Assembly: GCA_025451535.1 (NCBI GenBank)
Contig: JANWKE010000014.1
Location: forward strand, 1-34,997
Origin: Verrucomicrobiia bacterium
GTDB taxonomy: Bacteria > Verrucomicrobiota > Verrucomicrobiia > Limisphaerales > UBA11358
DNA length: 34,997 nucleotides
Direction: 5' to 3'
The translations under genes were made by a program, and so were the position numbers. The notes beneath the pieces are model-generated. The model did not search any database. It was not told the origin of the DNA and saw nothing but the letters and a program-made list of their open reading frames with translations. Of this stretch, positions 1-34,997 are shown one piece after another (the first letter of the stretch is position 1; each line of letters begins with the position of its first letter).

Positions 1-12
1 AACGCGGACGGT

Positions 13-31
13 GACGCCGCAGCGCGGCGTC
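13..31. repeat. Perfect 8-bp inverted repeat
   Basis: GACGCCGC and GCGGCGTC are separated by AGC and form a tight GC hairpin. No T-run follows, so it is not a clear intrinsic terminator. It lies 108 bases upstream of the lipoprotein start and may be a dispersed palindrome or the 3' end of a transcript that begins outside the window. The rest of bases 1-138 is AT-richer and shows no other gene. Confidence 0.35.
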
Positions 32-138
32 CTTACCATGGCAAAACGTACTACTACCAAATTTTTTCACTTGTCGCTGAGTGACCGGCATTGCAGTATT
101 TCCTCAACCAGCCATTAACCCCAAACATTGAATAATAC

Positions 139-783
139 ATGAACCAGGCCAAACGTTTAACTCTGTGGTCGTGCGGGTCGCTGATTTCGGCGCTCGCGAT
201 GCTTTTAGTCGCCGGCTGCCAATCCACCAGCCCCAATTGCCAATCCTGCAGCAAACCGGCAACCACAGCCGCGCCGGCGGCGGCGCCCGCCGCAACCGCC
301 GAGGCCACGCCTGCCGCCGCACCCAAGATCATCCGGATTGATGCCGGCTCGGACACAAACTACGTCGATGCCGAAGGCAACATCTGGCTCGCCGACCAGG
401 GTTTTGCGGATGGAGAGGTTATAACCCGGGACGCCGACCTGCCCGTGGCCGATACGAAGGATCCCGGGCTGTATCGGACCGAGCACTATGACATGACGTC
501 CTTTTCCGAAAATGTTCCGAACGGCAAATACACCGTGAAGCTGCATTTTGCGGAAACCTACGAAGGGATCACCGGCCCGGGAGAACGCGTGTTTTCCTTC
601 AATGTCGGAGGACAACATGAATTCAAAGATTTCGATATCTGGGTCAAGGCTGGTGGCGCGCAACGCGCCTGTGAAGTAACGGTGGACAATGTGGATGTCA
701 CTGATGGCAAACTGGTGGTTACGTTCACGGCCAACGTGCAAAGTCCCGCGATCGACGGGATTGAAATCATCCCGGCCCGGTAG
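139..783 (+). CDS. Malectin-domain lipoprotein
   Basis: This 214-residue protein starts with a lipoprotein signal peptide: a basic N-terminus, a hydrophobic run and the lipobox LVAGC, with Cys at residue 27. A short Cys-containing stretch and an Ala/Pro-rich linker (about residues 38-62) follow. Residues 64-214 resemble a malectin or malectin-like carbohydrate-binding domain: it opens IRIDAGSDTNYVD, has the core KYTVKLHFAETYEG, and closes with SPAIDGIEIIP. In bacteria such domains bind sugars and are common on secreted glycosidases, but no catalytic domain is present here. It is probably an outer-membrane-anchored sugar-binding protein. The ATG at 139 places the signal peptide correctly. The gene stands alone and converges on the esterase gene downstream. 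Confidence 0.8.
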   Translation: MNQAKRLTLWSCGSLISALAMLLVAGCQSTSPNCQSCSKPATTAAPAAAPAATAEATPAAAPKIIRIDAGSDTNYVDAEGNIWLADQGFADGEVITRDADLPVADTKDPGLYRTEHYDMTSFSENVPNGKYTVKLHFAETYEGITGPGERVFSFNVGGQHEFKDFDIWVKAGGAQRACEVTVDNVDVTDGKLVVTFTANVQSPAIDGIEIIPAR

Positions 784-786
784 TTT

Positions 787-810
787 CGGCCGCGGAAGTT
801 TTTGCGGCCG
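787..810. terminator. Candidate bidirectional terminator hairpin
   Basis: CGGCCGC and GCGGCCG form a perfect 7-bp stem around a 10-base loop, in the 34-base gap between two convergent genes. The position suits a shared terminator. Neither strand has a good U-tract after the stem, so the call is tentative. Confidence 0.35.
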
Positions 811-817
811 TCTGAAT

Positions 818-2121
818 TTAGTGTTGTTCGATCGGTAGTTTGCCTTGCCGCAGGGCGGACAACCACCCGTTATAACGCCGTTGATTGTAGTAGCTTTGCG
901 TTCCGTGTTCGTCCTGATGGCCGGACTTTGGCAGGATGACCACTTCCTTCGGCGAAGTGATTTCATTCACTGCTGCCAACACGCTTGATGGCGGACAGGT
1001 TTCGTCTCTCAGTCCCAAGCCGACCAGCACGGGGCATTTAATGTGCCGCGCGAAGTTGGCAATATCATAATAGCGGCTGCTTCATGCACTTTGGCCGGAT
1101 CTTTGCCTTCCGTGTTGAAATACCAATGCGGCCAGCCGGGTGCGCGGCCAATATCAGGCGCCAGCGTGTCGCTATTCGCCGGCACCAGCGCCAGCGCCGC
1201 GGTAATGTCCCTGGGATGCAACCCGGCAATCATGATGGTTTGTTGTCCACCCTGGCTGTCGCCCATCACCACCAGCGTTTTGCCGTTCCAGTCCGGGCGC
1301 GTCTTCAGATATTCCACCGCGCGATAACAGGACAGGTACATCCGTAAAAAGTAACTCGTGTCGCGGCCGTCGTTGCCGATGGACCAGTAATCCTTCAGCG
1401 GCCCGGCAAATTGTTCCTGATAAAACGCTGCCGGTTCGTCAATCGGCAGGTCGTGAGGTTCAATGTTTAACGCCAGCCACCCTTCCGCGGCGCGGTCTGT
1501 CACCCAGCTTTTCTGCAATCCATAAACACCTGCCCATTGGACGATGAGCAACGCCGGGAACTTTTTGCCCTTCTCGGGGCGGGCGATCTGGCCCTCGATA
1601 TGGGTTCCGCGGATGTTGTTCATGGTGATTTTCCAATACGCCACGCCCGACTTTCCGCTGGTTTCCTCTGCCAGTTTCGGTTCCGGGGAAACTTTTTTTA
1701 ATTCCTTCAGTTTGGCCTTCCAGAAGGTATCGAAATCAGCCGGCATTGACGCGGCCGGCGTGATGCGGTCCAGCGCGGCCACAGCGCCGCCCACGGCGCG
1801 GTTGGTGGCGCTTTCCGGCTGCCATTGCACCTCAACCAGCATGGTGCCTGGTGCATCGAACCTGGTCTCGATACCGGCAATATCGTTGCTGAAGCTCAGG
1901 TCGCCTTGCCCCACATCTTTCAGGCCGCCACTTTTGAGAAGGTAATGGGCCGCCGGCGGATTGGTTTCGCCTTTCCATTCGACCACCCAATGAACGGTGT
2001 CCCCGACCTCATACATACCGCCGGGTTTGTCCGGTCTAACTGCTAATTGCGCCCGGCAAAGACTCGCGGCTGCGAACGCAATCACTATAAGGGCACGAAC
2101 ATGGAAATAATTGGGTCGCAT
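818..2121 (-). pseudogene. CE7-like acetylxylan esterase, broken by a -1 frameshift
   Basis: This is a secreted alpha/beta-hydrolase of the acetylxylan esterase / cephalosporin-C deacetylase (CE7) type, which would remove acetyl groups from polysaccharides in the periplasm or outside the cell. The ATG at 2121 gives a signal peptide (VIAFAAASLCRAQ); the frame also opens at a TTG at 2139, which looks less likely. A beta-rich N-terminal region precedes the hydrolase fold. The nucleophile motif GDSQGGQQ is in the first frame. Near 1073-1077 the frame is lost and translation stops at about 1009. In the next frame the family sequence resumes at once (RYYDIANFARHIKCPVLVG) and includes the likely catalytic Asp (LRDETCPPSS) and His (KSGHQDEHG), down to a stop at 818. 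Adding one base would restore one continuous gene, so this is either a very recent mutation or a sequencing/assembly error. Confidence 0.82.
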
Positions 2122-2205
2122 GGGGCGGACGATATACAAAGGGGTTTTACATGTGCTAGAACTAAATGCCCATTCAACGCCGGCACCTCTCGCCCGCTGG
2201 CCGGA

Positions 2206-4371
2206 TCAATCGCGGTGGCTGTATTCCTGGATTGCCGCGCGCCACCACGATGCGAGTGATTCGCCCGGACGCAACCAGGCCTGCTGATGCAACCGGACCA
2301 TCGCGTGGGCGTCGGTCATTATCAGAAGTCGTTCCGCAGCAGTCAATTGAGCCGGACCTTCCGCCAGTAATTTTTCTCCAAGGGCCCGCACCTCTTCACG
2401 GCCGGCGCCGAGTTTGGCGAGTTGTTCGGCGTAAACGGGATTCAACTGCTTTTCGCGCAGCAAGGAGACATGAATTGCGTTGACGTAGGGATCCAGCACC
2501 GCTTCGGCCAGGCTGGCGTGGGGAAGGCGCGGGGTGGTGTCATCGGTGATTTCGTGGATCCTCAACTGCGAGCGCAAGGAGACGAGTTCGACCGGCGGTT
2601 GGGTTTCTTCCGGTGTCAGAAACAATCCGAGTTTTCGGGCGCGGGCGCCGAGGCTGCGCCGGCTTGTCCACACACTGAGCGGGATGGAAAGGACCATGCC
2701 GGTGAACACGGGGGTGAACCACCAGAACAGGACCTGATTCAATCGCCACATGAATACGCCCCAAACCAGGCCGATGAGAGTGTGGCCCCAATGTCGCCGG
2801 ATGGCGAACAACCACGTTGTGCCATCGGGGCCGCGTTTCTGCTGGCTCCAGCCCACGCTGGCGCCAAACAGATTGGTCACAACGAAACGCGTATGCCACA
2901 GCATCAACAAAGGCGCGTGCAGGGTGGAGAAAACGGTTTCACCCACGACGCCAACCGTGGTGCGGGCCAGGCCGCCAAAGGCGCGGCGGCGGTCCCAATC
3001 AAACGCCAGGTCAATCAACGCCAGCACCTTCGGCAAAAACAAAACCGCCATGCAGATAATGAATACCAAAAAAGCGTGCGCGGTGCCGCTGAGATTGGTC
3101 AAGTAGCCATGCACGGTAATTTCCGACAGGCCGGTGTATTTTTGGTACCAGTGTATCCAGTTGAACATCAGCAAGAACACCAGCCACAGCGGTCCGGCGA
3201 GATAGCCACAGATGCCGAGCAGCAGGTGCAGCCGGTTCACGCCGCGCAGGCCTTTGGCGAACAATACGAGGCCGTGTTGCAGATTGCCCTGGCACCAGCG
3301 GCGTTCACGCTGCGTATTTTCAATCATTCCCTGCGGCACCTCCTCGTAACTGCCTTCCAGATCGTACGCCAGCCATACTTCCCAATTCGCCCGCGACAGC
3401 AACGCGGCTTCCACAAAATCGTGGCTCAGAATCTGGCCGCCAAAGGGTTTGTTTCCCGGCAATTGCGGCAAATCGCAGAACTGCATGAAGGGTTCGGTGC
3501 GAATGATGGCATTGTGCCCCCAATAATTGCCCAGATTCAGCGCCCAGTAATTCAGGCCGGCGATGAATACCGGCGCATAAAGGCGGTTGGAGAACTGCTG
3601 GATGCGGCCGAAAAGCGATTCCGCGTTGACGAGCGCCGGGACCGTTTGAATCAGGCCGACGGACGGATGCAATTCCATCAACTTCACCAAATCCACCAGC
3701 GTTTCGCCACGCATGATACTGTCGGCGTCACACACCAGGAAATAGCGGTAGCGGCGGCCCCAGGCATTGAGGAAGTCACGTACGTTGCCGCTCTTGCGGC
3801 CCTCATTGTCCGTCCGGCGGCGGTAATAAATCCGCCCCAATGCGTCCAACTCACGAATCAATTCATACCAGCACCGCTCTTCTTCCACCCATTTGTCCGG
3901 ATCGGTTGAATCGCTAAGAATAAAAAAGTCGAAGTGCCCGAGCTGGCCGGTTTTGGCGAGTGATTCGTAGGTGGCGCGCAGGCCTTCATAAACGCGCACG
4001 ATGTTTTCATTGTAGATGGGAAAAACGATGGCCGTGCTGGTACCGGCGATGCTTTGGGCGCGGTAATCCGTTCGCGTGATGCGGCGGGGATCGCCGAAAG
4101 TGCGCAGGATGAAGCCGAACACGCCGTGCATGCTACCGATCGCGATCAACAGAAATAAGATGACGAACACGGTGAACAGCACCGTGCTGGCGGCGGACCA
4201 GCCGGTGCGCCAGAGCAAATCGGCGAAGAGCATGGAGACCACGCCCGTGAGCAGGAGGGCCGAGGAATAAAAAATGAACACGCGCCAGCCGCGATGGACC
4301 CGGGGCAGGGAAGTCACTCCCAGGGGCGGCGACTGGTCCGATGCGGGGACGGACTGGGGGGCGCCGGGCAT
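2206..4371 (-). CDS. opgH: Glucans biosynthesis glucosyltransferase H
   Basis: This 721-residue inner-membrane GT2 enzyme matches OpgH (MdoH), which polymerises UDP-glucose into beta-1,2-linked glucan and passes it to the periplasm. Two membrane helices (about residues 30-95) precede the cytoplasmic GT domain. GT2 hallmarks are visible: LSDSTDPDKW, CDADSIM (metal-binding DxD), HDFVEAALL and the QRERRWCQGN motif of processive synthases. Further helices and a C-terminal domain ending ARLHQQAWLRPGES follow, as in OpgH. It is shorter than E. coli OpgH (about 847 residues) because it lacks most of the cytoplasmic N-terminal extension. The ATG lies 3 bases after the upstream stop, so it is translated in one operon with opgG and the small gene between them. 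Confidence 0.92.
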   Translation of the reverse strand: MPGAPQSVPASDQSPPLGVTSLPRVHRGWRVFIFYSSALLLTGVVSMLFADLLWRTGWSAASTVLFTVFVILFLLIAIGSMHGVFGFILRTFGDPRRITRTDYRAQSIAGTSTAIVFPIYNENIVRVYEGLRATYESLAKTGQLGHFDFFILSDSTDPDKWVEEERCWYELIRELDALGRIYYRRRTDNEGRKSGNVRDFLNAWGRRYRYFLVCDADSIMRGETLVDLVKLMELHPSVGLIQTVPALVNAESLFGRIQQFSNRLYAPVFIAGLNYWALNLGNYWGHNAIIRTEPFMQFCDLPQLPGNKPFGGQILSHDFVEAALLSRANWEVWLAYDLEGSYEEVPQGMIENTQRERRWCQGNLQHGLVLFAKGLRGVNRLHLLLGICGYLAGPLWLVFLLMFNWIHWYQKYTGLSEITVHGYLTNLSGTAHAFLVFIICMAVLFLPKVLALIDLAFDWDRRRAFGGLARTTVGVVGETVFSTLHAPLLMLWHTRFVVTNLFGASVGWSQQKRGPDGTTWLFAIRRHWGHTLIGLVWGVFMWRLNQVLFWWFTPVFTGMVLSIPLSVWTSRRSLGARARKLGLFLTPEETQPPVELVSLRSQLRIHEITDDTTPRLPHASLAEAVLDPYVNAIHVSLLREKQLNPVYAEQLAKLGAGREEVRALGEKLLAEGPAQLTAAERLLIMTDAHAMVRLHQQAWLRPGESLASWWRAAIQEYSHRD

Positions 4372-4374
4372 GGT

Positions 4375-4977
4375 TCAGTGCGTGAAATAGAAAATTGTGA
4401 TCAGCAACAGGACGAACAAGGTCCAGGCCACCACCATTTTTAAATAAGGAATCCGGCCCAGCTTGGTCAGGGTTGTGATCGGCCCACGATCAAACGGGCG
4501 CGCCGTCATTTTGGAAATTTGAAAACCTGGTCCGGCGCGCAAGTAGGCATCGCGCATGGAATGGACGAATTCCTCCGGCCAGGGGGCGGGACGGAGAAAT
4601 TGATCCTGCCACTTGCCGGGCATGTCGACCAGCAGCAGGGCGAGCCGTCCGCGCGTGGAGAGCATCTGGTCGGAGTTGGTCGGCGGTTCCTGCAGCACTT
4701 CGGCAAACCACTCCGTCACGATGCGGTCCATTTCCTCGGCGGCAATATAGGTGGCGGAGTGGTTGGGCTCGACGGGGGCGCGTTTCATGGCGCGTTCCAG
4801 CACGCGGAGCACCAGCTGGCCGAGCAGTGCCTTGTTGCGAATGCGCAGGGCGTGGAAATAATTTTCCACCTTGCCATAAGCGGCGTTCCATTCTTCCAAT
4901 GGCCGGCCGGCCAGCCGGCCGGAGACATCGGCTAGCGCGCCCGGGTTGGCTATGGCGGACTCCATTGGTAGGTCCAT
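4375..4977 (-). CDS. Tail-anchored protein of unknown function between opgG and opgH
   Basis: I do not recognise this 200-residue protein. It is largely soluble and helical, with several Trp/Pro motifs (MPGKWQDQFLRP, PWPEEFVHSMRDAY). It ends in a single membrane helix (about residues 178-198, MVVAWTLFVLLLITIFYFTH), so it is probably a C-tail-anchored inner-membrane protein facing the cytoplasm. The frame is open further upstream, but that part overlaps opgG deeply. The ATG at 4977 (or 4965) overlaps the end of opgG by 28 (or 16) bases, which fits translational coupling. opgH starts 3 bases after its stop. The position and the shortened OpgH N-terminus suggest it helps the synthase, perhaps doing the job of the missing OpgH N-terminal domain. 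That is inference. Confidence 0.8.
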   Translation of the reverse strand: MDLPMESAIANPGALADVSGRLAGRPLEEWNAAYGKVENYFHALRIRNKALLGQLVLRVLERAMKRAPVEPNHSATYIAAEEMDRIVTEWFAEVLQEPPTNSDQMLSTRGRLALLLVDMPGKWQDQFLRPAPWPEEFVHSMRDAYLRAGPGFQISKMTARPFDRGPITTLTKLGRIPYLKMVVAWTLFVLLLITIFYFTH

Positions 4978-6521
4978 GTTTCGCTCAATATGTTTGTTCC
5001 GTTCTGCAAGGTGCACCGGATATCCACCGGATTGGCATTGCCCGGCTTCGGCTGCATCTTCAAAACGACACGCCACGTTTTGAGGAAAGTATTGCGCAAA
5101 ACCTGATTCCACACAATCGCGGCGTTGGTGCTGCAACTGGCGATGGCCTGCGGCGGACTGTTTGCCGGAAGGGCATCCAGTTTTGGCCCGGCAAAATCAA
5201 TCATGATCAGGCGGGTGTGGGTATTATCAGAATCGAGCCCGATGCGCGTGTTAACCACCCGGTCTTCCGAAAGTTTCAGGTCCGCTTCACTGTTTTCCCA
5301 GCAGAGGGTGTAACCAAGACGGTATGGTTGCATCGGCGCCGGTTTATTTTTCGGATCCCAGAACGCGACGATGTTGTCGAGGCCTTCGTAGTTGGCGCTC
5401 AACTCGACCAGATGCAAATCGCCCTCACCCCAATCGCCATGCGGCTGGACCCAGACACTGGGTTCCAGTTGAAAAAGATTGAACATGTCCTGATACGCCG
5501 CGAAGGAACGTTCCCGTTGCAACAGGCCGAAACCGCGGATGTGGGGCGCATCAAAGACCTGGTGCCGCAGGATGGCCGGATTGTCCAATGGACGCCATAG
5601 CACCTCGCCGTTGCCCGTGTGAACCAGCAGGCCGTCGGCGTCATGCACCTCCTGGCGATAGTCGTCAAACTTGCGTTCCGAATTCTTGCCGAACCAGAAC
5701 ATACTGGTCAACGGAGCCATTCCGATGGTTTTGACGGGCAGCTTCCGTTGCGGATTTGCCGCGAGAATTTCTTTTGGTTCACGCAGAAAGATCACCGCCT
5801 CGACGTCCGCCATCGTTGTGTCACCGGGATGGATGATGAATTCGTACGCGCCGGTGCAGCTGACGCTGTCCAGCAGCGCGAAGAGCGTCAATTCCTTGTC
5901 GTCCAGTTGTGGTTTGCCGAGCCACCAGTCGGTAAAGATGGGAAATTCCTCCGGGCGGTCCATTTCTCCGCAATCCACCGCCAGGCCGCGTGCCGACTGG
6001 CCGTAGTGCTGATCCTTGCCCAGCAAGCGGAAATAACTCGCCCCGAGGAACGCGCCGAGCTCGTCCCATTGGTTGGTTTCGTTCAGTTGGTACAGAACCC
6101 GGAAGCCGGCGTAACCGGTGTTGGCCGGAATTTCATTTTCGATGTTCAGGCTGCCGTAATCAAAGAAATCCTGGACGAACCGGATGGGTTGCAAATGGGT
6201 CGCCGTGAATTCATACACGTGCACCGGTTCCTGGTAGAGATAGCCCGGATGGAAAAACTCGATGCGGAAGGGGAGATTTTCCACGCGCCACAACGCCTGG
6301 CTGCGACGGAAGCGAATTTGCCGGTATTTGTCATAATCGAGGTTATCCTGCCGCAATACCTTGGGCAGGTCGGCGCGCGGCGAATGAAATGGATGATGCG
6401 CCCGTTCCTCGGCACGCTTGATCACATAATCCAGGTTCACCTCGCCGGATTCCGGGCTTGCCGCAACTCGTCCCGTCAAGGCCATCACCACCGTTAAAAT
6501 CAGGCAACTTCGTCGCCACAT
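4950..6521 (-). CDS. opgG: Periplasmic glucans biosynthesis protein G
   Basis: This 523-residue protein matches OpgG/MdoG, the periplasmic partner of OpgH in osmoregulated periplasmic glucan synthesis; the OpgG/OpgD family has been classed as beta-1,2-glucan-active GH186. A signal peptide occupies about residues 1-22 (LILTVVMALTGRVAAS). Family features follow: YRQIRFRRSQALWR, FRIEFFHPGYLY, NTGYAGFRVLYQLN, FLGASYFRLLG, the Gly/Ala-rich SARGLAVDCGE, and the C-terminal domain with APLTSMFWFGKN and WVQPHGDWGEGDLHLVELS. The ATG at 6521 gives the signal peptide; no strong Shine-Dalgarno sequence is seen. It is the first gene of a three-gene operon. OpgG alone suffices for backbone synthesis with OpgH in known systems; no opgB, opgC or opgD lies nearby. 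Confidence 0.93.
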   Translation of the reverse strand: MWRRSCLILTVVMALTGRVAASPESGEVNLDYVIKRAEERAHHPFHSPRADLPKVLRQDNLDYDKYRQIRFRRSQALWRVENLPFRIEFFHPGYLYQEPVHVYEFTATHLQPIRFVQDFFDYGSLNIENEIPANTGYAGFRVLYQLNETNQWDELGAFLGASYFRLLGKDQHYGQSARGLAVDCGEMDRPEEFPIFTDWWLGKPQLDDKELTLFALLDSVSCTGAYEFIIHPGDTTMADVEAVIFLREPKEILAANPQRKLPVKTIGMAPLTSMFWFGKNSERKFDDYRQEVHDADGLLVHTGNGEVLWRPLDNPAILRHQVFDAPHIRGFGLLQRERSFAAYQDMFNLFQLEPSVWVQPHGDWGEGDLHLVELSANYEGLDNIVAFWDPKNKPAPMQPYRLGYTLCWENSEADLKLSEDRVVNTRIGLDSDNTHTRLIMIDFAGPKLDALPANSPPQAIASCSTNAAIVWNQVLRNTFLKTWRVVLKMQPKPGNANPVDIRCTLQNGTNILSETWTYQWSPP

Positions 6522-6619
6522 TTCGGCTAAGGAGAACCGAAGTGGGGCAAATTTGCAAGTTCAGTGCGAAAGCCCCTAAGTAACAAAAAGTTGCATTGTT
6601 GATGCCAATTATTGGTAAG

Positions 6620-6654
6620 GTGGTATTGGAGGGTGCTGGATATTCCAATACCAC
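6620..6654. repeat. 11-bp inverted repeat in the 146-base gap before opgG
   Basis: GTGGTATTGGA and TCCAATACCAC flank a 13-base spacer. The hairpin is 14 bases past the end of the ABC permease gene and could act as its terminator, although no T-run follows on the minus strand. A second small dyad, CCAAT-T-ATTGG, lies at 6605-6615, in the stretch that should also hold the opgG promoter. No confident -35/-10 pair was found there. Confidence 0.4.
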
Positions 6655-6667
6655 ATTCCCCGATGAT

Positions 6668-7807
6668 TCAATCCAACGTCTGCCGGTAACGCTTGATGCC
6701 GATGCTCAACATTACCACCAGGAACAGCGCAATCGGCCAGAGGTCGGGCGACACATCAACCAGGCCGTTTCCTTTCAATAAGATACCCCGCACGACCCGC
6801 AGGAAATGGGTTAACGGCAGGATTTCGCCAATGTCCTGCGCCCAAACGGGCATCCCGCGAAAAGGAAACATATAGCCGGACAACAACAACGACGGCAGGA
6901 AGAAAAAGAACGCCATTTGCACCGCCTGAAGCTGGTTTTTGGCAATAGTCGAGAACGTGATGCCCACGGCGAGGTTCGCCACGATGAACAGAAACGCCAG
7001 CACCACGAGCAACGACACACTACCGACAATCGGCACACTAAACAGGTATCTTGCCGCCAACAAGATGAGAAAAATCTGGATGTAGCCGACGGTGATGTAA
7101 GGAACGATTTTGCCAATCATCACTTCGCCGGGCCGGGCCGGTGTGGACAGCAGATTTTCCATGGTGCCGCGCTCGCGTTCGCGCGTAATGGCCAGCGCGG
7201 TAATGATAATCATGGTCATGGTCAGCATCACTCCCATGAGGCCGGGCACGATGTTATATTGGGTGTTGTTTTCCGGATTATAATGTTGATGCACCACCAG
7301 ATTGAACGGCGGGGGTGCGCCTTGTAGTCCGGCCAGCGGCCCGATGAGGTCCCGATTGAGAACCGTGGTCGACAGCTGGTTTACGGCCGCAATCGCGTAG
7401 CCGACGGCGGACGGGTCGGTCGCGTCGGCTTCCAGCAGCAAGTCTGGCTGTTCGCCGCGCAGCAGTTTCCGCGAAAAATCCACCGGAATGTCCACCGCGA
7501 ATTGGACCGTACCCTGGGCGAGCATTTTCTGAATGTCCGCCTCGTTTCTCGGTTCGCGAATGACGTCGAAGTAGCTGCTGTTGCGCAGGCCCCAGACCAC
7601 GGTCCGCGAAAAAACGCTGTTGTCGGCCGAATAGACCGCCGTGGGCAGGTGTTTGGGATCGGAATTGATGGCGTAACCGAAGAGCACCAGCTGGAGCAGG
7701 GGGATGCCGACCATCATGCCGAACGTCAGCCGGTCGCGGCGCATCTGGATGAATTCCTTGCCCACAATCGCCCAGAACCGCCGCCAGTTAAATTGGTACA
7801 GTTTCAT
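6668..7807 (-). CDS. ABC-2 type export permease (YbhS/YbhR-like)
   Basis: This 379-residue ABC-2 membrane subunit pairs with the ATPase encoded just upstream. The N-terminus (WAIVGKEFIQMRRDRLTF) leads to a first helix (MMVGIPLLQLVLFGYAI). A large extracytoplasmic domain of about 150 residues follows, then five more helices. The conserved ITRERERGTMENLLSTPARP motif lies between helices, as in YhhJ/YbhS/YbhR exporters. The frame is open 45 residues further upstream, but that part runs through an intergenic palindrome, so the ATG at 7807 is the likely start. Only one permease is present, whereas E. coli ybhGFSR has two, so it probably works as a homodimer. A 184-base gap with palindromes separates it from the ATPase gene. 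Confidence 0.88.
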   Translation of the reverse strand: MKLYQFNWRRFWAIVGKEFIQMRRDRLTFGMMVGIPLLQLVLFGYAINSDPKHLPTAVYSADNSVFSRTVVWGLRNSSYFDVIREPRNEADIQKMLAQGTVQFAVDIPVDFSRKLLRGEQPDLLLEADATDPSAVGYAIAAVNQLSTTVLNRDLIGPLAGLQGAPPPFNLVVHQHYNPENNTQYNIVPGLMGVMLTMTMIIITALAITRERERGTMENLLSTPARPGEVMIGKIVPYITVGYIQIFLILLAARYLFSVPIVGSVSLLVVLAFLFIVANLAVGITFSTIAKNQLQAVQMAFFFFLPSLLLSGYMFPFRGMPVWAQDIGEILPLTHFLRVVRGILLKGNGLVDVSPDLWPIALFLVVMLSIGIKRYRQTLD

Positions 7808-7849
7808 GGGGAAATCGTACGGGTTGAAACGACCGCCCTCACCCCGGCC

Positions 7850-7971
7850 TTCTCCCCCAGGAGAGGGAGAATGATCGCCAGCCAGTCGACCCCTTGGACG
7901 GCGTAGGAAAAATCGCAGAATGAACGTTGACGTTCCGCGCAAGAAATTAGATGAGCCGACTGACGTCGGCT
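7850..7971. repeat. Two palindromic repeats between the ABC ATPase and permease genes
   Basis: The 184-base gap at 7808-7991 holds no gene. It has a C-rich dyad, TTCTCCC ... GGGAGAA (7850-7871), set in a 'CTCACCCCGGCC' context, and a second dyad, AGCCGAC-TGAC-GTCGGCT (7954-7971). Both look like dispersed REP-like palindromes. They may stabilise or attenuate the polycistronic mRNA, giving less permease than ATPase. Confidence 0.5.
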
Positions 7972-7991
7972 GCCACGCTGGTTATTGAGGT

Positions 7992-8918
7992 TCACGAAAA
8001 ATTGTCCCTGGCGGTTTCCATCAGGCTGATGAACACGTGCTCCAACCCGGATTCGATCGGTTGCCACTGATACGCATCGGTCATCCACGGATTCAAGCTT
8101 TCACGTAATTTTCCCGCGTCGCGCCCGCTGATGTGCAGCGTCATGCCAAAGGCAACGACTTGTTCCACGCCGGGCTGTCCACGGATTTTTTCCGCGAGCG
8201 CTGGCAAATCCGGTCCGGTGACTTCCCAGGTCGTCAGGCCGGCGGCCTGCACTACTTCCTCAACGCTGCCGCGCGCCAGCAGATTGCCGTAAGCGATATA
8301 GGCCAGGCGATGGCAACGTTCGGCTTCGTCCATGTAATGCGTGGTGATGAGCACGGTCAGCCCCGCGGCGGCGAGTTGGTGGATTTCCTCCCAAAAATCC
8401 CGGCGCGCCTTGGGGTCCACGCCGGCCGTCGGTTCGTCGAGCAGGAGCAAACGAGGTTCGTGAATCAGGCAGGCGGCCAGCGCCAGACGTTGTTTCCAGC
8501 CGCCGGACAGGGTGCCCGCCAGTTGACGGCGGCGCGCAGTCAGGCCAAGTCGCTCCAGGCTCTTATCCACGGCGGTTTTTCGTTGCGGGACACCATAAAT
8601 CTGAGCCACAAAGTCCAGATTTTCCTCGATAGTCAGGTCTTCGTAGAAACTGAACCGTTGCGTCATGTAACCGACGTTTTTCTTGATTTCGCCGGATTCA
8701 CGGCGGATGTCGTATCCCAGACAACGCCCGCTGCCTGCGTCGGGCGTAAGCAGGCCGCAGAGCATCCGCAGAAACGTGGTCTTGCCGCTGCCGTTCGGAC
8801 CGAGGAAACCGTAAATCTCGCCGCGCCGCACCTGCATGGGGATATTATTCACGACCGTGCGGCCGCCGAACCGCTTCGTGATGCCCTGGACATCGATGAC
8901 GAGGTCGGAAGTACTCAT
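7992..8918 (-). CDS. ABC transporter ATP-binding protein (YbhF/CcmA-like)
   Basis: This 308-residue protein has one complete ABC ATPase domain that would power the export permease: Walker A GPNGSGKTT, Q-loop YMTQRFSFYEDLT, signature LSGGWKQRLALA, Walker B LLLLDEPTAGVD and H-loop TTHYMDEAE. A C-terminal region of about 80 residues (TTWEVTGPDLPALAEKIRG onward) is typical of drug and export ABC2 ATPases. E. coli YbhF carries two such domains; this protein has one. The ATG at 8918 overlaps the upstream stop as ATGA and gives MSTSDLVIDVQG; the ATG at 8924 is an alternative two codons earlier. It belongs to the minus-strand efflux operon with the adaptor and the small membrane protein. Confidence 0.9.
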   Translation of the reverse strand: MSTSDLVIDVQGITKRFGGRTVVNNIPMQVRRGEIYGFLGPNGSGKTTFLRMLCGLLTPDAGSGRCLGYDIRRESGEIKKNVGYMTQRFSFYEDLTIEENLDFVAQIYGVPQRKTAVDKSLERLGLTARRRQLAGTLSGGWKQRLALAACLIHEPRLLLLDEPTAGVDPKARRDFWEEIHQLAAAGLTVLITTHYMDEAERCHRLAYIAYGNLLARGSVEEVVQAAGLTTWEVTGPDLPALAEKIRGQPGVEQVVAFGMTLHISGRDAGKLRESLNPWMTDAYQWQPIESGLEHVFISLMETARDNFS

Positions 8919-9442
8919 GACCATAGAACCGACCTTGCCGGATTTGATTTTCGTGATTGCCTGATGGAGAACACCATGACCGTGCTGATGGCATTGGACA
9001 GCACGATAAATCCCCACCACGCGCACCACAGTTTAAACGGACTCCAACCCTCTTTGATGGCATAGGGTTCGATGCCCGAAACGGTCGGGCCGCCGGAATA
9101 ACTGCCGATGCTGTCGGGGAACAAAATCCACAAAAGCGCAATCCCCATCACGTTCCAGCCCAACAGTAAAATAAAGAATACGATCGCGTCGCCGATTTTA
9201 GCGGTGGCATTCGCGCGGCGCTTCCGGATGAATAAAAGCGGAACACAAAGCAGCAAAGAGACGAAGACATTCCAGGGAATTATAGTGATGGCGAAATCAA
9301 CCGGTGGTGAAAGTTCTGTTCGAATGATTTTCCTTTTGGCCCCATCCGCCAGGTTGGAAAAAGTGTCCGCGCCATAAATGGAAAGCAAAACGACAAGGCC
9401 AAGCCAAAGGCAGCCGGCAATGATTGTGGTCGCAGGCTTCAT
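8915..9442 (-). CDS. Small four-helix membrane protein in the efflux operon
   Basis: I do not recognise a family for this 175-residue protein. Four hydrophobic segments are visible: about residues 8-24, 50-72, 84-108 and 135-160. Loops contain the GSYSGGPTVSGIEPYA stretch. It is joined by 4-base ATGA overlaps to the HlyD adaptor gene upstream and the ABC ATPase gene downstream, so it is almost certainly cotranslated with them. It could be an accessory subunit of the exporter. It is not a second ABC-2 permease: it is too short and lacks the ABC-2 motifs. Confidence 0.75.
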   Translation of the reverse strand: MKPATTIIAGCLWLGLVVLLSIYGADTFSNLADGAKRKIIRTELSPPVDFAITIIPWNVFVSLLLCVPLLFIRKRRANATAKIGDAIVFFILLLGWNVMGIALLWILFPDSIGSYSGGPTVSGIEPYAIKEGWSPFKLWCAWWGFIVLSNAISTVMVFSIRQSRKSNPARSVLWS

Positions 9443-10245
9443 GGTGATAGTTTGACATCCACCGGCTGGCCGGGACGGAGATTCACGGCGTCCGCCGGGG
9501 AAAATTTCGCCTCGATCATGTAAACCAGTTTGGCGCGGTTCTCCTGGCTGTAAATCACCGGTGGTGTGAACTCGGCCTGGGTCGAAATGTAATTCACGGT
9601 CGCCGAATACTCGTGCTTGCCCCCGTCGAAGGTCACGCGGACGGTTTGGCCGGGCCTGATATTTGCCAGGACTGTCTCCGGCACGAAGAAGCGCACCTTG
9701 AGGTTGGCCGGCGGCAAAAGTTCAACCACGGGTTTGCCCGCGGCGACCCATTCGCCGACCCGATACAAGGTGTCCTGTACAAAGGCGTTCGTCGGCGCAA
9801 ACTGTTCCTTCTGTTCGAACGACCAGTTGGCTTTGGCGAGGGCGGCGGTCTGGGCTTCGACCTGCGCCTGATCAGCGTCACGTTGCGCCCGGGCCTGGTC
9901 CAGTTCCTCCGCAGAAATCACGCCTTGATCGCCACGCAATTGCTCGCGGCGGGCATATTCGGCTTCGGACAAGGCGAGGCTGGCCTGCGCCTGGGACAGA
10001 TTATTGCTGGCCTGGCGGGCGGCGTCGGCCTCGGAACGGCGTTCCAGTTGAAACAGCCATTGCCCGGTTTCAACCCGGTCACCGCGCGCCACGGCAAGCT
10101 GTTGCAATGTGCCGCTCAGCGGCGAGGCGGCAAAAACGTATTCCCCCTCGATATAACCTTGAAACTCGTTCGACGAATTTGGTGAACAGCCCGAGATGAA
10201 ACTCGCGGCCAGCGCCAAACCCCAGAGAATTTTGCTTCGCGTCAT
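9439..10245 (-). CDS. HlyD-family efflux adaptor lipoprotein (YbhG-like)
   Basis: This 268-residue periplasmic adaptor (membrane fusion protein) would link the ABC exporter to the TolC-like channel encoded on the other strand. The signal peptide ends in a lipobox, ASFISGC, so it is probably a lipoprotein. A biotinyl-lipoyl-like half domain (EYVFAASPLSGTLQQLAVARGDRVETGQWLFQLE) is followed by an Ala/Gln-rich coiled coil (about residues 78-150, SEADAARQASNNLSQAQA). The second lipoyl half and beta-barrel come next (FFVPETVLANIRPGQTVRV), ending NLRPGQPVDVKLSP. The ATG at 10245 gives the correct signal peptide; the longer open frame runs into the operator. It is the first gene of the operon and overlaps the next by 4 bases. 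Confidence 0.88.
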   Translation of the reverse strand: MTRSKILWGLALAASFISGCSPNSSNEFQGYIEGEYVFAASPLSGTLQQLAVARGDRVETGQWLFQLERRSEADAARQASNNLSQAQASLALSEAEYARREQLRGDQGVISAEELDQARAQRDADQAQVEAQTAALAKANWSFEQKEQFAPTNAFVQDTLYRVGEWVAAGKPVVELLPPANLKVRFFVPETVLANIRPGQTVRVTFDGGKHEYSATVNYISTQAEFTPPVIYSQENRAKLVYMIEAKFSPADAVNLRPGQPVDVKLSP

Positions 10246-10288
10246 CGGATTCAATAATTTGCCGTTTTCCAATAACTCAACAAAAAAA

Positions 10289-10327
10289 GTTTGACATGTC
10301 AAACAAATGTTTTAATTATTTGTTTGA
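10289..10327. promoter_or_regulatory. Overlapping palindromic operator between the efflux operon and tetR
   Basis: Two dyads overlap in the 85-base divergent intergenic region. The first is a perfect 16-bp palindrome, GTTTGACATGTCAAAC (10289-10304). The second has 10-bp arms, TCAAACAAAT and ATTTGTTTGA (10299-10327). The layout is three half-sites: GTTTGA - 4 bases - TCAAAC - 17 bases - GTTTGA. This is a good candidate operator for the adjacent TetR/CecR-type repressor, acting on both divergent promoters. A TTGACA -35 hexamer is embedded at 10291-10296. Confidence 0.7.
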
Positions 10328-10330
10328 AAC

Positions 10331-11032
10331 ATGAATTTGAAATCCTTGTCCGGCGCTGATCCCCTGGCGCATGATGAAACGCGGCGGCAGCTTCTGGAAG
10401 CGGCGGGCGGCGTGTTTGCCGAGGTGGGTTTTCGTAACGCGACCGTGCGGGAGATTTGCCGGCGCGCCGGCGCCAACGTTGCCGCGGTCAACTACCATTT
10501 TGGGGACAAGGAAACGCTGTACGCCGAGGTCCTGCGTCATTCGCAGCAAAGGGCATTTGAGAAATATCCGCCGCTGATGGGAGTGCCCGCGGATGCGCCG
10601 CCGGAGGAAAAACTCCGCGCGTTCGTCCGGTCCTTTCTCCTGCGTATTTTTGACGACGGCTCCATCACGTGGTTTGGCAAAATGATGTCGCGCGAAATGG
10701 TGGAGCCGACCGGGGCACTGGATGCGTTGGTGGCGGAGCGATTGCAGCCGATGGCCGATCTCCTCCGCGGTCTGGTGGCGGAGATCCTCGACTGTTCGCC
10801 CGATGACGAAAAAGTCCGGTTGAGTTGTTTCAGCGTCGTCAGCCAGTGTGTTTTTTATCATCATTGCCGGACAATGATTACACGACTGTTTCCCGAGCAA
10901 CGGCTGGACGCCTCGGTGGTGGAGCAACTGGCCGGGCATATCGCGCGCTTCTCACTTGCCGCCATGAAACACTTGCCTGATCTTAAAACGCCCAGGTCCA
11001 AACCGGTCCTGGCCGCGCGCAGAAGGCGTTGA
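10331..11032 (+). CDS. TetR-family repressor, CecR (YbiH)-like
   Basis: This 233-residue TetR-family regulator has an N-terminal helix-turn-helix (about residues 17-60: RRQLLEAAGGVFAEVGFRNATVREICRRAG ending NVAAVNYHFGDKETLY, here split to stay short). The C-terminal ligand domain resembles the DUF1956 domain of CecR (LRAFVRSFLLRIFDD, WFGKMMSREMVEPT, and the CVFYHHCRTMI region). In E. coli, CecR controls the ybhGFSR exporter, and here the gene sits between the same kinds of gene, so it probably represses both the exporter operon and itself. The ATG at 10331 lies only 4 bases past the operator dyad, so the mRNA leader must be very short. No Shine-Dalgarno sequence is visible. Confidence 0.88.
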   Translation: MNLKSLSGADPLAHDETRRQLLEAAGGVFAEVGFRNATVREICRRAGANVAAVNYHFGDKETLYAEVLRHSQQRAFEKYPPLMGVPADAPPEEKLRAFVRSFLLRIFDDGSITWFGKMMSREMVEPTGALDALVAERLQPMADLLRGLVAEILDCSPDDEKVRLSCFSVVSQCVFYHHCRTMITRLFPEQRLDASVVEQLAGHIARFSLAAMKHLPDLKTPRSKPVLAARRRR

Positions 11033-11047
11033 AAGAATTTGAAAAAT

Positions 11048-12433
11048 ATGAAAACGACCAAATTCATTTTCCGGCTGGTGTTTGTCTGTTTCATCGCCGG
11101 TTTGAAGCTGCCGGCGCAAAACGCGGCCGCCGACACCAATGCGCCCGCGTGGGTCACCCGGCCGTTGTCGCTCGTGGATTGCCTGAATCTGGCGCTGAGC
11201 CAGAACGCCACGATTCTCAAGGCCAAAAGTGATTTGCAGGCAAACTACGGCATCGTGATCCAAACCCGCGCCGTGGCGTTGCCGCAGGTGATCGCTTCCG
11301 GCCAATACAAGAGGACCGAGCGCAGCGCGATTGAGAATTTTCCCGTGCCCGGCATTCCACAGTTGCCGGATCAGAACTGGAACGCGGGGGTTCAGATTGT
11401 ACAGTCCATTTATGAAGGCGGGAGGATGGCAGCTGCCATCCGTGCCGCCCGGCTCACGAAGGAGCAATCCTTGCTGCAGTATCAGACCGTGGTGGAGGAT
11501 ACGCTGGTGAATACGCGGCTGGCCTATTACGACGTCTTGCTGGCCGCGCAACAAATCGTCGTGCACGAAGCTTCGGTCGAGTTGCTTTCAAAAGAACTCC
11601 AGGACCAGCAGAGTCGGTTCAATGCCGGCACCGTCCCGCATTTCAACGTGCTCCGGGCCGAAGTCGCCGTGGCCAACGAACGTCCGGCCTTGATCCAGGC
11701 GCGGAACAATTACCGCATCACCAAAAACAACCTGGCCAATCTGCTGGGCTATAATCTGCCGCACGATATTTGGGAGGATATTCCGCTTAACCTGTCCGAC
11801 AAACTTGAAGCCCAGCCGTATCAAATTGATCTGCCGCAAGCCATCGAGCGGGCGCTGGCGAATCGCACCGAACTTGCCGCCCTGCGCAAGGCGGAGGCTT
11901 TGCAGCGGGAAAACGTGGTCAGTGCCAGGTCGGGTTACAAGCCGACCGTTCAGGTTTTTGCCGGCTACGATTGGTACAACGCGCAATTCACCCCGCCGGT
12001 TGACCTTAATCACGACCTGCACGGCTGGAACGCCGGGGCTCAGTTGAGCTGGGACATTTTTGACGGAATGCTCACCCGCGGCAAAGTCGTGCAAGCCCGG
12101 GCGCTCTACGAAAGATCCAGGACCGATGTGGAAGACAAGGGGCGCCAAATCGAGCTGGAGGTGCGAACGGCATACTCCCAATTCATTGAAGCCCGCGAGG
12201 TGCTGGATTCGCAGAAGACCGTTCAGGCGGAGGCCGAGGAGGCTTTGCGCGAGGCCCAGGCGCGCGCCACCGCCGGCACCGGCACGCAACTGGACGTGCT
12301 CGATGCCCAGACGTCGCTCACTCAGGCGCGCACGACGGAAATTCTGGCATTGCACGACTACGCGGCCGCCCGTGCCCGGCTCGAACGCGCGATTGGTGCG
12401 GACATGGTACAAACACAAAGTCCGAAATCTTGA
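11048..12433 (+). CDS. TolC-like outer membrane efflux channel
   Basis: This 461-residue protein is an outer membrane factor (OEP) of the TolC type. A signal peptide (FRLVFVCFIAGLKLPAQ) is followed by two repeats of long amphipathic helices and beta strands: LSLVDCLNLALSQNATILKA begins repeat one, and the second begins near LPQAIERALANRTELAALRK. Typical motifs are YEGGRMAAAIRAA, AYYDVLLAAQQIV, LSWDIFDG and, near the end, the RATAGTGTQLDVLDAQTSLTQ motif. The ATG at 11048 is preferred over the TTG at 11039. It lies 15 bases after the repressor gene and presumably forms the outer membrane exit for the ABC/HlyD exporter encoded divergently. Confidence 0.9.
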   Translation: MKTTKFIFRLVFVCFIAGLKLPAQNAAADTNAPAWVTRPLSLVDCLNLALSQNATILKAKSDLQANYGIVIQTRAVALPQVIASGQYKRTERSAIENFPVPGIPQLPDQNWNAGVQIVQSIYEGGRMAAAIRAARLTKEQSLLQYQTVVEDTLVNTRLAYYDVLLAAQQIVVHEASVELLSKELQDQQSRFNAGTVPHFNVLRAEVAVANERPALIQARNNYRITKNNLANLLGYNLPHDIWEDIPLNLSDKLEAQPYQIDLPQAIERALANRTELAALRKAEALQRENVVSARSGYKPTVQVFAGYDWYNAQFTPPVDLNHDLHGWNAGAQLSWDIFDGMLTRGKVVQARALYERSRTDVEDKGRQIELEVRTAYSQFIEAREVLDSQKTVQAEAEEALREAQARATAGTGTQLDVLDAQTSLTQARTTEILALHDYAAARARLERAIGADMVQTQSPKS

Positions 12434-12478
12434 TTTGCCATTGACGGCATCGGCGGCTTTGAGGGATTTTGTGGTGTT

Positions 12479-14053
12479 ATGGCAAAAATTCAAAGGGCAC
12501 TGCTTTCAGTCTCCGATAAAACCGGTCTGGTCCCGCTGGCACAAATTCTCGCGGCGGCGGGAGTCGAACTGATTTCCACCGGCGGCACGGCCAAGGCGTT
12601 GCGCGAAGCCGGGCTGACGGTAAAGGACATCAGCGACCACACCGGCTTTCCCGAAATGCTCGACGGCCGGGTCAAAACGCTGCACCCGAAAGTCCATGGC
12701 GGACTGCTTTTTATTCGTGGTAACGCCAAACACGAGGCCGCGGTGCGCGAGCATGGCATCCCGCCGATTGACCTGGTTGTGGTGAATCTTTATCCGTTTG
12801 AGCAAACGGTGGCCAAACCGGGCGTGTCGTTACACGACGCGATTGAAAACATAGACATTGGCGGGCCGTCCATGCTCCGCAGTGCGGCTAAAAACCACGA
12901 CCGTGTGACCGTGGTGGTGGACCCGCGGGATTACGAGGAAGTGGCCGATCAAATCAAGGCAAACGGCGATACCACACTCGAACTGCGCCGCAAACTGGCG
13001 GCCAGGGTTTTTGCGCGGACGGCGGCCTATGACGCAGCCATTGCCGCCCATCTGCAGAAGGAATTCAAAACGGTACCGGATTCCGGTTTACCGCCGTCGC
13101 TTTCCATCTTCGCGCCGCTGGCACAACCGCTGCGTTATGGCGAAAACCCGCACCAAAAGGCGGCGCTTTACGGCAAATTCCATGAATTTTTCCAGCAACT
13201 TCACGGGAAGGAACTTTCCTACAACAACATTCTGGATTTGACGGCCGCGGCGAATTTAATCGCCGAATTCGCTGGTGACCCGCCGACGCTGGCGATTCTC
13301 AAACACATGAATCCGTGCGGCGTCGGCCAGGGCGCGAACCTGCGCGAGGCGTGGGACAAGGCATTTGCGACCGATAAACAGGCGCCCTTTGGCGGCATCA
13401 TCGCCATGAACCGCACACTCGACGAGGCCGGCGCGGATGCGATTGCGGAAATTTTCAGCGAGGTCATCATCGCGCCGGATTTTTCGGCGGAGGCGCTGGC
13501 GATTCTGCAAAAAAAGAAGAATTTGCGACTGCTCAAGGTGTTAAAATCACCGCTCACCGCGCAGCCCTGGGACGTGCGCAGCGTTGGCGCCGATTCTTTT
13601 TTGTTTCAGGAACATGATTTGAAAACGACGTTGGCGAAGGATTTTAAAATCGTCACCCGCCGCCAGCCCGGCGAGGCGGAATTGAGCGCAATGCTGTTCG
13701 GCTGGCGCGTCGTCAAGCACGTAAAGTCGAATGCGATTGTTTATGTGGCAGCGGACCCCGCGGGTGGCGGGACCGGCCGGACGCTGGGCATCGGCGCGGG
13801 CCAGATGAGCCGCGTGGATGCGAGTCGGATTGCGGTCTGGAAGGCGGGTGAGGTGAAACTTTCGCTCAAAGGCAGCGTGGTTTGCAGCGACGCCTTTTTC
13901 CCGTTTCCCGATGGTTTAATTGCGGCCGCGGAAGCGGGCGCGACGGCGGCGATTCAGCCGGGCGGCTCAGTGCGCGATGCGGAAGTCATTGCGGCGGCGG
14001 ATGAGCGGAACGTGGCGATGGCTTTCACCGGCGTGCGGCATTTCCGGCACTAG
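12479..14053 (+). CDS. purH: Bifunctional AICAR transformylase / IMP cyclohydrolase
   Basis: This 524-residue protein is PurH, which carries out the last two steps of IMP synthesis in the cytoplasm. The N-terminal IMP cyclohydrolase (MGS-like) domain shows [47 protein letters not shown] and [14 protein letters not shown]. The C-terminal transformylase domain shows [38 protein letters not shown], and near the end [23 protein letters not shown] and FTGVRHFRH. The length is normal and the start at 12479 matches the usual PurH N-terminus. It follows the tolC-like gene by 45 bases but is functionally unrelated. No purine riboswitch is visible upstream. Confidence 0.97.
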
Positions 14054-14058
14054 CGGAA

Positions 14059-14133
14059 TGGATTAATGGATGACTGGATTAGTGTAAACAGCCGCGTCCC
14101 CTTTGGCCAATAATCCGCCAATCCATCAATTCA
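14059..14133. repeat. Imperfect inverted repeat after purH
   Basis: TGGATTAATGGATGACTGGA at 14059 is matched by a near reverse complement at 14111-14133 (about 17 of 23 positions). Both arms are built from short GGAT/ATCC units of about 8 bases. The element lies between convergent genes and its right arm reaches the last 8 bases of the FHA gene, including its stop codon. It may serve as a terminator or be a dispersed repeat. Confidence 0.4.
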
Positions 14134-14521
14134 ATCCCAAAAGCCAATAGATAAGCGCGAATTGGCAGAGCAAGACAATCACCAGGAACGCCCAAACAAA
14201 TCTTTCCCGCAACCACAAGCCGCGCTGGCGGGCGGCTGCCAGCCAAAATTGCAGCTTGGCGGAGCCGAGCGTAATAATGTCACCGTTGTGGAGCAGGGCG
14301 GCCTGGACCGGTTGATGATTGACCATGACCAGGGCGTTCTGCGCAGCTGCGAGTTTGAAACCCTCCCGCCGGTGAAATTCCAGCGTCAAATGTTGATCCC
14401 AGGTGCCATCGTCATTCAATTGCAGGTCGTTCCCGCTGGCGCGACCGATACGAAAAGGAAAACGGCGGACGACTGTTTGGCCGCCCGCCTTTTTTCCTGC
14501 CAGAATGTGGAGCTCAATCAT
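14126..14521 (-). CDS. FHA-domain protein with a C-terminal membrane anchor
   Basis: This 131-residue protein consists of an FHA domain (about residues 2-95) and one C-terminal membrane helix (FVWAFLVIVLLCQFALIYWLLG). Forkhead-associated domains normally bind phosphothreonine. The conserved GR (FRIGRASGNDLQL) and His (DQHLTLEF) are present, but the usual Ser before that His is replaced (TWDQH), so phosphopeptide binding may be altered. The ATG overlaps the upstream stop by one base (TGATG). It is the last gene of the polysaccharide export operon, next to a tyrosine autokinase, and may sense or scaffold that complex at the inner membrane. The longer open frame upstream lies within the previous gene and is unlikely. 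Confidence 0.8.
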   Translation of the reverse strand: MIELHILAGKKAGGQTVVRRFPFRIGRASGNDLQLNDDGTWDQHLTLEFHRREGFKLAAAQNALVMVNHQPVQAALLHNGDIITLGSAKLQFWLAAARQRGLWLRERFVWAFLVIVLLCQFALIYWLLGLN

Positions 14522-15180
14522 CAGAAAATCCGGCGTGGCACCTGGATCTGGTCGCCGGGATAAACGGGCGGGTCCAAAGTCGGGTCCTGGATGGCTTTGA
14601 CGCAATTGACGGTGATGACCTCGCCGTTGTGGCGGATGAGCTTGACCTTCTTCTGATTGGCAAAGTCGGTGAAGTCGCCGGCAGCTTGAATGGCCTTGGT
14701 GACCGTGATTTCGCCGGCATATTGCTGGCGACCGGGCAGTTTGACTTCCCCGCCAACATAGAAAAAACGCAGTTGGCCGCTTACCGTAACTGTCAGTCGG
14801 ACATAATATTTGGGCACATAAAGTTCATGAATCTCCTTTTGCAATTCACCCGACGACATGCCAACTGCCCGCACCGCGCCAATGTAGGGAAGGGTAAGGG
14901 TACCATCTTCTGTGACGGTCTGTACAATTTCCGGGATTGGTGTCACGGTGCCCGAGAAGTCCACGGTCACGGTATCTCCCACATGAAAACGGGCAGCCGT
15001 CAAATCACCCGCGTTGGTCTCCGCTGGCGCGGTTCCGGTTCCCGTTTCCGTTCCCGCCAGGGCCGAAGGTGGCTGAGGGCTGTCAGAAAAGAGAATTTCT
15101 TCAGATGACGATGAGCACCCGCCCAAACTGAATCCGGCCAGCAACAATCCCACACCCGACAGAGTCCAAAACAGTTTCAT
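14521..15180 (-). CDS. Polysaccharide export lipoprotein (Wza/OPX-like)
   Basis: This 219-residue outer membrane polysaccharide export protein has a signal peptide ending in the lipobox LGGC. A Thr/Ala/Gly-rich linker follows, then a poly_export domain (FHVGDTVTVDFSGT, VTEDGTLTLPYIGAVRAVGM). Next come an SLBB-like domain (FFYVGGEVKLPGRQQYAGEITVTKAIQAAG in two parts) and the terminal signature VYPGDQIQVPRRIF. It would form the periplasmic and outer membrane portal for an exported polysaccharide. The ATG at 15180 has a GAGG element about 10 bases upstream and is preferred over a TTG at 15216. It is short compared with E. coli Wza (379 residues): it has one SLBB and no long C-terminal amphipathic helix, so the outer membrane pore may come from the beta-barrel gene upstream. 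Confidence 0.88.
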   Translation of the reverse strand: MKLFWTLSGVGLLLAGFSLGGCSSSSEEILFSDSPQPPSALAGTETGTGTAPAETNAGDLTAARFHVGDTVTVDFSGTVTPIPEIVQTVTEDGTLTLPYIGAVRAVGMSSGELQKEIHELYVPKYYVRLTVTVSGQLRFFYVGGEVKLPGRQQYAGEITVTKAIQAAGDFTDFANQKKVKLIRHNGEVITVNCVKAIQDPTLDPPVYPGDQIQVPRRIF

Positions 15181-15212
15181 TACCGACAATCCTCGCCAAA
15201 CTGGCCGCAGAA

Positions 15213-17366
15213 TCAATACTTTTGTTTGATGCCGATTTTATTCGGGTCGTCCGCGGTGCTGCTTTGAGGTGTGGTTTCCGGTTCGTCTTCGTTGCGTGAA
15301 TAGTAGTAATAATAGCCTTCGTCCTGTGACATGGTGATGTTGTTAAGAACAATACCCACCAGATCGCCGCCGGCCTTTTCAATCAATTGTTTGGCACGAA
15401 TGTTCATGGGTTGCGGGTACCGGCGATATTGGATGACCTGAATGGCCAGGTCCACTTCGCTGGCGAGCACGGCGGCATCACTGACGCCCAGGATGGGCGG
15501 CGAGTCGAAAAATACAAAATCGTAGCGCTGTTTTAATTCTGCGATCAGGCCCTTCATCTGCGGTGAATTGAGAATGCTCATGGAACTGCTCGGCAGTTTG
15601 CCGCTGGCCATGAAATCGAGCATCGGGACCGGCGTGGTTTGAATGACTTCTTCCAGTGAATTTTGTTTCAACAGATAATTGGTCAAACCAACATTATTGC
15701 TGACGCGAAGTATTTTGTGGAGGGTCGGGCGCCGGAGGTCTGAGTCCACGATCACGACCCGCTGGCCCGCCTGGGCAAAGACGGTGGCCAGATTCAGGGC
15801 GGTGGTGGATTTGCCTTCACCCATGCCCGCGCTGATGATGACGATGCTGTTAAGCTTGTCGTCCTTCCGGGAGAACAAAAAATGAGTTCGCAAGACGCGG
15901 TAAGCCTCGGCATGCTGGCTGTCCGGCCCTTCCTCCAGCAAATAACCGACGTTCTGGGGAATGACCCCAAGCACCGGCGCTTGAAATGCGCGTTCCACCT
16001 CGTCAATGGTCTTAACGCTGGTGTCCAGGTATTCAATGAAGAAGGCCAGACCAATGCCGACAATCAGTCCCACCACCACCCCCAGAACAATGTTCAAAGT
16101 TTTGTTCGGGCGTACGGGGTCTTTACCCGGTTCGGCCCGGCGAACAATTTCCACCATGCCGGTCTTGGGAATCTGGATGTCAATTTTTTCGGCTTCGATC
16201 TTGGTGGCCAGTATCCTGTGAAAATCCTGCATGGTTTCCAGTTTGCGTTTTGCCTCCCAATAAGGCTGGGTTCTCCCGGCGTCGTCCAGGTCTTTCTGTT
16301 TTGCCTCCTTCACCGAATCCGTCAACGCATCCAAAGAAGCCTTCTGCGAGTGCATCTCGCTGGTCAGGCCCGACATAATGCCGCTGACCCGGTCATTGAT
16401 TTCATTGTTCAACTCATCGATCATGGATTGAACACGGGTGACATCCGGATTTGCCAGCCCGTAATCGTTCTTCAAGCTGACAAAACTCTGTTTGGCGGTG
16501 TTCAGTTTGACCAGCAAATCAGACAGCGTCGGGTCCTGGACCACGGTGGGCAGAACTTCTCTTAATTTTTCCGGGCCCAGCGGTTGCAGTTCCGTCACCT
16601 CTTTTTCCAACTGCACGTATTTCGTCTCACCCTCAATCATCTGGTTGTTGTAAACCCGCAATTCCTCTGCGGTCAGGGTGGGGGATGGAGCGGTGGAGTT
16701 AGGATCGTAATCATTGACATGCAGATCACTGCGCAACGAATCCACTTTTTGCTGGGCGGCATCGATTTTCGTTTCGTCTTCCTCATACTGATCCTGCAAG
16801 GCCTTGATACCACGTTGCGTCTGTTCCGTGCGCAGGCTGAGCCGGTAATCGCGATAGGCCTCCACAATGGCGTTGGCAATGTTCGCCGCCACGGTTTTGT
16901 CCTCATCATAAACTGTAATTTCGATTAATTTGGTGTTGCGGACCGGGTCAAGCGCCAGCCGCCGCTTGAGCATGGTCATCGTCATTTGAGTCTGCATCGG
17001 CACGCCGCCATTGTACCTTTTTCCCCATTCGACATTTAAATCCAGCTTGGCGATAACCTTGTTGAGTACCACCTGATCCTGAATGATTTCAAACGCGGTC
17101 TGGATGAAGTAAGGATCGTAAGGGGCCCAGGTGGCATCACCGGGTCCCGCAGAGACCCCTTGAATATCAGCAATGGTGTCCGGTTCAATCTTGATTCGGG
17201 CGGTACTGGAATAGGATTCGGGCAAAATGAACGTCACCACCGTGGCAATGGTAAACGTGATCAAAAAGACGGTGATGATAATGGCCTTACGTATGCGCAA
17301 AATGCGTAAATAGTCCAAAAAATGCAGTTTGGCGTCCTGCATCGAGTCGGGTTTAAATGAATCCAT
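15213..17366 (-). CDS. Wzc-like polysaccharide copolymerase and tyrosine autokinase
   Basis: This 717-residue inner membrane protein joins a Wzz chain-length domain to a BY-kinase. The N-terminus (FLDYLRILRIRKA) leads to a first helix (IIITVFLITFTIATVVTFIL). A long periplasmic coiled-coil region spans about residues 150-430, and a second helix (LNIVLGVVVGLIVGIGLAFF) precedes the kinase. Kinase motifs are Walker A SAGMGEGKSTT, Walker A' VVIVDSDLRRP and Walker B FVFFDSPPILG. The C-terminus has a five-Tyr cluster (DEGYYYYYSRNE), the usual autophosphorylation tail. Such proteins control polymer length and export by cycles of phosphorylation. The gene follows the beta-barrel gene by 80 bases and precedes the OPX gene. 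No polymerase, flippase or glycosyltransferase is in the window. Confidence 0.93.
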   Translation of the reverse strand: MDSFKPDSMQDAKLHFLDYLRILRIRKAIIITVFLITFTIATVVTFILPESYSSTARIKIEPDTIADIQGVSAGPGDATWAPYDPYFIQTAFEIIQDQVVLNKVIAKLDLNVEWGKRYNGGVPMQTQMTMTMLKRRLALDPVRNTKLIEITVYDEDKTVAANIANAIVEAYRDYRLSLRTEQTQRGIKALQDQYEEDETKIDAAQQKVDSLRSDLHVNDYDPNSTAPSPTLTAEELRVYNNQMIEGETKYVQLEKEVTELQPLGPEKLREVLPTVVQDPTLSDLLVKLNTAKQSFVSLKNDYGLANPDVTRVQSMIDELNNEINDRVSGIMSGLTSEMHSQKASLDALTDSVKEAKQKDLDDAGRTQPYWEAKRKLETMQDFHRILATKIEAEKIDIQIPKTGMVEIVRRAEPGKDPVRPNKTLNIVLGVVVGLIVGIGLAFFIEYLDTSVKTIDEVERAFQAPVLGVIPQNVGYLLEEGPDSQHAEAYRVLRTHFLFSRKDDKLNSIVIISAGMGEGKSTTALNLATVFAQAGQRVVIVDSDLRRPTLHKILRVSNNVGLTNYLLKQNSLEEVIQTTPVPMLDFMASGKLPSSSMSILNSPQMKGLIAELKQRYDFVFFDSPPILGVSDAAVLASEVDLAIQVIQYRRYPQPMNIRAKQLIEKAGGDLVGIVLNNITMSQDEGYYYYYSRNEDEPETTPQSSTADDPNKIGIKQKY

Positions 17367-17446
17367 AAATCAAAAAAAATAGGAGCTAGAGTAAAGACTC
17401 CCGCTCCCCTGCTAACGTTCAAAACATCTCACGCAATGCTTTCGGC

Positions 17447-18730
17447 TCAATAAGTGCCGGTAACGCCCAGGTAAACACGATTCCGTTCATAACCTGGCGA
17501 AAACGGCCCGGCCGAGGAGACATCGTCGTAATTATAACCAATTTCAGCCGAAACATGCTGGTTGAAGATGTAAGCCAGGTTGATTCCCGCCTGATACCAG
17601 GTTTGCGACTGACCGTTAATGGCGCCACCGTTGAAAGTCGAGTATTGGATCTGGCCCGTAAGGCTGCCAATCAATCGCGGCGTAAACTGGTGGTTTAGGG
17701 CGGCATAAACCACCGAGCTTTCCTCGTCCTCAGTGAGTTTACCACTCGCACTCGGAGCAACAACATCCGTCGCATTCCGCGACTGGGTAAAACCTAATTG
17801 CACGTAACTGCCCGGCAAATAGGTGTAGGTTCCCGATAGTTTCGCATACGGAGAGAGTTGACTGGTCGATGGAGTTCCAGGTGCAGGGTTGTAATAGTCT
17901 GCATATTGAATGCCCGCCTGTCCCGCAAGGGTCAGGTTATCCAGTGGATTATATTGTGCGCCGAGATATCCGTACTGCGACCGATTGTCACGGTTAGCAC
18001 TCACTTGCGGTACTATTGGGCCAGGCGCAATTGGCTCATTCCCAGTGTAATTAATTTGCCCATATTGGTAACCAACAAACGCCAGCAAAGTTGGCTGCAA
18101 TCGCCAGTTCACATTCAACGCGATAACATGCTCAAGCCGGTTTAGCAGGCCGGCAAGACTGGGCGTGATGAAATTCCCCCCGCTATTCTGGTAGTCGTAA
18201 AAATTGTTTTGGTAACTGAGTTCCGTGCCCAGGAGCCGGGTCCATTGCGTGTCCAGAGAAATGGCTCCGGTATTGTGAATGTTGTTCCCCTCCGTACGCT
18301 GTAAGGTACCACCATTAATCAACTGCGGTTCCTGACCTACTGCCAGCGTGTCCTGCACTTTCGTCGACCAGCGTTCGGTAAACGCATGATCCACCCACAA
18401 ATCGAGTTGATGCGTTTGGTCAATCGGTCTCCCGTTAATTTGTTCCCGATCCTGGTAGTAATATAAACCGTAGGTGTATTTCAGACCCAATTCCGTCTGT
18501 TGCAACGGCACGTTCAAACTGACGGAAGGGCTGACTTCGAATCCGAAACTGTCGCGTTTGGCCGGCCCCGCTGGCGCGGTATTGTAGTTGTCATCATAAA
18601 AACCGCGCAAGGTGCCCGACACACTCCACAGCTTGGCGGTTTCCATTGAGTTTAAATCCGGCGCGTAAGCAGCTTGAAGGCTGGTCGTCCCGGCCAGGGC
18701 CAGACCCGCACAGACAAAGAATTTTCTCAT
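17447..18730 (-). CDS. Outer membrane beta-barrel protein of the polysaccharide locus
   Basis: This 427-residue protein has a signal peptide (CAGLALAGTTSLQAAYA) and many alternating aromatic and polar strands, such as GLKYTYGLYYYQDRE, TLLAFVGYQYGQINY, QYGYLGAQYNPLDNLTLAGQ and AEIGYNYDD. It ends in VYLGVTGTY, with a terminal aromatic residue as expected for BAM-assembled barrels. It resembles the outer membrane beta-barrel proteins found in exopolysaccharide loci (OMP_b-brl/EpsL-like). Being first in the operon before the Wzc-like and OPX genes suggests it gives the polymer its way through the outer membrane. The substrate cannot be read from the sequence. Confidence 0.82.
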   Translation of the reverse strand: MRKFFVCAGLALAGTTSLQAAYAPDLNSMETAKLWSVSGTLRGFYDDNYNTAPAGPAKRDSFGFEVSPSVSLNVPLQQTELGLKYTYGLYYYQDREQINGRPIDQTHQLDLWVDHAFTERWSTKVQDTLAVGQEPQLINGGTLQRTEGNNIHNTGAISLDTQWTRLLGTELSYQNNFYDYQNSGGNFITPSLAGLLNRLEHVIALNVNWRLQPTLLAFVGYQYGQINYTGNEPIAPGPIVPQVSANRDNRSQYGYLGAQYNPLDNLTLAGQAGIQYADYYNPAPGTPSTSQLSPYAKLSGTYTYLPGSYVQLGFTQSRNATDVVAPSASGKLTEDEESSVVYAALNHQFTPRLIGSLTGQIQYSTFNGGAINGQSQTWYQAGINLAYIFNQHVSAEIGYNYDDVSSAGPFSPGYERNRVYLGVTGTY

Positions 18731-18828
18731 AGGGCTATGTTCAATACCGCCACACTACTTGACATCTTTTTGATGTGCAAGGATACAAACAACTAACGAC
18801 AATTTCACGACCAATTTGACTACTATTC

Positions 18829-18857
18829 AAATATCAATAAAACAGGAATCCTGTCAA
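18829..18857 (-). promoter_or_regulatory. Candidate promoter of the polysaccharide export operon
   Basis: Read on the minus strand, TTGACA (18857-18852) is followed 17 bases later by ATATTT, in an AT-rich stretch about 100 bases upstream of the barrel gene start. The region 18731-18931 is clearly AT-richer than its surroundings and holds no gene. The -35 is perfect and the -10 is weak. Confidence 0.4.
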
Positions 18858-18931
18858 ACATCATTTTTTGCTTTTTTCTGTGACAATTTCGTCCATTAAA
18901 GTCTCACAATTCCGTTGGAATGCATTGGTTT

Positions 18932-20686
18932 TCAGGCGCCTTTCCGGCGCTTAAATTTCAGTTTTTCCAACAAGACTTTGAGGGGAGATGTGTTGATCAC
19001 ATCCTGCCTCTCCAACCAGCCTTTGGCCGCAATTCCAGTGCCAAATCGGAGGAACCCACTGTGTTCGTTTCGGTGCGCGTCCGGGTTGATGACACATTTA
19101 ACTCCCTTATTCTTTGCGTAAGGCCAAAGCCGCCAGTCCAAATCGAGCCGATGCGGACTGCAATTCAACTCAATCCAGGTGCCTGTCTCAGCGCAAGCAT
19201 CGATCACAGCCTGAAGGTTGACAGGATAAGGCTCGCGCTCAAGCAATAACCTGCCGGTGGGATGGGCAATCATGTGGACGAAAGGGTTTTGCGCCGCGCG
19301 AATCAGCCGTTTCGTGTTTTCGGCTTCGTTATTGGCCGGCACATGCAAACTCGCAACGACCACTTCCAACTTTGCCAACAGCTCATCATCAAAATCCAAC
19401 CGGTCGCGTAAAATGTCCACCTCGCAACCGGTCAGGAGCCGGAATTCACCACCCCGTTCAGCGCGTTGGTCGTTGATCTTTCCGATTTCTTTTATCTGTT
19501 GGCGGACACGTTTCGCATCAAGACCATTGGCCTGGTATGATGATTTTGAATGGTCGGTGATCGCCCAGTATTCCAATCCCAGTCCTTCCATATATTCGGC
19601 AATTTCCTCGAGGCGATTGTGTCCATCGCTCCAGATCGAATGGTTGTGCAGTGAGCCTTTCAAGTCCGTCCATTCGACGAGTCTGGGCAAATTGTCCTTC
19701 TCGGCGGCGTCGAATTCGCCATGATCCTCGCGCAACTCCGGCGGCACAAACGGCAGGTTCAGCCTGGCAAAAATTTCCGCTTCGTCCCGGCACGGCACAA
19801 GCAATTTGGGGTCGCGCGTTTCGGTTTTGGATTTGAACAGGCCGTATTCATTCAAGCGCAGGCCGCGCTGAATCGCGCGCTGGCGCATCACGATATTGTG
19901 TTCCTTGCTGCCGGTGAAGTAAGCGAGGGCAAACGGGAATTCCCGGTCGCTGACCACCCGCAGGTCGCATTGTATTCCCCCTTTGACAATGACGCTCGCT
20001 TTCGTTTCGCCTTGGGCGGTGATTTTGATGACATCCGGCTGCGCCACAAAAAAATCAATCACGTCTTCCGGTTTTTTGGATGAGGCCAGCAAATCAATAT
20101 CGCCGATGACCTCCTTGAACCGGCGCAGGCTGCCGGCCGCGCTGCACCGGATGACTTCCGGATGCCCACGCAGAACCTCCAGGAGCGGTTCGGCCACCCA
20201 CAAGGTGTCGCTCAACAGGTGTTTTGAGGCGTAGGTGCGGCGGCGCTCAATGCCTTCAAGCAAATTCGCCTGCGTCTTTTCACCGAAGCCGTCGAGTTGC
20301 GCCACCTTGCCCGCCCGGCACGCCGCTTCCAATTTCTCCACCGAATCCACCTTGAGTTTTTGGTTCAGGGCCTGGATTTTTTTAGGGCCAAGTCCCGGGA
20401 TTTCCAGCATCTCGATCAGCCCCGACGGTATCGAGGCTTTCAGCTCGTCGTAGTATGCGAGCTTGCCGGTTTCCACCAGCTCGGTGATTTTTTGTTCGAG
20501 CGCCTCGCCGATGCCCTTGATTTTACCCAGTCGTTTTTCCGCAACGATCTTTGCCAGCGGTTCGCTCAAACTTTCAACGGTGCGGGCAGCGTTCTGGTAG
20601 GCGCGCGTCTTGAACGGATTTTCCCCCTTCAATTCCAACAGGGTTCCGATTTCGAGCAGAATTTCCGCAACCTGATCTTTGTCCAT
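18932..20686 (-). CDS. polX: DNA polymerase/3'-5' exonuclease PolX
   Basis: This 584-residue protein joins a family X DNA polymerase to a PHP domain and is thought to act in base excision or gap-filling repair. The N-terminal helix-hairpin-helix region shows GENPFKTRAYQNAARTVES, then GIGEALEQKI and IPGLGPKKIQALNQ. The polymerase palm shows AAGSLRRFKEVIGDIDLL (two catalytic Asp) and CDLRVV (third Asp), and TGSKEHNIVMRQRA. The PHP domain (about residues 335-570) shows LHNHSIWSDG, ITDHSKS, LTGCEVDIL, IAHPTGR and NPDAHRNEH, all metal ligands. The ATG at 20686 gives the normal MDKDQVAEIL start; the extra 63 residues of open frame upstream are not part of the family. It is divergent from the kinase gene. 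Confidence 0.94.
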   Translation of the reverse strand: MDKDQVAEILLEIGTLLELKGENPFKTRAYQNAARTVESLSEPLAKIVAEKRLGKIKGIGEALEQKITELVETGKLAYYDELKASIPSGLIEMLEIPGLGPKKIQALNQKLKVDSVEKLEAACRAGKVAQLDGFGEKTQANLLEGIERRRTYASKHLLSDTLWVAEPLLEVLRGHPEVIRCSAAGSLRRFKEVIGDIDLLASSKKPEDVIDFFVAQPDVIKITAQGETKASVIVKGGIQCDLRVVSDREFPFALAYFTGSKEHNIVMRQRAIQRGLRLNEYGLFKSKTETRDPKLLVPCRDEAEIFARLNLPFVPPELREDHGEFDAAEKDNLPRLVEWTDLKGSLHNHSIWSDGHNRLEEIAEYMEGLGLEYWAITDHSKSSYQANGLDAKRVRQQIKEIGKINDQRAERGGEFRLLTGCEVDILRDRLDFDDELLAKLEVVVASLHVPANNEAENTKRLIRAAQNPFVHMIAHPTGRLLLEREPYPVNLQAVIDACAETGTWIELNCSPHRLDLDWRLWPYAKNKGVKCVINPDAHRNEHSGFLRFGTGIAAKGWLERQDVINTSPLKVLLEKLKFKRRKGA

Positions 20687-20820
20687 GGCCTGAGTATAAA
20701 TGCGGCTGAAAAGATGCAAAAGAGAAAGTGGCATGGCGTCCGCCCGGGAACAGGAAAATGGCGCGCAGCTTGCTGTATCTGATGAAATTGGCGGGTTTGG
20801 AGCGCTTTGGACGGCGGAAG

Positions 20821-22797
20821 ATGAAATTAGCGAGCGTACATTTGAATTTTTCAGAACAATACCTGCAGGCAACATTGTTCGTATCCTTGCTCAGCGTATG
20901 GGTATTGGTGGGGTTGTTTTATTATCTGAATCGTTACACCAAGCGGGAGTACTTTGCGATCTGGACCACGGCCTGGCTGTTTTATGCGCTGTGGTTGACC
21001 CTGGGGTTGACGATGCACGATGTCGTCTCCAACAACGTGATCTTCATGCTCCGGCAATGTTGTGTGGCCATTTCCGCGGTATTTCTGTTGTGGGGCAGCG
21101 CGCGCTTTTTGAGTTTGCCGGTCCGCCAGACCTTGCTGGGATTGTTCATGTTGTTTCTCCTGGCCTGGACTGTTGTCAGTCCCGAACTGCTTTCAAGCCA
21201 GTTTCAAATTCAACTACCGGTTTTCGTTTTAATTGGTCTTAGCAGCGTGTTCGCCGGTGTCTGTTTTTACCGGGTGCGCAAGCGGATGCCCTTTGTCGGA
21301 GCGGGCATGTTGTCGCTGGGTTTCCTGCTCTGGGGAATTTATCTCGGAAGTTATCCGTTTTCCCAGGAATACCAGGACCTGTACAACGCCGGTTTTCTGA
21401 TCGCGGCTGTGCTACAATTATTCATTGCCGTCAGCATGATCGTGCTGGTCATGGAGGAGGTCCGTTACAATGCCGAGCAAATACGCGCGGAAATTGCCGA
21501 GGTCCGATCCGAGAAGGATGCTTTACAGGTTAAAATCCTCACCACCGAGGAGCAATGCCGCAACCTCTATGACCAGGTGCGCCTGACCGAAGGCGTGCAA
21601 AAGGCATACGACGAACTGCGCCGCACGCAGCAGGTGGTGGTGCAACAGGAACGCCTGCGCGCCCTGGGCCAGATGGCCAGCGGCGTGGCGCATGACGTTA
21701 ACAACGCCCTGTCGCCCATTGTTGCCTATTCCGAATTGTTGCTCGCCACCCAGACAAGTTTGCCCGACGCGGCACGGCAGTATCTGCAGATCATCCATCA
21801 GTCGGGCGAAGACGTCGCGCATATCGTTGCGCGGATGCGGGAGTTCTACCGTCGCCGCTCCGACACGGAGGATCTGGCCAAAGTGGACATCAACCGGATT
21901 ATCGAGGAGGTGATAGAATTGACCCGTCCCCGCTGGCGTGACCTCTCGCAACGGCAGGCAATTTCCATACAAGTGCAGCGCGAATTGGAACCCCAGTTGC
22001 CGCAATTGCTTTGTGAGCCGGGCGATTTACGAGAGGCGTTGATCAACCTGATTTTCAATGCGGTGGATGCCCTTCCTCAAGGTGGCGTCATCACCCTGGT
22101 CACACGTTCCGTCAGCCGCCCGGTTCAGGGCAGAAACGCGTCTGCCGAGAGACAGCTTCAAATTGAAGTACGGGACAATGGCGTTGGCATGGACGAAAAA
22201 ACCCGCCAACATTGTCTGGAACCCTTTTTCTCCACCAAAGCCAAACGAGGAGGAACGGGTCTGGGCCTGGCAATGGTTTACGGAATGATGCGTCGTCACG
22301 ATGGGGACATCGAAATTGAAAGTGCGCTTGGTCAGGGGAGTTGCGTCCGGCTCAGTTTCCCCATTCGGGAAGGAACATCACAAACGACCGTTTCAACCTC
22401 CCTGTCGCGCAATGGCCAAAGCCGTTCACTGCGCATCCTTTGCATAGATGACGAATCGCAGATACAGGAGTTGCTGAAACATTGTCTGACAACTCTGGAT
22501 CATCAGGTAACGACCGCTTCCGGAGGGAAACAGGGGGTGGAAATGTTTCGCGCGGCCATACTTCAAAAGCAGCCCTACCAGATGGTGATAACGGACCTGG
22601 GGATGCCGGACATTGACGGACACCAGGTGGCCAAAACCATCAGGGCCGAATCTCCCGGCACGCCAATCGTGATGATGACCGGCTGGGGAACCATGATGAA
22701 GGATGACGGGGAGACCGCGCCGGAAGTGGATGCGGTGGTCGGCAAACCGCCGCGCATCCAGGAATTGAACAACCTGATCCTTCAACTCACAGCGTAA
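20821..22797 (+). CDS. Seven-helix hybrid sensor histidine kinase
   Basis: This protein of about 658 residues has an N-terminal membrane sensor with seven predicted helices (from [18 protein letters not shown] to [21 protein letters not shown]). A coiled coil ([18 protein letters not shown]) follows, then HisKA with the phospho-acceptor His ([17 protein letters not shown]). The HATPase domain shows [31 protein letters not shown] and [14 protein letters not shown]. The C-terminal receiver shows [20 protein letters not shown] (acceptor Asp), MMTGWG and VGKPP. GTG 20728 and ATG 20758 are possible starts, but they add a basic segment before the first helix. With seven helices the N-terminus should be outside, so ATG 20821 fits better. 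The signal is unknown and no separate response regulator lies nearby. Confidence 0.88.
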
Positions 22798-22923
22798 AGT
22801 AAAGCCGATGCCCCTGCGTTTTTTCCGGGGCAACGATTGTCTTCGTATCGGTGCCGTTCGCTTGTTATCCAGCGCGCTATTGTTTTCAGTGCCGTTTTTT
22901 TCAATTCCGGTAAACTCAAACAC

Positions 22924-23730
22924 GTGCCGAGAATCACGCATTGTTCGGTGGCGCTCACCATCGCCGGTTCAGATAGCGGCGGTGGCGCCGGTATCCAGGC
23001 GGATTTGAAAACCTTCGCCGCGCTCGGCGTTCACGGTACCAGCGCGATTGCCTGTTTGACGGCGCAAAATCCGAAACATGTTCTCGCTGTCTCAGCCGTT
23101 TCACCACGGATTTTGCGGCAACAAATCGAAGCCGTATTTGAAGCATTGCCGCCCGCCGCGGTGAAGACCGGAATGTTGTTCTCGGCGGAGAACATCCGCG
23201 TCGTCGCCGGATTTTTCGGCGGGCGGACGGCCCGCCCGCGAACCCCGCTGGTGGTCGACCCGGTGATAATGGCCACCAGCGGGGCGCCATTGTTGGAACC
23301 CAAAGCGATGAAGATTTTGATGGAAAAGCTCCTGCCGCTGGCGACGCTCGTCACACCCAATTTGCACGAAGCCGAAATGCTGACCGGACGCAAACTGGTC
23401 TCGGTGAAAGACCTGCGCGCCGCGGCCCGCCAGATGCATGCGCGCTTCGGCTGCGCAGCACTCGTTAAAGGCGGCCATTTGCCGGCGGGACGCGAAGCCG
23501 TGGACATCTTTTTCGATGGTCGGACGGAATGGCTTTTAAGCGCGCCGTTCATCAAGGGCGTTCGCACCCACGGCACGGGCTGCACTTGCTCGGCCGCTAT
23601 CGCCGGGTATCTGGCGCGCGGGTTCAATCTGCCCCAGGCCGTGAAGCGCGCGAAACAATTCGTCACGCAGGCCATCGCCGGCAGCTATCGCATCGGAAAA
23701 TATTCCGCGCTGAATCAACGGCCTGGCTGA
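22924..23730 (+). CDS. thiD: Hydroxymethylpyrimidine/phosphomethylpyrimidine kinase
   Basis: This 268-residue cytoplasmic kinase phosphorylates HMP and HMP-P in thiamine biosynthesis. Family motifs are clear: [76 protein letters not shown] and [17 protein letters not shown] (anion hole and catalytic Asp-equivalent Cys region). The GTG at 22924 gives a normal-length protein; the 29 residues of open frame before it have no family match. The last 16 bases overlap the convergent glycosidase gene. No TPP riboswitch was seen in the 126-base leader and no other thiamine genes are nearby. Confidence 0.93.
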
Positions 23731-25415
23731 GGCGAACTCCACTCGATCACCAGCAAGGACACTGCTTCGCGCGGCAAATCGAATTTCAAAACCGTCCGGC
23801 CATTTTTGACATGGATTTTTCCGGGCGGCTCCAGTTCCGCAAGCTGCCCGGCCCTTTCCAGTTGCACAAATTGTTCCGCCGTCGGTTGCAGGGGTGAACC
23901 CATCCGTTGCCACACCGTGAAGGCGTTGCTGTGGTCGTTATCAATGCGGAAATGCCGGATCTGAGCGGTTTTGATTTTGACCGGCAAACCATCCAGCGCG
24001 AGTTTCACCGCCGCCGCCGGGCCAGTCATGTCATCGTCGTGATAATGCCAGACCAATACGCACAGCCGGTTGGAATCCCGACCGGCGAGCGCCGAAACGT
24101 CCGGCTGGGAGCGGACGCCGCTTTTCAAAATCGAGTCGAGCGAGACGGAGTGATCACATTCCGTTGCCAGTTGTTGGCCGCCCATTTTGCTGAACATCCG
24201 GAAGGCGTTGAGCACGGGCAAATCAATGCCGTCGCTCGCCAGGGTGCGAAAACCGGCAAACGGCGGCTGGTCTTCAAATTCAAACGCCCACGTCAGCGCG
24301 CCTTCGAGGTTCACGCCGTATTTGTCCGCCAGTTCCAGTTCGCGCGCCAGGCATTCGGCGGTATAGCTGGCGTAAACCGGGTGGTTCCGGTAGCCGAGCT
24401 GCGGCGCCTGGCACGCGGCGCAACCGTCCGGGTCGGATTCGCCGATGACAATCGGCCTGTCCTTTAATTCGGGAAACGACGCGACGATCCGGAAGGCGGA
24501 ATTCATGTCACGCAACTGGTTCGCCACACCCATCCGCACGTGGTCATTCGTATAAACCGGCGCGCCTTTCGCGTGAAATGAAATAAAGTCAATCGGCGTG
24601 CCAATCTGGCCGGTGACAAAATTGGTTCCGTGAGCGCAATGCTCCAGAAACTCACGGAAAAATCTCGTGCCGCCGCCCGCCGAATCCGGCCCGCCGACCT
24701 TTGCCTCGGGCAGCGCCCGCTTCACGGCAGCCTCCGCACAATCGTGCAGCCGGAAAAATTCCTGCGGCGTACCTTGCCAATAGCCGATGTTCGCCTCATT
24801 CCACGTTTCCCAGTACCAGTTTGTCACTTCGGCACGTCCGTAGCGTTCCACATCATGTTTGGCCCACTGGTAAACCAGTTCCGACCATTTTGCGTAATCT
24901 TTGGGTGGATACGCCCAGCCGGTGTAAATCTCGTTGTACCGGGCTTTTGGCGTCCAGTGATGTTGATACGGCTCCGGCCTGATGGACAGCGCTTCCGGCA
25001 TGAATCCGATTTCCACATACGGCCGCACGCCGCTCGCGCGGCAGGTGTCGAAAATCCCGTCCAGAATTGTCCAGCGGTAAACCGGATTGCCTTGAGCGTC
25101 CTCGTTATAGACGCCCGTGGAACCCCACTTTAATGCCGGCGTGCCGTCGCCGGTGTTCAGCAGATTGTGCGTGCGAAAAAAGACCTGGTCCGGGGCGAGC
25201 CGGCCGAGTTCGCCCAGCAGCTTCTTCCCGTCCGGCCGGGTGGAGTAGTTCGGCTCGTACGCGCCGAAGAAACGCCAGATGGGTCTCCACCGGCCCACCG
25301 GCTTGTCTACGTGGACCTGAATGGCGACGGGAAAAGATTCATCCTTTGCTGAGGTTTTTTGAGCAGCGAGGATCAGGCCCACTGCTGCCACAACCCAAAA
25401 TGTGCGTGTGACCAT
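23715..25415 (-). CDS. Secreted GH39-like glycoside hydrolase
   Basis: This 566-residue protein has a signal peptide (VVAAVGLILAAQKTSAK) and a TIM-barrel of the clan GH-A type, closest in my reading to GH39 beta-xylosidases. The likely acid/base is Glu207 in WETWNEANIGYW and the likely nucleophile is Glu326 in PIVIGESDPDGCAA. Other family-like parts are FRTHNLLNTGDGTPALKWGS, the ILDGIFDTCRASGVRPYVEIGFMP region and HAKGAP. A C-terminal beta-sandwich follows (residues about 440-566). It would act on plant or microbial polysaccharide in the periplasm or outside. The ATG at 25415 gives the signal peptide; the longer open frame runs through the preceding gene. It follows the protease gene by 119 bases and its end overlaps thiD. 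Confidence 0.82.
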   Translation of the reverse strand: MVTRTFWVVAAVGLILAAQKTSAKDESFPVAIQVHVDKPVGRWRPIWRFFGAYEPNYSTRPDGKKLLGELGRLAPDQVFFRTHNLLNTGDGTPALKWGSTGVYNEDAQGNPVYRWTILDGIFDTCRASGVRPYVEIGFMPEALSIRPEPYQHHWTPKARYNEIYTGWAYPPKDYAKWSELVYQWAKHDVERYGRAEVTNWYWETWNEANIGYWQGTPQEFFRLHDCAEAAVKRALPEAKVGGPDSAGGGTRFFREFLEHCAHGTNFVTGQIGTPIDFISFHAKGAPVYTNDHVRMGVANQLRDMNSAFRIVASFPELKDRPIVIGESDPDGCAACQAPQLGYRNHPVYASYTAECLARELELADKYGVNLEGALTWAFEFEDQPPFAGFRTLASDGIDLPVLNAFRMFSKMGGQQLATECDHSVSLDSILKSGVRSQPDVSALAGRDSNRLCVLVWHYHDDDMTGPAAAVKLALDGLPVKIKTAQIRHFRIDNDHSNAFTVWQRMGSPLQPTAEQFVQLERAGQLAELEPPGKIHVKNGRTVLKFDLPREAVSLLVIEWSSPQPGR

Positions 25416-25502
25416 GGATTGAATAATTGATGGGCGGGATAATTGCCATTTCCTGCGCCCGTGGCAATGCACAGTTTCTCTGTGGCGTTCAGGTTGTCCC
25501 GC

Positions 25503-25523
25503 GCCCGGCAGGTCGGGCCGGGC
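25503..25523 (-). terminator. Hairpin after the S8 protease gene
   Basis: GCCCGGC and GCCGGGC pair around a 7-base loop, 12 bases beyond the protease stop on the minus strand. It may terminate the protease transcript or protect its end. There is no U-tract. The rest of the 119-base gap also has a small CACAG/CTGTG dyad near 25470. Confidence 0.35.
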
Positions 25524-25534
25524 ACAAGCTGAAC

Positions 25535-27157
25535 TTACGGCGGCTGCAGGCGGAAAAATTGGCTGGCGTTGGTCGTGCTGATCAGAACCCGGTTCAAATT
25601 GTTTGCCACTACCGGTGCCGGATAATTCGTGTTCCAAATGACTGGCGCAGCCAGGCTGGTCGCCGAGGCCAGCACAAAACCGTCCGGATAAATCGGCCAG
25701 GTAAGGACCAGGTTGGTGCCGGAGGGTGCAGCGTTCAGCCGCGTTGAAGAAAATACCCAGGCCAGGGCGTAGGTTTCCGAAAAACTGACAATGGATAAGC
25801 CCGGCATTCCGCCGGCCTTCCAAACCTGCAAGTCATAGCGGCCCGATGCCAGTTGCGGCAGGAAGACGTGTTCAACGTTGTCCACCAGACTGGTGCTGCT
25901 CGCCACGAGGTTGCTGGTGGCGGCATTGTACAAGAACAAATCCAGATCGTTGATGGCGGTCTTGTTCTGCTGGCGATTCCAAACCAGCGTTGCCGTGGCG
26001 GCAAAGGTGGCGTTGCTGAAACCGTTGGTGACGTTGAAATAATAATGGTTTATTTCGTCGGAACTGGTGCCGCTGGTGTTGGTGTTGAAATCCCAGCCGC
26101 TCAACGCGCCAATCGTGCCGGTTGCGCCATTGGGCGGATGCTCGCTGCCGGACGGAACGCTGGTCGCGGCGATGTAGCCGTGCTGGCCGCCGGCGAGTTG
26201 CTCGTAGGAATTGAAAACGTTCAATAGGCCGGCACCGTAACGCGTATCGAGTGGCGATGGCGGATTGTTGGTCCAGTCGGCAGGCTTCACCGCTCCATTC
26301 AGCAATAATGCCTTGATCGTGCGCATGTCGGCGGCGGCGTTGGTCTTGCTCCCGCCGTCACCACGCAAACCCGTCTGCATCAGCACCGCCGCCGCGCCGG
26401 CTACTTGCGGCGTGGAAAAGCTCGTCGCAATTGCCGGCGCAATAATATCCGGTTTCGCGCGGCCATTATCCTCGGTCGGGCCAATGCTCGAGTTAACATA
26501 ACCGTAAGCGCCAACGGACAGGCCATTGTAGCACGTCGAGGGGGGCGCCACCGTGCCGCTGCCGGGCCCGCCGTTACCCGCCCCGGAAACGAAGAGCGTA
26601 TCGTATTGGGCCGCATAATCATCAAACTGCGAATCCAGCTGCTGTTGCTGGGAAACAGTTACCTGAGCGGGAACGTAACCAAAAATGAAACTTTGATTGA
26701 CGACCGGATCGTTGATGTTCGGCGGGAGTGTCGCCGCGATAATGCTGGTATAAAAATAATCCGCGTCATAATTGTCCACGTGCACCACGTTGGTGGCTAC
26801 CCCGCCCGGCAATCCGTAAAAATAAGAGGCCACGGAGTCCGCATGACCCGACTCCGTGCCCACGCTGTTGGGAAAGACAGTGGCGGTGCCATTGGTGCCC
26901 AGGTACATGAAAATACTTACCGGTTTTTGTACTGAACCGTTCGCCGGGTTGACTTCAAAGTCGGGCGGGATGTTGGTACCTTTTGCTTCGGGTTGAGCGA
27001 TGCGGATGCCCGTGCCATCCGCGTTTGTGATTACGCTTCGCAGCAGCGTCACACCGATGGCATTCAATTGCTGCGCCTGCGCAGTCAAGCCCATTGGACA
27101 TCCTCCCAAAAGTATCGCCAGAAACCGCAGCAATCGCAAACAACGGATTGTTTTCAT
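25535..27157 (-). CDS. Secreted S8 (subtilisin-like) protease with an Asp-to-Glu change
   Basis: This 540-residue protein has a signal peptide (RFLAILLGGCPMGLTAQAQ) and an S8 fold. His105 is in ESGHADSVA, Asn195 (oxyanion) is in FVSGAGNGG and Ser246 is in ATSFSTPQVAGAAAVL. The position of the usual catalytic Asp (VAVID) is occupied by Glu57 in RIAQPEA. A C-terminal beta-rich P/Homo-B-like region (NHYYFNVTNG, INDLDLFLYNAATSNLVASS) precedes a final module ending TWP...SQFFRLQPP, a type of tail common in secreted Verrucomicrobiota proteins. It may be an active secreted protease with a Glu triad or an inactive relative. It lies upstream of the GH39-like gene on the same strand and diverges from queE. 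Confidence 0.83.
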   Translation of the reverse strand: MKTIRCLRLLRFLAILLGGCPMGLTAQAQQLNAIGVTLLRSVITNADGTGIRIAQPEAKGTNIPPDFEVNPANGSVQKPVSIFMYLGTNGTATVFPNSVGTESGHADSVASYFYGLPGGVATNVVHVDNYDADYFYTSIIAATLPPNINDPVVNQSFIFGYVPAQVTVSQQQQLDSQFDDYAAQYDTLFVSGAGNGGPGSGTVAPPSTCYNGLSVGAYGYVNSSIGPTEDNGRAKPDIIAPAIATSFSTPQVAGAAAVLMQTGLRGDGGSKTNAAADMRTIKALLLNGAVKPADWTNNPPSPLDTRYGAGLLNVFNSYEQLAGGQHGYIAATSVPSGSEHPPNGATGTIGALSGWDFNTNTSGTSSDEINHYYFNVTNGFSNATFAATATLVWNRQQNKTAINDLDLFLYNAATSNLVASSTSLVDNVEHVFLPQLASGRYDLQVWKAGGMPGLSIVSFSETYALAWVFSSTRLNAAPSGTNLVLTWPIYPDGFVLASATSLAAPVIWNTNYPAPVVANNLNRVLISTTNASQFFRLQPP

Positions 27158-27279
27158 CAGTAATTCACATGCATTAGAGCAAATTTCATGCTCAAAAGGC
27201 GACGTTTTTCTCCCATTTTTGCCGGTTGGATCACGGCCCGGGTTTCCTTTTCAAAACCAAAACATTACACTGCCAGCCG

Positions 27280-28023
27280 ATGTCCGATACGCTTGTCATC
27301 AACGAAATTTATTTAAGCCTGCAAGGGGAAAGCACCTTTGCCGGGTTGCCGTGTATTTTCGTCCGGCTTACGGCCTGCAATCTGCGCTGCTCCTACTGCG
27401 ACACCGCCTACGCCTTCACCGGGGGCAAAAAGAAATCGCTGCCGGAGGTTTTGTCGGAAATCAAGCAACTGGCCGGACCGTTTTCCAACTCAAAACTCGA
27501 AACGCAAAATTCAAAACTTCCCCTCATCGAGTTGACCGGCGGTGAACCGTTGCTCCAGAGAAGTTGTCTGCCGCTGATGAAATCGCTTTGCGACGACGGC
27601 TTTACCGTGTTGCTCGAAACCAGCGGCGCGCACGATATTTCGCTTGTGGACCCGCGCGTTCGCCGCATTGTGGATTTGAAATGTCCGAGCAGTGGCGAAG
27701 TGGAACGCAACCGCTGGGAAAACCTCAAGCACCTCAATGCCGGTGACGAAATCAAATTCGTCGTCGGCACCCGGGAAGATTATGATTGGACGAAACAACA
27801 AATTTCGCAGCACGAACTCGCTGCGATTTGTCCGTTGCTGGTTTCGTGGGTGCATCCGCTGATGGCCGGGCAGCAGGATAAGTCGTTGAAAAAAGTTCCG
27901 CCGGGACAAGCGCCGATTTCGCGGCGTGAATTGGCGGAAAAAATCATCGCCGACGCGTTGCCGGTTCGCTTTCAGGTTCAGATGCACAAAGTGATCTGGC
28001 CGCCGGAACAGCGCGGGGTTTAG
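27280..28023 (+). CDS. queE: 7-carboxy-7-deazaguanine synthase
   Basis: This 247-residue radical SAM enzyme makes 7-carboxy-7-deazaguanine for queuosine (or other 7-deazaguanine) synthesis. The start INEIYLSLQGES is typical, and the cluster motif CNLRCSYCDTAYAF carries the CxxxCxxC cysteines. Further motifs are IELTGGEPLLQ, VLLETSGAHD, VDLKCPSSGE, EIKFVVG and the terminal VRFQVQMHKVIW. The ATG at 27280 is the normal start. Between KQLAGPF and LIELTGGEP is an extra stretch (SNSKLETQNSKLP) encoded by a heptamer repeat. No queC, queD or queF is nearby and no preQ1 riboswitch was recognised in the 122-base leader. Confidence 0.92.
   Translation: MSDTLVINEIYLSLQGESTFAGLPCIFVRLTACNLRCSYCDTAYAFTGGKKKSLPEVLSEIKQLAGPFSNSKLETQNSKLPLIELTGGEPLLQRSCLPLMKSLCDDGFTVLLETSGAHDISLVDPRVRRIVDLKCPSSGEVERNRWENLKHLNAGDEIKFVVGTREDYDWTKQQISQHELAAICPLLVSWVHPLMAGQQDKSLKKVPPGQAPISRRELAEKIIADALPVRFQVQMHKVIWPPEQRGV
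27491..27518 (+). repeat. In-frame heptamer repeat inside queE
   Basis: Four degenerate 7-base units run head to tail: CAAAACT, CGAAACG, CAAAATT, CAAAACT. They lie inside queE and encode a polar loop (SKLETQNSK) that interrupts a region normally tighter in the family. The reading frame is kept. Confidence 0.7.
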
Positions 28024-28026
28024 AAA

Positions 28027-28125
28027 TTTATAATTTACGATTGATGATTTATGATTTGTCCCGACCGCAGAAAAACATTTAGCAATCGTAAATCATAAAT
28101 CATAAATCAAAAATCATAAATCGTG
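28027..28125. repeat. Two opposed heptamer arrays between queE and the aminotransferase gene
   Basis: The right array (28084-28125) has six 7-base units in a row: AATCGTA, AATCATA, AATCATA, AATCAAA, AATCATA, AATCGTG. The left array (28027-28054) has four units of the reverse complement type (TTTATAA, TTTACGA, TTGATGA, TTTATGA). Together they fold into a long AT-rich hairpin across the whole 99-base gap. The last unit supplies the GTG start codon of the aminotransferase. The array may end queE transcription, control access to the GTG, or be a mobile repeat. Confidence 0.75.
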
Positions 28126-29505
28126 TCCAAAACAAAAAAAGTCCTGCAACAGCTTCGTGATTTTGAATCGCGGAACATTTTATTTTTGGAGAGTGACGGT
28201 TCCTGGCCCATCGTTTGGGAACGCGCCCGGGACGTACACGTTTGGGACGCCAACGGGAAGAAGTATCTTGATTTGACTGCGGCGTTTGGCGTGGCCACCG
28301 CCGGTCACGCCAATCCGCGCGTGGTCAAAGCCGGGCAGCGGCAACTGGCTCGCCTGCCACATGCCATGGGTGACGTGCATCCCCACGCGCGGAAGGCCGA
28401 ACTCGCGCGCGAATTGAGCCGGATCACTTTTGAACGGTGGGAACGATTTCGGAAGGACGAGTTACACGAGTCCCAAAAATCAACGGCTCAGACAAAATCA
28501 GGGACTCGTGCAACTCGTCCCTCCGGAAAGGTAATCTTCTCCAACTCCGGTTTTGAAGCCGTCGAATCCACGCTCAAAACGGCCATGCTCGCCACCGGCA
28601 AACCAGGCGTCATCGCCTTTTCCGGCGCGTATCACGGACTCGGCTACGGCGCGCTCAACGTCACGCACCGCGATTTCTTCCGTGGCCCGTTCCACAATCA
28701 GCTCCGCGAGTTCGGGCATTTCGTCTTGTTCCCGGAAAAGTCCGGCGACCTGACCGCTGTCGAATGGGCCGTCGGCCGGCTCTTACGGCGCGAACGGATT
28801 GGCGCCATCCTCGTCGAGCCGGTGCAGGCGCGGGGTGGTATCAATGTCCCGCCAGAGGAATTTTTGCCGATGCTCCGCAAGCTTTGCGATGAGCACGGTG
28901 CGCTGCTGGTTCTCGACGAAATTTACACCGGGTTCGGCCGTACCGGGAAATGGTTCGCCTGCGAGCACAGCGCCGTTGTGCCCGACCTCATCTGCCTCGG
29001 CAAGGCGCTGACCGGCGGCTTCCCGCTGTCCGCCTGTGTTGGCCGGGCGGACATTATGGACGTGGCCTGGCCGGAATCGCGCGGCGAGGCGATTCATACC
29101 AGCACGTTCCTCGGAAATCCAGTTGGTTGCGCCATGGCACTGGCGCAAATCGCCGAAATCCAACGGCTTAACCTCTGCCAACGGAGCGCCGGGCTTGGCG
29201 AATTTTTGCTGAGTGCGCTGGGTTCTCTCCGCATTCCGCACTCCGCATTCCGCATTTCCGCTCGCGGTTTGGGCTTAATGGCGGGCGTCGAATTGCAATT
29301 GCCCGATGGCAAGCCGGCAAGCGAAGTCACGATGCGGGTCATCAAAAAAATGTTGCGCCAGGGTTTCATTCTTTTGCCGGAAGGCGAGCACGCCAACGTC
29401 ATCAGCTTCACCCCGCCATTGACCATTACCAGGGCGCAACTGGCAAAAACCGTCGCTGCCCTCGCCGAGGTTTTGACCACGGATGGACACGGTCTGTTGC
29501 ATTGA
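28123..29505 (+). CDS. Class-III PLP-dependent aminotransferase
   Basis: This 460-residue enzyme belongs to the class III (ornithine/acetylornithine/GABA-type) aminotransferases. Visible motifs are the dimer-arm start VWDANGKKYLDLTAAFGVATAGHANP, split by reading position, then NSGFEAVESTLKTA, FSGAYHGLGYGALNVT, GAILVEPVQARGGINVPP, LLVLDEIYTGFGRTG (PLP-binding Asp) and LICLGKALTGGFPLSA with the Schiff-base Lys. The natural substrate cannot be told. Two inserts disturb it: about 25 residues between LSRITFERWERF and GKVIFSNSG, made by a palindromic element, and LRIPHSAFRIS, made by heptamers. The family is otherwise intact. The start is GTG 28123. The upstream gene, queE, is functionally unrelated. 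Confidence 0.88.
   Translation: MSKTKKVLQQLRDFESRNILFLESDGSWPIVWERARDVHVWDANGKKYLDLTAAFGVATAGHANPRVVKAGQRQLARLPHAMGDVHPHARKAELARELSRITFERWERFRKDELHESQKSTAQTKSGTRATRPSGKVIFSNSGFEAVESTLKTAMLATGKPGVIAFSGAYHGLGYGALNVTHRDFFRGPFHNQLREFGHFVLFPEKSGDLTAVEWAVGRLLRRERIGAILVEPVQARGGINVPPEEFLPMLRKLCDEHGALLVLDEIYTGFGRTGKWFACEHSAVVPDLICLGKALTGGFPLSACVGRADIMDVAWPESRGEAIHTSTFLGNPVGCAMALAQIAEIQRLNLCQRSAGLGEFLLSALGSLRIPHSAFRISARGLGLMAGVELQLPDGKPASEVTMRVIKKMLRQGFILLPEGEHANVISFTPPLTITRAQLAKTVAALAEVLTTDGHGLLH
28447..28528. repeat. Palindromic element inserted in frame in the aminotransferase gene
   Basis: The arms GGACGAGTTACACGAGTCCC (28455-28474) and GGGACTCGTGCAACTCGTCC (28501-28520) are reverse complements with one mismatch. 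The similarity runs on outward for about 8 more bases with two mismatches. The 26-base loop is unrelated. The element codes for about 27 residues (from RKDELHES to TRATRPSGK) where related enzymes go straight on to the GKVIFSNSG strand. Confidence 0.8.
29229..29256 (+). repeat. In-frame heptamer repeat inside the aminotransferase gene
   Basis: Four 7-base units follow each other: CCGCATT, CCGCACT, CCGCATT, CCGCATT. They encode RIPHSAFRI in the small domain between LLSALGS and SARGLGLMAGVEL, a position where length varies in the family. Confidence 0.7.
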
Positions 29506-29572
29506 TTCCATTAAAGGTAAATTAGCAAATTGCTTGTAAAATCAAAGACTATTCGGGTGAAACCGCTGGAAT

Positions 29573-29596
29573 TTGCCGTAACCGGCGGCAACTTTT
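29573..29596 (+). terminator. Candidate terminator after the aminotransferase gene
   Basis: TTGCCG and CGGCAA form a 6-bp stem around TAACCGG and are followed by CTTTT, 68 bases after the stop codon. It is weak but correctly oriented. The remainder of 29506-29659 shows no gene, only a short direct repeat of CTGACAGT. Confidence 0.35.
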
Positions 29597-29659
29597 ACTG
29601 ACAGTTCGACTGACAGTGGCAATACCGAAATAGGCGAAATGTTCATGGCGGGTTTCGGT

Positions 29660-30046
29660 TCAAGCGGGTTGAATGTCGGCAGGAAAGTAAGAGTGATACT
29701 TGAGGCGCGGGTCGGCGGGATGGACGCCGAAAGGGTTGAAGCTACCGCACGGATGCTGCCAGAGGCTGCGACGCTGATTCCAATGGAAACCCAAAGCCCA
29801 AAGCAAACTTGCCAGACCGGGCCTGCGGGCAGGCGAGACATCCAGCCAAACCCATTTGCCGACAACCTCGGCGACTTCGTATTGCCTCGGCAACCGTGTC
29901 CGCAAATAGTTCAAAACCGATTCGGTGGACAATCTGCGATTGGTGCAATGCCTAACGAAATCCGGCAGCGCCTTGGTGGATTTTGAAACCGACGATGGCC
30001 GGACATTCGCCGGAGCTGACGCTTCAATTTGATTTGTTGTTTTCAT
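29660..30046 (-). CDS. Conserved-looking small protein of unknown function
   Basis: This 128-residue protein has a polar, low-complexity start (MKTTNQIEASAPANVRPSSV), a helix (STESVLNYLRTRLP) and then a compact core. The core holds EVAEVVGKWVWLDV, LASLLWALGFHWNQRRSLWQHPCG, given here in parts, and a tail DPRLKYHSYFPADIQPA. The regular Trp/Phe/His pattern and normal codon use suggest a real gene, and I recall similar proteins in accessory or plasmid-like DNA, but I cannot name a family or function. The ATG at 30046 is preceded by a run of T on the given strand (A on the coding strand). It is the left-most gene of the accessory block and is transcribed away from the OLD gene. Confidence 0.6.
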   Translation of the reverse strand: MKTTNQIEASAPANVRPSSVSKSTKALPDFVRHCTNRRLSTESVLNYLRTRLPRQYEVAEVVGKWVWLDVSPARRPGLASLLWALGFHWNQRRSLWQHPCGSFNPFGVHPADPRLKYHSYFPADIQPA

Positions 30047-30417
30047 AGCTTTTTTTTGAAACCGCTGTTCGTCACCCTGCCGTTTGCTGCTCGCTTCACT
30101 GATGGGGAGACAGCGAGCCGGGCGCGGCAGCGCATTAACGAACCAAGCGAAAGCTAAAACCGTGACAGTGGCGAAAGGGCAAAAGGGAAGACGCTGGCGC
30201 GGTTTTTGATCTCGCTCCTAAATATCGGCTCGGTGTCGGACCAGTGAGCAGCAAACGGGCGGGGGGTGATGGCGGGCGAAAAAAAGGCGAAGACAACAAC
30301 CCAACATTCCGTCTCCTGTTTTGAATCCTGTCCGGAGTCTGTGGAAGATTGCCACGGACGCGCCCGGGTATTTTTCGCGGGAGTGACAACTTTCCGCAGT
30401 CTCCGGCAAATTTGGGG

Positions 30418-30522
30418 GCGTCGTCAGGCCGGTTGGAAATCGGAGCGGGGTCGCGGAATGGAGCGAGCTTTAATTTTCGGAGAGGAGCGATTCGCGGAGA
30501 TTTTCAACCGGTCTGACGGCGC
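30418..30522 (+). ncRNA. Candidate structured RNA with a 24-bp terminal stem
   Basis: Bases 30418-30441 and 30499-30522 pair along all 24 positions when read as plus-strand RNA: 21 Watson-Crick pairs and 3 G-U wobbles. On the minus strand the three would be A-C mismatches. Inside, CGCG(G)AAT at 30452-30459 pairs with ATTCGCG at 30490-30496, with one bulged G. The core of the right arm is CAACCGGTCTGAC. It could be a small RNA, the leader of the downstream OLD gene, or a MITE-like element with 24-bp ends. Transcription is not shown. Confidence 0.4.
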
Positions 30523-30525
30523 GGA

Positions 30526-30602
30526 GTTAAAATGCGGCTTACAGCACGGACCTGCGCCGGGGAATCGTTCTCAATGCGCTGAAGGCGCAGCGCATTTTTA
30601 AC
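30526..30602 (+). promoter_or_regulatory. Mutually exclusive hairpins, attenuator-like
   Basis: CAGCGCATT (30588-30596) pairs perfectly with AATGCGCTG (30573-30581), leaving a loop AAGGCG and a following run of five T, as in an intrinsic terminator. The same 3' segment, CGCATTTTTAAC (30591-30602), can instead pair with GTTAAAATGCG (30526-30536) with one bulged A. The two folds exclude each other. The simplest reading is a terminator for upstream plus-strand RNA; a switchable attenuator is possible. Confidence 0.45.
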
Positions 30603-30631
30603 TTGACGGGTTGTTGCTAGGGGAAGACAAT
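30603..30631 (+). promoter_or_regulatory. Candidate promoter of the OLD gene
   Basis: TTGACG (30603-30608), 17 bases, then GACAAT (30626-30631) matches a sigma-70 type promoter at 5 and 4 of 6 positions. It lies directly after the terminator-like hairpin and about 50 bases before the ATG at 30684, so the gene could be transcribed on its own. Confidence 0.4.
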
Positions 30632-30683
30632 TTTTTAACCACTCCATTCTGCGGTGGAATCGGGCGAAACAATAACCAAATAT

Positions 30684-32612
30684 ATGAAACTCGTTGAAGT
30701 CCAGGTTCAGAACTTTAAAAGCATTTTGGACTCAACGCCGGTTCAAATTGACCCTTCAATTACTTGCATCGTTGGTAAGAACGAATCTGGCAAGACTGCC
30801 TTCCTAAATGCGTTGTATAGAGCCGATCCAGCTCGTCAACGTAAGTTCGACGTTCAACAGCATTATCCGGCTTGGCTCGAAAAGCAGCACCGGCGCGAAG
30901 GACGTGACTTGAAGCAAGTCCAGCCAATTCGAGTAACCTTTGAAGTTGAGGCAAAGGATCTTTCAGTGTTTGAAGCGCGATTTGGCACTGGAATTCTGAC
31001 ATCAAAGAGATTTACGTATGCTCGAAATTACGGCGATGGATTCATATGGGTTTCCCACGGTATAGACGAGACAATTGCTATCCGTCATATAGTTAATCAG
31101 GTCAAAATGCCGGCAGATTTTCAAGAAGCTTCCCAAAAAGCCGTGACATTGGCTGACATCGATCAGCTCATAGAGAAGCTGACGAAAGAGGCTGGTGAAC
31201 ACGCAAAAGCTGCTAGCGCTTCATTAACGGGGGCTAAAGCGACTGTGCTAGGCAAAGAAACGAATGTCCGGGCGGCTGTATTAGCGTTCCTGTGGCAACA
31301 GACTCCACAATTCTTTTATTTTGACGAATACAGTTCGCTTCCTGGTTCAATTAAGATCAGCGAATTGCTCGCAAAAAAAACCGAGGCCCTCACCGAGGAC
31401 GAATCTACGGCACGCGCTCTATTAAAACTTGCAGGAGCAGAATCAGAATATTTGCTAAATGCTGATTATGAAGTCAGAAAGCGCGAGTTAGAAAATGTCG
31501 CCAATTCAATTACGCATGACGTTCTGAAATATTGGACCACCAATTCTGAACTTAGAGTGATGATCGACATTACCCAGAAAACGGTTCAGAGCACCACGCC
31601 GGGATATTCTGGGCAACAGTCGGTTTTGGATGAGCTAAAAATAAGGCTTTGGGATGACAGACACCTTCTATCGTTGCCATTTGATCAGCGATCAACTGGT
31701 TTCCGCTGGTTTTTCTCGTTCCTGGCTGCTTTCTCGGAATTTGAACACAGCGCGAAACCTATAATAATCCTGCTTGATGAGCCCGGACTTGGCCTGCATG
31801 CCCGCGCTCAAAAAGATTTCCTCCGTTTTATTGAGGAAAGACTCTCCCAAAAATGCCAAGTCATTTATTCAACACATTCACCGTTCTTAATTCAGCCAGA
31901 GAAGCTTGAGCGTGCACGTCTTGTCGAGGACAAGGGGCGCGAAATTGGGTCCCGAATTACATCGGATGTTTTAGCAACGGACAAAGATACTATATTCCCT
32001 CTTCAAGGCGCTCTTGGCTATGATTTAGCCCAGCACCTGTTTATTGCGCCTCACAATCTTGTCATCGAAGGAACGTCGGATTACACCTATCTGCTATTAT
32101 TGTCCACGCATCTAACCGCGAACAAACGAACAGGTCTTGATGATAGATGGTCGCTTGTTCCGGTTGGTGGTGCGGATTTGATTCCTTCCTTCGTCGCCTT
32201 GTTGGGAAATCACCTTGAAGTGACCGTGCTTCTCGACTCGCGTAGGGAAGGAAATCAACGACTGGTTAAGCTGGTTGATCAGGGTATCCTCGCGAGGAAT
32301 CGAATCATAGCGGTCGGTGATATCATTGGGAAAAAATGCGCTGACACGGAGGATTTATTTGAGCCATCTGAATATTTAAGGTTGTATAATCAGGCTTTCA
32401 TCGTTTCCCTCACAGAGGCTGACTTGGTTGGCAATGACGCAATCGTGACGCGAATCGCCCGGCACAACAAGCAAGACAGATTCGACCACGGCCGCCCGGC
32501 AGATGTATTACTGAGGCAGCGCGATTCATTTTTACCAACGTTAAGTCCTGGGACCTTGGATCGTTTCGAAACTTTGTTTAGGCGCATCAATGAGACACTG
32601 GGCGCTAAATAA
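30684..32612 (+). CDS. OLD-family ATP-dependent nuclease (ABC-type ATPase plus TOPRIM)
   Basis: This 642-residue protein joins an SMC/ABC-like ATPase to a TOPRIM domain, as in OLD nucleases and GajA, which act in phage defence. The start is typical (MKLVEVQVQNFKSIL). Walker A GKNESGKT is at 31-38, followed by a coiled insert (about residues 140-300). Walker B is ILLDEPGLGLH (about 362-372) and the H-switch is YSTHSPF. The TOPRIM region shows NLVIEGTSDYTYLLLL (Glu462), PVGGADLIPS and TVLLDSRREGNQ (Asp518), where the second acid of the usual DxD is Arg. The ATG at 30684 is preferred over a GTG at 30654. The gene is visibly AT-richer than its neighbours, suggesting transfer. No gajB-like helicase or reverse transcriptase accompanies it. 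Confidence 0.85.
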   Translation: MKLVEVQVQNFKSILDSTPVQIDPSITCIVGKNESGKTAFLNALYRADPARQRKFDVQQHYPAWLEKQHRREGRDLKQVQPIRVTFEVEAKDLSVFEARFGTGILTSKRFTYARNYGDGFIWVSHGIDETIAIRHIVNQVKMPADFQEASQKAVTLADIDQLIEKLTKEAGEHAKAASASLTGAKATVLGKETNVRAAVLAFLWQQTPQFFYFDEYSSLPGSIKISELLAKKTEALTEDESTARALLKLAGAESEYLLNADYEVRKRELENVANSITHDVLKYWTTNSELRVMIDITQKTVQSTTPGYSGQQSVLDELKIRLWDDRHLLSLPFDQRSTGFRWFFSFLAAFSEFEHSAKPIIILLDEPGLGLHARAQKDFLRFIEERLSQKCQVIYSTHSPFLIQPEKLERARLVEDKGREIGSRITSDVLATDKDTIFPLQGALGYDLAQHLFIAPHNLVIEGTSDYTYLLLLSTHLTANKRTGLDDRWSLVPVGGADLIPSFVALLGNHLEVTVLLDSRREGNQRLVKLVDQGILARNRIIAVGDIIGKKCADTEDLFEPSEYLRLYNQAFIVSLTEADLVGNDAIVTRIARHNKQDRFDHGRPADVLLRQRDSFLPTLSPGTLDRFETLFRRINETLGAK

Positions 32613-32624
32613 GACTAAATTAAA

Positions 32625-32662
32625 CTCAAGCCGTCTGCCCGCTTGACGCGGGCGGCTTCGAG
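32625..32662 (+). terminator. Hairpin after the OLD gene
   Basis: GCCCGC (32637-32642) pairs with GCGGGC (32648-32653), extended by AAGCC with GGCTT and CTC with GAG after a 4-base bulge. It starts 13 bases past the stop and is GC-rich but lacks a U-tract. The rest of 32613-32760 shows no gene. Confidence 0.45.
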
Positions 32663-32760
32663 CATAGCTACGAGAAATCGCATTGCCCGAATGAAGCCGA
32701 TGCGCCATTATCCATCCATGCCAGCGGTGGATTTGATATTATTCCGCGAGCGCAGAACAA

Positions 32761-33771
32761 ATGCCCAAAAAAGCCAGACGAATCAGCAAAGCCAAACGCC
32801 AACCAAACAGCGTTGGCGCTTTGCGTGAAGATGCGACTCCGTATCGCGTCAACGGTAATTCTTTGGGGCATGGGCGAACCGCTCCCCCGCCAATTGCGCG
32901 GCTGTCGGAGAAAAAGAAACTTATCCCGTTCGGGTGGTATGGCGGAAAATTCTCGCACCTCGACTGGCTGCTTCCGCTGCTGCCTGCTTGTCATCATTAT
33001 TGCGAGCCATTCGCTGGCTCAGGCGCGGTGCTGCTCAATCGCGACCCGTCGCCGGTAGAAACGTTCAACGATCTTGATGGCGAGGTGGTGAATTTCTTCC
33101 GCGTTCTTCGCGAAGAAAAGGAACAGTTGATTGAGGCCATCGGTCTGACTCCGTTCGCACGCGAGGAATTTGCGCTGGCCTGCGAAGTCAGTCCCGACTT
33201 GTCGGCGCTGGAACGCGCCCGGCGGTTTTATGTCCGCGCCCGGCAAGTGCGCACGGGTCTGGCGCAGACAGCCACGGTTGGCCGCTGGGCGAATTGCAAA
33301 AACACCAGTCGCGCCGGCATGAGCGGCGTTATCAGCCGGTGGCTCGGCGCGGTGGAGGATTTGCCGGCGGTGGCGGAGCGGCTGCTTCGTGTTCAAATCG
33401 AAAATCGTCCGGCCGCAGACATCATCCGACTCTACGATTCACCGGGCACGCTGTTTTACTGCGACCCGCCTTATGTCCATTCCACGCGCGGCGACTCGAA
33501 GGCTTACGAATTTGAAATGACCGACACGCAACACTGGGAACTCGCGGATGTTTTGAATTCGGTTCAAGGCATGGTCGCGTTTTCAAATTATCAGGCACCC
33601 ATTCTCGAAAAATTTTATCCCGCTACAAAATGGCACAAGACGGTTTCGCCCGAACGCACGAACCATTCCACCAAGGATAAGCGCGTGGAAGTGCTCTGGA
33701 CAAATTACGACCCGCACAAAATCAAACACAACGGCAGCCACATACATGGAGAATTGTTCCAAGCTGCTTGA
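32761..33771 (+). CDS. D12-class (Dam-like) adenine-N6 DNA methyltransferase
   Basis: This 336-residue enzyme would methylate adenine in the recognition site of the endonuclease encoded next. The D12 alpha-class order is clear: IPFGWYGGKFSHLDWLLPLLP (residues 55-75), the AdoMet motif CEPFAGSGAVLLNRD (81-95), NDLDGEVVNFFRVLRE, then the catalytic motif FYCDPPYVHS (DPPY at 235-238) and MVAFSNYQAP. The first 50 residues are basic and Pro-rich and not part of the usual fold, so a later start is possible, but no other Met occurs before the domain. The composition is GC-rich again, unlike the OLD gene, so the two probably arrived separately. The gene overlaps the endonuclease gene by 26 bases. Confidence 0.92.
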   Translation: MPKKARRISKAKRQPNSVGALREDATPYRVNGNSLGHGRTAPPPIARLSEKKKLIPFGWYGGKFSHLDWLLPLLPACHHYCEPFAGSGAVLLNRDPSPVETFNDLDGEVVNFFRVLREEKEQLIEAIGLTPFAREEFALACEVSPDLSALERARRFYVRARQVRTGLAQTATVGRWANCKNTSRAGMSGVISRWLGAVEDLPAVAERLLRVQIENRPAADIIRLYDSPGTLFYCDPPYVHSTRGDSKAYEFEMTDTQHWELADVLNSVQGMVAFSNYQAPILEKFYPATKWHKTVSPERTNHSTKDKRVEVLWTNYDPHKIKHNGSHIHGELFQAA

Positions 33772-34870
33772 GGATTCACTCAAACGCGCGCAGGCGAATA
33801 TCGGCCATTCGTTTATTCACGACGAAAAAATTGCGGCGCGGGTTCTTTCGGTTGTGAATTGCCCAAGCAATCGCGCCGGGGCACGGCTGCTCATGGCCTG
33901 CATGTTGGCAAAGGTGCATGACCCGAAAATTGATCCGCGCAAGCCCTACACAAAAATCGGCAGCAAGGATTGTTTCTCCGGTCGCAGTTATGATGAGCAA
34001 TTCATTGGCGGTTTCATCACAAAACACAATCTGCCCTGCAATTCGACGACGGCTTTTCTCACGCCGACATTGCGCAACATGGACCAGACGCTGACGACGA
34101 AAGTTGTTTTGGTCGGGCGTCCGATGGTGATGTATGAGAGCGCCTTGAAACTTCTCGACGATGTTCATGCAGGTCGAGCCTCGGCACAGGACGTTCTGAA
34201 CGAATCCATCCGGTTGCTGTTGCTGGACCGTGACGCGCGTAAGGCGCGGCTCAAGACGCTTTTGTCCGGCGTTGGCCGCGTGGCGGATGCCCTGCCGTTA
34301 TCATCCGAGGACACAGTAAATTTGGTCGAGCAGCATTTACGCTGCAAAGGTTCAAGCCGGTTGCTTGTGTTGATAGTCGCCGCCGCCTACGAAGCCGTGA
34401 AAACGCGGCTTGGCGAGCGCGTACTCAATCTCACCGGCCACAATGCCGCCGACGAGCAAACCGGCGCGGTCGGGGACGTTCAAATCACGATCCTAGGCGA
34501 TGATAGAGTCGTGACGAGTTATGAGATGAAGAACAAGGCTGTGTCGAATGGCGACATTGATCGCGCACTCCAGAAGATTGCCGCGCAAGGGAAGCACGTC
34601 CAAAATTACATTTTTATCACCACTGAGCCTGTTTCTGAAGATGTTCGTGATTATGCCCGCTCCAAGTATGACGAGACGGGCGGCGTCGAAATCGCGATTC
34701 TTGATTGCATCGGATTCCTGCGCCATTTCCTGCATCTATTCCATCGGCTGCGGAAGGATTTCCTCGACCAATACCAAACTCTTGTTCTCCATGAGCCGGA
34801 CAGCGCCGTCAGCCAGGGCTTGAAAGAGGCGTTTCTTGCCTTGCGTCAGGCGGCGGAAAGCGCGGATTAA
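33746..34870 (+). CDS. Type II restriction endonuclease, SacI-family-like
   Basis: This 374-residue protein resembles the SacI restriction endonuclease family. The N-terminal half has the characteristic stretches CFSGRSYDEQFIGGFITKHN and LPCNSTTAFLTPTLRNMD, then VLVGRPMVMYESALKLLDDV. The C-terminal half holds a PD-(D/E)xK-type core: Asp244 in GAVGDVQI, then Glu260 and Lys262 in TSYEMKNK. SacI itself cuts GAGCTC, but the target here cannot be inferred. It starts at ATG 33746 inside the methylase gene, an arrangement that couples the two and lets methylase be made first. The family call is from memory of its motifs; a different PD-(D/E)xK endonuclease family is the main alternative. Confidence 0.72.
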   Translation: MENCSKLLEDSLKRAQANIGHSFIHDEKIAARVLSVVNCPSNRAGARLLMACMLAKVHDPKIDPRKPYTKIGSKDCFSGRSYDEQFIGGFITKHNLPCNSTTAFLTPTLRNMDQTLTTKVVLVGRPMVMYESALKLLDDVHAGRASAQDVLNESIRLLLLDRDARKARLKTLLSGVGRVADALPLSSEDTVNLVEQHLRCKGSSRLLVLIVAAAYEAVKTRLGERVLNLTGHNAADEQTGAVGDVQITILGDDRVVTSYEMKNKAVSNGDIDRALQKIAAQGKHVQNYIFITTEPVSEDVRDYARSKYDETGGVEIAILDCIGFLRHFLHLFHRLRKDFLDQYQTLVLHEPDSAVSQGLKEAFLALRQAAESAD

Positions 34871-34997
34871 GTTTTCGCGCCATCCAATTTGGCGATGTGA
34901 CGAAACCCGGCTGCCGGAGTGGAGCGGCAACCAGGGCGGAGTGCAGCGGTGTGCCGTTTGGTCGCGCGGGCGTCTTGGGACAAGCCAGTCTTTCGGC
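34871..34997. other. Non-coding end of the window
   Basis: Nothing gene-like is seen. There is a small dyad (TGCCG/CGGCA near 34911-34928) and two similar GGAGTG(G/C)AGCGG stretches, which may be the edge of another repeat. Confidence 0.4.

Follow-up and report, generated by a model that had tools for sequence, protein, structure and literature searches.

A structured leader upstream of an OLD gene

What is the role of a prominent hairpin that stands upstream of an OLD-type nuclease gene? The question is raised by positions 30418-30522 of a 34,997-nt stretch of DNA from a Verrucomicrobiia bacterium (the whole stretch analysed, here called the window), which the original prediction interpreted as possibly a structured RNA partnering the OLD protein. 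The described architecture was confirmed: the arms 30418-30441 and 30499-30522 form 24 pairs, the three pairs departing from Watson-Crick geometry are all G-U on the + strand, and a smaller stem nests in the 57-nt loop. This stem is the top-scoring hairpin of the 35-kb window. Folded as RNA, its + strand reaches -62 kcal/mol (z -6.7 against dinucleotide shuffles), as compared to -40.3 kcal/mol (z -5.7) for the minus strand. Two more large paired elements, which the original prediction had missed, lie directly to its left, namely a domain P1 enclosing hairpin A, and hairpin B. The stem, hereafter hairpin C, is the outer hairpin and forms only the right edge of a structured leader of ~450 nt (30069-30522) composed of P1, A, B and C. 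The region contains the following features:

29470..29640, no strand: left end, conserved between copies of the element (GTAAAATnAAAGACTATTCGG ... CACTGACAGTTTCACTGACAGTG); the homology of several copies begins here, and their left flanks differ
29660..30046, minus strand: small ORF of 128 aa (..WNQRRSLWQHPCG..); homologues occur in 30 of the 49 genus genomes
30069..30269, + strand: leader domain P1, arms 30069-30095 and 30243-30269; covarying helix, both arms in 11 copies
30146..30216, + strand: hairpin A, within P1
30332..30406, + strand: hairpin B (GGAGTCTG..CAGTCTCC); both arms contain AGTCT, and there is a T.T mismatch; compensatory double changes
30418..30522, + strand: hairpin C; its counterparts in other copies have another sequence and keep the pairing
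30573..30602, + strand: T-tailed, terminator-like hairpin that separates the stem from OLD; outside the conserved leader
30603..30631, + strand: promoter-like site (TTGACG-17-GACAAT) directly upstream of OLD; 9 of 12 consensus bases
30684..32612, + strand: OLD-type AAA_15 ATPase/nuclease gene; cargo, outside the leader system
32761..33771, + strand: D12-class (Dam-like) adenine methyltransferase; cargo
33746..34870, + strand: SacI-like restriction endonuclease; cargo (PF09566, E 1.8e-4, above the cut-off)
34899..34997, + strand: start of another segment of the leader type, broken off by the contig end; in locus L063 the matching sequence takes the place of hairpin C, immediately behind hairpin B

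The copy of the element in the window is a remnant that runs from the left end to the contig end and carries the OLD-Dam-SacI cargo. Because the L063 match to 34899-34997 sits in the place of hairpin C, this cargo is enclosed by two such segments. The D12 methylase and the SacI-like endonuclease may constitute a restriction-modification pair; their genes overlap by 26 bases. On the other side of the leader, the small ORF would be the first gene served by it. The encoded 128-aa protein matched no Pfam or NCBIfam family, and its N-terminus, MKTTNQ.IEASAPANVRPSS, is almost invariant among the copies read. The left end at 29470..29640 overlaps the last codons of an aminotransferase ORF, which terminates within the left-end repeat (ACCACGGATGGACACGGTCTG, 29470-29505), a type of sequence also present at the left ends of other copies. 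Two further repeats were observed in this part of the window. A long palindrome of the GGACGAGTTACACGAG type lies within the aminotransferase ORF (28447-28528) and is probably a dispersed repeat inserted in frame, since L012 has a similar palindrome on a different contig. An AT-rich tandem/inverted repeat with ATTTATGATTT units occupies 28026-28121, between the radical-SAM and aminotransferase genes.

Covariation and the folded strand

Searching with 30047-30660 as query returned matches in 19 of the 49 genus genomes, some of them holding several leader copies; most matches were 70-84% identical at the DNA level, and a few short ones were higher. Copies are present in MAGs of Verrucomicrobia subdivision 3, and many copies are decayed. 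In the 20 loci that we mapped, a conserved block extends from ~29470 to 30300-30530 and is followed by unrelated sequence, different at each locus. Copies retaining hairpin B usually have a second hairpin of different sequence in the place of hairpin C, and L205, which was left out of model building, has both hairpins (B 82 bits, C 66 bits).

Across these copies, the hairpins have diverged in sequence and retained their pairing. Double compensatory changes were found in 22 of 77 pairs of the leader (P1, A and B; 97% paired), in 13 of 25 pairs of hairpin B, and in 9 of 19 pairs of the hairpin C counterparts (97% of cells paired), with 0 of 500 shuffles being as good in each case. These shuffle counts should not be read as probabilities, because the copies are kin; slid controls of the leader, B and C retain this kinship, yet fall far short, with 22-40% paired for the hairpin C alignment. 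The leader is a conserved single-strand structure. Covariation, which had been proposed as a check of the stem, is strong among the leader copies and bears out the view of a structured single-strand element on the + strand.

The non-canonical pairs point to the + strand as the strand that folds. When G.T and A.C were scored equally in 22 C hairpins, 39 G.T faced 6 A.C pairs (binomial p 5e-7, an optimistic value as related sequences are not independent), T.T outnumbered A.A by 23 to 9, and G.G outnumbered C.C by 19 to 0. Hairpin B alone showed no significant G.T/A.C bias (18 vs 13). Fold energies gave the same strand: the template strand of the adjoining genes folds better in every one of the 17 leaders, by -3.7 to -10.7 kcal/mol per 100 nt, compared to a mean of -0.6 (sd 4.1) in 87 control stretches. 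About half of this asymmetry reflects base composition, and the remainder had the same sign in all 15 leaders tested. The bias of the non-canonical pairs towards the other strand speaks against a riboswitch in the 5' UTR of the minus-strand operon, which was rejected as the main reading.

Gene surroundings and proposed function

We next describe the genes around the leader copies, with left and right given in window orientation. On the left, minus-strand genes comprise the small ORF, DUF6573 and RadC (L048, L057, L061), ArdC (L092, L093, L094), DUF6573-ArdC-RadC (L090), DUF932 (L091) or a ParA operon (L087), and the small ORF is found left of the leader in module copies wherever it has survived. 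The leader hence stands 5' of ArdC, DUF6573, RadC, DUF932 or ParA genes and is folded on their template strand; the exception is L088, which has a + strand ORF on the left. On the right, less decayed copies carry TraD and the TrwC relaxase on the + strand (L063, L064, L161) or TrwC (L060), and in L087 TraD and TrwC are located on the left side instead. TrwC is carried by 26 of the 49 genomes. A polymerase of the IMS/UmuC type adjoins the leader in L063 and L064, and HsdR, toxin-antitoxin-like ORFs and TraD/TrwC are found among the other neighbours. These genes represent the leading and transfer regions of a conjugative element. The upstream folds of all 26 ArdC loci, used as a guide only, were mixed, probably because many ArdC genes stand behind another gene of their operon. 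The ORF adjoining the leader in L065 was considered as a tyrosine recombinase and received no Pfam support.

Separately, we observed pairs of long hairpins in which the second hairpin has AGTCT on both arms and the T.T mismatch, at 7156-7326 in L059 and, in reverse orientation, at 3194-3358 in L060, 3104-3274 in L061 and 7226-7392 in L157. The pairs in L059, L060 and L157 lie upstream of TrwC relaxase genes and are candidate oriT of MobF elements.

We consider it an even chance (probability about 0.5) that the leader is a Frpo-like single-strand promoter or priming leader of a conjugative-type element. We say that it works like Frpo and do not class it as one, because a search of the minus strand of 29980-30720 for promoter hexamers found no sigma-70-type -35/-10 pair, a consensus that may not be that of the host. 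The element would be an integrated conjugative or mobilisable one, perhaps still mobile, equipped with TraD, a MobF (TrwC) relaxase and minus-strand genes of the leading-region type. Its + strand would most likely be the strand transferred in conjugation, a direction that we infer, since the oriT was not located. Upon entry into the recipient, the transferred + strand should fold, and host RNA polymerase, or a primase, may take the folded DNA as a mimic of double-stranded DNA. The anti-restriction genes could thereby be transcribed with the + strand as template, ahead of second-strand synthesis, for which the folded leader possibly also supplies the primer. It is conceivable, with lower confidence, that leaders of this kind, large structured nucleic acids of ~450 nt in which AGTCT/T.T stems recur, form an undescribed class. 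In the mobile elements of Verrucomicrobiota, they would control or start anti-defence gene expression from the incoming strand without standard promoter hexamers, for example by direct recruitment of a primase or polymerase or by a dedicated RNA.

The main rival is a structured + strand non-coding RNA that would lie antisense to the small-ORF/ArdC operon leader and regulate the element. Such an RNA would leave the same marks as folded + strand DNA. The large, ornate multi-helix fold, the G-U pairs on the + strand and the strong covariation fit such an RNA, as do the + strand fold energies, with z of -2 to -21 when RNA rules are applied. A terminator-like site follows in the window (30573-30602), but it lies beyond the conserved part, which ends at 30528-30531. 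Moreover, the leader matched no Rfam family at gathering or lax thresholds, its left end has no promoter-like site on the + strand, and from a free RNA one would not predict that the folded strand is consistently the template of anti-restriction genes. We regard this RNA as possible but doubtful.

Hairpins B and C might also be, or be part of, an oriT or the recognition sites of a MobF relaxase. MobF nic sites of IncW/IncN end in GTCT, and nearly all B and C hairpins have AGTCT on both arms together with the fixed T.T mismatch. In L063, L064 and L161 they separate the leading genes from TraD-TrwC, and similar AGTCT hairpins occur directly upstream of TrwC (L060, L157) and of the TrwC start (L059). 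However, the same hairpins are also located inside minus-strand gene runs, between DUF6573 and ArdC (L092, L094). In L086, two hairpins are 2.1 kb apart, and several oriT per element would be unexpected; the covarying part, ~450 nt, is more than a nic site needs. Such a role of these hairpins appears unlikely.

The homology of the copies runs out at hairpin C or next to it (at 30528-30531 for L048, L049 and L067) and the right flank differs each time, as would be expected of a single-strand recombination site of the attC type, or of a mobile palindromic repeat (MITE/REP), where cargo is exchanged. Cargo exchange at such a site is nevertheless improbable. The stem ends, read by eye as GCGTC..GGCGC and GCGCG..CGCGC, lack attC R boxes (RYYYAAC/GTTRRRY), and the attC reading was rejected on these grounds. 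A MITE with terminal repeats, the main alternative of the original prediction, does not agree with copies that vary in sequence, keep their structure and travel with a gene set, the hairpins being bound to the leader and its genes and not singly dispersed. The genome itself holds one full copy of the element besides short matches, with no match to the R1 model, which likewise led us to reject the MITE/REP reading.

Stem and OLD gene share a strand, with the stem about 160 nt upstream, but an RNA part of an OLD-based defence system is scarcely credible, as the leader occurs at many unrelated loci (in 19 of 49 genomes) with no OLD homologue beside any other copy, and OLD homologues occur at 8 loci in 7 other genomes of the order, some of these loci being short or ended by contig ends, where hairpins B and C are absent. 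Both results are of the kind that the original prediction had named as refuting it, and they tell against the OLD link. The promoter-like site at 30603..30631, behind the terminator-like hairpin 30573-30602, suggests that OLD has its own promoter. Since the link to OLD failed at the other copies, readings of a gene-linked 'defence RNA' need such copies to be checked first.

Comparison with known systems

The Frpo-like leader that we favour has its closest counterpart in plasmid F. There, the leading genes are read early from Frpo1 and Frpo2 with the transferred strand as template (PMC9849209), Frpo being a stem-loop sequence of 328 bp (PMC8744291). These single-strand promoters and their 328-nt structured sequence go back to Masai & Arai 1997, as cited in PMC9849209 and PMC8744291. 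Candidate Frpo/ssi promoters and anti-defence islands were described across conjugative elements by Samuel et al. 2024, with leading-region islands often bounded by umuCD genes (PMC11541004). When the F sequence NC_002483 was run through the same fold-energy script as the leaders, the template strand was favoured in both Frpo1 (-290 vs -253 kcal/mol) and Frpo2 (-273 vs -252 kcal/mol). Frpo1/2 and the leader share a length of several hundred nucleotides, imperfect stems on the strand that is the template for leading-region genes, a place upstream of anti-restriction/DUF932-type genes and the same fold asymmetry. Both Frpo1 and the L091 leader precede a DUF932 gene.

Measured against the features of Frpo, the leader has extended single-strand stem-loops, and its folded strand is the template of the downstream leading genes, a use of the T-strand that would follow the published geometry (PMC9849209). 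Its copies may also lie in a leading region behind an oriT, with relaxase, TraD and leading-type genes around them. In contrast to Frpo, its domains follow the order P1/A, B, C, with stems of the AGTCT/T.T type, and the TTGACA/TATAAT pair, which in Frpo is reconstituted as -35/-10 in the stem, was not found. Unlike in F, TraD and TrwC lie on the strand opposite to the leader genes. The host of the leader is Verrucomicrobia subdivision 3, and PMC11541004 does not mention this phylum.

Two other systems bear a partial resemblance. With integron attC sites, the leader shares imperfect stems kept in structure and not in sequence, variable cargo adjoining, and mismatches that mark one strand; it differs in having no R boxes, in standing before and not after the gene, and in that no integron integrase was found. 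In the sso/ssi of plasmids, a structured single strand starts synthesis on the incoming strand, whereas the leader is coupled to a gene start. ssDNA promoters have been characterised mainly in enterobacterial plasmids, and the leader family lies outside them, being alignable and covarying. It offers a searchable structure model, making early expression from incoming ssDNA testable as a general anti-restriction route.
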